Origin: Armatimonadota bacterium
Lineage (GTDB): Bacteria; Sysuimicrobiota; Sysuimicrobiia; Sysuimicrobiales; Sysuimicrobiaceae
Assembly (NCBI GenBank): GCA_031460175.1
Contig: JAVKGW010000002.1
Location: 186,001-250,000 of the forward strand
Length of the DNA: 64,000 nt
Reading direction: 5' to 3'
This document shows, one piece after another, positions 1 through 64,000 of this stretch (its first letter is position 1; every line of letters starts with the position of its first letter). The notes below the pieces were generated by a model. That model was not told where the DNA came from. It searched no databases and saw only the letters and a program-made list of their open reading frames with translations. The translations under genes and the position numbers were made by a program.

Positions 1-243
1 CTCCCCTATGCCTTCATCGGCCGGCTCCTCTTCGTCTATCACATGTTGCCCGCCCTCCCTTTCGCGTATCTTGCCATCGCGGAGGCCCTGGACGCGGTGG
101 AAAGGCGGATGGGAAGGAAGTGGAAGCGAGCGTACCTCCTCGTGGTGGCCATGGTCTTCGCGTTCCAGCTGCCGGTTCTCGTGGCCTATCCCGTGCCCGC
201 CCGGTGGCTGCGGTGGTGGATCTGGATGCCCACATGGGTATGA
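1..243 (+). CDS. C-terminal fragment of a GT39-like (PMT family) membrane glycosyltransferase
   Basis: The frame is open from the first base and ends at TGA, so only about 80 C-terminal residues of a longer gene lie in the window. The fragment has the motif FVYHMLPALPFAYLA, which resembles the end of the protein mannosyltransferase/ArnT-like four-helix C-terminal domain, then a basic loop (RRMGRKWKR), another hydrophobic helix and a Trp-rich end. Enzymes of this family transfer a sugar from a polyprenyl-phosphate donor on the outer face of the membrane. The next gene, a GT2 enzyme of the kind that makes such donors, starts inside its stop codon (ATGA), so the two are probably co-translated. 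The family call rests on one motif and membrane topology. Confidence 0.6.
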   Translation, partial: LPYAFIGRLLFVYHMLPALPFAYLAIAEALDAVERRMGRKWKRAYLLVVAMVFAFQLPVLVAYPVPARWLRWWIWMPTWV

Positions 244-1034
244 AGCCTTCCCTGAGTGCCTTCTTTCCCGCCCACAACGAGGAGGGAAACATCGAGGAAA
301 CCGTCCGGCGGGCACTCGAGGTGCTGCCCGCGTACGCGGAGACGTTTGAGGTCATCGTGGTAGACGACGGGAGTACGGACCGCACCGCGGAGGTGGTGCG
401 CCGCCTCATGGAGGAGGACCCTCGCGTGCGGCTCGTGCAGCACGAGCGGAACCGGGGCTATGGAGCGGCCCTACGCACGGGATTTGCGGTCGCCCGGTAC
501 GAGTGGGTGTTCTTCAGCGACGCGGATCTGCAGTTCGATCTCGCGGATCTGGGCCGGCTCGTTCTCCACACGGATCGAGGGGACCTCATCGTGGGCTACC
601 GGCTTCGACGTCGGGACCCGCCTCATCGTCGTCTCATCGGCCGGGCCTGGAACCTGCTGGTGCGGTGGGGATTCGGGGTGCGGGTGCGGGACGTGGACTG
701 CGCCTTCAAGCTCCTGCGTCGGGAAGTGGTGCAGCGCCTGCCCCTGCGAAGCGATGGGGCCTTCATCAGCACGGAGTTGCTTTGCCGGGCCGCAGCCTTA
801 GGAGCCCGCATCGTAGAGGTAGGAGTCCCGCACTACCCCCGGCGGTGGGGCCGACAGGGCGGGGCAAGCCTGCGGGTGATCCTCCGAGCCCTACAGGAGC
901 TGTGGCGGCTTCGACGGGAGCTCAGGCAGGCTTCCGGGTCAGGAGAACCAGCATCCACCCCAGCGCCGTCAGATGGAGGAGGGAGAGGACGGTGGTCACG
1001 GGGGGGAGGAAGAGGTTCCACACCGCGTGGGTAA
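240..1034 (+). CDS. GT2 family glycosyltransferase (dolichyl/polyprenyl-phosphate sugar synthase-like)
   Basis: A 264-residue GT-A fold transferase. It shows the N-terminal nucleotide-sugar motif VDDGSTD at residues 41-47 and the metal-binding region DADLQF near 94-99, typical of the DPM1/GT2 family that loads a sugar onto polyprenyl phosphate at the cytoplasmic membrane face. The ATG at 240 overlaps the upstream TGA; an in-frame ATG at 234 is also possible. Homology appears to fade around residue 235, and the last roughly 35 residues (Gly/Arg/Pro-rich) lie over the end of the oppositely oriented gene, so the tail may be poorly conserved. No hydrophobic C-terminal anchor is visible. The precise sugar is unknown. 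Confidence 0.8.
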   Translation: MKPSLSAFFPAHNEEGNIEETVRRALEVLPAYAETFEVIVVDDGSTDRTAEVVRRLMEEDPRVRLVQHERNRGYGAALRTGFAVARYEWVFFSDADLQFDLADLGRLVLHTDRGDLIVGYRLRRRDPPHRRLIGRAWNLLVRWGFGVRVRDVDCAFKLLRREVVQRLPLRSDGAFISTELLCRAAALGARIVEVGVPHYPRRWGRQGGASLRVILRALQELWRLRRELRQASGSGEPASTPAPSDGGGRGRWSRGGGRGSTPRG

Positions 1035-2082
1035 AGGGGGTACGGGTTGCGGGGTGCGTGCTCAGGTAGGCGAGGCCGTAGACGAGATCCACAAAGAGCA
1101 GGAAGGTGAGGGCGCCGACCGGTGGAAGCCCGATCCGCCCGCGGCCCCAGGCGAGGAGCCCGAAGGGCAGGGCCGGAAAGAGATAGCGCTCGTGCATCCG
1201 GGTGCCCAGGGTGAAGGCGCCCAGGAAGAGGGCGGCCGCGGCGAGATCATAGGACCCAGGTCCTCCCTCCCGGGCACACCGCCACAGGACGATCCCTCCG
1301 ACCGCGCCCACCAGCAGCAGCCCCCACACGTTCGCCGGCATGCCCATCCACGGGATGGCATCGGATTTCCAGTTAAACCCGAGGAGGTGCCACAGGTTGA
1401 GGGCGTTGACGGACCCGTAGGGGTAGACCCGGACGGCCTGGACGACCAGGGCGAGAAGCCGTGTGGGCGTCAAGCCAAACCCGAGGGAGGGGAGCACCAC
1501 GGCCGCGGCTCCGGTTGCCAGAACCCGTCCCCAATCCTCCCGAGGCAGTACCCTGGAACGGATCCCCCAAAGACCCATCAGGGGCAGCACCAGGGCGTAC
1601 TGGGGTTTGGTGAGGATCCCGAACCCGAGGAGCGCTCCCGCCAAGGTAGCCTTGCGGCTCTGCAGTGCCCACCAGCCCCCGAGGAGCCAGGCCACGGCCA
1701 CGCTCTCCGCCTGCCCCCACAGGGCCCCGATGCAGAGCACCGCGGGGTTCCACAGGTACCACGAGGCCGCCCGCGCCCCGCCCAGTCGCGCCACCAATCC
1801 CGCCACCGCGAAGTCCGCGAGGGCAGGGGGGAGCTTGACGAGCACCGGCCCGGCCTGTGGCACAAGCCGCATCAGGATCCCCACGGGCCACAGCACCAGC
1901 AGGTAACCGGGGGTGTAGTCCACGAAGGTGTCCGGAGCGTAGAAGCGGAGGGGGCCGGTCTGGGCCATCCGCACGGCCCAGGACTGGAAGGTGGCCACGT
2001 CTACCGCGTGCCCGGGGAGGAAGAGGAGCACGCCTCGCAGGAGAGCGGGCCACAGCCAGAAGGAAGCCGGTGGAACCTCCAC
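922..2082 (-). CDS. Polytopic GT87-like (DUF2029) mannosyltransferase-type membrane protein
   Basis: A 386-residue protein with about nine hydrophobic segments. An acidic/aromatic first loop (HAVDVATFQSWAVRMAQTG, then DFVDYTPGYLL-type residues) resembles the catalytic loop of GT-C enzymes that use polyprenyl-phosphate sugars. A later loop has GTRMHERYLFPALPFG, a motif common in GT87/PIG-M-like proteins. It starts at GTG 2082, divergent from ald with a 59 bp gap, and ends tail-to-tail with the GT2 gene in a 113 nt overlap. With the two preceding glycosyltransferases it suggests a small lipid-linked sugar cluster. The acceptor cannot be told from sequence. Confidence 0.7.
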   Translation of the reverse strand: MEVPPASFWLWPALLRGVLLFLPGHAVDVATFQSWAVRMAQTGPLRFYAPDTFVDYTPGYLLVLWPVGILMRLVPQAGPVLVKLPPALADFAVAGLVARLGGARAASWYLWNPAVLCIGALWGQAESVAVAWLLGGWWALQSRKATLAGALLGFGILTKPQYALVLPLMGLWGIRSRVLPREDWGRVLATGAAAVVLPSLGFGLTPTRLLALVVQAVRVYPYGSVNALNLWHLLGFNWKSDAIPWMGMPANVWGLLLVGAVGGIVLWRCAREGGPGSYDLAAAALFLGAFTLGTRMHERYLFPALPFGLLAWGRGRIGLPPVGALTFLLFVDLVYGLAYLSTHPATRTPFTHAVWNLFLPPVTTVLSLLHLTALGWMLVLLTRKPA

Positions 2083-2141
2083 GGCACCATGGTAGCGGAT
2101 CGCCAGGAAGCAGGCGGAAACGGTTAGGAGGAGAGGCCGCG

Positions 2142-3260
2142 ATGCGGATCGGAGTGCCCAGGGAGCGCAAGGAGCAGGAGTACCGGGTGGGGATCACGCC
2201 CGCGGGCGTGATGCAGCTGGTGGAGGCCGGCCACGAGGTCCTCGTCGAGGCGGGAGCCGGGGAGGGCAGCGGGTTCTCGGACGAGGAGTACGGGCGCCGG
2301 GGTGCCCGGGTGATCCGGGACCCCGCGGAGGTGTGGGGCGCAGACCTCGTGCTGAAGGTGAAGGAGCCCCTCCCGGAGGAGTACCGGTATCTGAGGCCTG
2401 GACTCGTCCTGTTCGCCTTCCTGCACCTGGCCGCGGATCCGCAACTCACCCATGCCCTGCTCGGTTCCCGAGCGGTGGCCATCGCCTACGAGACCGTGCA
2501 GCTCCCGGACGGGGAACTGCCCCTGCTCACCCCCATGAGCGAGGTGGCCGGGAAGCTCGCCGTCCAGGAGGCCGCTTACCACCTGAAGCGCACGGGGGGC
2601 GGGAAGGGGACGCTCCTGGGAGGGGTCACCGGTGTCGCGCCGGGCACGGTGGTCATCCTGGGGGGCGGCGTGGTGGGCACCAATGCCGCGCGGGTGGCAC
2701 TGGGCATGGGCGCTCAGGTCACCGTTCTCGAGAAAAACCCCCGGAGGATGCGGTTCCTGGATGAGGTGCTCCACGGCAGATTCCAGGCCCTGGCGAGCAA
2801 CCCCTACACCATCGAGCAGGCGGTGGCGTACGCGGACGTGCTGGTGGGCGCGGTCCTGGTCCCCGGGGCGCGCACGCCGCGGCTGGTGACGGAAGAGATG
2901 GTGAAGGCCATGAAGCCGGGGTCCGTCATCGTGGACGTCTCCATCGACCAGGGCGGGTGCGTGGAGGGGATCCGGCCCACCACCCACCGCGACCCCGTGT
3001 ACGTCCGGCACGGGGTGGTTCACTACGCGGTTCCAAACATGCCCTCAGCTGTCCCCCGGACCTCCACCGTGGCCCTCACCAACGCCACCATCCCCTACGC
3101 CCTGCAGATCGCGGCCAAGGGATGGATCCGGGCCTGCCGGGAGGACCCGGCGCTCCGGAGGGGGCTCAACGTGGTGGAGGGTGCCCTCACCCATCCGGGT
3201 GTGGCCGAGGCCCACGGGCTCCCGTATGCTCCCGCGGAGGAGATCCTGGAACCTCGCTAG
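2142..3260 (+). CDS. ald: Alanine dehydrogenase
   Basis: A 372-residue cytoplasmic NAD-dependent enzyme interconverting L-alanine and pyruvate plus ammonia. The N-terminus MRIGVPRERKEQEYRVGITP and the following substrate-domain residues match the Ald/PNT family, and length equals the usual 370. The Rossmann segment VVILGGGVVGTNAARVALGMG sits near residue 170. The C-terminal motif PNMPSAVPRTSTVALTNAT is characteristic of Ald rather than transhydrogenase. The ATG at 2142 follows a strong ribosome site (TTAGGAGGAGAG), which rules out the longer in-frame extension. Its stop TAG shares bases with the rpoZ stop in a CTAG, so the genes end tail-to-tail with a 4 nt overlap. Confidence 0.95.
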   Translation: MRIGVPRERKEQEYRVGITPAGVMQLVEAGHEVLVEAGAGEGSGFSDEEYGRRGARVIRDPAEVWGADLVLKVKEPLPEEYRYLRPGLVLFAFLHLAADPQLTHALLGSRAVAIAYETVQLPDGELPLLTPMSEVAGKLAVQEAAYHLKRTGGGKGTLLGGVTGVAPGTVVILGGGVVGTNAARVALGMGAQVTVLEKNPRRMRFLDEVLHGRFQALASNPYTIEQAVAYADVLVGAVLVPGARTPRLVTEEMVKAMKPGSVIVDVSIDQGGCVEGIRPTTHRDPVYVRHGVVHYAVPNMPSAVPRTSTVALTNATIPYALQIAAKGWIRACREDPALRRGLNVVEGALTHPGVAEAHGLPYAPAEEILEPR

Positions 3261-3478
3261 ACGTCCCGGAAAATGGCGAGAGGCTCCCGCGGCCACTCCG
3301 GCCGGACCCGCCCGGCCGCGACTTCCTCGAGGGCGATGGTGACCGGGTTCTGGGAATCGACGTCCACAAGCGGCAGCTGGCCCGTGCCCAGCTGCTGGGC
3401 CCGCTTCGCAGCCAGCATCACCAAGGCGTACTTGTTGGGCACGCGCTCCAGCAGCACCTCGATGGGCGGTCGGATCAT
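3257..3478 (-). CDS. rpoZ: RNA polymerase omega subunit
   Basis: A protein of about 73 residues beginning MIRPPIEVLLERVPNKYALV followed by MLAAKRAQQL, the conserved omega N-terminal helix that packs on the beta-prime C-terminus and helps assemble core RNA polymerase. Three starts lie close together (GTG 3487, ATG 3484, ATG 3478); the last is chosen because GAGG sits 8 nt upstream and it gives the family-typical MI start. The gene is detached from the usual gmk neighbour and has its own promoter. Its stop overlaps the ald stop by 4 nt. Confidence 0.9.
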   Translation of the reverse strand: MIRPPIEVLLERVPNKYALVMLAAKRAQQLGTGQLPLVDVDSQNPVTIALEEVAAGRVRPEWPREPLAIFRDV

Positions 3479-3499
3479 CCCCATCACCTCGCAGGGCCC

Positions 3500-3527
3500 A
3501 TTGTAGCGAGTCCGGAGAATCCGTCAA
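3500..3527 (-). promoter_or_regulatory. Sigma70-type promoter of rpoZ
   Basis: On the minus strand TTGACG (3527-3522) is separated by 16 bp from TACAAT (3505-3500). Predicted transcription start is around 3493, 10-15 nt before the rpoZ start codons. The -35 element overlaps the last codons of the upstream nth gene (TGA 3526-3524), so rpoZ can be transcribed independently of the long repair/tyrS operon. This is the best consensus promoter found in the window. Confidence 0.6.
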
Positions 3528-4249
3528 AGTCCAGCTCGCGGGGGCCCCGGGGGAGCAGGTTGGGGAGAAGTCCGGCCGACATAGGCCGCGCAGGCTCTGC
3601 GGAGGGGGCACCCCGTGCACCGGGGCGCGTGGGCCCGGCAGATCTCCCGGCCGTGGCGCACCAGCAGGAGGTGGAAGGGGGCGTACCGCTCGGGCGGAAC
3701 CAGGGCCTCCATCCACCCGTGCGCGGCCTCTCGGGACATCCCGGAGGGCACGAGTCCCACCCGCCGCGTCACCCGGTACACGTGGGTGTCCACGGGGAAG
3801 GCAGGGAGCCTCAGGCCGAACAGGAGCACGATGGCCGCGGTCTTCGGTCCGATCCCGGGTTGTCCGAGCAGCCACGCCCTCGCCTCCTCCGGGGAGGCAC
3901 TCCGGAGGAAGTCCAGGGAGGGTTCACCTCCTGCTTCTGGGAGCGCCCGGAGGAGGGTCCGGATGCGGCGGGCCCGGACCGTGCTCAGGCCCGCGGGCCG
4001 GATGAGGGCCTCCACCGTGCGGAGGGGCGCGTCCCGCACCGCGCGCCACGTCCGGAGGCGCTCCCGCAACCGGGTAAAGGCCCGGTCGCTGTTCCGGTCG
4101 GAGGTGTTCTGGGAAAGGACCGCGCGCACGAGGACCCCCACCGGATCCCGGACCGGGCGGATTCGAGGCGGTCCGTAGAAGGCCTCCAGCAGGCGGTCCA
4201 CGGTCCGGGCGCGGCGTCGGAGGGCCGGGGAGGGAGCGTACTCCGTCAT
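3524..4249 (-). CDS. nth: Endonuclease III-like DNA glycosylase/AP lyase
   Basis: A 241-residue helix-hairpin-helix DNA glycosylase. It shows the hairpin GQPGIGPKTAAIVLLFGL with the catalytic-type Lys, the downstream Asp in FPVDTHVYRVTRRVGL, and a C-terminal [4Fe-4S] loop C-x6-C-x2-C-x5-C (ICRAHAPRCTGCPLRRAC). These support base excision of oxidised pyrimidines. The ATG at 4249 overlaps the TGA of the upstream DUF72 gene (ATGA), so the longer in-frame extension over that gene is not used. It is the last gene of the leftward repair/tyrS operon. A related HhH glycosylase specificity (for example for mismatched T or U) cannot be excluded. Confidence 0.88.
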   Translation of the reverse strand: MTEYAPSPALRRRARTVDRLLEAFYGPPRIRPVRDPVGVLVRAVLSQNTSDRNSDRAFTRLRERLRTWRAVRDAPLRTVEALIRPAGLSTVRARRIRTLLRALPEAGGEPSLDFLRSASPEEARAWLLGQPGIGPKTAAIVLLFGLRLPAFPVDTHVYRVTRRVGLVPSGMSREAAHGWMEALVPPERYAPFHLLLVRHGREICRAHAPRCTGCPLRRACAAYVGRTSPQPAPPGPPRAGL

Positions 4250-5028
4250 GCGCTGGACACCTCCGCCCACACCCGCCCCGCGAGGGAGAGGGCGTCGCGC
4301 ACCGCGTGACCTCCCACGTCGTTGTTGTAAAACACGTATACGTCCCGTCCGGCCTCCAGCTCCTTTCGGATCCAGGTGGCATCCGCCCGGATGTGTTGTT
4401 CGGTGTAACCGCTGCCGTAGAGGGATCCCGGGCCATGGCGGCGCAGGTAGCTCCAGCGGGCCGTGTGTGGCACCCGCACCGGAGACCGCTCGAGGGGCTG
4501 CGGATGCATCCCGGGAAGCAGCACCTGAAACGGCCAGTCTGCCCCCACCACCGCGGCATCCCTTGCCTCCAGCCGGCGGTACACGGCCTCTGAAAACCAT
4601 GAGGGATCCCGGAACTCGAAGGCGTGCCGGACCGAGGAGGGGAGCAAGCCCAGGAACGCCCCCAGCCGCTCCGCATCCGCGGGGAAGCGGGGCGGGAGCT
4701 GCCACAACACGCAGCTCAGGCGATCTCCCAGGGGCTCCGCGTGCGCGAAGAACCGGTCCAGGGCCTCTTGGACCTCCCGCAGACGGCGGAGGTGCGTGAT
4801 GAAACGGCTTCCCTTCAGCACGAACCGGAACCCTTCTGGAACCTCTCGGGCCCAGGCCTCAAAGGTCCTGCGCGGCGGCAGACGGTAAAAGGTGACGTTC
4901 ATCTCCACCGCGTTGAAGTGCTCCGCGTAGCGCGCAAGCCACCGGCGGGAGGGAAGACCCTCCGGGTAGAGCACCCCCACCCAGTGCCGGTAGTTGAACC
5001 CTGAGGTCCCGATCCACGCGGTGGCCAC
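4246..5028 (-). CDS. DUF72 (YecE-like) family protein
   Basis: A 260-residue protein with the DUF72 signature: N-terminal IGTSGFNYRHWVGVLYPEGL, then RYAEHFNAVEMNVTFYRLP, RFVLKGSRFITHLRRL, and near the C-terminus VYVFYNNDVGGHAVRDAL. DUF72 proteins form a TIM-barrel-like fold; their biochemical role is unknown, though they are often found near nucleic-acid repair genes, as here beside nth. Start is GTG 5028, 4 nt after the tyrS stop, with GGGAG upstream. The end overlaps the nth start by 4 nt. Confidence 0.88.
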   Translation of the reverse strand: MATAWIGTSGFNYRHWVGVLYPEGLPSRRWLARYAEHFNAVEMNVTFYRLPPRRTFEAWAREVPEGFRFVLKGSRFITHLRRLREVQEALDRFFAHAEPLGDRLSCVLWQLPPRFPADAERLGAFLGLLPSSVRHAFEFRDPSWFSEAVYRRLEARDAAVVGADWPFQVLLPGMHPQPLERSPVRVPHTARWSYLRRHGPGSLYGSGYTEQHIRADATWIRKELEAGRDVYVFYNNDVGGHAVRDALSLAGRVWAEVSSA

Positions 5029-5032
5029 GGGG

Positions 5033-6256
5033 TCACTCCCTCAGGCGGATGCGGGCGAACCGACGCTTGCCCACGCGGAGCACCATGCCCTCCCGAACCT
5101 CCACCCGCGCTTCGGGGTCGTCCAACCGTGTCCCGTCCACCCGTACCCCCCCCTGCAGGACGAGCCGCCGTGCCTCGCTGCGGCTGGAAGCGAGTCCCGC
5201 GCGGACCACGAGCTGCACGATGGGCATCCGTCCCTCCACCAGCTCCGATCCTCGGAGGGAGACCTCCGGGATCTGTTCTGGGAGCTCCTTCCGGGCGAAG
5301 ACCCGGTCGAAGGCCTCTTCCGCATCCCGGGCCTCCTCCTCCCCGTGCCAGAGGCGCACGATCTCCCGGGCGAGCCGGCGTTTGGCGTCCCGAGGGTGCA
5401 CCGCGCCCCGCTCCAGGCCCTCCACCAGGGTTCGGATCTCCTCCTCGGGAAGCTCCGTGCACAGCGCGAAGTAGGTGGGCATGAGGGCGTCCGGCAGGGA
5501 CATCACCTTCCCGTACATCTCCTGCGGGGGTTCCGCGATCCCGATGTAGTTGCCCAGGGACTTGCTCATCTTCTCCACGCCATCCAGCCCCGGCAGAAGC
5601 GGCATGAGGAAGGCTACCTGCGGGGCTTGGCCGAACTCCCGCTGGAGGTTCCGCCCCATGAGGAGGTTGAACTTCTGATCCGTGCCTCCCAGCTCCACGT
5701 CCGCCCGGAGGGCCACGGAGTCGTACGCCTGGCAGAGGGGGTAGAGGAGCTCGTGAAGGCCGATGGGAATCCCCTCCCGCCAGCGCTCCGTGAAGTCGTC
5801 CCGCTCCATCACCCGGGCCACGGTCACCTTGCTGGCGAGCCGGATCACGTCCGCAAACCGCATGGGCGCAAGCCACTGGCTGTTGAACACCACCCGGGTG
5901 CGCTCGGGATCCAGGATGCGGCTGTACTGCGCCCGGTAGGTGGCGGCGTTGCGCTCCACCTCTTCCGGGGTGAGCATGGGCCGGGTCTGCTTCTTGCCCG
6001 AGGGATCCCCGATGAGGGCGGTGAAGTCCCCGATCACGAGGATGGCCTCGTGCCCCAGGTCCTGGAACTGCCGCAGCTTCCGGAGGACCACCGCGAACCC
6101 CAGGTGGATGTCGGGCGCCGTGGGATCCAGCCCGAGCTTCACTCGGAGCGGCCGACCCTCCCGCAGCTTCTCAAGCAGCTCCTCTTCCGAGACGATCTCC
6201 GCGGCACCCCGGCGCAAAAGCGCCAGCTGCGCCTCCGGAGAGGGCCGGGGAGTCAT
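5033..6256 (-). CDS. tyrS: Tyrosyl-tRNA synthetase
   Basis: A 407-residue class I aminoacyl-tRNA synthetase charging tRNA-Tyr. The HIGH-equivalent HLGF is at residues 51-54, the KMSKS loop at 229-233, the tyrosine-binding segment [13 protein letters not shown] near 168-180, and a C-terminal S4-type RNA-binding domain carries [19 protein letters not shown]. The insertion pattern resembles the TyrZ-type bacterial form rather than the classical Bacillus TyrS. The ATG at 6256 overlaps the queT stop (ATGA). No T-box leader can exist because the gene is embedded in an operon with no upstream gap. Pairing with a queuosine-precursor transporter is notable because tRNA-Tyr is a queuosine-modified tRNA. 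Confidence 0.95.
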
Positions 6257-6747
6257 CGCGGCCTCCGGGAGGGCCAGCCCAGGATCTCCGGCCGGGCCTG
6301 GAGGGCCAGAAGCAGCGGGTACCCGATCCCGTAACAGGCCACGAGCTGGCCGAGGAACACCGTGCCCACGGTGGGCCAGTACGGCACGCCCGCGAGGAAC
6401 TGGAGGTAAAGCGGCACGCCCAGGGCGTTGACCACCACCGGGGGAAGCGGCGCAAGCCACGCCCTAGGCATACGGGCGGTGAGGAGGGCCGCCCCCAGGC
6501 TGAGGAGGGTCCCCAGCACCACGTCCACCAGTCCGTACGGGCCCAGCAGGTTCGCGATGAACACCCCGAGCGCCAGCCCCAGGGTTCCGGAGACGGGGTC
6601 CAGGTAGGGGAGCACGGTGAGGGCTTCGGAAACCCGTACCTGCACGGGCCCGTAGCCGAGCTCCCCCAGGGATACGGTGACCGCCGCGTACACGCCCGCG
6701 ATGATCCCCGCCCGGACCAACCATCCGATCTTCGTCGTCCCTCTCAT
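6253..6747 (-). CDS. queT: QueT-family transporter (ECF S-component for a queuosine precursor)
   Basis: A 164-residue protein with about five hydrophobic helices. It carries [20 protein letters not shown], the motif of the QueT family, substrate-binding S-components of ECF importers linked to salvage of queuosine precursors. It starts at ATG 6747 overlapping the stop of the enolase-superfamily gene and ends overlapping the tyrS start, so it is made together with TyrRS. No preQ1 riboswitch is possible in this arrangement. The ECF energising module is not in the window. Confidence 0.82.
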
Positions 6748-7856
6748 CCCCCTTCCCCCTCCGTGGCGAACAGCAGCCGCAGCCCGCTCCGATCCACCTC
6801 CACCCCAAGACCCGGCCCCGGAGGCGGGGCCCCGAACCCGCCCTGGGAGCGGGGTTGATGCCCCGCCACGTGCTCCAGAACCCAGTCGTTCATGAAAGAG
6901 GCCGCCAGAAACGCCTCGGGCCGGGTGCTGGCGGCCAGGTGGCTTGCGGCCGCCGTCACGAGGTCTCCCCCCCATGTGTCCTCGATGATGAGGGAGAGGC
7001 CCAGTTCCTGCGCCAGGTCCCGCACGAGGCGCGATCCGGTGAGACCCCCGAACCGGCTGATCTTGAGGTTGATCCCCACCGCCCCCATTCCCACGGCTTC
7101 CAGCACCTCCCGCACGTCCGTCACCACCTCGTCCAGGATCAAGGGGAGCGAGGCTCCTCCGCGGAGTGCCCGGCACTCCTCCAGGGTGGGGCAGGGCTGC
7201 TCGAGGATGACACGGTCCACTCCCGCGAGAAGGCGGGAGAGCACCGCGGCTTGGTGCAACCGGTACGCTCCGTTCGCGTCCGCGATCACCACCTCCTCCT
7301 CCCCGGTGACGTCCAGGACCGCCCGCACCCGGGCCAGATCCTCCTGAGGCGCGGTGCCGACCTTCAGCTGGAACCGACGGACGCCCAGAGCACGTTGCTC
7401 CCGCACGAAGTCCGCCATCTCCCCGGCGTCCCGCAACGGAACAGCCACGTAGAGGGGAAACCGCTCCTGCCACCGTCCGCCCAGCAGCAGGTAGACGGGA
7501 AGCCCCGTGGCCTTCCCCACCAGATCCCAGCACGCCATGTCCACGGGGCTTTTGGCGAACGCGAATCCCCGCAGGGTGCTGTCCATGCGTCGGTGAAGGA
7601 CCGCGAGGTCCCGGGGGTCCAGACCCACGAGAGGCGGAAGGAGTTCTCTGAGCGCGGCCCGGGCTCCTTCCGCAAAGGCCGGGAGGTAGGTAGAACCCAG
7701 AGGGCAGACCTCCCCCCACCCCTCCAGTCCTTCGTCCGTGAGGATCCGCACCACGGTGGAGGGCAAGGTGCGGACCACGCGGCCGCCGGACATCCCGTAG
7801 GTCCCGTGGCGGTAGGTGAGCTCGTACCCGTACACCTCGATGCGCACGATCCTCAC
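6744..7856 (-). CDS. Enolase-superfamily enzyme (MLE/MR type, hydroxyproline-related candidate)
   Basis: A 370-residue mandelate racemase/muconate lactonising-type protein. The capping domain starts MRIVRIEVYGYELTY, with SGGRVVRTLPSTVVRILTDEG and GWGEVCPLGSTYL. In the barrel, RRFQLKVG provides the general-base Lys, ADANGAY and LILDE provide metal ligands, and INLKISRFGG the opposite Lys. The SGGR and PLGSTYL-like segments recall 4-hydroxyproline betaine epimerases and cis-hydroxyproline dehydratases, but the substrate is inferred. The GTG at 7856 overlaps the mutS2 stop (GTGA) and the end overlaps queT. A catabolic-looking enzyme in a repair/translation operon is unusual. Confidence 0.75.
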   Translation of the reverse strand: MRIVRIEVYGYELTYRHGTYGMSGGRVVRTLPSTVVRILTDEGLEGWGEVCPLGSTYLPAFAEGARAALRELLPPLVGLDPRDLAVLHRRMDSTLRGFAFAKSPVDMACWDLVGKATGLPVYLLLGGRWQERFPLYVAVPLRDAGEMADFVREQRALGVRRFQLKVGTAPQEDLARVRAVLDVTGEEEVVIADANGAYRLHQAAVLSRLLAGVDRVILEQPCPTLEECRALRGGASLPLILDEVVTDVREVLEAVGMGAVGINLKISRFGGLTGSRLVRDLAQELGLSLIIEDTWGGDLVTAAASHLAASTRPEAFLAASFMNDWVLEHVAGHQPRSQGGFGAPPPGPGLGVEVDRSGLRLLFATEGEGG

Positions 7857-10195
7857 GGCTCGAGCTCCACCACGGTCACCCCCTCTCCCCCCTCGCTCGG
7901 GGGAGCCAGGTGGAACCGGATGCCTGGGTGGGCGCTCAAGGCCTCGTGAACGGCCCGCCGGAGGGCCCCCGTGCCCTTGCCGTGCACCACCACCAGGCGC
8001 CGCACGCCCCGGACCAGCGCGGTGTCCAGGGCCCGCTCCAGCTCGTAGACCGCGTCGTCCGCCTTCATTCCCCGGAGATCCAGACGGGCGGCGGATTCCA
8101 CGGCAAAAGCCCGCTGTGCGGGCATCCGCGGCTGGGAAGACGGTGCGGGACCGGTGGGCAGCCGCAGGTCCGCCCGAGGGACCCGAACCCTCCACCGTCC
8201 GACCTGCACCTCCACCTCATCCCGCTCCGTAACGCCCACCACGATCCCCTCGGCCCGTAAGGAGGCTACCCGCACCCGATCCCCAGGGACCACGGTCTCC
8301 ACGGGTTCCCCCGCCTCCAAGGCCTGCCCGGCCCTTAAGGCCTTCTGGAGCTCCGCGAGCCGGGAGTGGGCCTCCTGCGCCACCTGAGCCCGGCGCTCCT
8401 CCCGCAACTCCGCGAGCACCCTCCGGACCTCCTCCCGGGTCCGCTCCAGGAGCTCCCGGGCCTCCTCCCGGGCCCGGGCGAGCAGCCGCTCCCGCTCTGA
8501 CCGGAGTTGCGCCTGCAGCGCTTCGTAGCGTGCTCGCTCCTCCTCCGCCTCCCGGCGCAACCGCTCCGCCTCCGCCCGGGCCAACTCCATCCGCCGCCGG
8601 TCCTCGTTCAACCCCGTCAGCACGGTCTCCATCTCCACCATCTTCCGCCCGAGCGATTCCCGCGCCCGGTCCAGGATCTCCGGAGGGAGCCCCAGGCGCT
8701 GGGCGATGATGAAGGCGTGGCTGCTTCCCGGAACTCCGATCCGTAGCCGGTAGGTGGGGCGCAGGGTCTCCGCGTCGAAGTCCACGGAGGCGTTCTGCAC
8801 GCCCTCCAGGCTGTAAGCGAGGGATTTGAGCTCCCCGTAATGGGTGGTGGCCACCACCCGGCAGCCCCGCTCGTGTAAGGTCTCCAGGACGGCTCGGGCC
8901 AGGGCCGAGCCCTCCGCGGGGTCCGTGCCCGCCCCGATCTCGTCCAGAAGGACCAGGGCACCGGGCCGGGCCCGGTGCAGGATGTCCACGATGGCCCGCA
9001 TGTGGCCGCTGAAGGTGGAGAGGGACTGCTCGATGCTCTGCTCATCCCCGATGTCCGCGAAGATCTGGGGGAACACGCCCATCCGACTACGGGGGGAAGC
9101 GGGGACGAACAACCCTGATTGCAGCATGAGCTGCAACAGGCCGATGGTCTTCAGGGCCACGGTCTTCCCCCCCGTGTTGGGGCCCGTGAGGAGAAGGGTA
9201 CGGAAATCCGTTCCCAGCCACACGTCGATGGGAACCACCGGCCGTTGCGGATCCCGCCGGTGGGCGTAGACGAGGAGGGGATGTCGGGCCTCCACCAGCT
9301 CCAGCCGCGGCTCCGGCAGGAGTTCCGGATCCACCGCGTCCAGCTCCTCCGCCAGGCGCGCCTTGGCGAGGGCGAGATCCAGTCGGGCCAATCTCCGCAC
9401 GGCCTCCTCCAGGGGGACCGCGCAGGCCGCCACCCGTTCCGAGAGCCAGGCCAAAACCCGCTGGATCTCCCGCTCCTCTGCCCCCCGCAGGGCCCGGAGG
9501 CGGTTTCCGAGCTGCACGGCCACCAGCGGCTCCATGAAGGCGGTCTGGCCGGTACCGGACTGGTCGTGGAGGATCCCGGGGAACTGGTGCGCGTACTGCT
9601 GCTTCACGGGCACCACGTACCGGTCGCCCCGCACGGTGATGATGGGATCCTGCAGCATCCGGGCCCACCGGGGGGAGCGGAGGAGCTCCTCCAGCCGAGT
9701 GCGCAGCTCCTGCTCCGTGGCCCGCAGCTGTTTTCTGATCCGGGCGAGCTCCGGGCTCGCGGAATCCAGCACGCGGCCGTCCTCCCCGAGGGCCCGCTCC
9801 AGCTCCGCCTCCAGCGGTTCGAAGGTCGGCAGGTCCCGAACCAGGGCGGACAACTGCGGCACCCGCTCCGCCCGGGAAAGGACTCCCCCCTTCACCCTCC
9901 GGGCGACCCGGACCGTGTGCAGGACCCGGAGCAGGTCCTCCGGCGAAAGCACTCCTCCCACCCGGACCCGGGCGAGAAGGGGCCGGAGGTCGTACACCCC
10001 GCGCAGGGACAGCTCGCCCGCCCGCAAGAGCTCCCGGGCCTCCGCGGTCTCCTGCAGCCGCTCCTGCACCGCGCGGAAATCCGCGGTGGGCCCGAGTTCT
10101 GCCACAAGCTCTGTGCCCACCGCGGTCTCCGTAAGCTGCCGCAGGCGGTCCCGGATCTTTTCGAATTCCAGAACCCGGAGGGTGCGCTCATCCAT
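7853..10195 (-). CDS. mutS2: MutS2 ATPase/endonuclease
   Basis: A 780-residue protein. The MutS-type core has Walker A GPNTGGKT at residues 338-345, the signature STFSGHM and Walker B ALVLLDEIGAGTDPAEGSAL. A long Arg/Glu-rich coiled coil follows (about 520-620). The C-terminal Smr nuclease domain begins LDLRGMKADDAVYEL and contains VVHGKGTGALR. Family members act in recombination suppression or in splitting collided ribosomes; sequence does not decide which. The ATG at 10195 is 2 nt from the mpg stop; a TATACAAT stretch at 10213-10220 on the minus strand could give an internal promoter. Order polX-mutS2 is as in Bacillus, with mpg inserted. Confidence 0.95.
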   Translation of the reverse strand: MDERTLRVLEFEKIRDRLRQLTETAVGTELVAELGPTADFRAVQERLQETAEARELLRAGELSLRGVYDLRPLLARVRVGGVLSPEDLLRVLHTVRVARRVKGGVLSRAERVPQLSALVRDLPTFEPLEAELERALGEDGRVLDSASPELARIRKQLRATEQELRTRLEELLRSPRWARMLQDPIITVRGDRYVVPVKQQYAHQFPGILHDQSGTGQTAFMEPLVAVQLGNRLRALRGAEEREIQRVLAWLSERVAACAVPLEEAVRRLARLDLALAKARLAEELDAVDPELLPEPRLELVEARHPLLVYAHRRDPQRPVVPIDVWLGTDFRTLLLTGPNTGGKTVALKTIGLLQLMLQSGLFVPASPRSRMGVFPQIFADIGDEQSIEQSLSTFSGHMRAIVDILHRARPGALVLLDEIGAGTDPAEGSALARAVLETLHERGCRVVATTHYGELKSLAYSLEGVQNASVDFDAETLRPTYRLRIGVPGSSHAFIIAQRLGLPPEILDRARESLGRKMVEMETVLTGLNEDRRRMELARAEAERLRREAEEERARYEALQAQLRSERERLLARAREEARELLERTREEVRRVLAELREERRAQVAQEAHSRLAELQKALRAGQALEAGEPVETVVPGDRVRVASLRAEGIVVGVTERDEVEVQVGRWRVRVPRADLRLPTGPAPSSQPRMPAQRAFAVESAARLDLRGMKADDAVYELERALDTALVRGVRRLVVVHGKGTGALRRAVHEALSAHPGIRFHLAPPSEGGEGVTVVELEP

Positions 10196-10197
10196 CC

Positions 10198-10812
10198 CTA
10201 ATTCCCCGCGCCATTGTATACCGGCCGGGAGAGAAAGGGGCTCTCGGGGTCCACGAACCGCCAGGGGCGGTCCCGAGCACGCCGGATTCCGATGCGCGGG
10301 GTGGTGAGAAGGCGGCGGGGGGGAATTCCCGCGGCAAGGTAGAGGGGGCCTGGCTGCGTGAGATCCGCTCCATGATGGGAGAGATCGATGCCGAAGGCCT
10401 GGGTGAGGCGGCCCGGACCGCTACACAGGAGCCGTACCTCCTCCACACCCCGGAGCCGCCGCATGACCTCCAGCCCCTCCATGGGCTCCGCGGCTCGCAG
10501 GAGCACGGCCCCGGGTTTGCCCTCCGGCTCCGTGACCACGTTGATGCAATGGTGGTTGCCGTACGTGAAGTACACGTAGGCGATCCCCGGAGGGCCCCAC
10601 ATGATGGCGCTGCGGGCGGTACGGCGGTAGGCGTGGCTTGCGGGATCCTCCGGTCCCAGATACGCCTCCACCTCCACGAGGCGCCCCACCAGCCGCACGC
10701 CCTCGGGAAGGAGGCGCACCAGGAGGGCTCCCACCAGTTCCGGCGCCACCTCCAGGGTGGGGCGGGCGAAGAAGGGGCGGGGAAGGGGACGGAGGGAACG
10801 TCCCGGGATCAT
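10198..10812 (-). CDS. mpg: 3-methyladenine DNA glycosylase (AAG/MPG family)
   Basis: A 204-residue member of the AAG fold, excising alkylated purines. Recognisable segments are LVGRLVEVEAYLGPEDPASH (catalytic Glu in EVEAY), MWGPPGIAYVYFTYGNHHCI and the late SGPGRLTQAFGI. Length fits the family. The ATG at 10812 overlaps the polX stop (ATGA), so the longer upstream extension is rejected. It is inserted between polX and mutS2, two genes that are usually adjacent, making a three-gene DNA maintenance block. Confidence 0.93.
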   Translation of the reverse strand: MIPGRSLRPLPRPFFARPTLEVAPELVGALLVRLLPEGVRLVGRLVEVEAYLGPEDPASHAYRRTARSAIMWGPPGIAYVYFTYGNHHCINVVTEPEGKPGAVLLRAAEPMEGLEVMRRLRGVEEVRLLCSGPGRLTQAFGIDLSHHGADLTQPGPLYLAAGIPPRRLLTTPRIGIRRARDRPWRFVDPESPFLSRPVYNGAGN

Positions 10813-12551
10813 CCGGAGCGCTTCCCGCGGGCGGCAGGACGTTTGCGGCCCAAGACCTCCAGGAGCTTCCGAAGCGGCAGGGTGTTCACCACGTCCTTCG
10901 CCTCTGCCCATCCCCGGCGGGCGGTGCCCACGCCCAGCTCCATGTGCCGGAGCTGTGCAGGGCTGTGGGCGTCCGTATTGATGCAGAGCAGCACTCCGTG
11001 CTCTCTGGCCAGTCGCACGTGCACGTCCTTCAGATCCAGCCGCTCCGGAGCCGCGTTCACCTCCAGGATGGTGCCGGTCCTGCGGGCCGCTTCCACCAGC
11101 CGCTCCACGTCTACGGAGTATGGGTCCCGCTGCTGGACAAGCCGGCCCGTGGGGTGCCCGAGGATGGTCACGTAGGGGTTGTGCATGGCCCGCACGATGC
11201 GCTCCGTCATGGCGCGAGCCTCCATGCGGAAGTGCGTGTGCACGGAGGCCACCACCACGTCCAGATCCGCCAGGACCTCATCGGGGTAGTCCAGGGACCC
11301 ATCCGGGAGGATGTCCACCTCGGAGCCGATGAGGACCGTGATCCCCTCCAGCCGTTCGCTGAGCCGTCGCACGTCCCGGATATGCCGCCGGAGATCCTCC
11401 ACCGTCACCCCGCCTGCGAACTTCAGGCTCTGGGAGTGATCCGTGATGCAGATGTACTCGTAGCCCATCTCCCGGGCGGCCCGGGCCATCTCCTCCACCG
11501 TGGCGGCCCCGTCGCTCCACCGGGTGTGCATGTGGAGGTCGCCCCGGATGTCCCGAAGGGTCACCAGGTCCGGAAGCTCCCCCCGTTCCGCGGCCTCCAG
11601 TTCCCCCTGATCCTCGCGCAGCTCCGGCGGGATCCAGGGAAGTCCCACCGCGGCGTACACCTCTTCCTCCGTCCGGCCCGCGATGCGCCGCTCTCCCCGG
11701 AAGACCCCGTACTCGTTGATCTTGAGGCCCATCCGCACGGCCCGCTCCCGCAGTCGGATGTTGTGCTCCTTGCTTCCCGTGAAGTACTGCAGGGCCGCGC
11801 CGAAGGAGACCGGCTCCACCACCCGCAGGTCTGCCTGGACCCCCACCCGGAGCAACACGCTGCTCCGGGTGGAGCCGTGCGACAGCACCTCCCCCACCTC
11901 CGGCATCCGCACGAAGGCCTCCATGGCCTCTTCTGGGGCGCTGCTGGTCACGAGGATGTCGATGTCGCCGATGGTGTCCTTCATGCGGCGGAGACTCCCG
12001 GCCACGTGGATCTCACGGACGGACGGCAGCCTCTGCAACCGTGCCACGATCTCCTGAGCGTAGGGCCGCACGGTTCCCAGCGGGAGCCGCTTTCCCGCCC
12101 GGCGCACCTGCTCGATCCCCCGCAGGATGTTCTCCACCGTCTTCTGGCCCATCCGGGGAAGGCCCGATAACCTCCCGGACCGTGCGGCCTGTTCCAGCTC
12201 CTCGAGGGTGGTGATCCCCAGGTGCCGGTAGAGGAGCATGGCGGTCTTCGGCCCCAGCCCCGGGATCCGCAGGAGGGTGGTGATGCCCGCGGGGAGCTCC
12301 CGCAACAGGTCCCCGTGATAGGCGATCTTCCCCGTGCGGAGGTATTCCTGGATCTTCTCCGCGATGCTCTTCCCGACCCCGGGGATCTCTTCCAGGGCTC
12401 CACGGGCCGCCAGTTCCTCCACGTCCTCCGTCAGGCTCTCCAGGGCCCGGGCCGCCCGGCGGTACGCGTTTACCCGGAAGGGGCTCTCTCCTTTCAGCTC
12501 CAGCAGGTCCGCGATCTCGTTGAGCAGGGACGCCAGCTCCAGGTTCTTCAT
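10809..12551 (-). CDS. polX: Family X DNA polymerase with PHP domain
   Basis: A 580-residue bacterial PolX. The N-terminus has the 8-kDa HhH domain (GALEEIPGVGKSIAEKI), a second HhH (RIPGLGPKTAMLLYRHLG), then the nucleotidyltransferase core GSLRRMKDTIGDIDILV with catalytic Asp pair. A C-terminal PHP phosphoesterase domain starts at about residue 340 with DLHMHTRWSDG and includes ICITDHSQ and NTDAHS metal ligands. Such enzymes fill short gaps in base excision repair, with 3'-5' exonuclease/AP activity from PHP. It follows cvpA with no gap and is coupled to mpg. Confidence 0.95.
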   Translation of the reverse strand: MKNLELASLLNEIADLLELKGESPFRVNAYRRAARALESLTEDVEELAARGALEEIPGVGKSIAEKIQEYLRTGKIAYHGDLLRELPAGITTLLRIPGLGPKTAMLLYRHLGITTLEELEQAARSGRLSGLPRMGQKTVENILRGIEQVRRAGKRLPLGTVRPYAQEIVARLQRLPSVREIHVAGSLRRMKDTIGDIDILVTSSAPEEAMEAFVRMPEVGEVLSHGSTRSSVLLRVGVQADLRVVEPVSFGAALQYFTGSKEHNIRLRERAVRMGLKINEYGVFRGERRIAGRTEEEVYAAVGLPWIPPELREDQGELEAAERGELPDLVTLRDIRGDLHMHTRWSDGAATVEEMARAAREMGYEYICITDHSQSLKFAGGVTVEDLRRHIRDVRRLSERLEGITVLIGSEVDILPDGSLDYPDEVLADLDVVVASVHTHFRMEARAMTERIVRAMHNPYVTILGHPTGRLVQQRDPYSVDVERLVEAARRTGTILEVNAAPERLDLKDVHVRLAREHGVLLCINTDAHSPAQLRHMELGVGTARRGWAEAKDVVNTLPLRKLLEVLGRKRPAARGKRSG

Positions 12552-13064
12552 TCAGAAGGACTCCCCCCCGGGCCCCAGCTCCGGGATCCTCCAGGGAAGG
12601 ACGGTGTTGAGGCTCCGCACCGCAGCCGCCTCCCAGCTGGCTATGGAGGGCGCGAGCACGGATCGCTCTACATCCGGACGTACCGCGGCCCGGAAGGGCG
12701 CGGCCAGCAGGAACACCAGGAAGACCATGGAGAGCACGGCTCCTTTCAGCACCCCCACAATCCCCCCCAGAAGGATCCGGATCCCGGTGGCCGCCTTGCG
12801 ACCCGCTATGGCCGCGGTGAGATAGTTGCCCACCACCACGAGCACCACCAGCATCGCCAGAAAGGTCAAGGTCGCCGCCCAGTCCGGCCAGGGGAAGTCC
12901 CGGCCGAAGAGGGCCTCCGCCACGGCCTTGTAGAACCGGCTCGTGAGCCCGAAGGCGAGGGCCAGAAAGCACGTCTCGAGCAGGGTCCTGAGCGGACCCC
13001 GCTGAAGCCCCGAGAGGATCATGAGCAAGGTCAGGGCGAGGATGATCCAGTCCACCCACGTCAT
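12552..13064 (-). CDS. cvpA: CvpA family membrane protein
   Basis: A 170-residue protein with four predicted transmembrane helices. Its start MTWVDWIILALTLLMILSGL matches the CvpA family (W-x-D-x-I-I near the N-terminus). The second half has the GIVGVLKGAVLSMVFL-type helix, followed by a 45-residue cytosolic tail. Homologues are needed for colicin V production in E. coli, but the general role is unclear. It lies upstream of polX, as in Bacillus; the zapA and rnhC genes that sit between pheT and cvpA in Bacillus are absent. The 50 bp between this start and pheT holds no clear promoter. Confidence 0.87.
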   Translation of the reverse strand: MTWVDWIILALTLLMILSGLQRGPLRTLLETCFLALAFGLTSRFYKAVAEALFGRDFPWPDWAATLTFLAMLVVLVVVGNYLTAAIAGRKAATGIRILLGGIVGVLKGAVLSMVFLVFLLAAPFRAAVRPDVERSVLAPSIASWEAAAVRSLNTVLPWRIPELGPGGESF

Positions 13065-13114
13065 GCCGCTCCCTCCACCGCAGGATTCGCGGCACCGCGG
13101 GGAGTTCCTGCGTT

Positions 13115-15184
13115 CTACGCGCCCCGGATCCGGGCTCCGAACCGCTGTCGCAGCCCCTGGCGGATCCCTTCCAGGACCGCCTCCACCTCCCGGGCCTCCA
13201 GGGTGCGGTCCGGGGATCGGAACCGGAGGGAGAAGGCGATGCTTTTGTGGCCCGCAGGGACCTGGGGTCCCGTGTACACATCGAAGGGCTCCACCGCCTC
13301 CAGCACCGGCCCTCCCGACCTCCGGATCTCCTCCACGAGTTCCGCCGCGGTCACCCCCTCCCGCACCACCACCGCGAGGTCCCGATCCACCGCGGGGTAG
13401 CGGGGGAGGGGGCGGAGCTGCGGAGGTCGGGTGTGCGCGAGCAGGGGCATGAGGGCCACCTCTGCCACATACGCCCTTCCCCGCAGGTCATAGGCCTCCG
13501 CCACCTGTGGGTGCACCTCCCCCATCCATCCGATCCGCTCTCTTCCAATCCACAGGGAGGCGGCGCGGTAGGGGTGGAGCCACGGAGCGGATTCCGGCAC
13601 GAGACGCCAATCGGGAATGTGGAGCTCCTCCAGGAGGGTCTCCAGGACCCCCTTCAGGTGGTAGAAGGTGGTCTCCCCGAACTCCTCCGGGAGGTTCCAG
13701 CGACCCAGGAGCACCCGGCCCATGCGGGCGATCCCCACCACCTTGCGCTCCTCCCACCCCTCCCCGGAGGGAAAGTACACCCGGCCGATCTCGAAGATGT
13801 GCACGTCCGGGATTCCCCGGGCGCGGTTCGTGCGCAGGACCTCGAGGAGGGACGGAAGGAGCGTGGTGCGGAGGTGTGTGTGTTCCTCGGTAAGGGGGTT
13901 CAGGAGCCTGGGGGCCTTCCGGAGCGGGTGGTCCGGCGGAATCCGGACGCGATCCAGGTCCCGGGGGTGGAGGAGGGAAAGGGTGAACACCTCCGTGAGG
14001 CCGCCGCGCAGCAGCGTCTCCCGCACCTCCCGCTCCCGCGCGAGCTCCTCGGGGAGCCTTCCCACTCCCATCTCAGCCACGGGCATGGTCTCCGGGATCC
14101 GGTCGTAGCCCCACAACCGGGCGACCTCCTCGATGAGGTCCTCCTCCCGCTCCACGTCCCGGCGGTGGGAGGGAACCCGAACCAGGGCGCGGTCCTCCAG
14201 GCTCTCCAGATCGAATCCCAGCCGTCTGAGGATTTCCTCGGCCTCCTCCCGGGGAATCTCGGCCCCTAACACCCTCCGGAGGCGCCCGTACCGCAAGGCC
14301 ACCACCCGGGGTGATTCCGGGTTGGGGTAAACGTCCACCTCGCCGCGTAGGACCCGGCCCCCGCAATAGCGGCGCATGAGCTCCGCGGCGCGGGCGGCGG
14401 CAACCCGCACGCGCTCCGGATCACCCCCCCGCTCGTGTCGGGTGCTCGCCTCCGTACGCAATCCCACGGCCCGGGCCGTGCGGCGCACCGCCACGGGGTT
14501 GAACCACGCGGACTCCAGCAGCACCCGCCGGGAAGTGGGCCGGATCTCGGTGTCCGCGCCCCCCATGATCCCGCCCAGGGCCACGGGTCGCTCCGCGTCC
14601 GCGATCACGAGCGCCCCTTCCGGCAGCACCCGCTCCACCCCGTCCAGGGTCACGAGCCGCTCTCCCGCTCGGGCGGCCCGCACCACGATCCTGCCGCCCA
14701 AGATCCCCTCGTAATCGAAGGCGTGGAGGGGCTGACCCAGCTCCAGCATCACGTAGTTGGTGATGTCCACCACGTTGTTGATGCTGCGGATCCCGCACTT
14801 CTCCAAGCGGTCCGCCATCCACCGGGGGGCCGGGCCGACCTGGACCTCCACGATCACCCGGGCCACGTACCGGTAGCAGAGGTCGGGATCCTCGAACGTC
14901 ACGGAGGCCAGGGTCTGGGCCGGAGGATCCTCTTCCTCCAGGGCCACGGAGGGGACCAACAGCTCCCCACCCGTGGCGGCCGCCACTTCCCGGGCGATCC
15001 CCACCATCCCCAACCAGTCGGGCCGGTTCGTGGTGGTCTCCAGGTCGAACACCCAGTCGTCCCCCCACCGCTCCACGGCCTCCACGCCCAGCCCCAGCAT
15101 GGGGAACCGCTCCACCCATGCCTCGGGGTCGAGGGGGTCTGAGGTGCGCACCAGTTCCCGGAGCCAGGTCCACGGAACCCGCAT
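13115..15184 (-). CDS. pheT: Phenylalanyl-tRNA synthetase beta subunit lacking the N-terminal tRNA-binding OB domain
   Basis: A 689-residue beta subunit of the heterotetrameric PheRS. The first residues MRVPWTWLRELV are canonical, but by residues 46-60 it is already in the B3/B4 region (DLETTTNRPDWLGM), which normally begins near 150. The roughly 100-residue EMAP/OB-fold tRNA-binding insert is therefore missing. The editing domain (SINNVVDITNYVMLELGQPL), the B5 region, the catalytic-like core and the C-terminal ferredoxin-like anticodon-binding domain (starting near LPRYPAVDRDLAVVVREG) are all present. It follows pheS by 9 nt. No frameshift or stop marks the deletion, so it looks like a genuine short form. 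Confidence 0.95.
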   Translation of the reverse strand: MRVPWTWLRELVRTSDPLDPEAWVERFPMLGLGVEAVERWGDDWVFDLETTTNRPDWLGMVGIAREVAAATGGELLVPSVALEEEDPPAQTLASVTFEDPDLCYRYVARVIVEVQVGPAPRWMADRLEKCGIRSINNVVDITNYVMLELGQPLHAFDYEGILGGRIVVRAARAGERLVTLDGVERVLPEGALVIADAERPVALGGIMGGADTEIRPTSRRVLLESAWFNPVAVRRTARAVGLRTEASTRHERGGDPERVRVAAARAAELMRRYCGGRVLRGEVDVYPNPESPRVVALRYGRLRRVLGAEIPREEAEEILRRLGFDLESLEDRALVRVPSHRRDVEREEDLIEEVARLWGYDRIPETMPVAEMGVGRLPEELAREREVRETLLRGGLTEVFTLSLLHPRDLDRVRIPPDHPLRKAPRLLNPLTEEHTHLRTTLLPSLLEVLRTNRARGIPDVHIFEIGRVYFPSGEGWEERKVVGIARMGRVLLGRWNLPEEFGETTFYHLKGVLETLLEELHIPDWRLVPESAPWLHPYRAASLWIGRERIGWMGEVHPQVAEAYDLRGRAYVAEVALMPLLAHTRPPQLRPLPRYPAVDRDLAVVVREGVTAAELVEEIRRSGGPVLEAVEPFDVYTGPQVPAGHKSIAFSLRFRSPDRTLEAREVEAVLEGIRQGLRQRFGARIRGA

Positions 15185-15193
15185 CCCGCCCTC

Positions 15194-16177
15194 CTAGAAC
15201 TGGTTCAAGAACCGCAGGTCGTTCTCCCAGAAGAGGCGGATGTCCCCGATGCCGTAGCGGACCATGGCCGGCCGCTCCACGCCGAGCCCGAAGGCGAAGG
15301 CGGTGTACCGCTCGGGATCGATCCCCGAGAATTCGAGAACCCGGGGGTGGAACATCCCGCATCCTCCGATCTCCAGCCACCGGCCGCCGAAATACACCGC
15401 GATCTCCGCGCTGGGCTCCGTGAAGGGGAAGTAGGAGGGCTGGAAGCGGACCCGGGTCTGGGGCCCCCACATCTCCCGCGCGAACCGGGAGAGCACCCCT
15501 TTGAGGTCCGAGAACCGCACGCCTTCGTCCACCAGGAAGCCGTCCACTTGGTGGAACACGGGCGCGTGGGTGGCATCGAGGGCATCCCGGCGGTAGCACC
15601 GGCCGATGCTCACCACCCGGAGGGGAGGCCTGCGCACCGCCATCACCCGCACGTCCACCGCGGTGACCTGGGTCCGCAGGAGGTGCTCACGGTCCAGGTA
15701 GAAGGAGTCCTGCATGTCCCGGGCGGGGTGGTCCTCCGGGATGTTCAGTCGGCGGAAGTTGAACTCCTCCGTCTCGATCTCCGGTCCCTCCACCACCTCG
15801 AATCCCATGGACCGGAAGATCTCCAGGATCTCCTGAATGGTCCGGCCCAGGACGTGCGGCCGTCCCGGGATGGGGCGGCGGCCGGGAAGGGTGACGTCTA
15901 TGGCCTCCGCGCGAAGCCGATGTTCCAGGGCGAGCGCCCGGACCACCTCCGCCCGAGCTTCCAGCTGGGCCACGAGCCACGCCTTGGTCTCGTTCAGGAG
16001 GGCACCCACCCGGGCCCGCTCCTCCGGAGGAAGACTTCCAAGACCCCGCAACAGCTGGGTAAGCCGCCCCCGCTTGCCGAGATATCGGCGCCGGACGGCC
16101 TCCACGGCCTCCGGGCTTTCGGCCCGCTGGATCTCCTGCCCAGCCTCCTCCCGCAGGGTCCGGATCTCCTGCTCCAC
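15194..16177 (-). CDS. pheS: Phenylalanyl-tRNA synthetase alpha subunit
   Basis: A 327-residue catalytic subunit. An N-terminal coiled coil (residues 1-85) with RRRYLGKRGRLTQLLRGL is followed by class II motifs: motif 1 around GFEVVEGPEIETEEFNF, motif 2 in VVSIGRCYRRDALDATHAP, and motif 3 GLGVERPAMVRYGI near the end. GTG 16177 is chosen because GGGGGAG lies just upstream; the longer GTG at 16240 would run into the trmH stop. A TATACT element at 16215-16210 gives a likely promoter in the 55 bp gap, so pheST can be expressed separately from the infC operon. Confidence 0.94.
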   Translation of the reverse strand: MEQEIRTLREEAGQEIQRAESPEAVEAVRRRYLGKRGRLTQLLRGLGSLPPEERARVGALLNETKAWLVAQLEARAEVVRALALEHRLRAEAIDVTLPGRRPIPGRPHVLGRTIQEILEIFRSMGFEVVEGPEIETEEFNFRRLNIPEDHPARDMQDSFYLDREHLLRTQVTAVDVRVMAVRRPPLRVVSIGRCYRRDALDATHAPVFHQVDGFLVDEGVRFSDLKGVLSRFAREMWGPQTRVRFQPSYFPFTEPSAEIAVYFGGRWLEIGGCGMFHPRVLEFSGIDPERYTAFAFGLGVERPAMVRYGIGDIRLFWENDLRFLNQF

Positions 16178-16209
16178 GCTTTCTCCCCCGGACGTGCGCG
16201 GTCTTCTGA

Positions 16210-16215
16210 AGTATA
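16210..16215 (-). promoter_or_regulatory. Putative -10 element of pheS
   Basis: TATACT on the minus strand, 32 nt upstream of the pheS GTG and inside the only gap between trmH and pheS. A -35 candidate at 17-18 bp spacing (GGCTGA/TGGCTG) is weak. The same hexamer recurs upstream of rpsB, the Lys-rich small gene and the 54.8 kb oxidoreductase. Confidence 0.4.
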
Positions 16216-16232
16216 TCAGGGGCAGGATGACC

Positions 16233-16970
16233 TCAGCCACCGCGCCGGGCCTCGTACAGAAGCACGGCCGCCGCGGCCACCACGTTTAGGGATTCCGCCC
16301 TGCCGTAGATCGGGATCCGAACCCGGGAGGAAAGGGGCCAGGGATGGCGGGGCCCGCTCCCCTCACTGCCCAACACGAGGGCCACGGGAGGCGTGTAGTC
16401 TGCCTCCCGGTAATCCACCTCCCCCCTCGGGTCCGCCACATACACCCGCCCCTCCCGCACTTCCTCCGGCGTGGCCCGCGCAATGGGAAGCGCAAAGCAG
16501 GAACCCGCGCTCGCGCGGACGGCCCTCGGGTGGAAGGGATCCACGGTCCCCTCGAGCACGGCCAGGGCGTCAAACCCCGCGGCGTCCGCGGTGCGGATTA
16601 GGGCCCCGAGGTTTCCCGGATCCTGGATCCCGTCCGCCACCACGAGCCGGGACCACCGGAGGGCAGAGAGGGAGCGTACCTCGGGGATCCGGACCACCGC
16701 GCATACGGGTTGGGGGGTCTCCACGTCCGCCAGGGCCTCGATCACCCGCGGCCCCACCCGGAGTATCCGCACCCCCGTGCGCTGAGCCAGGCGCTCCAGC
16801 TCCGGCAGGGGTTCTGCCACCAGGAGTTCCTCCACCCGTCCCCCCACCCGGAGAACGGTCTCCACGAGCCGGATCCCGCTCACCACCAACCGGCCTTGGG
16901 CCCACCGCTCCCGCCGACGGGCCAGGGCCCGGAGTTCCCGGATGTGCGGGTTCTTGGGGCTGGTGATCAC
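16233..16970 (-). CDS. TrmH/SpoU-family RNA 2'-O-methyltransferase
   Basis: A 245-residue SPOUT methyltransferase. An N-terminal substrate-binding region ([20 protein letters not shown]) is followed by the knot domain with the three family motifs: [20 protein letters not shown] (motif 1), [12 protein letters not shown] (motif 2) and [19 protein letters not shown] (motif 3). It resembles the Bacillus YsgA rRNA methyltransferase that sits in the same place between rplT and pheS. The GTG at 16970 overlaps the rplT stop (GTGA). The modified nucleotide is unknown; 23S rRNA is the likeliest target by position. Confidence 0.9.
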
Positions 16971-17323
16971 CCCGGACGGGCCGTGGCGCTGCGGACGATC
17001 TCCGCGAATGCCTGGGGATCCCGAACCGCCAGATCCGCCAGGACCTTGCGGTTCAGGGCGATGCCGTTCTGGCGCAGGGCATGCATGAGCCGGCTGTACG
17101 ACAGGCCGTGCTGGCGGGCAGCCGCGTTGATGCGGACGATCCACAGGCGTCGGAAATCTCGCTTGCGCTGCCGGCGATCCCGGTACGCGTTGCGGAGGGC
17201 CCGCATCACGTACTGGTTTGCCAGCTTGAACCACCGGCTCTTCTTGCCCCAGTAGCCCTTGGCGAGCTTGAGGATCTTCTTGTGGCGGCGGCGTACGGTC
17301 TTTCCCCGCTTCACCCTCGGCAT
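16967..17323 (-). CDS. rplT: 50S ribosomal protein L20
   Basis: A 118-residue protein beginning [20 protein letters not shown] with [15 protein letters not shown], the standard L20 sequence and length. L20 binds 23S rRNA early in large-subunit assembly. In Bacillus and E. coli it also represses its own operon through the infC or rpmI leader, which bears on the hairpins found ahead of infC here. ATG 17323 is preceded by GAGGGGAG. It lies 12 nt after rpmI and overlaps trmH by 4 nt. Confidence 0.98.
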
Positions 17324-17335
17324 GTTCCGCTCCCC

Positions 17336-17539
17336 TCACTCCAGATCGTACGGGATCAGGGCCCGGATGCGCCTCGTGTCCTGGGGTGCCACCGGCACCT
17401 CCTGGGCGAGGCTGCGCAGCCGCCGGGCCCGTTTCTTCTCCTTCAGATGCCCTCCGCCCTGACGCCGGCGGAGGAGCCTGCCGCTTCCCGTTACCTTGAT
17501 CCGCTTGCGCGTGCCCTGATGGGTCTTGGCCTTGGGCAT
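17336..17539 (-). CDS. rpmI: 50S ribosomal protein L35
   Basis: A 67-residue, highly basic protein beginning MPKAKTHQGTRKRIKVTGSG with RRRQGGGHLKEKKRARRLR, typical of L35. The C-terminus (RRIRALIPYDLE) is a little diverged from the usual KRIKRLLPY ending but clearly homologous. It sits between infC and rplT in the universal order with 12 nt gaps on each side, consistent with stoichiometric translation from one mRNA. Confidence 0.97.
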   Translation of the reverse strand: MPKAKTHQGTRKRIKVTGSGRLLRRRQGGGHLKEKKRARRLRSLAQEVPVAPQDTRRIRALIPYDLE

Positions 17540-17551
17540 CCTCCAGCCTCC

Positions 17552-18064
17552 TCACCGCCGGGCCGGGTTGTACACCACCACCATGTTTCGCCCCTCCATG
17601 GAGGGGGGGCGCTCCACGGTGGCGATGGGCGAGACGTACTCCGTGAGCCGGTCCAGGATCATGCGACCCAGCTCCGGGTGCACCGCCTCCCGGCCCCGGA
17701 ACCACATCTCCACCTTCACCTTGTGCCCTTCCTGCAGGAAGTTGTAGACCATCTTCGCCTTCGTCTGGAAATCGTGATCTCCGATCTTCGGGGTCATCCG
17801 GATCCGTTTCAACTCCATGATCCGGGTCTTGCGGTGCGCCTCCCGGTCCCGCTTGCTCTGCTCGTACTTGTACTTCCCGTAGTCCATGATCCTGACCACG
17901 GGCGGATCCGCCTGAGGCGCGACCTCCACCAGATCCAACCCCGCCTCCCGGGCCCGCTGCAGGGCCACGTGGATGGGAACGATCCCGAGATTCTCTCCGC
18001 CCGGCCCGATCAGCCGGACCTCATGTGCTCGAATCCGTTCGTTCACCCGGGGTTCCCGATGGAT
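17552..18064 (-). CDS. infC: Translation initiation factor IF-3 with probable ATC start
   Basis: A 170-residue IF-3. The N-domain starts REPRVNERIRAHEVRLIG and has VRIMDYGKYKYEQSKRDRE; the C-domain has PKIGDHDFQTKAKMVYNFL and KVEMWFRGRE. IF-3 discriminates against non-standard start codons, and infC often begins with AUU or AUC as autoregulation. Here a strong ribosome site (AGGGAGGGGAG) lies 2-3 nt upstream of ATC at 18064, giving family length. ATG 18109 would put the start inside a perfect hairpin, and GTG 18046 has no ribosome site. Two leader hairpins precede it. Confidence 0.9.
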   Translation of the reverse strand: MHREPRVNERIRAHEVRLIGPGGENLGIVPIHVALQRAREAGLDLVEVAPQADPPVVRIMDYGKYKYEQSKRDREAHRKTRIMELKRIRMTPKIGDHDFQTKAKMVYNFLQEGHKVKVEMWFRGREAVHPELGRMILDRLTEYVSPIATVERPPSMEGRNMVVVYNPARR

Positions 18065-18083
18065 GCTCTCCCCTCCCTCTCTT

Positions 18084-18106
18084 GGGGCATCCTCGGAGGA
18101 TGCCCC
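18084..18106 (-). promoter_or_regulatory. Leader hairpin just upstream of the infC ribosome site
   Basis: A perfect 10 bp inverted repeat with a 3 nt loop: on the minus strand GGGGCATCCT, loop CCG, AGGATGCCCC. It ends about 5 nt before the Shine-Dalgarno of infC and is not followed by a T-run. Position suggests a translational or L20-related control element rather than a terminator. Confidence 0.55.
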
Positions 18107-18115
18107 CATGATCCC

Positions 18116-18149
18116 GGTAAAATGAAAGCGGGCAGCAGAAGCCGCCCGC
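18116..18149 (-). terminator. Intrinsic terminator/attenuator in the infC leader
   Basis: On the minus strand a 9 bp stem (GCGGGCGGC / GCTGCCCGC, one G-U pair) with loop TTCT spans 18149-18128 and is followed by TTTCATTTTA (18127-18118). No gene ends just upstream of it on this strand (the next feature is the divergent mlaE), so it would terminate only transcripts begun in the leader. This is the arrangement of the L20-controlled attenuator before Bacillus infC. I could not identify an alternative antiterminator pairing by eye. Confidence 0.6.
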
Positions 18150-18258
18150 AAGATGTGTCCCGCGCGGAATCTCCCTGTCCCATCACGCGGGCATGGGATC
18201 CCCGTCGCGGAAGGAATCGCCAGGCTTCTGCGCGCACCCGAGCCGCGATCACCCTAAC

Positions 18259-19056
18259 ATGGGCGTGGAGGTCCGTCAAGCCAGGTCACGGCCGTCCCTC
18301 TGGGAGGCGATGGGGCGCGTTGTGCTGGGCTGGCTCGAGGAGCTGGGCGCGGGAACGCTGCTCCTCCTGCGGGTCCTCGGGGCCCTTGCCCGCTTCCGGT
18401 GGGAGGGCCGGGAGACCCTCCGCCAGATGGACCGGGCGGGCGTGGAGTCCATCCCCCTGGTCCTGCTCACCGGGACCTTTTCCGGCATGGTCCTCGCCTT
18501 CCAGACCGCCCGGCAGCTCCTGGCCATGGGAGCCGAAGGGTTCGTGGGGGGACTTGTGGCGGTGTCCATGGCCCGGGAGGCGGCTCCCGTGTTCACCGCG
18601 GTCACCGTGGCGGGCCGGGTGGGGGCAGGGTTCGCCGCGGAACTGGGCACCATGAAGGTCACGGAGCAGGTGGACGCCCTGGAGGTCATGGCCACGGATC
18701 CCGTGGAGTACCTGGTGCTGCCCCGGGTGACGGCCCTGGTGGGGATGTTGCCCGTCCTGGTCCTCCTGGCGAACGCGGTGGGCGGATTGGGGGGCTATGT
18801 GGTCGCGGTCCTCGCGGGGGTGCCGGGGAGCATGTACCTGAGCTCCGTGCGGGAGTTCCTGGACTTCACGGATGTGCTCAAGGGGCTCGGAAAGGCTGCG
18901 GCCTTTGGGGCGGCCACCGGCCTCGTGGCCTGCACCAAGGGGCTGCGGGCCTCCGGCGGCGCGGAGGGGGTGGGGCGGGCCACCACGGGCAGCGTGGTGA
19001 CCGCCATCGTGCTCCTCCTCGTCCTCAACTACTTCCTGGACCTCCTGCTGTTCTGA
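18259..19056 (+). CDS. mlaE: MlaE-family ABC transporter permease (MCE system)
   Basis: A 265-residue integral membrane protein with five to six helices. It shows the MlaE/YrbE pattern: VLLTGTFSGMVLAFQTARQL, VSMAREAAPVFTAVTVAGRVG, AELGTMKVTEQVDALEVMAT and LVLPRVTALVGMLPVL. MlaE is the permease of the ABC complex that moves phospholipids through an MCE ring. ATG 18259 is preferred for length; ATG 18310 or a start at 18193 are alternatives, and no strong ribosome site separates them. It opens a three-gene operon with mlaF and mlaD. Confidence 0.92.
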   Translation: MGVEVRQARSRPSLWEAMGRVVLGWLEELGAGTLLLLRVLGALARFRWEGRETLRQMDRAGVESIPLVLLTGTFSGMVLAFQTARQLLAMGAEGFVGGLVAVSMAREAAPVFTAVTVAGRVGAGFAAELGTMKVTEQVDALEVMATDPVEYLVLPRVTALVGMLPVLVLLANAVGGLGGYVVAVLAGVPGSMYLSSVREFLDFTDVLKGLGKAAAFGAATGLVACTKGLRASGGAEGVGRATTGSVVTAIVLLLVLNYFLDLLLF

Positions 19057-19067
19057 GCGGTGGAGCC

Positions 19068-19841
19068 ATGATCCTGGAGGGTCGCATCGAGGTGGTAGAC
19101 CTCCACAAATCCTTCGGAACGCAAGCGGTGCTGCGGGGCATCTCGCTCGTGGTGGAGCCCGGAGAGTCCGTGGCCATCCTGGGGCCCAGCGGTGCTGGCA
19201 AGAGCGTGCTCCTCAAGCACATGGTGGGCCTCCTGCAGCCGGATCTGGGCGAGGTCCGGATTGACGGGCACCCGGTGCACACCCTGCGCGGCCCGCAGCT
19301 GGGTGCCCTGCGCATGCAGATGGGGATGGTCTTCCAGGGTTCCGCCCTCCTTGACTCGCTCACCGTGGGGGAGAACGTGGCGTTCCCCCTTCGCCGCCAC
19401 CGCCGGATGGACGAGGGTACCCTCCAGGAAAAGGTCCTGGAGAAGTTGAAGCTGGTGGGCATGGAAGGCGCGAAGGATCGGATGCCGGCGGAACTCTCGG
19501 GAGGCATGCGCAAGCGGGTGGGCATCGCCCGGGCCCTGGCGCTGGAGCCCCGCATCCTCCTCTACGACGAGCCCACGGCAGGACTCGACCCGGTCACCGC
19601 CCGCGCGGTGGACGAACTCATCCTCCGTGTCCAGAAGCAGACCGGGACCACCACGGTGCTGGTCACCCACGACCTCCTGACCGCCTTGCGGGTGGCCCAG
19701 CGCATCGCGGTGCTGGACGGAGGCCGGTTCATCCTCGTGGGCCCTCCGGAGACCCTCTGGCGGTCGGATCACCCTCTGGTGGTGGAGTTCCTCCGCGCGA
19801 GCCGACTGCCCACCCGCCCTGAAGAGGAGGGAAGGTCATGA
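19068..19841 (+). CDS. mlaF: MlaF-family ABC transporter ATPase
   Basis: A 257-residue nucleotide-binding domain powering the MlaE permease. Walker A GPSGAGKS is near residues 39-46, the Q-loop is in GMVFQGSALLDSLTVGENV, the signature LSGGMRKRVGIARAL (the LSGGM variant typical of MlaF) is present, Walker B is ILLYDEPTAGLDP, and the switch His is in VLVTHDLL. ATG 19068 follows a GGTGGAG ribosome site 11 nt after mlaE. It overlaps mlaD by ATGA. Confidence 0.95.
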   Translation: MILEGRIEVVDLHKSFGTQAVLRGISLVVEPGESVAILGPSGAGKSVLLKHMVGLLQPDLGEVRIDGHPVHTLRGPQLGALRMQMGMVFQGSALLDSLTVGENVAFPLRRHRRMDEGTLQEKVLEKLKLVGMEGAKDRMPAELSGGMRKRVGIARALALEPRILLYDEPTAGLDPVTARAVDELILRVQKQTGTTTVLVTHDLLTALRVAQRIAVLDGGRFILVGPPETLWRSDHPLVVEFLRASRLPTRPEEEGRS

Positions 19842-21265
19842 AGCCGGAAGCCCGGGTCGGGCTCGCGGTCCTGCTAGGTCTTTTGCTGCTGGGAGCCCTG
19901 GCGGGATTCCTGGGACGGATTCCGCTCTTCGAACGAGGGTATGAATTCACCGTGGTGTTCGAGAGCGCGGAAGGGCTCGGTCCCGGCACTCCCGTCCGCA
20001 TGGCCGGGGTGCCGGTGGGGGAGGTGCGCGCCCTCCGCCTCACCCCCGATCACCGGGCCGCGGTGCGGGTACGCGTCCGGCCCGAGATCCGTATCCCCGC
20101 GGGATCCCGGTTCCAGATCGCCAGCAGCACCTTGCTGGGAAACCGTTACCTGGCCATCCTCCCCTCCGGGGAAGCTGAATCCATCCCGCCGGAGGCGGTG
20201 GTCCCGGGAGACCGGGCCTTCACCGTGGAGGACCTCTACCGGAGGGTGGAGGCTCTCGCGAGGGAGGTGGAGACGGCGGTGCGGGATGTGCGCCGCCTCG
20301 TGCGATCCGCCCAGGGCGTGGTAGAGCGTCTGGATCGGACCGTGGGCGCCGTTCAGGAGACGGTGGCCGATCCCCGGCTCCGGGCCCGACTGATCCGAAC
20401 CGCGGAGCACCTGGAGGGCGCGGGCCGGTCCGTGGAGCGGACGACCAGGCACGTGGAGAGGGTGGCGGAGGAGGTCGGGACGGAGGTCACCCAGGCCGCC
20501 CGCAGCCTGAGGGACTTCGCGCGGGACCTCCGGGCCACCGCCCAGGAGATCCGCCGGTTCACGGAGGACGTCACCGCCCGGGGGGAAACCGCCTCCCGGA
20601 TCCGCCGTTCCGTGGCCTCCGCGGAGGAGGCCATCCTCGCCGCCCAGCGCACCGCGGCCAGCGTGGAGCGGACCGCCCGGCGCGTGGAGGAGATGAGCCG
20701 CGATCTCCAGGAGGGGCTCATCAACGAGGCACGGCTGCGGGAGGCCCGGGGAGTTCTCGCAGACGCGCGCACGGCCGCCCGCCGGGTGGACGAAGTGATG
20801 GGCAAGATCGAGCGGACCGTGGAGGGTTTCACCCCCATCCTGCAGCGGGTCCAGGAGGGGATCCTTCTCCTCCCCAACCTGCACGTCACCTACGCGGTGT
20901 GGTACAACACCCGGACCCAGCTCCGCCACGATCTCGACCTCTGGGTGACCCCGGGAGAGGGCCGCTCTTACCGGTTGGGGATCCACGACGTGGGACGGGA
21001 GAACCTGCTGCAGCTCCAGGCGGGGTTCCGCCTCACGGATGCCCTGGCGTGGCGGGTGGGGCTTGTGGATTCCCAAGTGGGCATGGGACTCGACTACCAA
21101 GGTGAAGGGGGGTGGCGGGTTGCCCTGGACCTCACGAACTTCAACCGCCCCACCCTCCACCTCTCCCTTTACCACGCGGTCCAGCCCGCCTTGGCCATCG
21201 GCCTGCACCTGCGGGACGTGCTCCGGGAGCCCTCGTACGGGATCGGCCTGCGGTACCGGTTCTAA
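19838..21265 (+). CDS. mlaD: MCE domain protein (MlaD-like) with C-terminal beta-rich outer-membrane-like region
   Basis: A 475-residue protein. One N-terminal transmembrane anchor (residues about 8-27) precedes an MCE domain (33-115) with EGLGPGTPVRMAGVPVGEV and the hydrophobic loop STLLGNRYLAI. A long helical, coiled-coil region rich in Arg/Glu/Ala follows (125-345). The last 120 residues have alternating beta-strand character (VTYAVWYNTRTQLRHDL, LALALGL-type repeats, GIGLRYRF) and end in Phe, like an outer-membrane beta-signal. This suggests a protein bridging inner and outer membranes. ATG overlaps the mlaF stop after GAGGAGGGAAGG. No T-rich terminator is seen on this strand. Confidence 0.9.
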   Translation: MKPEARVGLAVLLGLLLLGALAGFLGRIPLFERGYEFTVVFESAEGLGPGTPVRMAGVPVGEVRALRLTPDHRAAVRVRVRPEIRIPAGSRFQIASSTLLGNRYLAILPSGEAESIPPEAVVPGDRAFTVEDLYRRVEALAREVETAVRDVRRLVRSAQGVVERLDRTVGAVQETVADPRLRARLIRTAEHLEGAGRSVERTTRHVERVAEEVGTEVTQAARSLRDFARDLRATAQEIRRFTEDVTARGETASRIRRSVASAEEAILAAQRTAASVERTARRVEEMSRDLQEGLINEARLREARGVLADARTAARRVDEVMGKIERTVEGFTPILQRVQEGILLLPNLHVTYAVWYNTRTQLRHDLDLWVTPGEGRSYRLGIHDVGRENLLQLQAGFRLTDALAWRVGLVDSQVGMGLDYQGEGGWRVALDLTNFNRPTLHLSLYHAVQPALAIGLHLRDVLREPSYGIGLRYRF

Positions 21266-21302
21266 AACAGAAAAGCCCCGGGACCGTGGAAGGTCCCGAG
21301 GC
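21264..21302 (-). terminator. Intrinsic terminator of the Lys-rich small gene
   Basis: Read on the minus strand, GCCTCGGGACC pairs with GGTCCCGGGGC around a short loop, then CTTTTCTGTTTTA follows. A G-U pair fits the minus-strand RNA, while the plus-strand version would have a C-A mismatch and no T-run, so it serves the leftward gene at 21326-21418. It lies between that gene and the end of mlaD. Confidence 0.7.
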
Positions 21303-21325
21303 AAGCACGAGCGCTCGGGGAAGCG

Positions 21326-21418
21326 TTACCGCTTCTTCTTCGCGCTCTTCTTCGCCGTGGACTTGGCGGAGGTCTTCTTGGCGGTGGCCTTCTTGCTGGC
21401 CGCCTTCTTCGCCGCCAT
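21326..21418 (-). CDS. 30-residue Lys/Ala-rich basic protein
   Basis: A micro-gene encoding MAAKKAASKKATAKKTSAKS followed by a similar basic end, about 45% Lys, made of K/A/S/T repeats like the tails of histone H1-like bacterial proteins. The ATG at 21418 is chosen because AAAGGAGGT, a near-perfect Shine-Dalgarno, precedes it by 9 nt; the longer in-frame 62-codon extension would start inside the promoter. It has its own TATACT -10 element and its own intrinsic terminator, so it is a stand-alone transcription unit. Likely binds nucleic acid or another polyanion; no function is proven. Confidence 0.75.
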   Translation of the reverse strand: MAAKKAASKKATAKKTSAKSTAKKSAKKKR

Positions 21419-21453
21419 GGCTCGGCTACCTCCTTTCCGTTTGGTTTGTAAGA

Positions 21454-21459
21454 AGTATA
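21454..21459 (-). promoter_or_regulatory. Putative -10 element of the Lys-rich small gene
   Basis: TATACT on the minus strand, preceded by TGCG (near an extended -10), about 36 nt upstream of the ATG. No good -35 hexamer is found at 16-18 bp. The surrounding 90 bp (21419-21510) is the most AT-rich stretch in this part of the window. Confidence 0.45.
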
Positions 21460-21510
21460 CGCAGGGAGTGCGAGAATTCCTCCTCCCTTTTCGCAAATTC
21501 GTTCGGGATT

Positions 21511-22539
21511 TCACGCGAAGGCCTGGACCCGTCGGAAGGCTTCCACCGCCCAGGCCACGTCCTCATCCGAGATGTGCCGGTGGGTGACGAGCCGGATCTC
21601 ATGCGGGGAGAGGGCAAAGCAGAGAACGCCCTGGGCCGCGAGCCGGGCGACGAGCGCGCGGGCATCCCCTTCCACCCGCACCAGGACGATGTTCGTGTCC
21701 ACCTGGTCCGGATCCACCTCCACGCCGGGGAGGCGGGAGAGTCCCCTGGCCAGCGCCTTGGCCCGTCGGTGATCCTCCGCGAGGCGGTCCACCATCTCCT
21801 GGAGGGCCACGATTCCCGCGGCGGCCAGCACCCCCGCCTGCCGCATCCCGCCGCCCACCACCTGCCGCCAGCGCCGCGCACGCTCGATGAAGGATTTGTC
21901 GCCACACAGCACGGAGCCCACGGGTGCGCTCAGTCCCTTGGAGAGGGAGAACATCACGGAGTCCACCGGCTCCGCCAGAGCCCTCGCGGGGACTCCCAGG
22001 GCCACCGCGGCGTTGAAGATGCGGGCCCCGTCCAGATGCACCGCGAGCCCCGCCCGGTGGGCGGCGGCGGTGGTGGCCGCGATGCGATCCGGGGAGAGGA
22101 CCACGCCTCCCGCCCGGTTGTGGGTGTTCTCCAGGCACACGAGGCGCGGAGGCGGGGAGTGGGAACCTGCGGGGTGCAAGGCCGCTTGCAGGGCCTCCGG
22201 GGAGATCCAGCCGCGCTCGCCCCGGATGGGACGCAGGGCGGCTCCCGCGAGCGCGCTGAGGCCTTGGCGCTCGTGCTCGTAGACGTGCGCGGTGGCCTCG
22301 CACAGCACCTCGTCTCCCCGCTGGGTGTGCGTGAGCACGGCCACCAGGTTCGCCATGGTGCCGCTCGTGCAGAACAGGGCCGCCTCCTTTCCCATCCGCT
22401 CCGCGGCGAGCTCCTCCAGAGCACGCACGGTGGGGTCTTCCCCGTACACGTCATCCCCCACTTGGGCCTGCGCCATGGCCTCCCGCATCCGCTCCGTGGG
22501 CTGGGTGACGGTGTCGCTGCGCAGGTCCACCTCCCGCAT
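21511..22539 (-). CDS. ltaE: Low-specificity L-threonine aldolase
   Basis: A 342-residue PLP enzyme of fold type I cleaving L-threonine or allo-threonine to glycine and acetaldehyde. The N-terminus VDLRSDTVTQPTERMREAM and VGDDVYGEDPTVRALEE are diagnostic. The active-site region LENTHNRAGG, the VHLDGARIFNAAVALG Asp that contacts PLP, and the Schiff-base Lys in FSLSKGLSAPVGS are all present. It ends about 50 bp upstream of the promoter of the Lys-rich gene and starts 6 nt after the small membrane protein gene. Confidence 0.95.
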   Translation of the reverse strand: MREVDLRSDTVTQPTERMREAMAQAQVGDDVYGEDPTVRALEELAAERMGKEAALFCTSGTMANLVAVLTHTQRGDEVLCEATAHVYEHERQGLSALAGAALRPIRGERGWISPEALQAALHPAGSHSPPPRLVCLENTHNRAGGVVLSPDRIAATTAAAHRAGLAVHLDGARIFNAAVALGVPARALAEPVDSVMFSLSKGLSAPVGSVLCGDKSFIERARRWRQVVGGGMRQAGVLAAAGIVALQEMVDRLAEDHRRAKALARGLSRLPGVEVDPDQVDTNIVLVRVEGDARALVARLAAQGVLCFALSPHEIRLVTHRHISDEDVAWAVEAFRRVQAFA

Positions 22540-22545
22540 TCTCCC

Positions 22546-22842
22546 TCACTCCTGGGGTTCCGGGGCTCGGGCCGCCTGGTACATTCCGATCCCCCGCCCC
22601 GCGATGGCGGAGGCGAGGTACCCGAGGAGGAAGAGGAAGAGGGCGCGCACCAACAGGGCCAGGACCAGGTTGAGATCCGGCCCCTGTTGCGGGGCCGGGG
22701 AGGTGAGCCGGCTCAGGGCGCCGGCCGCCAGCTCCGCGTACGCGGAGTAGAAGACGTAGATGAGCAGGAGTACCCCCACCACGAACACCACCATGCCCAG
22801 GATGCGGCCCGGCGGGTCCGCGGTGCTCCTTCCTCCCGGCAT
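22546..22842 (-). CDS. Small two-helix membrane protein of unknown function
   Basis: A 98-residue protein with two hydrophobic segments (about residues 15-40, ILGMVVFVVGVLLLIYVFYS, and 58-82, LVLALLVRALFLFLLGYLAS) separated by a Pro/Gln-rich loop; both termini are short and polar. Start ATG 22842 has an excellent ribosome site (GGAGGTGAGG). It lies between mtnP and the threonine aldolase gene on the same strand. I do not recognise a family; nothing in the sequence suggests an enzymatic role. Confidence 0.72.
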   Translation of the reverse strand: MPGGRSTADPPGRILGMVVFVVGVLLLIYVFYSAYAELAAGALSRLTSPAPQQGPDLNLVLALLVRALFLFLLGYLASAIAGRGIGMYQAARAPEPQE

Positions 22843-22875
22843 CGCCTCACCTCCTGCCGATTGGGGTTTCGCGGC

Positions 22876-23691
22876 TCATCGCGCCTCCACCCGGGCCCGA
22901 TCCAGGGCGTTCGGGCAGAGGGGACAGGTGTTGTCCTCGGGCAGCCGCGTGATGGCCTCCAGGATGAGCGCGCGCAGCTTTGCGTTGTTCGCCGAGAACA
23001 TGCGCATCACCTCCTCCGCGCTCACGGGCTCCACGTCCGCCCTCCCCTCCAGGCCCACGTCGTAGTCCGTGACCAGGGAGATGTTCACGTAGCAGATTCC
23101 CAGCTCCCGGCTCAGGATGGCCTCCGGATACTGGGTCATGTTGATCACCTCCCACCCCTGCGCCTGGAACCAACGGCTCTCCGCCCGGGTGCTGAACCTG
23201 GGCCCCTGGATCACCACCACGGTCCCCCGCTCGTGCAGGGGAAGCCCCTGCTCCCGGGCCACCTCCGCCACCAGCTTCCGCAGGGTGGGGCAGTAGGGAT
23301 CCGCGGCGCTCACGTGCGTGGTGATGGGACCGTCGTAGAAGGTGTCCGCCCGCCCCCGGGTGCGGTCCACGAACTGATCGCACAGCACGAAGTCCCCGGG
23401 CCGGATGTGGGGCTGGAGGCTGCCGACCGCACAGGGCCCGAAAATCCACCGCACGCCCAGCTCCCGCATGGCCCACAGGTTCGCCCGGTAGTTGATGCGG
23501 TGGGGCGGGATGCTGTGGTCCCGGCCGTGCCGGGGCAGGAACGCCACGCGCTTGGTGCCCACCTGTCCGATGGTCACCGCGTCGCTGGGAGGACCGTAGG
23601 GCGTCTCCACCCGGTACTCCTCCACCTCTTCCAGGAGCTGGTAGAACCCCGAACCTCCGAACACGCCCACATCCGCGCGAACCGCCCTCAT
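22876..23691 (-). CDS. mtnP: S-methyl-5'-thioadenosine phosphorylase
   Basis: A 271-residue PNP-family phosphorylase that splits methylthioadenosine to adenine and methylthioribose-1-phosphate in methionine salvage. It shows GVFGGSGFYQLLEEVEEYRV, FLPRHGRDHSIPPHRINYRA (phosphate and ribose contacts), VIQGPRFSTRAESRWF and VINMTQYPEAILSREL. The Cys-rich end (NTCPLCPNAL) is found in several MTAPs and may stabilise the fold by disulfides in thermophiles. ATG 23691 overlaps the stop of the VWA gene, so a metabolic enzyme is translationally coupled to the MoxR/VWA operon. Confidence 0.93.
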   Translation of the reverse strand: MRAVRADVGVFGGSGFYQLLEEVEEYRVETPYGPPSDAVTIGQVGTKRVAFLPRHGRDHSIPPHRINYRANLWAMRELGVRWIFGPCAVGSLQPHIRPGDFVLCDQFVDRTRGRADTFYDGPITTHVSAADPYCPTLRKLVAEVAREQGLPLHERGTVVVIQGPRFSTRAESRWFQAQGWEVINMTQYPEAILSRELGICYVNISLVTDYDVGLEGRADVEPVSAEEVMRMFSANNAKLRALILEAITRLPEDNTCPLCPNALDRARVEAR

Positions 23692-26354
23692 GCTTCCTCC
23701 TGCTCATCCCTGGATTGCCTCAGCCGGGCGATGTACAGGCGCGTGAGCGCCTCCGTGGAGGCCGGCAGAGGCTCCTCCGGGAACCTCCACCGATCCGCCT
23801 CCTCGTACGCCCGGTCCTCTTCCTGCCTCCCCGACCCGCGGAGGCGGGAGGCCATCCACCGCCACGCGGCCTGGAGGGCGGGGATCCGGCGGATGGCCAC
23901 TTCCCCCAAGAGGAGGCCGAGGGCGACCCCCACCAGCAGGTCTGCGAGATTCCGGCGGGTCTGGGCGGAAGGGTCCCGCCGGAGGGCCTCCGCGGGGTGC
24001 CGTACCACCTGTCCTCCCGTCACCTCCGCGATCCGTTCCAGAAGGGACGTCCCGTCGGAACCATACCGCAGCTCCGGCGAGTAGGGGAGCACCACGGGGA
24101 CCGTGGAGGACCCCACCCTCCGCCCGTCGAGGAAGGCGGAAACCCCAAGGGCGTAGGTCCCGGGCCCGGGGAGCCGGACGCGCGCCTCGTACCACCCGGG
24201 CCCGGCCTGCATGAACCGGATCCGCTGCGTCTCCCGTCCCACCAGGGTGCCCGTCACCGTGAGTCCGTCGAGTGGGTTGCCCTCCGCGTCCCGGGCGTCC
24301 ACCACCGCCTCCAAGGCAGCGCCCCTTAAGTTTACCCGCACGTCCAGGGGCTCCATGTGGGATCGCATCGCCCACCGGACTGCCCGGGACCAGAAGGCGG
24401 CGAAGTACGGCCACTGCCGCCACTCCACCGCCCACCGAACCCCCGTATCCGAGGTGAAGGCCACTGCCCGCCCCAACCCGTACCGCCAGGAGGCGAGGAG
24501 AGGATCCCGATATGGGGAGAGGAGGTAGACCTGGCTTGCGGGTTTCGGGGAGGTCGCCACGTATCCCCGCAGGGGAGGGACTGCGGGAATCCCGGGGAGA
24601 AGGGCGGTGTCGGTTTGCCGTGGGACAAACCGCTCCTCCACGAGGTAGGCCCGGCGGGTGAGGGTGACCTCCGCGGTCAGAAGCTGCGGGACGGTGTAGG
24701 GATCCCGGGCATGGTAGTGCCGGCCTCCCCCCCACTCCGCGAGCCGGCGCATGAAGGGGACGTCCGCATCCCGGCCCACAGAAACCGCGGTAAGGGTGAT
24801 CCCTGCCCCGCGCATGCGGAGGGCGAGGCCCTGGAAATCCCCGGGATCCGTCTGGCCATCGGAGAGGACGATGACGTGTCTCACCCGGGCCCGAACCTCC
24901 CTGAGGGCTTCTGCCGCGGCCCGCAGGGCCGGCCACATGTCCGTTCCTCCGCCCGTGCGCAGCCGGGCCACCCGCTCTCCGATCCGATCCCGATCCCGGG
25001 CCGGGGTGAGGGGGACCAGCCACCGGTACTCCTGGTCGAAGGCGATGATCCCGATGAGATCCTGCTCCCCGAGGAAGTCGAGGACGCTCCGAGCCGCTTC
25101 CTTCGCGAGCTCCACCTTGGCGGGCTCGTTGCTGAGGCCCGCCATGCTGGCGGAGGTGTCCAGCACCAGGACCACGGCCGCGTGCACGAGCCCCACCCGG
25201 TGTCGGACATCTGCGGAGACGGGCAGCGCCTCCTCCAGCGGGGTTCCCGCGTAGCCTCCGGGCCCGTACGCGTGTGGCCCTCCCGCGACGACCAGTCCTC
25301 CCCCCAGGGAAGCCACGTACGCGCGCAGGGCCTCCATCTGGGCCCGGGAGAGCCGGTGGGCGGGGACATCGTCCAGGACGACGGCCTCGTACCGTGCCAG
25401 AGAGGCGGCGTTGCCCGGAAGCCGCTCCGGACTCGCCTCTTCCACCCGCAGGCCTTGAGCCCGAAGGACCCCGGGAAGGTCCCCGGACCCTACGTACAGG
25501 ACCTCGGGCACCCCGTGCCCCCGGACGAACGCCTCCGCCACGTTGTTCTCCAGAACCCCGTCCTGCTCGGGAAACAGGTCGGCCCGGAGGGGAAGCCACC
25601 CGCTCGGGGCGCTCACGGTGAACGGTACCGCCGTCCACCCCTGGGTCAGCCGGACCTCCTTGCGGGCCACCCGGCGTCCCCCGGCTGCGAGTTCCAGGCG
25701 GGCCCGCTGCGGCCGGGAGGACCAGAGGAGGACCTGGATCTCGAACCGCTCCCCTGCCCGAACCTCCGCGGGCGTCAGGAGATCCTCGATGCGCGCCCCG
25801 TCCCGGTCGAAGGCGGACCGCAACGGCACGACGAAGATGGGCACCCCGGCCGCGGCCACACGACGCGCGGCCTCCATCGCTTTGCCCCGCAGATCCAGCC
25901 CATCGCTCAGAAGCACGAGCCGCCGACCGCCCTCTTCCGGGAGGGCGGCGAGCGCGAGGTCCAGGGCAGCCCCGATGTCCGTGTCCGCGGGATCCGGACG
26001 GGAGGCAGGAGAGGGGTCGAATCGCTCCGTGGGCGCCTGCTCGACCACGGCCCTCCCGCCAAAGGTCACGAGGCCGAGCCGGTCGCCCGGTTGTCGGAAC
26101 CTGGTGGCAGCCGCGAGGAACCGCTCGGCCCGCACGGCCTCCTCCGGAAGAAGGCTGTCGGATCGGTCCAGGACGAACACCACGGAGATGGGTCCCCCGG
26201 GAACGGCAACCTGTGTTCCCGCGAGGGCCAGCACCACGCATCCCAGGGCCACCATCCGGAGGGCGGGGCCGACCCGGAAAGGGCGGGAAGCCCGCCACAG
26301 GAGGGGGAGGAGAAGGAGCAGGAGCAAGGCGGCGGGAGAGGAGAAGCGGATCAC
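23688..26354 (-). CDS. Membrane protein with two VWA domains flanking a GATase-like domain
   Basis: An 888-residue protein. Two N-terminal helices are followed by a VWA domain with MIDAS-type DRSDS, then a glutamine amidotransferase-like segment (VVLDDVPAHRLSRAQMEAL, GGGLVVAGGPHAYGPGGY), then a second VWA with canonical MIDAS DTSAS and VIVLSDGQTD. A beta-rich region and another transmembrane helix (LLVGVALGLLLGEVAIRR) lead to a cytosolic tail. The GTG at 26354 overlaps the upstream stop (GTGA). Proteins of this layout usually accompany MoxR ATPases and may act as metal-dependent adhesion or chaperone partners at the envelope; the specific role is unknown. Confidence 0.82.
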   Translation of the reverse strand: MIRFSSPAALLLLLLLPLLWRASRPFRVGPALRMVALGCVVLALAGTQVAVPGGPISVVFVLDRSDSLLPEEAVRAERFLAAATRFRQPGDRLGLVTFGGRAVVEQAPTERFDPSPASRPDPADTDIGAALDLALAALPEEGGRRLVLLSDGLDLRGKAMEAARRVAAAGVPIFVVPLRSAFDRDGARIEDLLTPAEVRAGERFEIQVLLWSSRPQRARLELAAGGRRVARKEVRLTQGWTAVPFTVSAPSGWLPLRADLFPEQDGVLENNVAEAFVRGHGVPEVLYVGSGDLPGVLRAQGLRVEEASPERLPGNAASLARYEAVVLDDVPAHRLSRAQMEALRAYVASLGGGLVVAGGPHAYGPGGYAGTPLEEALPVSADVRHRVGLVHAAVVLVLDTSASMAGLSNEPAKVELAKEAARSVLDFLGEQDLIGIIAFDQEYRWLVPLTPARDRDRIGERVARLRTGGGTDMWPALRAAAEALREVRARVRHVIVLSDGQTDPGDFQGLALRMRGAGITLTAVSVGRDADVPFMRRLAEWGGGRHYHARDPYTVPQLLTAEVTLTRRAYLVEERFVPRQTDTALLPGIPAVPPLRGYVATSPKPASQVYLLSPYRDPLLASWRYGLGRAVAFTSDTGVRWAVEWRQWPYFAAFWSRAVRWAMRSHMEPLDVRVNLRGAALEAVVDARDAEGNPLDGLTVTGTLVGRETQRIRFMQAGPGWYEARVRLPGPGTYALGVSAFLDGRRVGSSTVPVVLPYSPELRYGSDGTSLLERIAEVTGGQVVRHPAEALRRDPSAQTRRNLADLLVGVALGLLLGEVAIRRIPALQAAWRWMASRLRGSGRQEEDRAYEEADRWRFPEEPLPASTEALTRLYIARLRQSRDEQEEA

Positions 26355-28129
26355 CGTTTCCCCCCAGGAGCCGCAGAACCCCGCTGTCTCAGGAAGAGCG
26401 CCCACTCCCCCACCAGGAGCCCCAACAGGACCCACAGGAACTCCCGGGAGAGGTCGCGGCCTCCTGCACGGGTCTCCTCGGGCCTGAAGGAAGGAAGGGA
26501 AGCCGTGGGGGGAGGCGCGAGGGGACGCCGCTCCGCCGCGGGCTGCACCGCGACCGTACGCACCGTCCCAGAGCCCGTCCTCAGGCGGTAGATGCCCGCG
26601 CGATCCAGAGGCGGGGTGCGGAACACGCCGGCCACGGCCAGCAGGCGCCGTGGGCCCAAGGGCCCCTCAAGCCAGGCTTCGGGATGCCCCCCCGCGGGAA
26701 AGGTGAGGACCTCCCCGGCCTGCACCACGGACCGGCTCGGACCGCCCAACCAGTCGAGGACGTTGGACAGGAAGATGGGGAACGCGGGCCGAAGGCCGAG
26801 GTCCGAGCCCGTAAGATCGAAGGCGAGCAGCACTACCCGGTGGGTTCCCGACTCGTACGCCCACACCAAAGGGCCGGCTCCTTCCGCCAGCACCTCCCCG
26901 GCCCGGGTCTCCAGGGCTAAGGCGTCCCGGATCCGCACCTCCGAAAGGTCCACGAACCGGAGGAGGGAATGCGTCCGGTGGAAGCGGACCACCCGCGGTT
27001 CCCGGACGATTCCGGCCACCTGCACCGGAAGGTTTTTGGGGACGGTGCGGACCAGGAGCGCGTTGCCGGGCGGGAGCGCCCGCACGGGGACCCGGTCCAC
27101 GATGACCACGTCGGAGGGGGGCCATTGCCATGGATCCGGAGAGTCGGTCCGCGCCACCTCCCGCACCCCCATGGCCCGCAGGGCCTCCAGGAAGAACGCG
27201 GGGGAGCGGCCCACCACCAGCACGGTGGGGAGGGGACGTCTCCCCAGGGCGATCCGTCGGTCGTCCGCGGGCAGGTCGTCTCGGCCGAGCAGGCGTCCCT
27301 CCACCACCTCCCCTTCCGGCACGTCGAGCCGCACCACCCGCTCCCCTCCCGCGGCAAGATCCACCGGAGCCCGCCACACCTCCTTCCCGTCCACCCACAC
27401 TCCAAGGGGGACGTGCGAGGGTGCGGAGGTGTCGTTGCGAACCCGGAGGACCACCCGTAGCCGGCCAGGCCCCCGGGGGTAGGCAAGGATCTCGACGAGC
27501 CCCAGGTTGCGGGCAGCTCCGCCGAAGAGGTGCGCCACGGCTCCGGGAACCGGCCGGTCCGAGAAGACGTGGACTTCCAAGGAGCGGCCCGGCCGGGCGA
27601 GGGCCCGCGCCAACTGAACCGCACCTTCTAGATCCGCCTCTCCGTCCGTGGGCTCCAGCTCCCTGAGGGCCCTGAGGGCCTCGGAGGGAGGGCCGAGCGG
27701 GCGGATCAGGCGGGGCGTGCGGGCGGCGCCCAGAAGGGCCGCGGCGTGGCCGGGTCCCACCCTTGCCAGGAGCTCCTGGGCCCCGCGGCGGGCCGCCTCG
27801 AACCGGCTGGGCGGGAGATCCCGGGTTTGCATGCTCAGGGAGAGATCCATCACCACCGCCACATCCGCCCCTACGCCGCCGGGGAGGAGGAGGCGGGGGC
27901 GCGCGAGAGCGAGGGAGGCGGCGCAGACCGCCAGGATCTGCAGCAGCAGGAGGAGGTTGCGCTCGAGTCGCCGGACCGGCCGGCGCACCAGCAGCTCCCT
28001 GGCCGAGCGTTGCCAGAGGAGCAGGCTGGGAACCACCACCTCCGTGCGCCGGGGCCGTAGGAGGTACAGGAGCACCAGGAAGGGAATGCTCGCCAGCCAC
28101 CACAGGGCAGAAGGATTTTGAAGCGTCAT
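26351..28129 (-). CDS. BatA/VWA domain membrane protein
   Basis: A 592-residue protein beginning MTLQNPSALWWLASIPFLVL, the N-terminal BatA/aerotolerance membrane motif, with a second helix near residue 60. A VWA domain follows (VVMDLSLSMQTRD, MIDAS DLSLS), then a long extracytoplasmic beta-rich region and a C-terminal transmembrane helix (LWVLLGLLVGEWALFL). It is coupled by 4 nt overlaps to DUF58 (upstream) and the double-VWA gene (downstream). By family it is probably a substrate or adaptor of the MoxR ATPase encoded in the same operon. Confidence 0.85.
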   Translation of the reverse strand: MTLQNPSALWWLASIPFLVLLYLLRPRRTEVVVPSLLLWQRSARELLVRRPVRRLERNLLLLLQILAVCAASLALARPRLLLPGGVGADVAVVMDLSLSMQTRDLPPSRFEAARRGAQELLARVGPGHAAALLGAARTPRLIRPLGPPSEALRALRELEPTDGEADLEGAVQLARALARPGRSLEVHVFSDRPVPGAVAHLFGGAARNLGLVEILAYPRGPGRLRVVLRVRNDTSAPSHVPLGVWVDGKEVWRAPVDLAAGGERVVRLDVPEGEVVEGRLLGRDDLPADDRRIALGRRPLPTVLVVGRSPAFFLEALRAMGVREVARTDSPDPWQWPPSDVVIVDRVPVRALPPGNALLVRTVPKNLPVQVAGIVREPRVVRFHRTHSLLRFVDLSEVRIRDALALETRAGEVLAEGAGPLVWAYESGTHRVVLLAFDLTGSDLGLRPAFPIFLSNVLDWLGGPSRSVVQAGEVLTFPAGGHPEAWLEGPLGPRRLLAVAGVFRTPPLDRAGIYRLRTGSGTVRTVAVQPAAERRPLAPPPTASLPSFRPEETRAGGRDLSREFLWVLLGLLVGEWALFLRQRGSAAPGGKR

Positions 28130-29010
28130 CCCCGCACCAGTCCCGCGGCCCGCATGTAGCGCAGCACCAGCTCCCGCACCGGCACACGGGTGGTGGTCCG
28201 GAGGTAGGCGATCCCGTGCCGGAAGCAGAACTGCCGGCACGCCTCCAGGAACCCGTCCCGGGCTCGCACGAAGGCCTCCAGGCTCTCCCGGGAACTCGTC
28301 CACTCCAGGACGGACCCCGTCTCCGCATCCACCAGCCGCAGCTCTCCCCGGAGGGTTGGGAAGAGCTCCTCCTCGCTGAGGATCTGGACGAGGAACGTCT
28401 CGAACCGTCCGTAGCGCAGCCGTCTCAGCGCTTCCTCGTAGCCCGCGGGGTCCAGAAGATCCGTGAGCAGGATCGCCACGCCCCGACGCCGGGTGCGGGC
28501 GGTGTAGTCCGCGAGGGCGGAGGCCAGGGCCGTGGGACCTTCCGGCCGGACCTGCTCCAGGAAGGAGAAGAGGGTGTGTGCGTACTGCCGACCCCGGCGG
28601 GGCGGAAGCACCTGGATGCGGCGGCCCTGCAGGACCACCACGCCCACCCGTTCCAGGTTCACCAGGGAGATGTACCCCAGAGCCGCCGCCAGTTGCTTCG
28701 CATAGTCCATCTTGGTCGGGGAGCCGAACCCCATGGAAGCGCTCGCGTCCAGAAGGAGGTGGACGTCAAGGTCCTCCTCCGTGGTGGTGAGCTTCACGAA
28801 CAGCCGGTCCAGACGGGCGTACGCGTTCCAGTCCACGAACCGGTAGTCGTCGCCCACCTGGTAGGAGCGGTAGTCCGCGAACTCCACCCCGCGGCCCACG
28901 AGCGCGCTGGGCCGATCCCCGCCGGACCGGCTGCGGACCCGCCGGCGCACGAGGAGGGTGAGGCGCTCCAGCTCGCGGAGGAAGTCGGGATCCAGCAGGA
29001 GGGCGCTCAC
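28126..29010 (-). CDS. DUF58 domain protein
   Basis: A 294-residue cytosolic protein with the DUF58 signature GVEFADYRSYQVGDDYRFVD followed by WNAYARLDRLFVK. It also has a VWA-like MIDAS in DASASMGFG (residues about 90) and VAILLTDLLDPAGYEEAL. DUF58 proteins nearly always sit immediately downstream of MoxR ATPases and are thought to present clients. GTG 29010 overlaps the moxR stop (GTGA), and the end overlaps the batA-like start (ATGA). Confidence 0.92.
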   Translation of the reverse strand: MSALLLDPDFLRELERLTLLVRRRVRSRSGGDRPSALVGRGVEFADYRSYQVGDDYRFVDWNAYARLDRLFVKLTTTEEDLDVHLLLDASASMGFGSPTKMDYAKQLAAALGYISLVNLERVGVVVLQGRRIQVLPPRRGRQYAHTLFSFLEQVRPEGPTALASALADYTARTRRRGVAILLTDLLDPAGYEEALRRLRYGRFETFLVQILSEEELFPTLRGELRLVDAETGSVLEWTSSRESLEAFVRARDGFLEACRQFCFRHGIAYLRTTTRVPVRELVLRYMRAAGLVRG

Positions 29011-30011
29011 GGCGTCGGGAGGGACTCCGCGGGCTCGAGCTCGGGGGTGTGGGCGAGGACGTCCCGAAGGATCCGGTCCGGATCCACCCCCTCTGCCTCG
29101 CCCTCGAAGTTCAGGAGGATCCGATGCCGCAGGGCCGGCAGCACCACGGACCGGATGTCCTCCGCGCTCACGTGGGCCCGGCCCGCCGCGAGGGCCCGTA
29201 CCTTTGCGCCGAGGAGGATGGCCTGGGCTCCCCGGGGGCTGCTGCCGTACCGCACGAACCGGGAGACGAGGGCAGAGCAGCGGGGGCTCGTCGGGTGGGT
29301 GGCCTCCACCAAGCGGGCCACGTAGCCGAGGAGATGCGGAGCCACCGCCACCTCCCGTACCAGGGCCTGCATGGCCAGTACGGTGGCGCCGTCCGCCACG
29401 GGCTCGGCTTCCGAGAGGACCGCCCCCGTGGTACGATCGAGGATCTCCACGAGGGAGTCCACATCCGGATACGGGACGCGCAGCTTGAAGAAGAACCGGT
29501 CCAGCTGGGCCTCGGGAAGCGGATACGTTCCCTCCATCTCGATGGGGTTCTGGGTGGCGAGCACGAAGAAGGGACGCTCAAGAGGGTAGGACACTCCGGA
29601 GACGGTCACCGCCAGCTCCTGCATGGCCTCCAGCAGGGCGGACTGGGTTTTGGGCGTGGCCCGGTTGATCTCGTCCGCGAGCACCAGCTGGCTGAACACG
29701 GGCCCGGGCTGGAAGGTGAAGTGCCGGCGGCCATCCTCATCCGTCACGAGGACGTTGGTGCCCACGATGTCCGCGGGCATGAGGTCCGGGGTGAACTGAA
29801 TCCGCGAGAACCGCAGATTCAGCACGCGGGCCACGGTCTTCACGAGGAGCGTCTTGCCCACACCCGGAACCCCTTCCAGGAGCACGTGTCCCCCCGCGAA
29901 CAGAGCCACGAGGACGAGCTCCACCAGCTCCTCGTGGCCCACCATCACCTTCCCGACCTCTGACCGGATCCTCCGATAGAGGTGCTGAAACTCGTGGATC
30001 TCCAACCTCAT
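29007..30011 (-). CDS. MoxR-family AAA+ ATPase
   Basis: A 334-residue AAA+ protein. Walker A GVPGVGKT is near residues 47-54, Walker B LVLADEINRATPKTQSALLE, sensor 1 ATQNPIEMEGTYPLPEAQLD, the arginine-finger region LDRFFFKLRVPYPD and sensor 2 SPRGAQAILLGAKVRAL. MoxR proteins act as chaperones that insert metals or remodel VWA partners. Three VWA-containing proteins follow in the same operon. ATG 30011 overlaps the stop of the coiled-coil gene; the long in-frame upstream extension is antisense-type noise. Confidence 0.95.
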   Translation of the reverse strand: MRLEIHEFQHLYRRIRSEVGKVMVGHEELVELVLVALFAGGHVLLEGVPGVGKTLLVKTVARVLNLRFSRIQFTPDLMPADIVGTNVLVTDEDGRRHFTFQPGPVFSQLVLADEINRATPKTQSALLEAMQELAVTVSGVSYPLERPFFVLATQNPIEMEGTYPLPEAQLDRFFFKLRVPYPDVDSLVEILDRTTGAVLSEAEPVADGATVLAMQALVREVAVAPHLLGYVARLVEATHPTSPRCSALVSRFVRYGSSPRGAQAILLGAKVRALAAGRAHVSAEDIRSVVLPALRHRILLNFEGEAEGVDPDRILRDVLAHTPELEPAESLPTP

Positions 30012-31522
30012 TCCCTCCGTCGTCCGAGCTCCAGGAAGTACCGCCCCACCAGATCCCGATACGGCCCGGGGATCCGTTCGCGGGCCATGGCCTCGTCCAA
30101 CCGCCGCACCACCAGGGGGGAGACGTGGACGGGAGCGGTCCGAGGCGGGTTTCGCACGCCCGTACCCGGCACCTCTACGAGGGTAGGCTTTCCCCTTCCG
30201 GGGCTCCCCTGAAGGCGCTCTTGCCTGAGCCCGGTCCCCAGCCGCCCCGTGGGCTCCCCCAGTTTCTCCCGCACGCTCCCCTGCCCGGCCCGAAGTCCCT
30301 CGTCCGGGCCCTCCGTGAGCCCCCCCGGTCTCGGCCCAGGGCGCTCCCTGGCCCGCCCGGCGCCCGCGGGGGATGCGGGGAAGGGAACGGCTCCCGTCAC
30401 GATGTCCCGCTCCTCCATCGCGGTGTGGGTCTCCGTCGGTGCCTGGATGCGTTGGAGGGTCGCCTCCGTCTCCCGCGCCAGCATCCGCAGGGTTTCGACC
30501 TCCGAGACCAGGCGTTGCACCTCCCGGAGGTCCTCCCGGGCCTGACCAAGAGCCTGGAGGGCGGAGGGCCCATCCGATCGTCGCACGGCTTGGCGGGCTC
30601 TCCGGAGGGAGGCCCGGACGGGCGGAGGGAGATCCCGGCTGTGGACCAGGTCCCGGAGGGCTTCCTCGATCCGCCGCCGCTCTTGAGGGGAGGGGGCAGT
30701 GCTCAACCGTAGCTGGAGAGCTTCCAAGCTCTGGATGCGCTGGTCCAAAGCCTCCCGGGAGGGCAGCCGAGGAACATTGGCTTCCTCCCTGAGCAGCTCC
30801 TCGGCTTGAGAGCGGGCACCCTCCACCTGGCGCACCAGCGCCTGCAACCGCCCCACCGCCTCGTGCCGCGTGGCCCGTCCCTGCCGCAGGGTCCGGGCCA
30901 CCTGCCGAGCCCGCTCCGCCTGCTCCGCCGCGCGCGACAGCCTCTGCGCCCGCGCCCTCTCCCCGATCTGTCCCACCCTCTGTTCCAGTCGCCGGCTTTC
31001 CGCCCGGACGACCTCCTGCACCCGGCGGGCAGGAGTCCCCGGGAGGGTGACCCCTCCCAGCAGCAGGTCCCAGATCAACAGCCCAGTAGCCAGCACGAGA
31101 ACCCGGGGATCCAGGGCCGTCCGGATGGGGACGGCGCGGCGTGCGTCCGCACGGAGGAGGGCTTGAGTCGCCTCCTCCAGCACCTGGTCCCGGAACCGGG
31201 AACGGACCCGGCCCATGGCGATGCCGAGGGCCGTCGTCAACCGGTCCTCCAGCCCGCAGGTCCGGTCTAGGAGGTGGGCCGCGTAGTACAACGAGGGAAC
31301 GAAGAGGAGGCGGCCCACGAGGAGGCTCACGAGGGCCGCGAGGGCACTCCCCCCGAAGATCCACCCCAGCCGCACCTCCAAGGGGAAGGCCAGGGAGAGG
31401 GCCCGGACGGCGATCCCCCACCCGAGTCCGCCCAGGCTCACCACGCTGGCCAGCCGCACGGCCCGCTGCCACGCCATGCGGCTCCGGGCGTGGTGCAGGG
31501 GCCGGAAGGCCAAGGTGCTCAA
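30008..31522 (-). CDS. Membrane-anchored coiled-coil protein of the MoxR operon (DUF4175-like)
   Basis: A 504-residue protein. Three transmembrane helices in the first 145 residues enclose SLYYAAHLLDRTCGLEDRLT, a segment reminiscent of DUF4175-type proteins that occur beside MoxR/BatA genes. A roughly 240-residue Arg/Glu/Gln-rich coiled coil follows (150-380), then a low-complexity Gly/Pro/Arg tail. TTG 31522 is favoured: it has GGAGG 5 nt upstream and overlaps the permease stop as TTGA, like all its neighbours; ATG 31477 is an alternative. Function unknown; the architecture suggests a scaffold. Confidence 0.72.
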   Translation of the reverse strand: MSTLAFRPLHHARSRMAWQRAVRLASVVSLGGLGWGIAVRALSLAFPLEVRLGWIFGGSALAALVSLLVGRLLFVPSLYYAAHLLDRTCGLEDRLTTALGIAMGRVRSRFRDQVLEEATQALLRADARRAVPIRTALDPRVLVLATGLLIWDLLLGGVTLPGTPARRVQEVVRAESRRLEQRVGQIGERARAQRLSRAAEQAERARQVARTLRQGRATRHEAVGRLQALVRQVEGARSQAEELLREEANVPRLPSREALDQRIQSLEALQLRLSTAPSPQERRRIEEALRDLVHSRDLPPPVRASLRRARQAVRRSDGPSALQALGQAREDLREVQRLVSEVETLRMLARETEATLQRIQAPTETHTAMEERDIVTGAVPFPASPAGAGRARERPGPRPGGLTEGPDEGLRAGQGSVREKLGEPTGRLGTGLRQERLQGSPGRGKPTLVEVPGTGVRNPPRTAPVHVSPLVVRRLDEAMARERIPGPYRDLVGRYFLELGRRRE

Positions 31523-32196
31523 GGACTCCTCCGGAGGCGCTCCACCTGTCGGGCGCACAGCCAGAACACCGCCGTGCCCACCACCGTCCATTCCCCGACC
31601 CACAGGAGCCGGACGGTCCCGGGGGCAGAGGGATGCACAGCCTGGAGGGAGGAGGGACTGGCCCACAAAAACAGAGAGCCCAGGACCCCACCCACCACAG
31701 TCCAGACCGCGAGGGACCGGAGGAGGTCGTTCTCCACCACGCCCCCCAGCCAGGTCCCAATCCCCGCAAAGGCCCATCCCACCGGGACCGCCGCCACCAC
31801 CTGGCCCGCGGCCGCCGTCCAGGGGAGGGCCCGTAGACCCGCGAGGAACGCGAGGGCGGGCAGGGCCAGAAAGGAGAGGAGGAGGGCATACAGGAACCCG
31901 GCAAGGGCCTTGCCCCGGGCGATCTCGCGGGCAGGGAAGAAGGCGGTGGCCAGATCCGGCAGCCCCTTTTCGCCCGGGATCGCGACCTCCCCGCTCGTCA
32001 CCGCCACGCACAGGAAACTCACCGCGGCGAGGAAGATCCAGGAGGCCACGCCGAGGGCGGGCTGATCCGCGCTTCCATCGGGAGCGGTGCCGAACAGGGC
32101 GAGGAGGTGGAGGACCGCAAGCCACACGGCGAGCACGGCCACGCCCTTCGCGGTCGTGAGCCGGGCACGGAGGTCACCCCGTGCCACCGCCATCAT
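31519..32196 (-). CDS. ABC-2 type permease-like protein
   Basis: A 225-residue protein with six hydrophobic segments. After the second helix it has GEVAIPGEKGLPDLATAFFP then AREIARGKALAG, the E-x-G-x(n)-LxxA-x(n)-P-REI-xxGK pattern of NatB/GldF-type ABC-2 permeases. No ABC ATPase gene lies nearby, so the partner must be elsewhere or the protein acts without one. ATG 32196 overlaps the preceding stop; the next codon is also ATG (32193). The operon position suggests envelope export or assembly. Confidence 0.72.
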   Translation of the reverse strand: MMAVARGDLRARLTTAKGVAVLAVWLAVLHLLALFGTAPDGSADQPALGVASWIFLAAVSFLCVAVTSGEVAIPGEKGLPDLATAFFPAREIARGKALAGFLYALLLSFLALPALAFLAGLRALPWTAAAGQVVAAVPVGWAFAGIGTWLGGVVENDLLRSLAVWTVVGGVLGSLFLWASPSSLQAVHPSAPGTVRLLWVGEWTVVGTAVFWLCARQVERLRRSP

Positions 32197-33665
32197 CGCA
32201 GGCCCGCCACGAGAACCACCCAGCCGCCGCCCGACTCCGCGAGCAGAACCGGGTGGAAACCTATTATAGCATCCCAGGCGGGGACCATCCGACGCCCTTC
32301 CTGGATCCCGGGGCGGGTGCCGTCCACGGGTCGCCACGCTCCGGGATCCAGGGGCGTGCGCCCCTCCCGGAGGCCAGAGAACTCGATCTCCCGGCCCTTC
32401 CACACCAGCCAGCTCCTCCCCAGGCGACCTCCTCGGAGGTCGAGCCAGCGGCCTTGTCTATCTACCTCCGCCGAGAGTTCTTCCCCGGAGACGCGCTCCC
32501 ACCGGAGGAAGAGGGGTTGGGCGGGCTGCTGGTGAAGGCGTACCCGGACCCCTTCTGTGTCCTCCCAGACGTCCGCTTCCAGAAAGCTGCCCTGGAAGAG
32601 GACGGAGGAGCCCGGAGGAAACACGGCGGATACGGGTCCCCCGTAGGCGGAGCGGTGGCTTGCGACGCCGTACGTCCAAGCGATCCCCTCCACCACCACC
32701 GTCACCCACCTGCGATCCGGAAGGGTCACCTGGCGGCGCACCTCCGCGGCCAGCAGGAGAAGCCCGGCGGTGGCGACGCCGACCGCCACGGGGATCCCGA
32801 TCCATCCCCCCGGGTGCCGCGCCCCTGCCCGGAGCGCGAGGAAGAGGGCAAGCCATGTGCCCGCAAGCCCCAAGGCCACAAGCCCGAAGGGCGGGCGCGG
32901 CCGGGCCGCTTCCAGTGGGCTCCACTCCACGGACCTGCGGGGGGGTCTAGCTCTTGGGTCTTCCGGCCAGGGGTCTGCGGGATCCCAGAGCTGGACGCTT
33001 CCAAGTCCGACAGGGGAGCTGGCCACCGCCCGTAGCCAGACTCCCAGGGGGCCGGAGGGGCGAAAAGTCCGCTCCAGCAGGACCCGACCTCCGTGCAGGA
33101 CCCAGGCCTTGAGGGCGTCCTGCTGTCGCTGGTTCAGCTCGCGTTCCTCCAGGGTCCGGATCGCCAGAGCGTCGAGGGAGGTGTAGGCCAGTGGGTCTTC
33201 CGGGAGATCCCGCTCCCGCACCACGACCGCGGTGCGCCGGCCGGGATCCGCAAGGCGGCCCGGGCCCCGCCCCTCCTGGTCCACCACCGCCACCAGGCCT
33301 TGTGCTATCCGCTGGGAGGACACCCTCACAGCGGTGCGGACAACGGTTCGCCCCTCCGTCTCCAGGGAGATCCCCACCGGAGCCCGGAGATCCAGGAGGG
33401 GGAGGGTCAGCAGGAACCCCCTCGGGGAATTGCCCGGAAGGTGAACCGGGCGGCGGTAGCGCAGCCGGCTCCCGGAGCCCGCGGAGATCTCCACCACCAC
33501 CCACCCGTCCAGGGGTGAGGACGACCGAAGGAGGACGAGGACGGGATGCCAGAAGCCGGGACGCACCCATCCCTCCCATCCCACCCGTGCCTGCAGGCGG
33601 GCGGAGGCAGCCTCGCCTGGTGCGGGGAGGAATCCCAAGAGCAAAAGAGGCGCACAGCCGAGCAC
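32193..33665 (-). CDS. Exported/membrane protein with GATase-like region, first gene of the MoxR operon
   Basis: A 490-residue protein. It starts with a hydrophobic stretch (LGCAPLLLLGFLPAPGEAAS) like a signal peptide. An extracytoplasmic beta domain follows, then a segment LEERELNQRQQDALKAWVLH with GGRVLLERTF that resembles the amidotransferase-like fold of other MoxR-operon membrane proteins, and two helices near residues 260-310. The rest is beta-rich. Start GTG 33665 is uncertain: codons just upstream (K, R) would give a better signal peptide but offer only weak starts. Family not recognised. Confidence 0.65.
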   Translation of the reverse strand: MLGCAPLLLLGFLPAPGEAASARLQARVGWEGWVRPGFWHPVLVLLRSSSPLDGWVVVEISAGSGSRLRYRRPVHLPGNSPRGFLLTLPLLDLRAPVGISLETEGRTVVRTAVRVSSQRIAQGLVAVVDQEGRGPGRLADPGRRTAVVVRERDLPEDPLAYTSLDALAIRTLEERELNQRQQDALKAWVLHGGRVLLERTFRPSGPLGVWLRAVASSPVGLGSVQLWDPADPWPEDPRARPPRRSVEWSPLEAARPRPPFGLVALGLAGTWLALFLALRAGARHPGGWIGIPVAVGVATAGLLLLAAEVRRQVTLPDRRWVTVVVEGIAWTYGVASHRSAYGGPVSAVFPPGSSVLFQGSFLEADVWEDTEGVRVRLHQQPAQPLFLRWERVSGEELSAEVDRQGRWLDLRGGRLGRSWLVWKGREIEFSGLREGRTPLDPGAWRPVDGTRPGIQEGRRMVPAWDAIIGFHPVLLAESGGGWVVLVAGLR

Positions 33666-33699
33666 CGTGCGCCCCAGCGCTTTGATCCACCCGGAGGCT

Positions 33700-33969
33700 C
33701 TACCGGTCCGCGTCCGACCCCGCAGGCGCGCCCTCAGATTTCCCTTCCCCCTTCTCCTTGGGCTCGGATCGCGACGCCTCGTTGCCGCCCGAGGACCGCC
33801 CGTAATCCGTACGGTAAAACCCGGAGCCCCGGAACACGAGGCCCACGGATCCGTACGCCTTCCGGCTGGGTGCGCCGCAGACCGGGCACGGCTCCGGAGG
33901 AGCCCCCACCGGTTGGATGCGCTCGAAGTGGTGTCCGCAGTGCGTACAGCGGTACTCGTAGAGCGGCAC
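33700..33969 (-). CDS. FmdB-family zinc ribbon protein
   Basis: An 89-residue protein beginning MPLYEYRCTHCGHHFERIQ with a second pair CPVCG, the C-x2-C...C-x2-C zinc ribbon of the FmdB/regulatory family, and the typical SVGLVFRGSGFYRTDYGRSS. A hydrophilic Lys/Glu/Ser-rich tail completes it. GTG 33969 is chosen since GGAGG lies 8 nt before it and it gives the conserved MPLYEYRC start. It follows mat by 56 nt on the same strand and precedes the MoxR operon by 34 nt. The FmdB role is poorly defined (putative transcriptional regulator). Confidence 0.88.
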   Translation of the reverse strand: MPLYEYRCTHCGHHFERIQPVGAPPEPCPVCGAPSRKAYGSVGLVFRGSGFYRTDYGRSSGGNEASRSEPKEKGEGKSEGAPAGSDADR

Positions 33970-34025
33970 CTCCGTCACCTCCGGAGCCTCATTCTCCGGA
34001 ATCGCGGCCCCCCCGTCAACGCCTC

Positions 34026-35228
34026 TCACAGCATGGCGTACTTCCCCGCCACGAGGTCCTGCACGAGCTGGGGGAGGCGGAGGAGCTCCCGCTCCATGAT
34101 CTCCCGGATCTGCCGGAACGCCCGGCCCTTTTGCACGCCCCGCGCGAGGATCACCTGGGCCGCGGCCACCCGCGGGCGGTGGATGGGCTCCCCGATCTGG
34201 CTCGCGAGCCACACGTAGCACTCCCGGACGCCCCTCACCTCCTCGTGCACCTTCTGGGCCATCTGGTGGGCCAGCACGGTGTAGATCTTCCCCACGTGGG
34301 AGACGGGGTTCTTGCCCGCGGCCGCCTCCGTGCCCATGGGCCGGTTCAGGGCGATGACCCCGTTCACCTTGTTCCCCCGACCCACCTGCCCGCTGTCCCC
34401 GCCCTCCGCGGACGTCCCGGTGACGGTGAGGTACATCCCGCCCAGGCCCCGACCCGGCTGGTCCGCGTTGTTGATGGTGAGCTTCACCTCCAGGGGGCAC
34501 CGGCTTCGGACGAATTCCAGGACCGCCTCCTGCATGTGGGCCTTCCGTCGGAAGTAGGTGGCCTCGCTGTCCACGAACCGGTCCACGAAGGCCACGGCCA
34601 CGGTGAGGTGCAGGGTGGATCCGATCCGGATTCCCATCACCTTGATGTCCTCCCCTGCCTCCGGGAAGGTCCGCTTGAACTCCGGGCTGTTCATGTAACG
34701 CTCCACCTCCAGCACCGCCTGCTCCGTGACGGTGAGAGGGGCATAGCCTACGGCCGCGGAGGTGTCGTTCGCCCCGATCTCCTCCCGATGGAAGATGTCC
34801 ACGAGCTCCGGAGAGCCCGGGCGCAGGAGGCTCTCATAGCGCACGTGTCGGTCTGGATCCACGAACCGCAGGTGCTCCCGGATCCACCGCTTCGCGGTGG
34901 CGATGGCAATCTCGTGCACGGGGATCTCCACGTCCTGAAGCCGGAAGGTGGCCCGGTCGCCGAAGATGAGGCGCATGGGCTCCCGGACCTCTCCCCCCCC
35001 GAGGCGAACCTCCGCCTCCCCGGCCACCAGGAGGGCTTTGTCGATGTTGTGGTGCAGGATGGCGCCTGTGCGTTCCAGATACGCCCGGCAGAGCTCCACG
35101 GAGACCTGTTCCATGATGGCGTCACAGATGGAGTCCGGGTGCCCGACCCCCTTCCGCTCCACCAGCTCCATCTGGTGCTCGGAGACCGGAGGACCGGGAA
35201 GCGACTCCACAAGGATGCGATCCGTCAT
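34026..35228 (-). CDS. mat: Archaeal-type S-adenosylmethionine synthetase
   Basis: A 400-residue methionine adenosyltransferase of the archaeal family (AdoMet_Synthase, PF01941-like), not the bacterial MetK. Diagnostic segments are ERKGVGHPDSICDAIMEQVS, HHNIDKALLVAGEAEVRLGG, GANDTSAAVGYAPLTVTE, NNADQPGRGLGGMYLTVTGT and SAEGGDSGQVGRGNKVNGVI. It condenses ATP and methionine to SAM. ATG 35228 is preferred (GGAGGGG at the right spacing); an in-frame GTG at 35234 also exists. MTA phosphorylase, which recycles a SAM by-product, lies 10 kb downstream on the same strand. Confidence 0.93.
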   Translation of the reverse strand: MTDRILVESLPGPPVSEHQMELVERKGVGHPDSICDAIMEQVSVELCRAYLERTGAILHHNIDKALLVAGEAEVRLGGGEVREPMRLIFGDRATFRLQDVEIPVHEIAIATAKRWIREHLRFVDPDRHVRYESLLRPGSPELVDIFHREEIGANDTSAAVGYAPLTVTEQAVLEVERYMNSPEFKRTFPEAGEDIKVMGIRIGSTLHLTVAVAFVDRFVDSEATYFRRKAHMQEAVLEFVRSRCPLEVKLTINNADQPGRGLGGMYLTVTGTSAEGGDSGQVGRGNKVNGVIALNRPMGTEAAAGKNPVSHVGKIYTVLAHQMAQKVHEEVRGVRECYVWLASQIGEPIHRPRVAAAQVILARGVQKGRAFRQIREIMERELLRLPQLVQDLVAGKYAML

Positions 35229-35258
35229 CTTCACCCCTCCCGCGTCTGAGGTCTCTGA

Positions 35259-35927
35259 TCATCCGGATCTGCGGGGACGACGGGCGAACACCCGGATGCA
35301 CACCAGGCCCGCCACGAACCCTCCGATGTGCGCCCAGAAAGCCACGCCCCCGCCGAACTCGCTCCGCACACCCAGGGACGCGATCCCATACACCAGCTGC
35401 AGGAGGAACCACATGGGGAGGAAGAGGAGGGCGGGGACCTCCATCAGCTGCAGGAAGAACCCTAGGGGAACCAAGGCCAGGATCCGGGCTCGGGGATAGA
35501 GCACCAGATACCCGCCCAGCACCCCTGCGATGGCCCCGCTCGCTCCCACCATGGGCACCCGGGAGGCGGGCTGGATGAGGATCTGGGCAAAGGCGGCCGC
35601 AAGCCCGCACAGCACGTAGAACACCAGGAACCCCACGTGGCCCGTGGCGTCCTCCACGTTGTTCCCGAAGATCCACAGGTACAGCATGTTCCCCACCAGG
35701 TGCAGCCAACCCCCGTGGAGGAACATGGAGGTGAAGAGGGTATAGTAGGGCGGGTCCGGACCCAGGAGCTTCGCGGGCACGAGGCCGTACGTCTCGAAGA
35801 GGGCCTGGATCTCCTCGGGAGATCCCAGGCCCACGGTGTACAGGAACACGAGGAGGTTCGTCCCCAGGAGGGTGAGCATCATAACCGGGGTTCGCCGGCC
35901 GGGAACGCTGTCACGGAGCGGGATCAC
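35259..35927 (-). CDS. Rhomboid family intramembrane serine protease
   Basis: A 222-residue protein with six to seven helices. It contains FTSMFLHGGWLHLVGNMLYL (conserved HGGxxHxxxN), the catalytic Ser in VPMVGASGAIAGVLGGYLV and the catalytic His in AHIGGFVAGL. The layout matches the GlpG/GluP-like group that starts PxxDxxPxRRTP (here RDSVPGRRTPVM). GTG 35927 has GGGAG upstream. The 12 nt gap to MgtC suggests co-transcription. Confidence 0.94.
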   Translation of the reverse strand: MIPLRDSVPGRRTPVMMLTLLGTNLLVFLYTVGLGSPEEIQALFETYGLVPAKLLGPDPPYYTLFTSMFLHGGWLHLVGNMLYLWIFGNNVEDATGHVGFLVFYVLCGLAAAFAQILIQPASRVPMVGASGAIAGVLGGYLVLYPRARILALVPLGFFLQLMEVPALLFLPMWFLLQLVYGIASLGVRSEFGGGVAFWAHIGGFVAGLVCIRVFARRPRRSG

Positions 35928-35939
35928 CGGACTTCTCCC

Positions 35940-36596
35940 CTAGGAGGACATCCAGCGGGCCTGGTGGACTCCGTCTGCCTCGAGGAGGGCGGCCAGCAAC
36001 CGGCCGCGGTCCACCTCCGGTGGAGTCCGCACGGTAAAGGTGAGGTGCACGAGGCCATCCGTGCCCTGCACCACCTCCGCGCCGAGGACCGTGGCCCGGT
36101 GGCGGGCGAGGAGGCCGAAGAGGTCCGCGAGCCGGCCGGGCCGGTCCTGCACGGCTACCTGGAGCACCCCGGTGCTCCCCCGTCGCAGCAGGCGGGCGTC
36201 AATCCGGGGGAAGAGGTGGAGGATGACCACCACCGCCAGGGTGCCGAGGATGGCGGGAAGGTACAGCCCGGTTCCCACCGCCATCCCGATGGCGGCCACG
36301 GTCCAGAGGCTCGCCGCGGTCGTCAGCCCCCCAACCCCCACGCCGTGACGCCAGATGGTCCCCGCGCCCAGAAAACCGATGCCCACCACCACGTTCGCCG
36401 CGATGCGGGTGGGGTCCGCCCCGCTTCCCCGGAACCCGTAGCCGCTGATGAGGGTGAACAGGGTGGCTCCCAGGGCGACCAGGATGTGGGTACGGAAGCC
36501 CGCGGGCTTCTCCAGGGCTTCCCGTTCCAGCCCCACCACGCCGCCCAGCAGGACCGCCAGTCCAAGACGCAGGACCACCTCCAGGGTCTCGACCAC
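35940..36596 (-). CDS. MgtC/SapB family membrane protein
   Basis: A 218-residue protein. Five N-terminal helices carry the MgtC signature GGVVGLEREALEKPAGFRTH and NVVVGIGFLGAGTIWRHGVG, plus TTAASLWTVAAIGMAVG. The C-terminal 75 residues form an ACT-like soluble domain (VQDRPGRLADLFGLLARHRA). MgtC proteins modulate membrane ATPases and survival in low Mg2+; the soluble extension is common in non-enteric homologues. GTG 36596 follows AGAGGAGGGAC, a strong ribosome site. Confidence 0.92.
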   Translation of the reverse strand: MVETLEVVLRLGLAVLLGGVVGLEREALEKPAGFRTHILVALGATLFTLISGYGFRGSGADPTRIAANVVVGIGFLGAGTIWRHGVGVGGLTTAASLWTVAAIGMAVGTGLYLPAILGTLAVVVILHLFPRIDARLLRRGSTGVLQVAVQDRPGRLADLFGLLARHRATVLGAEVVQGTDGLVHLTFTVRTPPEVDRGRLLAALLEADGVHQARWMSS

Positions 36597-36611
36597 GTCC
36601 CTCCTCTGCCC

Positions 36612-37646
36612 CTAGAACCCAGTGCCGCCAGCCCATCGTAGAATGTCCCGATAGGTGAGCACAAGGATGAGCAGGAGGAGGAGGGCGAACCCCACGAGGT
36701 GCGCGTAGCCCTCCCGCCGGGGATCCACCGCCCGGCGCCGTACCGCCTCCACGAGGAGGAACGCGAGTCGCCCTCCGTCGAGGGCGGGAAAGGGCAGGAG
36801 GTTGAAGAAGCCCACCATCACGCTGAGGAAAGCGGTCATGAAGAGGTAGGAATCGAGCCCCGTCCGGGCCGCGTCGCCCAGGAGGCGCACCGCCCCGACA
36901 GGTCCTGCGAGCCCCTCGAGGAAGGTCCCAGTGGCCACCAGGTGGACGACTCCCACCACGATGTCCCGCATGAACCGCACGGTCTGCCCCGTGGCCCAGA
37001 CGAGAGCGGAGAGAGGGTGATGGCGCTGCCGGAGGACCCCCGGCGTGATGCCGATGGCCCCTACCCGCAGCCGGGGCTCCAGCTGCGGCGTGACGGTCAC
37101 CTCGAACACCCGCCCCTCCCGCTCCACCCGGAGCCGGAGGGGCCGTCCGGGGCTCCGGTGGATGGTCTGCACCATCTGCTCCCCGCTGCGGACCTCCTCC
37201 CCGTTGATGGCCACGATCCGGTCCCCCACCCGCAGTCCCACCCGCTCCGCGGGCCATCCGGGCCGGACCTCCGTGATCTCGTTCGTCACCCCTGCGGGCA
37301 GGCCCCACACGGAGACCACCAGCCCCAGCAGGAGCACGGCCAGCAGGAAGTTCATCAGGGGCCCGGCCGCCACCACCAGCATCCGCTGACCCACCCGCTT
37401 TGACCGGAAGGAGCCGGGGCCTGTCTCCTCCTCGAAGTCCTCGCCCGCCAGACGCACGTATCCCCCGAAGGGGAAGAGGTTGATCCGGTAGGTGGTCTCC
37501 CCCCTGCGGAACCGCACCAGCGCCGGTCCGAAACCGATGGCAAACCCCTGCACCACCACTCCCACCCATCGGGCCGCGAGGAAGTGTCCCAGCTCGTGTG
37601 CCAGGATCATGAGTCCGAACGCGAACACCGCGAGCGCGATCGTCAT
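36612..37646 (-). CDS. rseP: RseP/RasP site-2 membrane metalloprotease
   Basis: A 344-residue M50 protease cleaving transmembrane anti-sigma factors or signal peptides. The HExxH zinc site is in LMILAHELGHFLAARW near residue 17; PDZ domain at about 115-190 with PGWPAERVGLRVGDRIVAIN; and the second metal motif NLLPFPALDGGRLAFLL near the C-terminus. ATG 37646 shares one base with the dxr stop (TGATG). It ends the conserved rpsB-to-rseP operon; the proS and polC genes that follow in Bacillus are replaced by MgtC and rhomboid genes. Confidence 0.95.
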   Translation of the reverse strand: MTIALAVFAFGLMILAHELGHFLAARWVGVVVQGFAIGFGPALVRFRRGETTYRINLFPFGGYVRLAGEDFEEETGPGSFRSKRVGQRMLVVAAGPLMNFLLAVLLLGLVVSVWGLPAGVTNEITEVRPGWPAERVGLRVGDRIVAINGEEVRSGEQMVQTIHRSPGRPLRLRVEREGRVFEVTVTPQLEPRLRVGAIGITPGVLRQRHHPLSALVWATGQTVRFMRDIVVGVVHLVATGTFLEGLAGPVGAVRLLGDAARTGLDSYLFMTAFLSVMVGFFNLLPFPALDGGRLAFLLVEAVRRRAVDPRREGYAHLVGFALLLLLILVLTYRDILRWAGGTGF

Positions 37647-38794
37647 CAAAGCCCCCTCACCAGCGCCCGGGCCCAGCGGTCTGCCTCCAGGATCTCCTCC
37701 AGGGAGGGATCCGGGACGGGATCGTGTAGGTCCAGGGCCAGCCGTACCGCCTTCGGGATCTCCACGAACGCCATCTCCCGCCTTAGGAACCGCTCCACCG
37801 CCACCTCGTTCGCCGCATTCAGCACCGCAGGGGCCGTTCCCCCTCGTCCCAGGGCCTCGTACGCGTAGCCGAGGCACGGAAACCGTCGGGGGTCCGGCGG
37901 CTCAAAGGTGAGCGCCTGAGGACGGCTCCAGTCCATTCGAGCATACGACACGCCCACCCGATCGGGGTAGGTGAAGGCGTACTGGATGAAAAGCCGCATA
38001 TCCGGGGGACTGAGGTGGACGAGGGTGGTCCCGTCCACGAGTTCCACCATGCCGTGCACCACGCTCTGGGGATGGATCACCACCTGGATCCGGTCTGGGG
38101 GGAGGTCGAACAGCCACCGGGCCTCGATGACCTCCAAGCCCTTGTTCATGAGGGTGGCGCTGTCCACGGTGACCTTCGGTCCCATCCGCCAGGTGGGGTG
38201 CTGCAGGGCTTCCTCCGGGGTGACGGTACGGAGGGAGGAGAGGGGCCGCCGCAGGAAGGGGCCTCCGGAAGCGGTGAGCACCACCCTGGCCACGGTGCCG
38301 GGGTCCCGCCCTTCCAGGACCTGGAAGATGGCGCTGTGCTCCCCGTCCACGGGAATCAGGCGAACCCCCCGGGCCGCCACCGCCCGACGGATCAGGTGAC
38401 CCGCGGCCACCAGGGTCTCCTTGTTGGCAAGCGCCACGTCGTGCCCGGCCTCGATGGCGCTCAGGGTCGGACGCAGACCCGCGATGCCGCTGAGGGCCAC
38501 GAGCACGAGATCCGCCTCCGGCCACCCGGCGAGCCACTCCATGGCCCCCTCCCCCACCTGGAAAGCACCCCGGAACTCCGGCACGTAGGCCCTGAAGGCC
38601 TGCGCGGCCCCGGGATCGCTGAGGGCCACCGCCTCCGGTTGGAAACGCCGCACCTGCTCCCCGAGGGTCTCCGCGTCCCGCCGGGCTCCCAGCCCCGTGA
38701 TCCGCACCCGGTCCGGGATGGCCTCCGCCACCTCGAGGGCCTGGCGGCCGATGGAACCGGTGGAACCCAGGATCACCACGCGCTTCGGGTTCAC
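37646..38794 (-). CDS. dxr: 1-deoxy-D-xylulose 5-phosphate reductoisomerase
   Basis: A 382-residue NADPH enzyme making methylerythritol phosphate, the committed step of non-mevalonate isoprenoid synthesis. NADPH motif VVILGSTGSIGRQALEVAE at the N-terminus, VALANKETLVAAGHL, active-site PVDGEHSAIFQVLEG, TASGGPFL, and VDSATLMNKGLEVIEARWLF. Isoprenoid output feeds the uppS gene of the same operon. GTG 38794 overlaps the cdsA stop (GTGA). Confidence 0.97.
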   Translation of the reverse strand: MNPKRVVILGSTGSIGRQALEVAEAIPDRVRITGLGARRDAETLGEQVRRFQPEAVALSDPGAAQAFRAYVPEFRGAFQVGEGAMEWLAGWPEADLVLVALSGIAGLRPTLSAIEAGHDVALANKETLVAAGHLIRRAVAARGVRLIPVDGEHSAIFQVLEGRDPGTVARVVLTASGGPFLRRPLSSLRTVTPEEALQHPTWRMGPKVTVDSATLMNKGLEVIEARWLFDLPPDRIQVVIHPQSVVHGMVELVDGTTLVHLSPPDMRLFIQYAFTYPDRVGVSYARMDWSRPQALTFEPPDPRRFPCLGYAYEALGRGGTAPAVLNAANEVAVERFLRREMAFVEIPKAVRLALDLHDPVPDPSLEEILEADRWARALVRGL

Positions 38795-39582
38795 AGGGCC
38801 CCCGTCCAGGTGGCGAAGACGTAGTAGCCCACCACGGCCGCGAAAAGCACGCCGTCAAACCGATCCAAGAACCCCCCGTGCCCGGGGAGGATGGTACCGG
38901 AGTCCTTCACCCGGGCCTCACGTTTCAGGGCGGATTCCCACAGGTCTCCCGCCACGGCCGCGGTGCTGCAGAGGGCTCCGGCCACCGCGGCCATGCCGGG
39001 CGGGATCCCGAACCCCATCCCCACGGCGAGGGCCCCCAACACCCCGCACACCACGCCCGCGGTGGCTCCCTCCACGGTTTTGTTCGGACTCACCTGGGGG
39101 AGGAGCTTACGCCGGCCCAGCCATCGGCCCACGAAATAGGCGGCCGCGTCCGTGGCCCACACGGTTCCGAACACGAGGAAGGTGAACGCCATCCCCTGCC
39201 GGAGCTGCCGGAGCAGCAGCAGGTGGGTGGCGAAATAGCCCACGTACAGGACCCCCAGGATGGTGCCCGCGGCGTTGGCCAAAGCCCGTCCGCGGTTCGG
39301 ACTGAGCTGGGTGGAGAGGACGTACAGCACCACCGCCGCGAGGACCGCGAGTACCCCCCGTCGCTCCCCCAGGTACGCGAGGACCGCCAGGGCAACCCCC
39401 GCCACCACCCCCACCGCCCGGCTCGGCGCGTACCCCGCGAGGTCCACGAGGGTGTAGAACTCCCAGAGCCCCAACACGATGAGCGCCGCCACCAGGACCA
39501 GCAGGACCTCCCCCCCCAGCCATACCCCCACCACGATGATGGGGATGCCGGTCAGCGCGGTAAGGAGTCGTCGGCCTAGCAT
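38791..39582 (-). CDS. cdsA: Phosphatidate cytidylyltransferase
   Basis: A 263-residue membrane enzyme making CDP-diacylglycerol for phospholipid synthesis. About seven hydrophobic helices; the CDS signature near the C-terminus reads SALKREARVKDSGTILPGHG followed by GFLDRFDGVLFA. It also has YFVGRWLGRRKLLPQVSPNK. ATG 39582 overlaps the uppS end by 7 nt. The canonical order uppS-cdsA-dxr-rseP is retained. Confidence 0.96.
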   Translation of the reverse strand: MLGRRLLTALTGIPIIVVGVWLGGEVLLVLVAALIVLGLWEFYTLVDLAGYAPSRAVGVVAGVALAVLAYLGERRGVLAVLAAVVLYVLSTQLSPNRGRALANAAGTILGVLYVGYFATHLLLLRQLRQGMAFTFLVFGTVWATDAAAYFVGRWLGRRKLLPQVSPNKTVEGATAGVVCGVLGALAVGMGFGIPPGMAAVAGALCSTAAVAGDLWESALKREARVKDSGTILPGHGGFLDRFDGVLFAAVVGYYVFATWTGAL

Positions 39583-40427
39583 CCCGAACCGGGCGCGCCA
39601 TCGAACTCCGCGGGATCGAGGCCACCGTACCGACGCACCCGCCGCTGGTAGTCCCGGATGGCCGCCACGAGGGTCTCCCGATCGAATTCCGGCCACAAGA
39701 CGGGCGTGAAGTACAGCTCCGTGTATGCACACTGCCAGATGAGGAAGTTGCTCAACCGTCGCTCTCCCGCGGTCCGGATGATGAGGTCGGGATCCGGGAG
39801 GGGGTGGGTCTGGAGGTGCCGGGCCACCACCGCCTCGTCCACCTCCTCGGGCCGGAGCCGGCCCGAGGCGATGGCCACCGCGATCTTCCGGACCGCCCCC
39901 GTGATCTCCGCCCGCCCTCCGTAGTTCAACGCTCCCACCAGCACGAGGGCGTCGTTGTGTCGGGTGGCCTCCTCCGCATACTGGATGGCCTCCTGGAGGC
40001 TCGGGGGAAACCGGGTGCGATCGCCGATGATGCGAACCTGAACTCCCTGCGCAGCGAGTTCCGGGGTCTCCTCCCGCAGGACCTGCTCGTAAAGGGCGCA
40101 CAGGGCTTCGATCTCCTCCCGGGGACGCCGCCAGTTCTCCGTGCTGAAGGCGTACAGGGTCAGAATCCGAAGTCCCAGCTCCCGCGCCGCACGGACCGTG
40201 CGACGGATGGCCTCCCGGCCCGCCCGGTGTCCCTCGATCCGGTGGAGCCCCCGGGCCTTGGCCCACCGGCCGTTTCCGTCCATGATGATGGCCACATGGT
40301 GGGGGATGCGGCGGGGATCCAGTCCCAGACTCCGGAGGACGGATCCACGATCCGGGAGAGAGGTCGGGTCAGCGCGAGACGCGGTGGCCACCTCAGCGGC
40401 CTTCGGGTGCCGGAGGAAGCCGCTCAT
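39576..40427 (-). CDS. uppS: Undecaprenyl diphosphate synthase
   Basis: A 283-residue cis-prenyltransferase producing the C55 carrier lipid for peptidoglycan and glycan export. Signature HVAIIMDGNGRWAKARGLHR contains the catalytic Asp, followed by GHRAGREAIRRTV, LYAFSTENWRRP, and the C-terminal DLIIRTAGERRLSNFLIWQC and ELYFTPVLWPEFD. A 40-residue N-terminal extension precedes the family core. Its start lies inside the 3' end of the upstream PASTA-like gene (35 nt overlap). Confidence 0.96.
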   Translation of the reverse strand: MSGFLRHPKAAEVATASRADPTSLPDRGSVLRSLGLDPRRIPHHVAIIMDGNGRWAKARGLHRIEGHRAGREAIRRTVRAARELGLRILTLYAFSTENWRRPREEIEALCALYEQVLREETPELAAQGVQVRIIGDRTRFPPSLQEAIQYAEEATRHNDALVLVGALNYGGRAEITGAVRKIAVAIASGRLRPEEVDEAVVARHLQTHPLPDPDLIIRTAGERRLSNFLIWQCAYTELYFTPVLWPEFDRETLVAAIRDYQRRVRRYGGLDPAEFDGAPGSGC

Positions 40428-40608
40428 ACCACTCCCAGCTCACCACGAGCTCCACCACACCCTCCCGGAGGCGCTGGCGGATCACCCGCTGGCATCCCAC
40501 TCCCCGTCCCGCCCGGGGCGGAGCGGTCTGCTTGACCTCCACCCTCCATCCCTCGGCCTCCAGCTCAGCCCGGGCCTGGTCCAGGGGATATCCCAGCACG
40601 TCCCGCAC
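40393..40608 (-). CDS. Single-domain PASTA-like small protein
   Basis: A 71-residue protein with one PASTA-type beta-alpha-beta-beta unit: VRDVLGYPLDQARAELEAEG, then RVEVKQTAPP, and a closing strand VVELVVSWEWYERL. There is no signal peptide, kinase domain or membrane helix, unlike PASTA repeats of penicillin-binding proteins and Stk kinases. GTG 40608 has GGAGG 6 nt upstream and lies 1 nt after the frr stop; the gene runs 35 nt into uppS. Located in a cell-wall-carrier operon, it may sense or bind a wall precursor, but this is speculative. Confidence 0.72.
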   Translation of the reverse strand: MRDVLGYPLDQARAELEAEGWRVEVKQTAPPRAGRGVGCQRVIRQRLREGVVELVVSWEWYERLPPAPEGR

Positions 40609-40609
40609 C

Positions 40610-41167
40610 CTAGACCTCCAGGATCTCCGCCTCCTTGCGTTGGAGGAGGGCGTCAATCTCCTCGATGAACCGGTCCGTGAGTCTCTGGAGCTCTTCTTGG
40701 GCACGCCGGGCTTCGTCCTCCGAGATCTCCCCCTCGTCCTCCAGCTCCTCGATGGTCTCCCTGGCCTCCCGACGGATGTTCCGGATGGCCACACGCCCCT
40801 CCTCTGCCAGCTTTCGGGCCAGCCTCACGAGATCCTGTCGTCGCTCCTCCGTGAGGGGCGGGATCGGCACCCGCAGGACGTTTCCGTCCGAGGTGGGATG
40901 GAGGCCGAGGTCGCTCTGCATGAGGGCCTTCTCGATGTTCCGCAGGGCGGACCGGTCCCAGGGCTGGATGACGAGCAACCGCGGTTCCGGAGCGGTGATG
41001 GTGGCCAGCTGGTTGAGGGGGACGGGGGTGCCGTAGTACTCTACCCGAATGTGCTCCACCAGCCCCGGATGCGCCCGGCCCGTGCGCAGCCCTGCCAGCT
41101 CCCGGCGAGTGGCTTCCACCGACTTCTGCATCCGCTGGCGGGCATCCGCCAGAACCTCCTGGATCAC
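40610..41167 (-). CDS. frr: Ribosome recycling factor
   Basis: A 185-residue RRF that, with EF-G, splits post-termination ribosomes. It shows [20 protein letters not shown] followed by [54 protein letters not shown] and the C-terminal helix. GTG 41167 overlaps the pyrH stop (GTGA) after GGAGGGGT; the upstream in-frame ATG lies inside pyrH and is rejected. Confidence 0.97.
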
Positions 41168-41895
41168 GGCACCCCTCCGATCAGGGTCCCCACGTGCTCC
41201 CCCCGCACGATGCGCTCCACGTTGCCCGGCTCCGTCAGCCGGAACACCCAGATGTCCATGTTGTTGTCCATACACAAGGATACCGCGGTGGCGTCCACCA
41301 CCTGCTGGATCCCCCGGTTGAGGAACTCCAGGTAGGTCAGCCGATCCAGCAGCACCGCATCGGGGTAGAGCGCCGGGTCCTTGTCGTAGACCCCGGCCAC
41401 CCCCTTCTTCGCCATGAGCACGGCCCCCGCCTCGATCTCGATGGCCCGCAGGGCCGCGGCGGTGTCCGTGGTGAAGTAAGGGTTCCCCGTGCCCGCGGCG
41501 AACAGCACCACCCGCCCCTTTTCGAGGTGCCGGATGGCCCGGCGCCGGATGTAGGGTTCCGCGATCTCGTGCATGGCGATGGCGCTCTGCACCCGGGTGG
41601 CGAGCCCCTCGCCCTCCAGGATCTCCTGGAGGGCGAGGGCATTGATGACCGTGGCCAGCATCCCCATGTAGTCCGCGGTGACCTTCTCGATGCCCAGCCG
41701 ACGGCTCAGGTCCCCGCCCCGGACGATGTTCCCACCCCCCACCACCAGGGCCACCTGGACGCCCAGCTCGTGAACGGCCTTCACCTCCCGCGCCACCAGC
41801 TCCAGGACCCGGGGATCCAGGATCTCCCGGCCGTTCCCGCTCAGCTCCTCCCCGCTCAGCTTGAGGACGATGCGCCGGTAGCGCAGGTCCGCCAT
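41164..41895 (-). CDS. pyrH: UMP kinase
   Basis: A 243-residue bacterial UMP kinase of the amino-acid kinase fold, converting UMP to [75 protein letters not shown] and [20 protein letters not shown] are all diagnostic. It starts 13 nt after tsf and ends overlapping frr. Confidence 0.98.
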
Positions 41896-41908
41896 GGCAG
41901 GCCCGTTC

Positions 41909-42502
41909 CTACGAGGCCTCCCCCACCCGGAACCGGCAGAAGCGCCGGACCACGATGTTCTCCCCTGTCCTCGCCACCACCTCCGCGATCACGTCCGAGA
42001 CCTTCCGCTTCTCATCCCGGATGAAGGGCTGCTCCAGCAACACCACGCCCTCAATCCACTTCTCCACCTTCCCTTCCACCGCCCGTTCCAGGGCCTGAGG
42101 GGGCTTTCCCGCCATGGTCTCCTGGAGCTGGCTCCGGGCGATCTCGCGTTCCCGCTCCAGCTCCTCGGGAGGGATCTGGTCCCGGGAGATGTACTTCGGG
42201 TCCGTGGCCGCCACCTGCATGGCCAGGTCCCGGACCAAACGCCGGAATTCCTCCGTGCGGGCCACGAAGTCCGTCTCGCAGTTCACCTCGATGAGCACCC
42301 CCAGCACGCCGTTCCCGTGGATGTAAGCGTCCACCACGCCTTGGGCCGCCGAGCGGCCCGACCGCTTCGCGGCGGCCGCGAGCCCCCGGGACCGCAGGAT
42401 CTCGATGGCCCGCTCCAGGTCCCCCTGCGCCTCCACCAGGGCCTGACGGCAGTCCAGCACACCGGCACCCGTACGGGCCCGGAGTTCCCGGATGGCCTCC
42501 AT
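41909..42502 (-). CDS. tsf: Elongation factor Ts (short, Thermus-like form)
   Basis: A 197-residue EF-Ts, the guanine exchange factor of EF-Tu. Begins [20 protein letters not shown], with [14 protein letters not shown] (EF-Tu contact) and C-terminal [12 protein letters not shown]. It is the single-core, short type (about 196 residues) known from Thermus and some thermophiles rather than the 280-residue form. ATG 42502 gives that length; GTG 42529 would overlap the rpsB stop by 4 nt and add nine residues, a real alternative given the overlap habit of this genome. Confidence 0.95.
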
Positions 42503-42525
42503 GGAGACTTCCTGGTTCCTCCCGC

Positions 42526-43368
42526 TCACAGATCCTCATCCTCCTCGAGGTCAAAGGCTTCCTCCATCTCCGACTCCAGATCGAAGGTCTCCATCTCCTC
42601 CAAGGACTCGGCCGCCACGGGCTCCTCCGCGGGCACGGGCACCGCGGGCGGCACCGCCACCGCCTCCTCTCCCAGCAGCTTCCGCCGTTCCTCCACGCCC
42701 TCCAGGCAGGCGTCCGCCATCTTGCTGGTCACCAGCCGCACGGCTCGGATGGCATCGTCGTTTCCGGGAATCGGGTAATCCACCTCGTCCGGATCCGCGT
42801 TGGTGTCCACGATGGCCACGATGGGAATGCGCAGCTTCCGCGCCTCCGCCACCGCGATGTGCTCCTTCCGGGTGTCCACCACATACACCGCACCCGGCAG
42901 CTTGGGCATGTTCTTGATCCCGCCCAGGTACTTCTCCAGGCGTTCCAGCTCCTCCAGGAGCCGCACCTGCTCCTTTTTGGGCAGGAGCTCGAGCTCTCCC
43001 AAGTGCCTTCGCATCTCCAGCTCCCGCAGGCGATCCACCCGGCGGCGAATGGTCTGGAAGTTGGTCAACAACCCCCCCAGCCACCGCTGGTTCACATAGG
43101 GCTGACCCGCCCGCGTGGCCTCCTCCCGGATGGCATCCTGGGCCTGCTTCTTCGTGCCCACGAACAGCACCTGATCCCCGGCCGCGGTGACGCTGCGCAC
43201 GAACCGGTAGGCCTCTTCCAAAAGCGGCAGGGTCTTCTGAAGGTCGATGATGTGGATCCCGTTGCGCTCCGTGAAGATGAAGCGGGCCATCTTGGGGTTC
43301 CACCGGCGGGTCTGGTGCCCGAAGTGGACCCCGGCCTCCAAGAGCTGCTTCATGGTAACGACCGACAT
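42526..43368 (-). CDS. rpsB: 30S ribosomal protein S2 with acidic C-terminal tail
   Basis: A 280-residue S2. Core: [73 protein letters not shown] and [20 protein letters not shown]. After the conserved end, about 45 extra residues form a Pro/Val then strongly acidic tail ending DLEEDEDL, unusual among basic ribosomal proteins though acidic S2 tails occur elsewhere. ATG 43368 follows GGGAGAGAGG. A promoter lies about 100 nt upstream, leaving a leader long enough for autoregulation. Confidence 0.97.
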
Positions 43369-43471
43369 CCTCTCTCCCTGCCTCCTCCGCCCGCACGTGC
43401 GCGGGGTTCTCGAGTCCCTGGGCTCTCGCCGAAGACACAACAGGCCCTGGGCGGGCCCACGCGCCCGCGGT

Positions 43472-43477
43472 AGTATA
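43472..43477 (-). promoter_or_regulatory. Putative -10 element of the rpsB operon
   Basis: TATACT on the minus strand in the 170 bp gap between codY and rpsB, preceded at 17 bp by TTCCGG (weak -35). Transcription would begin near 43465, giving an rpsB leader of about 97 nt, GC-rich and capable of folding (GCGCACGTGCG palindrome in its 3' half). Confidence 0.5.
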
Positions 43478-43509
43478 CCAGACCCATTTCCGGTCCGGAA
43501 GCGTGGGCC

Positions 43510-43528
43510 CCGGGGGACCATCCCCCGG
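43510..43528 (-). terminator. Hairpin at the end of codY, possible terminator
   Basis: Perfect 8 bp inverted repeat CCGGGGGA / TCCCCCGG with a 3 nt loop, 11 nt beyond the codY stop and upstream of the rpsB promoter. There is no T-run afterwards, so it may be a weak or Rho-assisted terminator, or simply stabilise the codY mRNA end. Confidence 0.4.
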
Positions 43529-43538
43529 ATCCGGATCT

Positions 43539-44282
43539 TCAGCGGCCGGACCGGCCGTGCTCCAGCGCCTCCCGCAGGAAGGGATTGAGGATCTTGATGT
43601 AGGTTCCCTTCATCCCCAGGGAGCGGGATTGGATGACGCGGGCGCTCTCCAGCTTGCGCAGGGCGTTCACGATCACGGACCGGGTGATGCCCGCCCGGTC
43701 CGCCACCCGGCTTGCGACCACGATGCCCTCGGCATCCCCCAGCTCCTGGAGGATGTGGCGGATGGCCTCCAGCTCCGAGTACGAGAGGGCTCCAAGGGCC
43801 GTCCGGACCTGCTCTGCGGCCTGGGGTTCGAGAAGGGCACGGCTTTCCACCACCAGCACGTGGAGGGCCAGTACCGCCGCCCCGTACCCCACGAGCCCCT
43901 CCTCCTCCGGCCGGAAGGCCTCTTTTCGAAGCAGCAGGAGGGTCCCGACCCGACGGCCGGAGGCCTGCAGAGGAAAAGCCAGCAACGCGTTCTCCCCTCC
44001 ATCCAGGGCCTCGAGGAGGGGACCGGACCGGAGGTTGACCGCGGGCTCCGTCAGCTCCTCCAGGGCCTGCATCGCGGCGGGCGGCAGCCCCGCGCCCTCC
44101 TCCAGGGGACGGGGCAGGACTCCGCACGTGGCGAAGACCTTCCCTTCCGCGTCCAGGAGCACCCCCGCGCTTCGGGTGGCCTCGCCCAGGATGGTCAGAA
44201 CTTCCCGGGCACTTGCCCGTCCCACTTCCCTGCCGATCGCCTGGGCGATCCGCCTCGCGCTCTCCAGGAGTACGTCCTTCAA
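43539..44282 (-). CDS. codY: CodY global transcriptional regulator
   Basis: A 247-residue CodY. N-terminal GAF-type branched-chain amino-acid/GTP sensing region (residues 1-150, [18 protein letters not shown]...[11 protein letters not shown]) and C-terminal winged helix with [20 protein letters not shown] and [20 protein letters not shown], almost identical to the DNA-binding helices of Bacillus CodY. Start is TTG 44282 after GGAGGAGG; the upstream ATG reads into a stop. An AT-rich palindrome resembling the CodY box covers its promoter, pointing to autoregulation. Order hslV-hslU-codY is as in Bacillus. Confidence 0.95.
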
Positions 44283-44320
44283 GCCTCCTCCATGGGCGCT
44301 CCCCTCGGGGCCGCGTCTGT

Positions 44321-44336
44321 AATTTTACCATAAATT
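44321..44336 (-). promoter_or_regulatory. CodY-box-like palindrome overlapping the codY -10 element
   Basis: Minus strand AATTTATGGTAAAATT, a near-palindrome with AATTT/AAATT half sites, close to the Bacillus CodY consensus AATTTTCWGAAAATT but one base longer. It contains TAAAAT (44327-44322), a plausible -10 about 40 nt before the codY TTG, so bound CodY would block its own promoter. It is the only AT-rich island of this kind in the window. Confidence 0.6.
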
Positions 44337-44342
44337 AGGAAG

Positions 44343-45761
44343 TTACAGGATGTAGCGGCTCAAGTCCCGATCCTGCAGCACGTCCGCGAGCCGGGCCCGG
44401 ACATACGCGGCGTCAACGACCACCTTCCGCGGGCCTTCGGGACCGGCGAAGGAGATCTCCTCCGTGACCTTCTCCAGCACGGTGTGCAGCCGCCGGGCAC
44501 CGATGTCTTCCGTGTGCTCGTTGATCCACGCGGCGATGTGGGCCATCTCCCGCACCGCGTCCGGGGTAAAGGTGACCTCCACCCCCTCCGTCCGCATGAG
44601 GGCCACGTACTGCTTGAGGAGGGCGTTCTGGGGCTCCGTGAGGATGCGGACGAAGTCCTCCTCCGTGAGGCGTTCCAGCTCCACCCGGATGGGCAGCCGA
44701 CCCTGGAGCTCCGGGATGAGGTCCGAAGGCTTGCTCCCGTGAAAGGCCCCCGCGCAGATGAACAGGATGTGGTCCGTGCGTACAGGTCCGTACTTGGTGG
44801 AGACCGTGCAGCCCTCGATGATGGGCAGTAGATCCCGCTGCACGCCCTCCCGGGAGACGTCGGGCCCTACGGTGGATCCGGAGCTCGCGATCTTATCGAT
44901 CTCGTCGATGAACACGATTCCCAGCTCCTCCGCCCGCCGCACCCCCTCCCGCTGCACCTCTTCCTGGTCCACGAGCTTGGCGGCCTCCTCCTGGGCGAAG
45001 ATCCGCAGGCCCTCCGCCACGGTGACCCGACGACGCTTGCGCCGTTTGGGAAGCAGGCCTCCCAGCAGGTCCTGCACGTTGATGCCCATCTCCTCCACGC
45101 CCTGGGCACCGATGATCTCCACCACGGGGATCCCCCCCTCCTCCACCTCGATCTCCACCACCTCCCGGTCCAGCTCTCCCCGCACCAGGCGCGGCCGCAG
45201 CGCCTCCCGGCGGGCCCTTGCGGCCTCCACCTCCCGATCATAGGACTCGCCCGGACCCGCCGGACCCCGCCCGCCGAAGAGGATCTCGAAGGGGTTCTGG
45301 GCTCCCGGGCGAACGGGGTCCGGAGCCAGCACGTGCAACATCCGTTCCTGCGCCAGGCGCCAAGCCTCCTCCTGCACCGCGCTCAACCGCTCCGTGCGTA
45401 CCATCTGGACGGAGACCTCTACCAGGTCCCGGATGATGGCGTCCACGTCGCGACCCACGTAGCCCACCTCGGTGAACTTCGTGGCCTCCACCTTCACAAA
45501 GGGGGCCCGCACGAGGTGGGCCAGTCGCCGGGCGATCTCGGTCTTCCCCACCCCCGTGGGCCCGATCATGAGGATGTTCTTGGGGATCACCTCACGGCGC
45601 AAGGGGTCCGGGAGGAGGGCCCGGCGGTACCGGTTCCGGAGGGCGATGGCCACGGCCCGCTTGGCCGCCCGCTGCCCCACGATGTACTTGTCCAGCTCCT
45701 CCACGATCCGCCGGGGCGTGAGCTCCCGCATGGACTCCAGGAGGACATCTTCCGGCCTCAC
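44343..45761 (-). CDS. hslU: HslU (ClpY) ATPase subunit
   Basis: A 472-residue AAA+ unfoldase. [20 protein letters not shown] at the N-terminus, Walker A GPTGVGKT at 67-74, [20 protein letters not shown], Walker [16 protein letters not shown], sensor [19 protein letters not shown] and the C-terminal [20 protein letters not shown]; it ends LSRYIL, the tail that docks into HslV. The variable I domain (about 110-245) is rich in Glu and Arg. GTG 45761 overlaps the hslV stop (GTGA). Confidence 0.97.
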
Positions 45762-46288
45762 GGTAGGGTCTCCACGGTGATCTCCGCGTTCGTGAAGATA
45801 CAGATCTCCGCGGTGATCCGCATGGCCTCCCGGGCGATCTCCGCCGCGGAGAGGTCCGTGTGACGCGCCAAGGCCCGGGCCGCGGCGAGGGCATAGGGAC
45901 CTCCGGAGCCCACCGCGGCGATCCCGTCATCCGGTTCCACCACGTTGCCGTCTCCGGAGAGGACGAAGAGGTGCTCCCGGTCGCACACCACCAGCAGGGC
46001 TTCCAGGCGCCGCAGGACCCGATCCGTGCGCCACTCCTTCGCAAGCTCCACCGCGGCCCTCGGGAGGTTCCCGCGGTATTCCTGGAGCTTCGCCTCGAAC
46101 TTCTCGAACAGGGTGAGCCCGTCCGCCGCGCTCCCCGCGAACCCTGCCAGCACTCGGTCCCCCACCCGCCGCACCTTCACCGCCCGGTGTTTGAGCACAG
46201 TCTCCCCCAGGGTGACCTGCCCGTCACCCGCCACTGCAGCCTCTCCCCGTCGGCAGATGCCGAGGATGGTGGTGCCCCAGAACCTCAT
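45758..46288 (-). CDS. hslV: HslV (ClpQ) peptidase subunit
   Basis: A 176-residue proteasome-like subunit. The start [20 protein letters not shown] retains TT, whose second or first Thr becomes the N-terminal nucleophile after processing; [20 protein letters not shown] and [20 protein letters not shown] are canonical. As in Bacillus ClpQ, a few extra residues precede the Thr, so a propeptide must be removed. ATG 46288 overlaps the xerC stop. Confidence 0.97.
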
Positions 46289-47157
46289 GCCCTGGGATGC
46301 GATCGGTCGTACACCTCCTTCAGCCGGGCTCGGGAGAGGTGGGTGTAGATCTGAGTGGTGGCCAGGTTCGCGTGGCCCAGCAGCTCCTGGACGACTCGGA
46401 GGTCGGCCCCGCCCTCCAACAGATGGGTGGCGAAGGTATGGCGGAAGGTGTGGGGACTGGCCCGCCATCCCCACCGCCGCGCTACCCAGCACTGCACCAG
46501 CCACTGCAGCCCCCGCACGGAGAGGGGTCGACCCCGGACGCTGACGAAGAGGGCCTCCTCCTGTCCCCGCACGAGCCGCGGCCGGCCCTGCCGGAGGTAG
46601 GCGTCCAGGCTCGCCCGCGCGGCCTCCGTGAGGAGCACCACCCGTTCCCTCCCGCCCTTGCCCACCACCCGCAGCTCCCGCCCTCCCTGCTGGACATCCT
46701 GCACCCGCAGGCCCACCACCTCGGAAGCGCGCAGCCCGCTCCCGTAGAGGAGCTCCAACAGGGCCCGATCCCGAAGGCCCACAGGACCCGGCCGCACGGG
46801 CGAGGCGAGCAAGTTCCGCATCTGCTCGAGGGTGAGGCAATGCGGGAGCCGGCGGGCCGTCTTGGGGGTCCGGACGGTGCGGGCGGGATTGGCGGGAAGG
46901 CGCCCTGCCCGGACGAGGAACCTACACAGTCCCCGCAGGGCGCTGAGTTCGCGGGCCACGGTGGCGCGGGACACCCGTTGGCTTCTGCGCGCGAGGTACC
47001 GGCGCAGCAGGGTCGGCGAGAGCTCCTCCCACCGGGAGAGGCCCTCCTCCTGGAGGAATCGCGCCACCTCCGAAAGGTCCCGGGCATAGGCCCGCTGGGT
47101 ATGGGGAGAGACCCCCTGCTCCGCCACGAGCGCCTCCAGGAAGCGGGCGATGTCCAC
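46285..47157 (-). CDS. xerC: XerC-type tyrosine recombinase
   Basis: A 290-residue recombinase for chromosome dimer resolution. N-terminal SAM-like core-binding domain ([20 protein letters not shown]); catalytic Arg in [15 protein letters not shown], Lys in [31 protein letters not shown] (His-x-x-Arg) and [15 protein letters not shown] with nucleophile Tyr. The setting between topA and hslV is the Bacillus codV position, so this is the chromosomal Xer, not a phage integrase. Start GTG 47157, 2 nt after topA; a longer frame would lie inside topA. Bacillus trmFO is missing from this spot. Confidence 0.93.
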
Positions 47158-47159
47158 CG

Positions 47160-49259
47160 CTAGGGGTGAGCCATCGCGGCTTCCTGGACGCGGGACGGGA
47201 CCACGGTGGTGGCGCACTCGGGATTCAGGCATCGCAGTTCCACCTCCCCCCGCCGGGTCCGCTTCTCCGCCATGGGGTAGCCGCACGCGGGGCACCGCAC
47301 GTCCTGCGGCCGGTCCCAGGAGGTGAAGGTGCAGGCAGGGTAGTTCACACATCCGTAGAATAGCCGACCCCGGCGGCTGCGGCGCTCCACGATCTCTCCC
47401 CCGCACCGGGGGCATCGGACGCCGATCCCCACCGGCCGGGTGTAGGTGCACGCGGGGTAGCGGGTGCACGCGATGAACTCCCCGAAGCGGCCCTGCTTAC
47501 GCACGAGGGGAGAGCTGCATTGCGGACAGCTCTCGCCCGTGGGCTCGGGGCGCAGCTCCACCTCCTCGATGAGCTGCTCCGCGCGCCGGAGGTCCTGCTC
47601 GAAGGGCTCGTAGAAGGCTCGGACCACCCCCACCCAGTCCGCCTTGCCCTCCTCGATGCGGTCCAGGCTGCTCTCCAGACGGGCCGTGAACTCCACGTCC
47701 ACCACGTTGGGAAAGTGGGTGGTGAGCAACTGGTTCACGAGCCGACCCAGGGGCGTGGGCACCAGCCGCTTCTGCTCCGTGCGCACGTATCCTCGTCTCT
47801 TGAGGATCTCCAGGGTCGGTGCATAGGTGGAGGGCCGACCGATGCCCTTCTCCTCCAGGGCCTTCACCAGGGTGGCCTCCGTGTAGCGCGGGGGCGGGGT
47901 GGTGAAGTGCTGCTGAGGACGGAGGTCCAACAGCTCCAGTTCCTCCCCCACCGCGAGAGCAGGCAGCCAGGTTCCCTCCTCCTGGTCCTCCCGGTACACC
48001 GCGAGGAACCCGGGGAACTTCAGCCGCTGCCCCGTGGCCCGGAAGAGGTAGGGACCGGCCGCGATGTCCACGGAGAGGGTGTCGAAGAGGGCGGAGCTCA
48101 TCTGACTCGCCACGAACCGGTCCCAGATCAGCTTGTAGAGCTTGAACTGATCGGGCCGCAGGTACGGCCGTACCCGATCCGGTGTGCGGGCGACGGAGGT
48201 CGGCCGGATGGCCTCGTGCGCGTCCTGCGCGGACCGCTTGGCCGCGTAGCGGCGGGGGACCGGAGGGACGTAGTCGGGCCCGTACCGCTCCTGGACGTAC
48301 GCCCGTGCCTCCGCCACCGCGCTCTCGGCCACCCGCACGGAATCCGTGCGCATGTAGGTGATGAGGCCCACGGTCCCCTCCTCCCCCAGGTCCAGCCCCT
48401 CGTAGAGCTGCTGCGCGATGGCCATGGTGCGGGCGACGGTGTACCCCAGCCGGCGGTAGGCCTCCTGCTGGAGGGTGCTGGTGGTGAACGGGGGGGCAGG
48501 GTGGCGCTGTTGGTCACGCCGACGTACCTCCACCACCCGGTACGTGGCTCCCTCCAGATCCGCAAGCACGGCCCGCACGGCCTCCTCGTTGGCGAGCTCC
48601 ACCCGTTCCTCCCCCCGGCTGTGGAGCCGGGCCTCGAAGGAATCCCCGTCCTGTGGTTTGCGGAGGAGGGCGGAGAGGCTCCAGTACTCCTGAGGCACGA
48701 AGGCCTCGATCTCTGCCTCCCGCTCGCACACCAACCGCAGGGCCACGGACTGCACCCGCCCCGCGCTGAGCCCGCTGCGGACCTTGCGCCAAAGGAGCGG
48801 ACTCAGCTTGTACCCCACCAGCCGGTCCAGGATCCGACGGGCCTGCTGAGCCGCCACCAGGTTCAGGTTGATGTCCCGGGGGTTGTCCAGGGCCCTCCGC
48901 ACCGCCTCCGGGGTCACCTCGTGGAACTCGATCCGGCGGATGTTGCGGTTCACCTCCTCCAACAGCTGCTGGAGGTGCCAACTGATGGCCTCCCCCTCCC
49001 GATCGGGATCCTGGGCGAGGTAGACGGCCCGGGCCCGCTTGGCCGACTCCCGCAGCTCCCGGAGGATGGGTCCCTTGCCCTTGATCACGATGTAGTGGGG
49101 CCGGAAGCCGTCCGCGATGTCCACGCCGAGTCGGGACTTGGGGAGGTCCCGGACGTGCCCCATGGAGGCGAGGACCTCATACCGGCGGTCCAGCATCCTC
49201 TTCAGGGTACGCGCCTTCGCGGGCGACTCCACCACGATCAGGCTTTTTGCCCTCGTCAA
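47160..49259 (-). CDS. topA: DNA topoisomerase I with three C-terminal zinc ribbons
   Basis: A 699-residue type IA topoisomerase relaxing negative supercoils. TOPRIM domain at the N-terminus (SLIVVESPAKARTLKRMLD; AQDPDREGEAISWHL), active-site Tyr in GLITYMRTDSVRVAESAV, PTSTYAP-type IGRPSTYAPTLEILKRRGYV. C-terminal region has three zinc fingers (CPQC...C, CPRC...C, CPAC...C). TTG 49259 is chosen because GGAGGGGAGGGGAG precedes it; ATG 49298 is the alternative. Divergent from nrdJ. Confidence 0.95.
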   Translation of the reverse strand: MTRAKSLIVVESPAKARTLKRMLDRRYEVLASMGHVRDLPKSRLGVDIADGFRPHYIVIKGKGPILRELRESAKRARAVYLAQDPDREGEAISWHLQQLLEEVNRNIRRIEFHEVTPEAVRRALDNPRDINLNLVAAQQARRILDRLVGYKLSPLLWRKVRSGLSAGRVQSVALRLVCEREAEIEAFVPQEYWSLSALLRKPQDGDSFEARLHSRGEERVELANEEAVRAVLADLEGATYRVVEVRRRDQQRHPAPPFTTSTLQQEAYRRLGYTVARTMAIAQQLYEGLDLGEEGTVGLITYMRTDSVRVAESAVAEARAYVQERYGPDYVPPVPRRYAAKRSAQDAHEAIRPTSVARTPDRVRPYLRPDQFKLYKLIWDRFVASQMSSALFDTLSVDIAAGPYLFRATGQRLKFPGFLAVYREDQEEGTWLPALAVGEELELLDLRPQQHFTTPPPRYTEATLVKALEEKGIGRPSTYAPTLEILKRRGYVRTEQKRLVPTPLGRLVNQLLTTHFPNVVDVEFTARLESSLDRIEEGKADWVGVVRAFYEPFEQDLRRAEQLIEEVELRPEPTGESCPQCSSPLVRKQGRFGEFIACTRYPACTYTRPVGIGVRCPRCGGEIVERRSRRGRLFYGCVNYPACTFTSWDRPQDVRCPACGYPMAEKRTRRGEVELRCLNPECATTVVPSRVQEAAMAHP

Positions 49260-49330
49260 CTTCTCCCCTCCCCTCCGGGAGTCCCGCTCGCGCCTCATGG
49301 TAGCACAGGGCGTCAACCCGGGAGGCGGCG

Positions 49331-49336
49331 TACAAT
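49331..49336 (+). promoter_or_regulatory. -10-like element directly before nrdJ, suggesting a leaderless mRNA
   Basis: TACAAT ends 9 nt before the nrdJ ATG, so transcription would begin within a few bases of the start codon. No Shine-Dalgarno fits between the two (GGGTCTGGG only). TANNNT boxes at this spacing mark leaderless genes in Deinococcus, Actinobacteria and some thermophiles. A good -35 is not seen. Confidence 0.45.
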
Positions 49337-49345
49337 GGGTCTGGG

Positions 49346-51805
49346 ATGGCGGAACCTTCGCTCCCGCCCGAGACCCTGGAGGCTTTCGGGGGAGATCCCC
49401 TCCGGGCCCTGGTGTTCTACGAGAAGTATGCCCTTCGGGATCTGGAGGATCGGGTCCTGGAGACCCGCCCTGAGGCCATGTGGCTCCGGGTGGCCCGGGA
49501 GCTGGCGAGCGTGGAGCCGGATCCGGAGCGGAAGGCTTCCTGGGAACGGGCGTTCTACTGGCTCCTGGAGGACTTCAAGTTCCTCCCGGGGGGGCGCATC
49601 CTGCACGGGGCGGGGAACCCCCGCAAGGTCACCCTCATCAACTGCTACGTGGAGGCCATTCAGGGGGACAGCCTGGAGGCCATCTTCGCCGCGGTGCAGA
49701 ACTGTGCCCGCACCTATAGTCGCGGGGGTGGGGTGGGCACGGACATCTCGCCCCTGCGGCCCCGGGGCGCTCCCGTGCACAACGCGGCCCGGGTGAGCAC
49801 GGGAGCCGTGAGCTTCATGGAGCTGTTTTCCCTCACCACGGGCATCATCGGACAGGCGGGCCGGCGCGGCGCGCTCATGATCACCATCGCGGACCACCAC
49901 CCGGACGTGTTGGAGTTCTGCAGGGTCAAGCGGGATCTGGCGAGCGTCCGGTTCGCGAACATCAGCGTGCGGCTCAGCGACGCCTTCCTGCGGGCCGTGG
50001 AACGGGACGAGCCCTGGCGTCTGTGGTTCGAGGGGCCGGAGGTGGGCCGGATCGAGCGGGTGATCCCCGCCCGGCAGCTGTGGCAGGAGCTCGTGCAGGG
50101 AGCCCGGGACTGGGCGGAGCCCGGGGTACTTTTCTGGGACACGGTGCTGCGTCTGAGCACCTCCAACTACGGAGGGATGGCCCCCGTGACCACGAACCCA
50201 TGCGGCGAGGAGCCCCTGGAGCACGGAGGGTCATGCGATCTGGGCTCCCTGAACCTGGTGTGGTTCGTGCAGGACCCCTTCACCCCGCAGGCCCGGCTGG
50301 ACTTCGACACCCTGGGACGCGCGGTGGAGGTGGGCGTGCGGCTGCTGGACAACGTGCACGACTACAATCGGGGTCGGCACGCCCTCCCCCATCAGGAGGA
50401 GGCTTCCCTCCGGGCCCGCCGGATCGGGCTCGGGATCACGGGGCTCGCGGATGCCCTCATCCTGTTGGGACTCCGGTACGACAGCGACGAGGGCATCGCC
50501 TTTGCGGAGCGGGTCATGCGCTTCGTCAAGGAACGGGCATACCGGGCCAGCATCGCCCTCGCGCAGGAGAAGGGCCCGTTCCCGGCCTTCGACCCCCACC
50601 GGCACCTGGATTCCCCGTTCTTCCGCGACTTCCCGGAGGACATCCTGGAGGGGATCCGCAAGCACGGACTGCGGAACGTGAGCCTCCTCACCATCCCGCC
50701 CGTGGGAAGCGGGTCCGCCATGGCCGGGGTCAGCAACGGGCTCGAACCCGTCTTCGCCCTCAGCTACGTGCGGCGCAGCGAATCCCTCTCGCGGCAGAGC
50801 TTCCGCGTGCTCCATCCCGTGGTGGCCCGATACCTCGAGGTGGCGGGACAAGGCCTGGACCCCACGGAACTAGAAGGCACGGAGGACCCGGAAGGGTATC
50901 TCGCGGAGCGGCTCCCCCCGTACTTCGTCACCGCGCACCGCGTGGATCCCCTGAGGCGGGTGGAGATGCAGGCGGCCCTCCAGCGCCACATCGACCAGAG
51001 CATCAGCAGCACCATCAACCTCCCCCGCACCACCCCTGTGGAGACCGTGGAGCGCATCTACCTCCACGCATGGCGCATGGGGCTGAAGGGCGTAAGCGTC
51101 TACCGGGAAGGGTCCCGGGAGGGGATCCTGCTGACCCCGGAGGAGGCAAGGCGCAGCTCCATCACACTCCTCCGGGATCGCGTGCAGACCTTGGCCCGGC
51201 AGGCCCTGCCGGATCTCCAGGTGGGAGAGGAACGGCCGCCGGAGGAGCAGATCGAGGCGGTGGTGCGGGCCCTGGTGGAGCGGGTGCGGGGGAGGGGCTC
51301 GGAAGGGGAGGGGTTGTTGCAGGAACGGCCGGAGCGGCTAGAAGGGCCCACCTACCGCATCCCCACGCCCTTCGGCACCGCCTTCGTCACCATCACGGAG
51401 CACGGGGGGGAGCCCTTCGAGGTCTTCGGCCGGCTCGGGAAGGCGGGAAGCGACGCGGAGGCGGACGCGGAGGCCATCGGCCGGCTTTGCAGCATCCTGC
51501 TGCGGCTGCGGGGTCCCGGGAGCGGGCTGGAGCGGCTGCAGCTCATCGTGGACCAACTGGAAGGGATCGGCGGGTCCCGCTGGCTGGGCTACGGAGCGGA
51601 ACGGGTTCGCAGCATCCCGGACGCCTTCGCCCTGGCCCTCAAGAAGTACCTCGCGGACCGGGGGGTACGGCGGGAGGAGGGGCATCTTGCGCCTTCCGCG
51701 GAGGCGCGGGGGTTTGCCAACCTCTGCCCCCGCTGCCAGCGGTGGGAGCTCGTGACCGTGGGCGGGTGCACGGTATGCACCCACTGCGGGTTCCGGGAGT
51801 GCTAA
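49346..51805 (+). CDS. nrdJ: Adenosylcobalamin-dependent (class II) ribonucleotide reductase
   Basis: An 819-residue NrdJ reducing ribonucleotides using a B12-generated thiyl radical, oxygen independent. Cys100 (LINCYVEAI) and Cys297 (GGSCDLGSLNL) form the redox pair; thiyl-radical Cys286 lies in TTNPCGEEPL. SVYREGSREG marks the phosphate-binding loop and QAALQRHIDQSISSTINLPR the conserved strand. A TSCPD-like region (LQLIVDQLEGIGGSRWL) and zinc ribbon/redox tail with CPRC and CTHC close the protein. No cobalamin riboswitch fits in the 86 bp upstream gap. The stop overlaps dprA tail-to-tail by 4 nt. Confidence 0.95.
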   Translation: MAEPSLPPETLEAFGGDPLRALVFYEKYALRDLEDRVLETRPEAMWLRVARELASVEPDPERKASWERAFYWLLEDFKFLPGGRILHGAGNPRKVTLINCYVEAIQGDSLEAIFAAVQNCARTYSRGGGVGTDISPLRPRGAPVHNAARVSTGAVSFMELFSLTTGIIGQAGRRGALMITIADHHPDVLEFCRVKRDLASVRFANISVRLSDAFLRAVERDEPWRLWFEGPEVGRIERVIPARQLWQELVQGARDWAEPGVLFWDTVLRLSTSNYGGMAPVTTNPCGEEPLEHGGSCDLGSLNLVWFVQDPFTPQARLDFDTLGRAVEVGVRLLDNVHDYNRGRHALPHQEEASLRARRIGLGITGLADALILLGLRYDSDEGIAFAERVMRFVKERAYRASIALAQEKGPFPAFDPHRHLDSPFFRDFPEDILEGIRKHGLRNVSLLTIPPVGSGSAMAGVSNGLEPVFALSYVRRSESLSRQSFRVLHPVVARYLEVAGQGLDPTELEGTEDPEGYLAERLPPYFVTAHRVDPLRRVEMQAALQRHIDQSISSTINLPRTTPVETVERIYLHAWRMGLKGVSVYREGSREGILLTPEEARRSSITLLRDRVQTLARQALPDLQVGEERPPEEQIEAVVRALVERVRGRGSEGEGLLQERPERLEGPTYRIPTPFGTAFVTITEHGGEPFEVFGRLGKAGSDAEADAEAIGRLCSILLRLRGPGSGLERLQLIVDQLEGIGGSRWLGYGAERVRSIPDAFALALKKYLADRGVRREEGHLAPSAEARGFANLCPRCQRWELVTVGGCTVCTHCGFREC

Positions 51806-52866
51806 CGGGCCCGCCCGTACCGGCCTCCCGCAAGCCGCCGCACGACCCCCCGGACCTCCAGGGCGACCAGGAGGGCGGCCACCACGGCCGGAGACCGGCC
51901 CGTGGCCCGTACCAGCTCGTCGAGGTATCGGGGTTCCTCCAGGAGGTTCACCAGGGCGGCCTCCGCGTCTGAAAGCGGTGCTGTGGGCCCGCGCGAGCCC
52001 CGGGGAAGCCCCAGGACGGAGAGCACGTCCTCCGCGGACTCTGCGAGGTGCGCGCCTTCCCGCAGCAGCTGATGCGGTCCCCGGCTTCGGGGGTTCAGCA
52101 CACAGCCGGGGACCGCGAACACCTCCCGTCCCAGATCCAGGGCAAACTCCGCGGTGAGGAGGGCTCCGCTCCGCTCCCGGGCCTCCACCACCACCACGGC
52201 CCGGCCGAGCGCGGCGAGAATCCGGTTTCGGGCCGGGAAGTGGTGCCGGAGCGGTGGGGTACCCGGTGGGTACTCGGAGAGGACCGCGCCGTGTTCCGCG
52301 ATCTGCTCCAGGAGATCCGCGTGTTCCGCGGGCCAGATCCGGTCGATCCCACACCCGAGGACGGCCACGGTCAGGCCATCCCCCTCGAGCGCTCCCCGGT
52401 GCGCGGCGGCGTCGATTCCCCGGGCGAGCCCGCTCACCACGCAGACCCCAGCCGCGGCGAGGTCCGCGGAAAGCCGGCGGGCCACCTCCAGGCCGTCCGG
52501 GGAGGGCCGGCGGGTCCCCACCACGGCCACGCGGCAAGCCTCTGGAAGGCTTCCCCGGACGTACAGGGCGAGGGGTGGGTCCGAAAGCGAGCGGAGGAGA
52601 TCCGGGTACTCGGGATCCGCGAGGGTGACGAGTCGGGCCCCCAGGGCCTCCGCCTCGGTGAGGAACGCTTGTGGATCATGGGCGGCGCAGAAGGCCGCGA
52701 TCCGCTCCGCAGCCCGTTCCGTGACGAATTCCGCCAGTACGTCCCGGGGGGACCGCACGACCGCGGCGGGAGATCCCAGGGCCCCGAGGAGGCGGTGCTT
52801 GGTGCGGGGTGGGATCCCGGGCACGGCGTTGAGCAGGATGCAGGCCTCCCGGTCCGTCAAGGCCAC
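51802..52866 (-). CDS. dprA: DNA processing protein DprA
   Basis: A 354-residue ssDNA-binding recombination mediator that loads RecA on incoming DNA in transformation. Rossmann-like core with VAVVGTRRPSPDGLEVARRL, VVSGLARGIDAAAHRGAL, VAVLGCGIDRIWPAEHADLL, and FPARNRILAALGRAVVVVEA; a C-terminal winged helix (YLDELVRATGRSPAVVAALL). GTG 52866 follows comM by 4 nt; TTG 52860 is the alternative. With ComM next door it suggests competence capacity. Confidence 0.94.
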   Translation of the reverse strand: MALTDREACILLNAVPGIPPRTKHRLLGALGSPAAVVRSPRDVLAEFVTERAAERIAAFCAAHDPQAFLTEAEALGARLVTLADPEYPDLLRSLSDPPLALYVRGSLPEACRVAVVGTRRPSPDGLEVARRLSADLAAAGVCVVSGLARGIDAAAHRGALEGDGLTVAVLGCGIDRIWPAEHADLLEQIAEHGAVLSEYPPGTPPLRHHFPARNRILAALGRAVVVVEARERSGALLTAEFALDLGREVFAVPGCVLNPRSRGPHQLLREGAHLAESAEDVLSVLGLPRGSRGPTAPLSDAEAALVNLLEEPRYLDELVRATGRSPAVVAALLVALEVRGVVRRLAGGRYGRAR

Positions 52867-52870
52867 CCCC

Positions 52871-54394
52871 CTACAGCACCCGCCGGTCCAGCACCCGGTA
52901 CTGGATGGCCTCCGCGAGATGGGCGGGCGTGATGCGCTCGGACGCTTCCAGGTCCGCGATGGTGCGGGCCACCCGGAGGACGCGGTCGCACGCGCGGGCG
53001 GAAAGCCCCAGGCGCTCGATGGCGGTGCGCAGGAGCGCCTTGCCCGCCTCGTCCAGCCCGCACACCCTCCGCACCATCCCGGGAGGCATCTGGGCGTTCG
53101 TGCGGTACGGTGTCCCACGGAGCCGCTCCTGCTGGATGCGCCGGGCCCGGACCACCCGCTCCCGGATGACCCCGGAGCCCTCTCCCGGACGCTCCTCCAG
53201 CAGAGCGTGCGGCGCAAGTCGCGGAACCTCCACGTGCAGATCGATGCGGTCCAGGAGCGGGCCGGAGACCTTGGCCTGGTAGCGACGCACCTGGCTCGGC
53301 GTGCAGGTGCACTCCCGCACCCGATCGCCCAGGTGCCCGCAGGGACATGGATTCATGGCGCAGACCAGCAGGAAGGCCGCGGGGAAGGTTACCGTGGCCG
53401 CGGCCCGGGCTAGGGTCACCCGGCCCTCCTCGATGGGCTGGCGCAGGGCCTCCAACACGTCCCGGTGGAACTCCGGAAGCTCGTCCAGAAAGAGCACCCC
53501 TCGGTGGGCCAGGCTCACTTCCCCCGGACGCGGAACCGTCCCACCGCCGAGGAGGGCGGCGGCGCTCGCGCTATGATGGGGAGCCCGGAAGGGCGGCCGC
53601 CGGAGAAGGGTGCCCCGGGCCGGAAGCATTCCCGCCACGCTGTAGATGCGGGTTACCTCCACCGCCTCCTCCCACTCGAGGGGGGGAAGGATGGTGCTGA
53701 GCCGGCGAGCCAGCATGGTTTTGCCGGACCCGGGAGGCCCCACCAGCAGCACGTTGTGCCCGCCCGCGGCCGCGATCTCCAGGGCTCTCCGGGCGTGCTC
53801 CTGGCCCCGGACCTCCGCGAAATCCACCTCGTCCGCGGGTTCTTCCCCCTCCGTCCCGTTGCGCTGCACCGGCCGGAGGTTGAGCTCGCCGGCCAGAAAC
53901 TGCACCGCCTCCAGGAGGTGGGAGACCCCGTAGACCTCCAGTCCCGGGACGATGGCGGCCTCCATAGCGTTCTCCGCGGGCACGAGGATGCGCCGCAGGC
54001 CCATCCGGGAGGCCACCAGGGCCGCGGAGAGGACGCCGGTGATCGGCCGCACGCTCCCGTCTAGACCCAGCTCGCCCAGCATCGCGGTCCCGTGGGAGGC
54101 CTCCCGCGGGAGCTGTCCCGTGGCCACCAGGATCCCCACGGCCATGGGAAGATCGAACCCGGGACCCTCCTTGCGCACATCCGCGGGCGCCAGGTTCACG
54201 GTGATGCGGCGGGCGGGAACCTCGTAGCTCGCGTTCTTGAGGGCGGCCCGCACCCGTTCCTTGGCCTCCTGGATCGCGGCGTCCGGAAGCCCCACGATGG
54301 TGAAGCCCGGAAGCCCCGTGGCCACATCTACCTGCACGGCCACGGGATAGGCCTCCAGCCCGAACACCGACGCGGAGACGACCTGCGCCAGCAT
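52871..54394 (-). CDS. comM: ComM/YifB Mg-chelatase-like AAA+ ATPase
   Basis: A 507-residue helicase-like ATPase implicated in branch migration during natural transformation. N-terminal ChlI-type domain GLPGFTIVGLPDAAIQEAKE, linker, AAA+ core with Walker A GPPGSGKTML and Walker B GVLFLDELPEFHRDVLEALR, zinc-type CNPCPCG-like AMNPCPCGHLGDRVRECTC, and C-terminal helical domain ARACDRVLRVARTIADLEAS. Strong match in sequence and length. It precedes dprA in the same transcription direction; the 75 bp before the carbamate kinase remnant shows no clear promoter or terminator. Confidence 0.95.
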   Translation of the reverse strand: MLAQVVSASVFGLEAYPVAVQVDVATGLPGFTIVGLPDAAIQEAKERVRAALKNASYEVPARRITVNLAPADVRKEGPGFDLPMAVGILVATGQLPREASHGTAMLGELGLDGSVRPITGVLSAALVASRMGLRRILVPAENAMEAAIVPGLEVYGVSHLLEAVQFLAGELNLRPVQRNGTEGEEPADEVDFAEVRGQEHARRALEIAAAGGHNVLLVGPPGSGKTMLARRLSTILPPLEWEEAVEVTRIYSVAGMLPARGTLLRRPPFRAPHHSASAAALLGGGTVPRPGEVSLAHRGVLFLDELPEFHRDVLEALRQPIEEGRVTLARAAATVTFPAAFLLVCAMNPCPCGHLGDRVRECTCTPSQVRRYQAKVSGPLLDRIDLHVEVPRLAPHALLEERPGEGSGVIRERVVRARRIQQERLRGTPYRTNAQMPPGMVRRVCGLDEAGKALLRTAIERLGLSARACDRVLRVARTIADLEASERITPAHLAEAIQYRVLDRRVL

Positions 54395-54470
54395 GCGCGC
54401 CTCCTCAGAGATCCTTCCGCGGGAGTGAACGCGGGCGGAGCCGGATTTTCGGGCCGGAATCCTCCGCAGG

Positions 54471-54762
54471 TCAATGGTCGGGGACGATGCGGGTTCCCGC
54501 CTCCCCCTGTACCGCCCGTACCACCTCTTCCGTGGCGGCGATCACCGCTTCCTTACCCACCCGCCTCCCGAGGGCCCGGGCCTCCTCCTCGGAAGAGGTC
54601 CCGGACGTTAGAAGGCGCGCTCCAGCGCCTCCGCGGAGCGGTGAGCGCCGCGATCTGCTCCGCGGGACTCCGGAGGGTGGCCTGCTCTGCCTCCACGGAG
54701 ACGTCTCCTCCTTCCCGCAGGAGGGCGTTCCCGCCCGGGGCCAGCACCGCGAATCCCGCCAC
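54471..54762 (-). pseudogene. Internally deleted, frameshifted carbamate kinase remnant
   Basis: The first about 40 codons from GTG 54762 (AVLAPGGNALLREGGDVSVE ... LRSPAEQIAAL) match the carbamate kinase N-terminus (ALGGNALL...). In another frame the last about 40 codons (RRVGKEAVIAATEEVVRAVQ, then GEAGTRIVPDH) match its C-terminus. A normal enzyme has about 310 residues; some 230 are missing and the two ends are out of frame. Canonical Leu in ALGGN is Pro here. The remnant lies next to amino-acid degradation-type genes. The open 69-codon frame from 54762 to 54553 is therefore unlikely to be functional. Confidence 0.65.
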
Positions 54763-54807
54763 ACCCTCTCCTTCTGCGCCTTCCGGTGCGTCCCCTCTTC
54801 GGCGCGG

Positions 54808-54813
54808 TATACT
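54808..54813 (+). promoter_or_regulatory. Putative -10 element of the diaminopentanoate dehydrogenase-like gene
   Basis: TATACT 28 nt before the GTG at 54841, with the ribosome site GGAGGGAGG in between. The -35 at 17 bp (GGTGCG) is poor. The gap also carries the start of the divergent carbamate kinase remnant. Confidence 0.45.
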
Positions 54814-54840
54814 GGCCTGAGATCCCGGAGGGAGGATGGA

Positions 54841-55809
54841 GTGCGGTTCCGGGTGGTGCAGTACGGGTTAGGCGCCATCGGGCTCGGCATCGCCCGGATC
54901 CTCCTCGAGCGCCCGGAGGTGGAGCTGGTGGGCGCCGTGGACGTGGCGCCCGAGAAGGTGGGGCGCGACCTGGGAGAACTCCTCGGCACGGCCGAGGTGG
55001 GTGTCCGGGTGAGCGCGGATGGTGCCATCGCGGAGCAGGCCGACGTGGTCCTCCACGCCACCCACTCGCACCTCGCTCAGGTGGCGCCGCAGATCCTGGA
55101 ACTGGTCCAAGCGGGGGCCAACGTGATCTCCACCTGCGAGGAGCTGGCGTATCCCTGGTTCCACCACGCCCGGGAGGCGGAGCGGCTGGACGAGGCCGCC
55201 CGCGCCCGCGGGGTCACGGTGACCGGGGTCGGGGTAAATCCGGGCTTCGTGATGGACCTCCTTCCCGTGGTGCTCACCGCGGCGTGTGTCAAGGTAGGGT
55301 CCGTCCAGGTGGAGCGGCGGGTGGACGTATCCCGCCGGCGGGAAGCCCTCCGGCGCAAGGCCGGGGTAGGGCTCTCGGAGGAGGAGTTCTGGAGCGGGAT
55401 CGCGGAAGGCAGGGTGGGACACGTAGGCCTCCCGGAATCCGTGGCGCTCATCGGCGCGGCGCTGGGCTGGCCGCTGGAGATCATCGCGGACCACGTGGAG
55501 CCCGTGCGCGTCCCCGGTCTTCCGGGGGTGGCCGGGGTGCACCAGGTGGCGAGGGGTCTGGTGGACGGGGAGGAGCGCATCCGGCTGGAGCTCACCCTCG
55601 CCCTGGGCCTGACCCCCGTGGATCGGATCCGGATTCAGGGGGAGCCTCCCATCGAATTGGAGATTCCCGGCGGCCTCCACGGGGATGTGGCCACCTGCGC
55701 CCTCGCGGTGAACACCATCCCCATCGTGGCCCAGGCTCCCCCCGGGCTCCGCACCGTCCTCGACCTCCCGCCCATCCGATATACGGGTTCGGCCCCGCCC
55801 GCCTTCTAG
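54841..55809 (+). CDS. 2,4-diaminopentanoate dehydrogenase-like (DapB-fold) oxidoreductase
   Basis: A 322-residue NAD(P)H-dependent enzyme. Rossmann motif RVVQYGLGAIGLGIARILLE, then ELVGAVDVAPEKVGRDLGEL and VVLHATHSHLAQVAPQILEL; the central region STCEELAYPWFHH and GVNPGFVMDLLPVVLTA resemble 2,4-diaminopentanoate dehydrogenases of ornithine fermentation and related dihydrodipicolinate reductase-like proteins. Other ornithine-pathway genes (ornithine aminomutase, thiolase-like partner) are absent, so the substrate is open. GTG 54841 has GGAGGGAGG upstream. The stop TAG overlaps the amidase stop in CTAG. Confidence 0.72.
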   Translation: MRFRVVQYGLGAIGLGIARILLERPEVELVGAVDVAPEKVGRDLGELLGTAEVGVRVSADGAIAEQADVVLHATHSHLAQVAPQILELVQAGANVISTCEELAYPWFHHAREAERLDEAARARGVTVTGVGVNPGFVMDLLPVVLTAACVKVGSVQVERRVDVSRRREALRRKAGVGLSEEEFWSGIAEGRVGHVGLPESVALIGAALGWPLEIIADHVEPVRVPGLPGVAGVHQVARGLVDGEERIRLELTLALGLTPVDRIRIQGEPPIELEIPGGLHGDVATCALAVNTIPIVAQAPPGLRTVLDLPPIRYTGSAPPAF

Positions 55810-57422
55810 CGACCTGGGTCCCGGGGACCACCGGTGGGCATGGGAAGGGGACCGCGGGCCTGCTCGTAGGCCCGGGCCACCCGGAGGAGCACCGCCTCCT
55901 GGAAGGGGGGACCCACCAACTGCAGCCCCACGGGGAGGCCCGCCACGAACCCGCACGGGACGGAGAGGGCAGGGAACCCGAGGGCGTTGAAGGGGTTGGT
56001 GAACCGGGTGAGGAGCGCGCGGGTGTTGTAGGGTTTCCCCGCGAGGTACGTGGTCTCCTCCTTCAAGGGTGGAGCGGGAACGGGAACCGTGGGGGAAACC
56101 AACACGTCCACCCGGGGGAACACCTCCTGCAGGAAGCGGCGGATCAAGGCGCGGCGCACGGATCTCGCGCGTACGTAGCGCTCGCCCGCGAGGGCCAATC
56201 CCACCAGCAGCCGCTCCCGCACGTCCTGGCCGTAGGCGTGGGGGGTTTCCCGCAGGGTCTGTAAGTGCCCCGTGCTCGCCTCCACCATGAGGAGGGCCGT
56301 GGCCACCGCGGAGGCCACCTCCAGCCCGTCCACCTGCACCTCTTCCACGTTCGCCCCCAGGTGCTGGAGGGTTTCCACCGCGGCCTCGACCGCGCGGGCC
56401 ACCTCCGCATCCAGCGCGTCCTCGAAAAAGGTCCGGAGCACCCCCACCCGCACGCCCCGGATCCTCGCGCTCCTCCCCCAGGGAGTTCCGGTCAGCACCT
56501 CCAGGAGGAGGGCCACGTCGTCCACGGTACGGGCCATGGGACCCACGTGATCCAGGGACCACGAGAGGGGGTAGACGCCGTGCGTGGGCAAAAGCCCGTA
56601 CGTGGGTTTGAGGCCCACGATGCCGCAAAGGGCCGCAGGGATCCGGATGGATCCCCCGGTATCCGTCCCCAGGGACCCGTAGACGCACCCGGTGGCCAGC
56701 GCCACCCCGCTCCCACCGCTGGAGCCGCCGGGCGTGCGCCCGGGATCCCACGGGTTGCGGGCAGGGCCGAAGTGTGGGTTCTCGTTGGACACCCCGTAGG
56801 CCCACTCGTGCAGGTGCGTCCTCCCCACGAACACAACCCCCGCCCCCCGCAGCCGGGCCGTCACCTGGGCGTCCTCCCTGGCCACCACGTCCCGGCGGAG
56901 GATGGATCCGCAGGTCCACGGGGCGCCCTCCTGGGCGATGAGGTCCTTGAGGGCGACGGGGATCCCGTGTAGCGGCCCCCACCACGCCCCCCGCACGGCC
57001 GCCTCCTCCGCCTCCCGGGCCCGCCGCAGGGCGGTCTCCGGGTCCACGGAGAGGAAGGCCCCCAGGGTGGGATTGATCCCCTCGATGCGCTCGACAGCGG
57101 CCTCCACCACCTCCCGCGGGGAGATCCTCCGATGGCGGATGGCCTGGGCCACGTGCACCAGGGAAAGGCTCAGGGGATCCTCCGGAGGGTGAGGAGGCTC
57201 TCTCGACAATCCCTCCACGATGCTCCCGAGCCGGTTCCGCGGCGCGCAAGCGAACTCCGCCCAATCCAGGTCCGCGGGTGGATCGTGGGCCTCCACCCAC
57301 TCCAGAGGCTCCAGGCGGCGCAGGACTGCCCGGAGCTGCGCTGCGGCGCGCTCTTCATCCTCGGGTGAGACCCGCAGGCCGTACCGCCGCAGGGTCTCGC
57401 GGACCAGCTGGGCCTCCGTCAC
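55806..57422 (-). CDS. Amidase signature family enzyme with GatC/DUF4089-like N-terminal extension
   Basis: A 538-residue amidase. Catalytic triad: Lys in HGIPVALKDLIAQEGAPWTC, cis-Ser and nucleophile Ser in the GRTPGGSSGGSGVALATGCV and GTDTGGSIRIPAALCGIVGL segments. About 70 N-terminal residues (LRRYGLRVSPEDEERAAAQL, LEPLEWVEAHDPP) look like the small GatC/DUF4089 helical domain fused in front. Substrate unknown; full GatB is not nearby, so a tRNA amidotransferase role is unlikely. GTG 57422 overlaps the dtd stop (GTGA). Confidence 0.83.
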   Translation of the reverse strand: MTEAQLVRETLRRYGLRVSPEDEERAAAQLRAVLRRLEPLEWVEAHDPPADLDWAEFACAPRNRLGSIVEGLSREPPHPPEDPLSLSLVHVAQAIRHRRISPREVVEAAVERIEGINPTLGAFLSVDPETALRRAREAEEAAVRGAWWGPLHGIPVALKDLIAQEGAPWTCGSILRRDVVAREDAQVTARLRGAGVVFVGRTHLHEWAYGVSNENPHFGPARNPWDPGRTPGGSSGGSGVALATGCVYGSLGTDTGGSIRIPAALCGIVGLKPTYGLLPTHGVYPLSWSLDHVGPMARTVDDVALLLEVLTGTPWGRSARIRGVRVGVLRTFFEDALDAEVARAVEAAVETLQHLGANVEEVQVDGLEVASAVATALLMVEASTGHLQTLRETPHAYGQDVRERLLVGLALAGERYVRARSVRRALIRRFLQEVFPRVDVLVSPTVPVPAPPLKEETTYLAGKPYNTRALLTRFTNPFNALGFPALSVPCGFVAGLPVGLQLVGPPFQEAVLLRVARAYEQARGPLPMPTGGPRDPGR

Positions 57423-57871
57423 GATCGCAGCTCCGCGGTATCCAGCAGGATGGTGACGGGCCCCTCGTTGAGGATCTCCACCCGCATCACGGCGCCGAAC
57501 ACCCCCGTCCGCACGGGCACGCCGAACGCCCGCAGGGTCTCGTTGAAGACCTCGTACAGTCCTCGGGCGACCTCCGGGGGAGCCGCCTCCACGAACCCGG
57601 GACGGTTGCCCCTGCGCACGTCCCCGTACAGGGTGAACTGGGAGACGGAGAGCACGGAGCCGCCCACCTCCCGCACAGACCGGTTCAGCTTCCCGCCCTC
57701 GTCCGGGAAGACCCGCAGCTGCGCCACCTTCCGGGCAAGGTACCGGGCCTCCTCCTCCGTGTCCCGAACGTGCACGCCCACCAGCACCACGAGCCCCGGG
57801 CCGATCTCCGCCACGAGCTCCTCCCCGATCCGAACCGCGCCCCGCGAGACCCGCTGCACCACCGCCCGCAT
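57419..57871 (-). CDS. dtd: D-aminoacyl-tRNA deacylase
   Basis: A 150-residue DTD hydrolysing D-Tyr and other D-aminoacyl-tRNAs. MRAVVQRVSRGAVRIGEELV, LSVSQFTLYGDVRRGNRPGF (catalytic Thr/Gln region) and the Gly-cisPro segment NEGPVTILLDTAE are present. The usual order relA-dtd is interrupted by fabI. ATG 57871 is 2 nt beyond the fabI stop. Confidence 0.96.
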   Translation of the reverse strand: MRAVVQRVSRGAVRIGEELVAEIGPGLVVLVGVHVRDTEEEARYLARKVAQLRVFPDEGGKLNRSVREVGGSVLSVSQFTLYGDVRRGNRPGFVEAAPPEVARGLYEVFNETLRAFGVPVRTGVFGAVMRVEILNEGPVTILLDTAELRS

Positions 57872-57873
57872 GG

Positions 57874-58644
57874 CTAGATGCCCAGGACGTGGTAGCCCGC
57901 GTCCGCGAAGAGCACCTGACCCGTCATCGCCCGGCTGAGGTCGCTCGCCAGGAACACCGCCACGTCCCCCACGTCCTCCGCCTCCACAGTGCGGCGGAGA
58001 GGGGCACGCTCCGCGTAGACCCTGAGGAACTCCGTAAAGCCCGCCACGGCCCGGGCGGAGGCGGTCTTGATGGGGCCCGCGGAGATGGCGTTCACCCGGA
58101 TCCCCTGCGGCCCCAGCTCGTAGGCCAGGTACCGCACGATGCACTCCAGGGCCGCCTTCGCGGGGGCCATGACGTTGTAGTTGGGGTACACCCGGGAGCT
58201 CGCGGCGAAGGTGAGGGTGAGGATGCTGCCGCCGGAAGGCATCAGCGGCGCCAGGGCCCGGGCGCATGCCACGAGGGAATAGGCACTCACCTCTTGGGCC
58301 ACCAGATATCCCTCCCGGCTCGTGTCCACGAACCTCCCCCGGAGATCCTCCGTGCGGGCATAGGCGATGCTGTGCACGAGGACGTGGACCTCCCCCGGGT
58401 CCTCCCGCAGAGCCTGCTGCAGCCGGGCCAGGTCCTCCTCCCGCGAGACGTCGCAGGGCAGGGCCCTGGCTCCCCCCAGCTCCTCCGCCAGCTTGCGGAC
58501 CGTCTCCTCCTCCCGTTCCCCGAGATAGGTGAGAAGGCAACGGGCACCCTCCCGGTGGAGGGCACGGGCGATTCCCCAGGCGATGCTCCACCGGTTCGCC
58601 ACCCCCATCACGAGGGCGTTTTTCCCCGCCAGCAACCCCGGCAC
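57874..58644 (-). CDS. fabI: Enoyl-ACP reductase (FabI type)
   Basis: A 256-residue SDR-fold NAD(P)H reductase finishing each fatty-acid elongation cycle. Cofactor motif KNALVMGVANRWSIAWGIAR with the FabI-specific S-x-A-x-G pattern, VHSIAYARTEDL, and the catalytic Tyr-x6-Lys in YPNYNVMAPAKAALECIVRY. GTG 58644 follows GGAGGGAGGGAG. Target class of triclosan and isoniazid. Inserted between rel and dtd, which are neighbours in Bacillus. Confidence 0.95.
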   Translation of the reverse strand: MPGLLAGKNALVMGVANRWSIAWGIARALHREGARCLLTYLGEREEETVRKLAEELGGARALPCDVSREEDLARLQQALREDPGEVHVLVHSIAYARTEDLRGRFVDTSREGYLVAQEVSAYSLVACARALAPLMPSGGSILTLTFAASSRVYPNYNVMAPAKAALECIVRYLAYELGPQGIRVNAISAGPIKTASARAVAGFTEFLRVYAERAPLRRTVEAEDVGDVAVFLASDLSRAMTGQVLFADAGYHVLGI

Positions 58645-58665
58645 GGTCTCCCTCCCTCCGTGGCG

Positions 58666-60867
58666 TCAGCTGGAAACGCGCTCCACGCGGTAGACGTCAG
58701 GCACCTTGCTGATGCGCTGCATCACCGTGGTGAGCTGGCCCACGTTGCGGATGTCCAGCACGAGATCGATGACGCCCACCTTGTCCCGCCGAACCCGGGC
58801 ATTCACGCTCCGCACGTTCGTCCGGGTGTCCGCCACCGCGCTCAAAACATCCTTCAAGAGGCCCACCCGGTCCAGGGCCTCGATCTGGAGCTCCACGGGA
58901 TATGTGCCGTCCTCGGACGGCTCCCACTCCACCTCCAACAGCCGTTCGGGCTGCCGGCGGAGGTGCTGGAGGTTGGGACAGTCGCGGCGGTGGATGGTCA
59001 CTCCCCTTCCCCGGGTGATGTAGCCCACCACCGGGTCCCCCGGCAGGGGCATGCAGCAACGGGCCAGGGTGGTGAGCAGGTTGTCCGCGCCCCGGACCCG
59101 GAGCCCCCGGGCCGTGTGCACGGGCGGCGGGGGAGCCGGCGCGTGTGCGGGGGGGGTCTCCGGGACCGGCGTTTCAGGCCCCTGCAGGGCCTGCACCACC
59201 TGCAGGAGGGTGAGGTCGCCGTTCCCCAGGGCCGCGTAGATGTCCTCCTCGGCCTGCAGCTGCAGCCGCTCCGCCGCTTGGCGCAGCCGCTCCGTTTTCA
59301 GCAGCTGCCCGAGCAGCCCCAGCCGGCGCAGCTCCCGCTCCAGCAGCTCCCTTCCCCGGGCGATGTTCTCCTCCCGCTGCTGCTTTCGGAACCACTGCCG
59401 GATCTTGGTCCGGGCGTTGCTGGTGACCACGAACCCCAGCCAGTCCCGGCTGGGTCCCGGGGAGGTCTTCGAGGTGAGGATCTCCACGATGTCCCCGCTC
59501 TGCAACCGGTAGCTCAGGGGGACCAGGCGCCCGTTCACTTTGGCGCCCACGCAGTGGTGGCCCACATCCGTGTGGATGCGGTACGCGAAGTCCACGGGCG
59601 TGGCCCCGCTCGGCAGGTCGATCACGTCCCCCTTGGGGGTGAAGACGAAGACCTCGTTCTGGAAGAGGTCCAGCTTTACGGACCGCATGAACTCCCGGGC
59701 GTCCTTCATCTCCTGATGCCACTCCAGGAGCTGCCGCAGCCAGCTCAGCTTCTCCTCGAAGGCCCGATCCCGGACGCCCACGCGGCCCTCCTTGTACCGC
59801 CAGTGGGCCGCGATCCCGTACTCCGCCTCCTGGTGCATCTGGTGGGTGCGGATCTGCACCTCCAGGGGCATCCCCCGGTAGATCACCGTGGTGTGCAGGG
59901 ACCGGTAGCCGCTGGGCTTCGGGTTCGCGATGTAGTCGTCGAACTCCCCCGGAATGGGCCGCCACAGGGAGTGGATGACCCCCAGGGCCGCGTAGCAGTC
60001 CTTCACGTCGTCCACGATGACCCGAACCCCCAGACGGTCGTAGACGCGGCTCAATCCTTTCCCCTGATACTCCGGTCGCTGCAGCTTCCGGTAGATGCTG
60101 TAGGCGTGCTTGGGACGTGCGGTGATGTTCGCGCGATCCACCCGGATCCCCGCCCGGTTCAGCTCCCGGTACAGCTCCTCCTTCACGCTCTGCAGGATCT
60201 CCTCCTGCTGGGCCTGGGCCTCCCGCAGGGCCTCCGTGATCTCCCGGTACGCCTCCGGCTCCAGGATGGCGAAGGAGAGGTCTTCCAGTTCGTTCTGCAG
60301 CTGCCCGATGCCCAAGCGCTTCGCCAGGGGCGCGTAGATCTCCAGGGTCTCCTGGGCCTTGCGGCGCTGGTGGTCCGGAGGCATGGCGGCGATGGTGCGC
60401 AGATTGTGGAGCCGATCCGCCAGCTTGATGAGGATGATGCGGATGTCCTTCGCCATGGCGAGGAGCATCTTGCGGAGGTTCTCCGCCTGGCGTTCCTCCC
60501 GGCTCTTCCACTGGATCCTGCCGAGCTTCGTGACCCCGTCCACCAGGGCGGCGATCTCCTCCCCGAAGGTCTGGCGGATCTCCTCGAGGGTGTGCTTGGT
60601 GTCCTCGGGGACGTCGTGCAGCAGTCCCGCGGCCACGGTCACGGGATCCAGGCGCAGGGAAGCCAGGATCTCCGCCACCGCGATGGCGTGGTGGACATAG
60701 GGTTCCCCGCTGCGCCGGTACTGCCCCTCGTGCGCCTCCGCGGCGAAGGCATAGGCCCGCTGCAGCAAGGCAAGGTCCGCCTGCGGATTCGCCTCCCGGA
60801 CCCGTTCCAGAACCCGCTGCATCTCCGGCGGCAGCGCCGCTTCCGCCCTCAGCTCCTCAAGCGCCAT
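58666..60867 (-). CDS. rel: Bifunctional (p)ppGpp synthetase/hydrolase (Rel)
   Basis: A 733-residue long RSH. HD hydrolase domain (HAIAVAEILASLRLDPVTVA, LLHDVPEDTKHTLEEI), synthetase domain (ARPKHAYSIYRKLQRPEYQG, YDRLGVRVIVDDVKDCYAAL, IANPKPSGYRSLHTTVIYRG), TGS (DVIDLPSGATPVDFAYRIHT), zinc-finger-like CCMPLPGDPVVGYITRGRGV with HRRDC, and C-terminal ACT. Intact HD residues argue for hydrolase activity too. The ppGpp link to CodY (GTP sensing) is noteworthy. ATG 60867 lies 7 nt after recJ; the longer in-frame start is inside recJ. Confidence 0.95.
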   Translation of the reverse strand: MALEELRAEAALPPEMQRVLERVREANPQADLALLQRAYAFAAEAHEGQYRRSGEPYVHHAIAVAEILASLRLDPVTVAAGLLHDVPEDTKHTLEEIRQTFGEEIAALVDGVTKLGRIQWKSREERQAENLRKMLLAMAKDIRIILIKLADRLHNLRTIAAMPPDHQRRKAQETLEIYAPLAKRLGIGQLQNELEDLSFAILEPEAYREITEALREAQAQQEEILQSVKEELYRELNRAGIRVDRANITARPKHAYSIYRKLQRPEYQGKGLSRVYDRLGVRVIVDDVKDCYAALGVIHSLWRPIPGEFDDYIANPKPSGYRSLHTTVIYRGMPLEVQIRTHQMHQEAEYGIAAHWRYKEGRVGVRDRAFEEKLSWLRQLLEWHQEMKDAREFMRSVKLDLFQNEVFVFTPKGDVIDLPSGATPVDFAYRIHTDVGHHCVGAKVNGRLVPLSYRLQSGDIVEILTSKTSPGPSRDWLGFVVTSNARTKIRQWFRKQQREENIARGRELLERELRRLGLLGQLLKTERLRQAAERLQLQAEEDIYAALGNGDLTLLQVVQALQGPETPVPETPPAHAPAPPPPVHTARGLRVRGADNLLTTLARCCMPLPGDPVVGYITRGRGVTIHRRDCPNLQHLRRQPERLLEVEWEPSEDGTYPVELQIEALDRVGLLKDVLSAVADTRTNVRSVNARVRRDKVGVIDLVLDIRNVGQLTTVMQRISKVPDVYRVERVSS

Positions 60868-60874
60868 TCCCGCT

Positions 60875-63800
60875 TCACCCCACGGGAGGAACGGCGGGGC
60901 CAGCCACCGCCTCCAGGACCTCCACGGCACCCGCCCGCCGCATCCACCGGATCCCCTGCTCCAGGGCTCGCCGGATCTCCTCCCCTTCTAGAAACCGGTC
61001 GGATGCCGCCAGATCTGCCCGCTTCTGCCCCGGGCACACCCGCCACTCCCCTCCGACCTCCTCCACCACCCCGAGCTCCGCGAGGATGGCGAGCGCCGCG
61101 GGGAGGCTCTCCGCGGAGGTCACGGGTCGGACGCCCGCCCGAAGCCGCCGGTACGCCCGCGCCAGGGTCTTCCGCGACGGATACGCCTCCTCCCACGCCT
61201 CCCGGACCCGCCTGCCGTCCTCGGCATCGAAGGCTAGATGCAGTGTAACACGCTCCCGGCCCGATGCGGCACACGCGGCCTGGAGGAGGAAGAGGGCTCG
61301 GGGTTGTGGGACGCGCCACACCACGTGATCAGCCCGTGCACTCCCTTCCTCGGGCGGGGGACCCACGCACACCAGAACCTGCAGGCGGCGGAGGGAGAGG
61401 AGGGCGTGCAGGCCGACCCGGAGGGGTTGCGGGAGAAACGGGTGATCGTAGGCGATGCCCACCTCCGGGAACCGGGCCTGTAGGACCTCCGCGGTCCGCA
61501 CCGCTTCCTGAGGGCTCGCCTCGAAGACCACGACCCGCTCTCCGAACCCCACGAGGTCCTCGATCAGGTCCGCTCCCCGTCGGCCCCGGCAGTCGTCGAG
61601 AGTCACCTCCAGGCGTGCCCCACCCCCGTACTCCGAGACCCATCCCGGGGGCGGTTCCGCGTGTGTGGACCACAGGTTCCACCGCACGGGGCCAAGGTGC
61701 CGGAGCGCCATCTCCGGAAGGAGCAGGGACTCCCCCACGAGCACGTCCTGAGGGGTCAACAGATCCGGGTGGCGGGAGAGGTAGGAGAAGGTGGTGAAGA
61801 CCACGGGCGCCTGGGCCGTACCGGGTTCCCTGAACATCCCGTGCATGCAGGTCACCCGGATCCCGCACGCCCACAGCTTCGGACCCCACTGCCTCCATCG
61901 GGCATCCGCGAGGTCATGGGTGGGCCAGACGCACACCACCCTCCTTCCCCGACAGGCCTCCTCCGCGATCCCGACCAGCAGCACCTTCCACAGACCCCGC
62001 CCAGGGCCGCCCACGAGGGCTCCCTTGCCCTGCCGCGTCGCGTCCAGCCATCTCCGGGCCCGGTCCACAAGCCTCTCCCCCTGGAGGAGTCGGCTCTCCA
62101 GCGCATTCTCCCCTTCCGACCCGCTCTCCCCCACCTCCCGCTCCACCCGGATCCGCACGCGGTCCGATCCCGCCTCCACCACCACGGCCCGATAGGACCC
62201 GCCCCGATCGAGGTCCGGGGCGATCTGGCCTGCCACCTCCGGGGGAAGGAAACCGAGGGAACGTCCGTCTTCCAGGTTCAGCCGGACCGCGTACGGGTCC
62301 AGGGGATGGTCCGGCTCCCGGTGGAACCGGAGGACCCGTCCGTCCGCCAGGTCGGGGGTCCCCACCGCGCAGGGGATCTCCAACTCGAACGAGCGGGACC
62401 GCACCCACCCCCATCGATCCGGTTCCCAGTACTCGCTCGCCCGTCCGAACAGGCGCTCCAGAACCCGCTCCGTCTCCGGGCAGGTCCTGGCGAGCCGGAG
62501 GTCCTGGATCAGGAGCCGAACCCCACCCCGATCGGGCCAGGGGGTCGGTTCCACGGAGGCCGCCACGTCCACCCGCGGGGCAGAAAGGGCGAGGGGCTCC
62601 GCCCGCTCCCCTAACCCGAACGCGATGGCTTCCACCCGGCGGGTGCCCTGAAGAAGCCAGAGCTGGAGGTGGGCGGCGTCGTTGCCCACCAGACGGCTGT
62701 CCACCACCTGGAGGCCGCGCAGGGAAAACAGGGGACGGGGATTTCCCACTCCGTGCGGTTCCAGGCTTAGCAGCGCCTGGACGAGCCGGTCATCGAGTTC
62801 CGCGAGCGAGAGCTCCGCGTCCAGGTCCAGGGTGGGGACGAGGTCCTCGGGGCGGATCCGGGACCGTACCGCCTCCTCGAACCGCTCCCGGAAAGCCTCC
62901 AGGTGCTCGACCGGAAGACTCAGGCCCGCGGCCTGGGCATGGCCTCCGAAGGCCTCCAGCAGCGGGGCGCACGCCCTCAGGGCCTCCACCAGGTTCACCT
63001 CCGGGACGCTGCGGCCGCTCCCCCGGGCTCTCCCTCCCTCCACGCTCAGCAGGACGGTAGGCCGGTAGAAGGCTTCCCGGACCTTGCCCGCGGCGATCCC
63101 CAATACCCCCGGGTGCCACTCCCCCCAGAGGACCAGGGTGGCGCGGCTCCCGGGATCCAGGCTCCGCGCGGCCCGCACGGCGGCCTCCACCACCTCCTCC
63201 TGCAAGCGCTGGCGCCTCTGGTTGAGGGCCTCCAATTCCGCGCTCAGCCGTCCCGCCTCCTCCGGATCCTCCGTGAGGAGCAACTCCAAAGAGAGCCGGG
63301 CGGACTGGAGCCGGCCACTCGCGTTCAGGCGGGGAGCCAGGCGCCACACCACATCGTCCGCGGTCACGCGGTCGGACAAGCCCGCGACCCGCAGGAGGGC
63401 CTGCAGCCCCGGCAGGGGGCTCGTGGGCATCCGGGCGAGGCCGACCTTGGCGAGGATCCGGTTGGGGCCCACGAGCGGCACCACGTCCGCCAGGGTTCCG
63501 ATGGCCGCCAGCTCCAGGAGCTCTCCGGTTCGTCCCATCCCTCGTCGGGACCACAGGAGTCGCATCAGCATCCACGCAAGCCCGGCGGCGCAGTACTCCC
63601 GAAACCCCGTCCCGACCAGCTTCGGGTCCACCAGGGCGTCCGCATCGGGCAGGAGCGGGGGAGGCTCGTGGTGGTCCACCACCACCACCCCCATTCCCAG
63701 GCGGCGGGCGAGGGCGACCTCCTCCACCGCGGCGATCCCGCAATCCACGGCCACGAGCAGGCGGGCACCGCCCGCGGCGATGCGCTCCACGGCCTGGGCG

Positions 63801-64000
63801 GAGAGCCCGTATCCCTCCTGGAGCCGGTGGGGGATGTACGGGATCACCGAGGCGCCCAGCCCTCTAAGCCCACGGACGAGGATGGCGCAGGCGCAAACCC
63901 CGTCCGCGTCGTAGTCCCCGTACACCACGATCGGGTCCCCGCGGGCCACCGCCTCCTCCACCCGGGAGGCCGCCTGCGCCATCCCCGGGATCTGTTCGGG
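60875..64000 (-). CDS. recJ: RecJ exonuclease with HIRAN and degenerate helicase-like C-terminal extension (5' end outside window)
   Basis: More than 1,035 residues; the frame is open to the window edge (PEQIPGMAQAASRVEEAV reads through), so the N-terminus is missing. DHH phosphoesterase motifs DYDADGVCACAI, DHHEPP, LAPRLNASGRLQSARL and DHHA1 GGHAQAAGLSL identify the 5'-3' ssDNA exonuclease of RecF repair. After an OB-like region comes a HIRAN-like segment (FELEIPCAVGTPDLADGRVL ... FHREPDHPLDPYAVRLNLED ... LGFLPPEVA). The last about 400 residues look helicase-like, but the P-loop is altered (GGPGRGLWK). RecJ in Bacillus has about 786 residues. Confidence 0.9.
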   Translation of the reverse strand, partial: PEQIPGMAQAASRVEEAVARGDPIVVYGDYDADGVCACAILVRGLRGLGASVIPYIPHRLQEGYGLSAQAVERIAAGGARLLVAVDCGIAAVEEVALARRLGMGVVVVDHHEPPPLLPDADALVDPKLVGTGFREYCAAGLAWMLMRLLWSRRGMGRTGELLELAAIGTLADVVPLVGPNRILAKVGLARMPTSPLPGLQALLRVAGLSDRVTADDVVWRLAPRLNASGRLQSARLSLELLLTEDPEEAGRLSAELEALNQRRQRLQEEVVEAAVRAARSLDPGSRATLVLWGEWHPGVLGIAAGKVREAFYRPTVLLSVEGGRARGSGRSVPEVNLVEALRACAPLLEAFGGHAQAAGLSLPVEHLEAFRERFEEAVRSRIRPEDLVPTLDLDAELSLAELDDRLVQALLSLEPHGVGNPRPLFSLRGLQVVDSRLVGNDAAHLQLWLLQGTRRVEAIAFGLGERAEPLALSAPRVDVAASVEPTPWPDRGGVRLLIQDLRLARTCPETERVLERLFGRASEYWEPDRWGWVRSRSFELEIPCAVGTPDLADGRVLRFHREPDHPLDPYAVRLNLEDGRSLGFLPPEVAGQIAPDLDRGGSYRAVVVEAGSDRVRIRVEREVGESGSEGENALESRLLQGERLVDRARRWLDATRQGKGALVGGPGRGLWKVLLVGIAEEACRGRRVVCVWPTHDLADARWRQWGPKLWACGIRVTCMHGMFREPGTAQAPVVFTTFSYLSRHPDLLTPQDVLVGESLLLPEMALRHLGPVRWNLWSTHAEPPPGWVSEYGGGARLEVTLDDCRGRRGADLIEDLVGFGERVVVFEASPQEAVRTAEVLQARFPEVGIAYDHPFLPQPLRVGLHALLSLRRLQVLVCVGPPPEEGSARADHVVWRVPQPRALFLLQAACAASGRERVTLHLAFDAEDGRRVREAWEEAYPSRKTLARAYRRLRAGVRPVTSAESLPAALAILAELGVVEEVGGEWRVCPGQKRADLAASDRFLEGEEIRRALEQGIRWMRRAGAVEVLEAVAGPAVPPVG

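Follow-up and report, generated by a model that had tools for sequence, protein, structure and literature searches.

The window analysed here, a stretch of 64,000 nucleotides, carries the infC-rpmI-rplT operon on its minus strand. The genes and the features of the leader that precedes them are listed below, with positions counted from the first letter of the window.

16967-17323, minus strand: rplT (bL20), the presumed feedback regulator; TIGR01032, above the NCBIfam cut-off.
17336-17539, minus strand: rpmI (bL35); TIGR00001, above the NCBIfam cut-off.
17552-18064, minus strand: infC (IF-3); TIGR00168, above the NCBIfam cut-off.
18062-18064, minus strand: ATC start codon of infC, the conserved IF-3 start.
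18070-18076, minus strand: Shine-Dalgarno sequence GGAGGGG, 5 nt before the ATC.
18084-18106, minus strand: second hairpin of 10 bp with a 3-nt loop, between the terminator and the ribosome-binding site; a family-level feature.
18119-18127, minus strand: U-rich tail TTTCATTTT.
18128-18149, minus strand: intrinsic terminator stem-loop, stem GCGGGCGGC/GCTGCCCGC of 9 bp including one G-U, loop TTCT.
18135-18143, minus strand: GGCTTCTGC, proposed 3' partner of the antiterminator inside the terminator, a perfect 9-nt complement of 18231-18223.
18158-18212, minus strand: central hairpin CCGCG-A-CGG.../...CCG-CGCGG, with CCGCA/TGCGG at the same place in the sister species.
18223-18231, minus strand: GCAGAAGCC, proposed as the 5' strand of the antiterminator and corresponding to the H1 5' strand of the L20 leader.
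18251-18256, minus strand: -10 element TAGGGT, behind a 17-nt spacer; TATACT/TATGGT in most relatives.
18274-18279, minus strand: -35 element TTGACG, conserved in relatives.

The terminator, the second hairpin, the Shine-Dalgarno sequence and the ATC codon are all present on the minus strand as the original prediction had claimed. It had also compressed both regulatory layers into 90 nt, in a leader much shorter than that of Bacillus, and this estimate is not supported. A promoter-like pair, TTGACG-17-TAGGGT, lies at 18279-18251, and relatives have TTGAC-17/18-TATACT, TATGGT and similar pairs at the same place (the promoter script returned no pair in 7 of 40 loci and a doubtful one in G030 and G033). 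Transcription would hence start near 18245, 181 nt before the ATC. The span 18064-18149 (86 bases) is only the distal half of this leader of about 181 nt; the upstream promoter and the sensor half (18231-18150) had been overlooked. In the window leader, 173 nt separate the first conserved element from the infC match point downstream of it, compared with 139-153 nt in four L20 leaders from Firmicutes (L072, L073, L090 and L123).

We compared this leader with those of related genomes. The sample comprised 43 genomes of the phylum, all from one order, a structure that agrees with the published account of CSP1-3/Sysuimicrobiota (PMC11604079), which is probably the phylum in question; infC was found in 40 genomes, and all 40 leaders were read. 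We found that 35 of the 40 are RF00558-type L20 leaders with AGAAGC-N-GCTTCTCACC, a motif that fits the consensus of the Rfam L20 leader RF00558. A slightly shorter form of the motif, searched genome-wide, occurs in 36 of the 43 genomes, including G041, where infC was not found. Each has one copy except G010, which has a second one near the beginning of another contig (17-36 bases in). The RF00558 model itself matches 16 of 20 scanned loci of the phylum at 22.8-42.2 bits (8 with E <= 0.01, weakest E 3.3), all under the 58.7-bit gathering threshold; among 20 public named loci chosen from 80, three score above it (two Desulfosporosinus and one Peptococcaceae). Covariation was counted on families f5 and f7 only (20 of the 35 canonical leaders) because wider alignments misplaced the H2 helices of family f2 and the terminators of family f1. 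In these 20 leaders, the three helices consist of 99.4% standard pairs, 9 pairs are changed on both sides, and cells changed on both sides number 49 versus 17.2 in shuffles. When the partner is shifted by 1-3 columns, pairing falls to 41-54%. Covariation is strong in helix H2. Helix H1 is invariant, and covariation is therefore uninformative for it. The first three H2 pairs (A-U, C-G and C-G; ACC/GGU) are invariant in the 35 leaders, while the next four take several types (tallied by a script that gave G015 a wrong 3' partner). A covariance model, R1, trained on the 20 f5/f7 leaders, scores all 15 other canonical leaders at 33.8-64.7 bits and all six leaders given to it from Firmicutes (five) and Abyssobacteria (one) at 45.3-60 bits.

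Terminator-like sites in 1.6 kb number 1 versus 0.9 expected, which alone is not above chance. In 39 of the 40 leaders of the phylum, however, the stretch from promoter to infC contains a terminator-like hairpin, and for this reason we rate the one in the window above chance (38 were counted by script, G016 among them after redrawing by hand, and G031 was set by hand; G009 has none). The fold of 18200-18040 has a z-score of -2.0. Covariation, to which the original prediction had looked for support of both stems, bears out the terminator to some degree in the 20 f5/f7 leaders, whereas for the second hairpin it comes down to one compensatory change within family f1 (C-G/T-A, G002 versus G004, read by eye). 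A second hairpin is present in all seven f1 genomes, with differing sequences, and is weakly non-random (z from -1.1 to -2.6, shuffle fractions 0.02-0.15). Outside this family the spacer between terminator and Shine-Dalgarno sequence is often short, with little or no structure and with exceptions such as G020 (z -2.0). Hence, the second hairpin does not hold up as a phylum-wide regulatory layer; its role may be to leave the ribosome-binding site accessible or to shield the read-through mRNA. Part of its 3' arm, GGATGC (18087-18092), is complementary to GCATCC around the ATC (18061-18066), a match that is not conserved in the sister species.

Several other readings of the leader were tried and rejected. 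A generic TTCT-loop terminator would be one source of the complementarity listed above, but the genome has just three sites at which TTT comes 3-10 nt after GCTTCTGC, and the TTCT loop is therefore no common terminator type in this genome. A SorY match (24.4 bits versus a threshold of 111) is regarded as a chance match via a similar terminator. No tRNA was found in the leader, and no T-box match in the window or the leader. Elsewhere in the window, a strong terminator-like hairpin at 21302 comes after a small lysine/alanine-rich, histone-H1-like ORF (21326-21514, minus strand). In G038 and G040 (L068 and L070), the region upstream of infC likewise holds tiny lysine-rich ORFs accompanied by a terminator-like repeat. 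In the leaders of G011 (L042) and G026 (L057), H1 is missing and a terminator-like hairpin stands shortly behind the promoter; the leader of G009 (L040) has neither H1 nor such a hairpin.

In most canonical leaders, the loop or the 5' strand of H1 is able to pair with the 5' side of the terminator, apparently as an antiterminator. The H1 loop region of families f2, f5 and f7 reads GCCATCC (or GCCATCT, GCCGTCC) and complements the terminator 5' arm, most often GGATGGC; the two are complementary in 140 of 140 cells of the 20 aligned f5/f7 leaders. The antiterminator shows little covariation in the aligned families (122 of 500 shuffles are as good). Family f1 shows a shifted or lengthened partner: TTCTG, complementary to the H1 5' strand GCAGAAGC, is present in all seven terminators. 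The loop still provides the strongest unbroken helix in G002, G004 and G005 (CCACGC/GCGTGG). The complementarity of a leader to its own terminator beats 95% of 1000 terminator-arm shuffles in 34 of 37 leaders and fails to do so in G002, G006 and G008. Duplexes across families separate poorly between own and foreign partners (mean -17.0 versus -15.7 kcal/mol) due to the presence of AGAAGC in every 5' strand; the terminator of the window's genus pairs better with foreign 5' strands (-25.7 kcal/mol for f2/f5/f7). When the 5' half of the terminator has just emerged, the antiterminator can be imposed at no energy cost (0.0 kcal/mol) in 31 of the 35 canonical leaders and at a cost of 0.7-3.6 kcal/mol in G002, G003, G008 and G019. 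Once completed, the terminator is favoured by 2.6-15.0 kcal/mol in the canonical leaders.

The window's genus is represented by two genomes, that of the window (G000) and that of a sister species (G001), and covariation within it amounts to one compensatory pair. GCAGAAGCC and the whole terminator are unchanged between the two while the middle has diverged (alignment read by eye). The central hairpin reads CCGCG/CGCGG in G000 versus CCGCA/TGCGG in G001, each with an unpaired A behind it (folds read by eye). Both genomes keep the 5' strand of H1 (AGAAGC/GCUUCU) and miss its 3' strand, and the full motif occurs nowhere in either. The invariant H2 base ACC/GGU, the presumed L20 site, is absent in both, and the different central hairpin stands there. 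RF00558 has no match on the whole window, nor at E <= 10 in 18050-18270. Model R1 gives the window leader 13.6 bits (E 0.0075) and the opposite strand of the same stretch 12.6 bits; the sister locus scores 11.9 bits, versus 18.7 on the opposite strand at another place. Position, promoter, the retained 5' strand and an f1-type terminator, and no model score, suggest that the window leader descends from an L20 leader. Dinucleotide shuffling yields nine contiguous complementary bases between leader and terminator in 19 of 2000 trials for G000 and in 28 of 2000 for G001. As long as the terminator is incomplete, the minimum-energy fold contains the antiterminator in both genomes (zero cost); the completed terminator beats it by only 4.1 (G000) and 0.7 kcal/mol (G001). 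A switch predicted from these folds is kept in the window's genus; its canonical L20 site is rebuilt or lost.

On balance we favour the view that this leader acts as a transcription attenuator and that it evolved from the L20 leader preceding infC-rpmI-rplT. The polymerase would start near 18245 and transcribe GCAGAAGCC, the central hairpin and then the 5' half of the terminator. GCAGAAGCC would pair with GGCTTCTGC as antiterminator, and transcription would continue into infC. If the sensor half is captured or stabilised, GCAGAAGCC would become unavailable, the 9-bp terminator would form and the operon would be switched off. By ancestry, the expected trigger is an excess of ribosomal protein L20; with the canonical L20 site rebuilt or lost, it is ancestry only that points to L20 as the ligand. 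The read-through mRNA would be translated from the ATC, which, as expected from known IF-3 biology, would place IF-3 under its own start-codon discrimination. Of the Bacillus-like L20 attenuator that had been proposed for this locus, the related attenuator before infC-rpmI-rplT thus survives, and the intact Bacillus-type L20 control does not, since the canonical site is missing.

It is possible, and we put it forward tentatively, that the genus swapped its sensor and kept its switch, the antiterminator having shifted out of the H1 loop into the 5' strand of H1 before the L20 site was replaced by a different hairpin. The shift to the 5' strand, which is seen family-wide, would have made the H1 3' strand dispensable, and the new hairpin would read L20 by another scaffold or would read another ligand. 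One family holds apparent intermediates, with H1 and the new antiterminator together in G003 and G006 and H1 gone in G000 and G001. This series offers a testable model of a regulatory RNA that keeps its switch while losing or changing its sensor. A rather doubtful reading is that of an eroded leader, in which the ligand response is lost and the terminator sets a fixed fraction of read-through. The canonical L20 elements are indeed missing in the window leader, and helix H1 is also missing in G009, G011 and G026, the last two of which keep a terminator-like hairpin, so that loss of the canonical sensor is recurrent. However, erosion sits poorly with two species whose 5' strand and entire terminator are identical despite a diverged middle, and with a central hairpin that persists through a compensatory change. 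We consider it unlikely that this is an ordinary L20 leader exactly as in Bacillus, with L20 at the H1/H2 junction: 35 of 40 relatives do have the canonical structure, and model R1, trained on 20 of these, recovers L20 leaders of Firmicutes as well, but the window lacks both H1 and the H2 base and has no RF00558 match.

If the promoter of infC lay downstream of 18128, the hairpin would fall outside the infC transcript and would only insulate it. The -10 element TAGGGT is weaker than the TATACT of relatives, and a strict promoter scan found no promoter. We nevertheless regard this arrangement as quite improbable, with an upstream promoter at the same place in relatives and no upstream gene on the same strand that needs a terminator, because the neighbouring gene, which encodes an MlaE-type permease, is divergent. 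If ATG 18259 is the start of this mlaE-like gene, the infC promoter (18251-18279) would overlap its first codons; a later start is possible.

The ATC start of IF-3, the remaining element of the original prediction, was borne out across the phylum, where a non-AUG start (ATC or ATA) is conserved in all 40 genomes. By sequence, infC starts with ATC in 34 of them, with ATA in six (G002-G006 and G008, that is L033-L037 and L039, from two families) and with ATT in none, each time after a Shine-Dalgarno-like stretch. ATA is a very rare start codon. In 20 of the 40 genomes there is no ATG, GTG or TTG from the in-frame upstream stop to the conserved IF-3 region, and six of the 40 have none in the next 60 nt either. 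A start at ATG 18109 inside the second hairpin, with the ATC internal, is hardly credible: this ATG is in frame with infC but has no Shine-Dalgarno sequence, and the in-frame TAA 15 nt before the ATC in the sister species (G001), together with the lack of alternative starts in those 20 relatives, makes it a very unlikely start.

L20 leaders are described in PMC6097659 as confined to Firmicutes, and our literature search on the L20 leader and infC attenuation found no title or abstract reporting the leader in this phylum, a result that does not prove its absence. Outside both the phylum and Firmicutes, one named genome was checked, Candidatus Abyssobacteria SURF_17 (L131), which carries an L20 leader before infC at 2834-2951 (60 bits with model R1, 34.7 bits with RF00558). 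The motif occurs anywhere in the genome in 53 of 386 genomes around that of the window (36 in the phylum and 17 of 343 outside it, in several families), versus 2 of 386 for the reversed pattern; some of the outside genomes may be Firmicutes. Judging from these sequence matches, the leader is probably not confined to Firmicutes and this phylum. Below the Rfam threshold, it is present in an Abyssobacteria genome and in the majority of the genomes sampled from this uncultured phylum (35 of 40 infC leaders).

Due to the shared operon, the terminator between promoter and infC, the two alternative structures and the non-AUG infC start, the closest counterpart is the Firmicutes L20 leader (RF00558) of B. 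subtilis, where infC starts with ATT (PMC6097659); its H1 and H2 motifs recur in 35 of 40 leaders of the phylum. The window's genus differs from it in lacking the H1 3' strand, the ACC/GGU base of H2 and any RF00558 match, its proposed antiterminator is the H1 5' strand and not the H1 loop, and the phylum lies outside Firmicutes. In E. coli infC, IF-3 autoregulates through an AUU start. That system shares with ours a non-AUG start behind a strong Shine-Dalgarno sequence and differs in the codon, AUU there and here ATC (34 of 40) or ATA (6 of 40), never ATT. Two further systems, compared by their descriptions, are also L20-related: the E. coli bL20 translational operator, which targets the translation of rpmI-rplT and contains a pseudoknot (PMC10931766), and the L20 r-leader candidate of Deltaproteobacteria, which is built on another scaffold (PMC7247131).

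Follow-up and report, generated by a model that had tools for sequence, protein, structure and literature searches.

The gene at positions 60,875–64,000 (reverse strand) of the 64,000-nucleotide stretch of Sysuimicrobiota DNA analyzed here, referred to as the window, almost certainly encodes a RecJ protein with a HIRAN domain and a dead helicase core of the RecQ type in its C-terminal half. The initial annotation of this DNA had proposed that a RecJ was joined to HIRAN and to a non-hydrolyzing SF2 module, and such an architecture proved to be conserved across the phylum.

The RecJ nuclease and its locus

The reading frame runs past the end of the window, which contains residues 66–1106; in the assembly, the full protein has 1106 amino acids, the first 65 being encoded outside the window. 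It matches TIGR00644 with an E-value of 7e-132 and is the only RecJ match that the genome gave. Residues 89–565 are those of an ordinary RecJ. The DHH domain (residues 89–234, 63,494–63,931; PF01368, E = 1.2e-22), the DHHA1 domain (residues 358–444, 62,864–63,124; PF02272, E = 3.6e-15), and the RecJ OB domain (residues 458–565, 62,501–62,824; PF17768, E = 3e-21), all on the reverse strand, each scored over the Pfam cut-off. In an alignment with the Deinococcus radiodurans RecJ, catalytic motifs I–VII were all found, with YGDYDADG, VDCG, DHH, and ADVVPL intact in the DHH domain and GSGRS and GGH intact in DHHA1. By sequence, this is the bacterium's sole RecJ, a 5′→3′ ssDNA exonuclease, with a C-terminal extension. 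The extension of about 550 residues noted previously after the DHH and DHHA1 domains is real, but the OB domain had been overlooked, so that it comprises 541 residues (566–1106). A sequencing or reading frame artifact was ruled out, as the frame is also open in a sister genome (G036), where the C terminus is 73% identical.

The genes are ordered SecD, SecF, recJ, RelA/SpoT, FabI, Dtd, and amidase, with SecF and SecD upstream of recJ and outside the window. We take this order to resemble secDF-recJ-apt-relA-dtd of Bacillus, and because of this resemblance the window gene looks like the orthologous recJ. The RelA/SpoT gene (58,666–60,930, reverse strand) lies downstream; counted from its first GTG, it shares 56 bases (60,875–60,930) with the 3′ end of recJ, although a start codon further in may abolish the overlap.

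Further variations were seen in other RecJs. L112:3-2648 (G273) carries a DEDDh/RNase_T 3′-5′ exonuclease (PF00929, E = 3e-38) whose insertion point in the DHH domain falls after the DHH motif and before motif IV; the same insert was read by eye in L163:545-2854 (G234) and L164:549-2840 (G222), and seemingly degenerate inserts occupy the same place in L161 and L162. At G359:C1:703998-705554, a RecJ match lies within a stop-free frame of 3628 amino acids.

A HIRAN domain follows the OB domain

The HIRAN domain extends over residues 602–687 (62,135–62,392, reverse strand; PF08797, E = 5.4e-8). The Pfam match, at residues 613–684, reached 33 bits against a curated cut-off of 24.7 (E = 3e-9 in the whole-genome scan). 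In the AlphaFold2 model of the window protein (mean pLDDT 88, pTM 0.85), the region forms a barrel of six strands and one helix, a layout that matches the HLTF HIRAN (PMC4666394). Both the family match and the predicted fold thus bear out the HIRAN claim of the initial annotation. HLTF HIRAN structures were matched at 5e-10 by the profile of the relatives and at only 0.05 by the window sequence alone.

In HLTF, the HIRAN pocket accommodates a dinucleotide, its cavity is flanked by Tyr72 and Tyr93, and full functional loss was seen only in the Asn90/91 double mutant (PMC4666394). In the window genus, the loop between strands one and two (VTFEGR in most relatives), which aligns with Tyr72, is deleted, while the equivalents of Asn91 and Tyr93 in the window protein are His630 and Leu632. 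Among 33 sequences, the loop deletion and the replacement of the Asn of EPxNP by His are confined to the two genomes of the window genus; the relatives retain the loop, and the 31 members outside the genus all have the Asn. The Tyr93 position is variable across the phylum, being mostly His or Arg, and therefore the ligand preference may differ from that of HLTF even in canonical members.

Selection was evaluated in nine pairs as dN/dS per segment by the NG86 method, which gives approximate values for GC-rich genes. Outside the window genus, HIRAN had the lowest ratio of all segments in every one of eight pairs (0.04–0.13), with 0.08–0.23 for the RecJ core and 0.10–0.45 for the halves of the pseudohelicase described below. 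In the window-genus pair, HIRAN had the highest ratio (0.65, against 0.27 for the core), which we attribute to the loop deletion and the Asn-to-His change found there. Every segment remained under 1, and by this sequence measure the C-terminal extension is under purifying selection. Because the pseudohelicase evolves faster than HIRAN and the RecJ core, it may matter more for its shape than for specific contacts.

These observations divide the earlier proposal that HIRAN serves the exonuclease as an end-recognition device. For the phylum it is plausible, and end capture by HIRAN in the relatives may be entertained tentatively. In the window species, capture of 3′ ends, at least in the HLTF fashion, is improbable, since the loop of the HLTF pocket is lost and no segment is under weaker constraint in the genus than HIRAN.

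A RecQ-type core without ATPase motifs

The HIRAN domain is followed by a RecA1-like half (residues 696–860, 61,616–62,110) and a RecA2-like half (residues 861–1005, 61,181–61,615), both on the reverse strand and both of RecQ-type sequence; the former is supported by hhalign of the phylum profile against RecQ and by the AlphaFold2 model. When a profile of 23 relatives was compared with PDB, RecQ 4tmu (5e-22), human RecQ4 (7e-20), and the RecQ core 1oyw (3.5e-19) ranked ahead of Hel308 and the DEAD proteins. Comparison by hhalign of the phylum profile with RecQ cores from nine genomic loci gave an E-value of 1.2e-21; the alignment spans 328 columns and reaches from motif 0 to past motif VI. A Pfam Helicase_C match was obtained in 15 of the 23 relatives, and the window protein alone gave no match to the Pfam DEAD family. 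Foldseek with the model of one relative (L036, AlphaFold2, mean pLDDT 90) returned RecQ and WRN cores soon after the RecJ-family structures (1oyy, target-normalized TM 0.49); the window protein, which is more diverged, gave weaker matches to Hel308 and WRN.

The two strings that had been pointed out as motif relics, GGPGRGLWK (residues 729–737, 61,985–62,011) and DVLVGE (residues 817–822, 61,730–61,747), do lie at the P-loop and Walker B places, respectively: The model has a strand (724–728), a loop, and a helix (736–748) at the first and a strand (818–823) at the second. The Lys of GGPGRGLWK, however, is not the Walker lysine, whose position is taken by Leu735. None of the 33 phylum sequences has Lys in the Walker A column or Glu in the DExH column, although GPGRG is retained in most; in motif VI, where the window protein has ACAASGR for GRAGRDG, the first Arg is likewise absent from all 33 and the second is present in two. 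The RecQ-type motif YxHxGLPxRxR, here YDHPFLPQPLR (residues 916–926, 61,418–61,450, reverse strand as for the two relics), corresponds to YHxGMxxxxR of RecQ, and its His918, Leu921, Pro922, and Arg926 are invariant in all the sequences. Because the Walker A Lys, the DExH, and the motif VI Arg are all absent, we regard the core as a pseudohelicase and not as a RecQ helicase, in line with the non-hydrolyzing SF2 module suggested initially. Its sequences indicate that the RecQ-type core lost all its ATPase motifs before the phylum diversified, and with no ATPase motif it could not translocate in the known way.

Distribution of the architecture

CSP1-3 has been described as a phylum with a single order (PMC11604079). 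In 41 of the 43 Sysuimicrobiota/CSP1-3 genomes examined, the C-terminal half was found, and the two without it are 69%–72% complete. HIRAN occurs at the site of the match in the same 41 genomes and in each of the 23 relatives profiled. No RecJ with HIRAN was detected among ∼150 genomes of other families, 14 of which have HIRAN elsewhere. The RecJ-HIRAN link anticipated from the single gene is therefore a conserved one within the phylum.

Only one of the 43 genomes had a RecQ over the TIGR00614 cut-off (G028, C17:25725-26768), and there it lies inside an open frame of 1800 amino acids. The window genome has RecO; among PDDEXK_1 matches no AddAB-sized nuclease was seen, since the sole one lies in a frame of 265 amino acids. 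An intact RecJ-helicase fusion was not found outside the phylum in the ∼150 genomes of other families, in a second sample of 150, or in 61 and 85 genomes of two phyla. Outside Sysuimicrobiota, RecJs near 1000 amino acids were seen only in the phylum of genome G255 (probably Thermotogota, which is a guess), likewise without intact motifs. The sample around “Bacillus sp. 2B10” (G043), intended as a Bacillota center, behaves like Pseudomonadota. Within the open-access articles of PMC, and hence as a weak absence, we found no paper in which RecJ and HIRAN occur together, nothing relevant on a RecJ-RecQ fusion, and no article on the S. aureus RecJ structure 8y30.

Relation to the C-terminal domain of long RecJs

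The protein ends in a winged-helix-like tail (residues 1006–1100, 60,896–61,180, reverse strand), which ordinary long RecJs also have in their C-terminal domain. We compared the tails of RecJs from the phylum of G244 (∼870 amino acids), from that of G255 (∼1000 amino acids), and from a Bacilli set comprising Neobacillus and Enterococcus (788–804 amino acids; PF10141) and two further genomes. In hhalign, where the E-values are those of single comparisons of shallow alignments, the Sysuimicrobiota profile matched them at 1.7e-26, 9e-12 (362 columns), and 5e-6, respectively. The tails of the G244 phylum matched the Bacilli set at 1e-17 and the RecA2 of RecQ at 1.4e-9, and a profile of PF10141-type tails matched the RecA2 halves of XPB (5e-7) and RecQ (2e-6) in PDB. 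The Bacilli set by itself gave no match to RecQ (hhalign, E = 0.4), so the link between its tail and RecQ rests on the chain. Similarly, the window protein does not reach the PF10141 cut-off in Pfam, its homology running through a chain of profile-profile matches. The reading of the C terminus as the ordinary long-RecJ domain only, foreseen in the initial annotation as what would defeat its proposal, is therefore correct for residues ∼861–1100, which are homologous to that domain, but the domain accounts for neither HIRAN nor the RecA1-like half.

These matches suggest that PF10141, the C-terminal domain of long RecJs, is a vestige of this same dead helicase. As the winged-helix-like tail is shared, we infer common descent rather than repeated fusion. 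A tentative scenario, to which we give slightly less than even weight, is a single, very early fusion of RecJ and RecQ, after which the helicase became inactive and was gradually reduced. Sysuimicrobiota, with HIRAN added, and the G255 phylum would have kept the inactive RecQ in full, while the C-terminal domains of the RecJs of Bacillus, Staphylococcus, and perhaps Deinococcus would be leftovers reused as docking platforms. For the Deinococcus domain, HHpred gave no homolog in a 2015 study (PMC4663267). In another RecJ, of 865 amino acids (L102, G227:C2:157500-161500), the tail has a RecA1-like stretch, and no RecA2 was recognized by eye.

Possible role of the extension

In the RecF resection pathway, the classic pairing of helicase and nuclease is that of RecQ with RecJ. 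RecJ degrades ssDNA in the 5′→3′ direction and, according to work cited in PMC4846377, the E. coli enzyme needs RecQ to start at blunt or 3′-overhang ends. A RecQ without ATP hydrolysis could not unwind DNA, but its shape could still hold a junction. The dead core and the winged helix might then form an ATP-independent platform that grips a duplex or junction beside the nuclease and also holds partner proteins, as the C-terminal domain of the Deinococcus RecJ does with SSB, through SSB-Ct (PMC4846377), and HerA (PMC4663267). In most of the phylum, HIRAN would take the complementary strand by its 3′ terminus, letting the 5′ strand enter RecJ, while in the window genus, with its eroded HIRAN pocket, the platform probably works without 3′-end capture. 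We put the chances of such a platform for DNA and partners at about even, the Deinococcus domain serving as an analogy.

The extension could instead serve protein docking only (SSB, HerA-like, or other partners), DNA contact by HIRAN and the pseudohelicase being functionally unimportant. The two ligands of the Deinococcus domain, the fact that the tail is the part common to other long RecJs, and the eroded pocket of the window genus all favor this reading. It nevertheless seems rather unlikely, because the strong constraint on HIRAN, the tightest of any segment in each of the eight pairs from outside the genus, and the retention of the Asn91 equivalent in all 31 members there fit ligand binding. 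The model of the initial annotation, in which the window HIRAN recognizes 3′ ends while tracking along DNA falls to the helicase relic, so that RecJ is targeted to stalled forks, draws on the presence of HIRAN and on the dinucleotide held by that of HLTF (PMC4666394). It has little chance of being right for a HIRAN without the first loop, with His and Leu at the Asn91 and Tyr93 positions and the highest dN/dS in its genus, next to a core with no ATPase motif for tracking; the targeting to stalled forks is speculation.

Two readings concern the core itself. Loss of all the ATPase motifs, and of the HIRAN loop in the window genus, might suggest that the C-terminal half is a functionless, decaying relic, but this is very improbable for a region retained in 41 of the 43 genomes and with a pseudohelicase dN/dS of 0.1–0.45. 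Least credible, and practically negligible, is an active motor with non-canonical motifs: The P-loop topology and the GPGRG string persist in most members, yet the Walker lysine, the DExH Glu, and the first motif VI Arg are missing from all 33 sequences and the second Arg from all but two. The platform beside the nuclease is the reading we prefer. A natural RecJ with a dead RecQ, in a phylum almost always without a RecQ over the cut-off, makes it possible to test which functions of RecQ are structural and which depend on the motor. It further suggests where the C-terminal domain of long RecJs may have come from, and its HIRAN ties a eukaryotic fork-remodeling device to bacterial end resection.

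Comparison with known systems

With the bacterial RecJs of E. coli, Thermus, Deinococcus, and S. aureus (8y30), the window protein has in common the DHH, DHHA1, and OB domains, the catalytic motifs, and the single copy; its 541 further residues hold HIRAN, a full pseudo-RecQ, and the winged-helix-like tail. The HIRAN shares with those of HLTF and Rad5 the EPxNPxDxxA core, the barrel, and, as in HLTF, a position ahead of an SF2 core, but it is partnered by a dead RecQ and an exonuclease instead of SNF2-RING, and its pocket is eroded in the window genus. The pseudohelicase retains the fold and motif order of the RecQ and WRN cores, the HxGLPxR motif, and, in 18 of 33 relatives, the motif 0 Gln, whereas it lacks the ATPase motifs, is fused to RecJ, and gives no Pfam HRDC match. 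PF10141 (ssDNA-exonuc_C), from Bacilli and others, has a homologous RecA2-like half and winged-helix-like tail, to which the window protein adds a RecA1-like half and, before it, HIRAN. Finally, the RecJ tails of the G255 phylum, in which no HIRAN was found, share with the window protein both the full-length degenerate helicase and the winged-helix-like tail.
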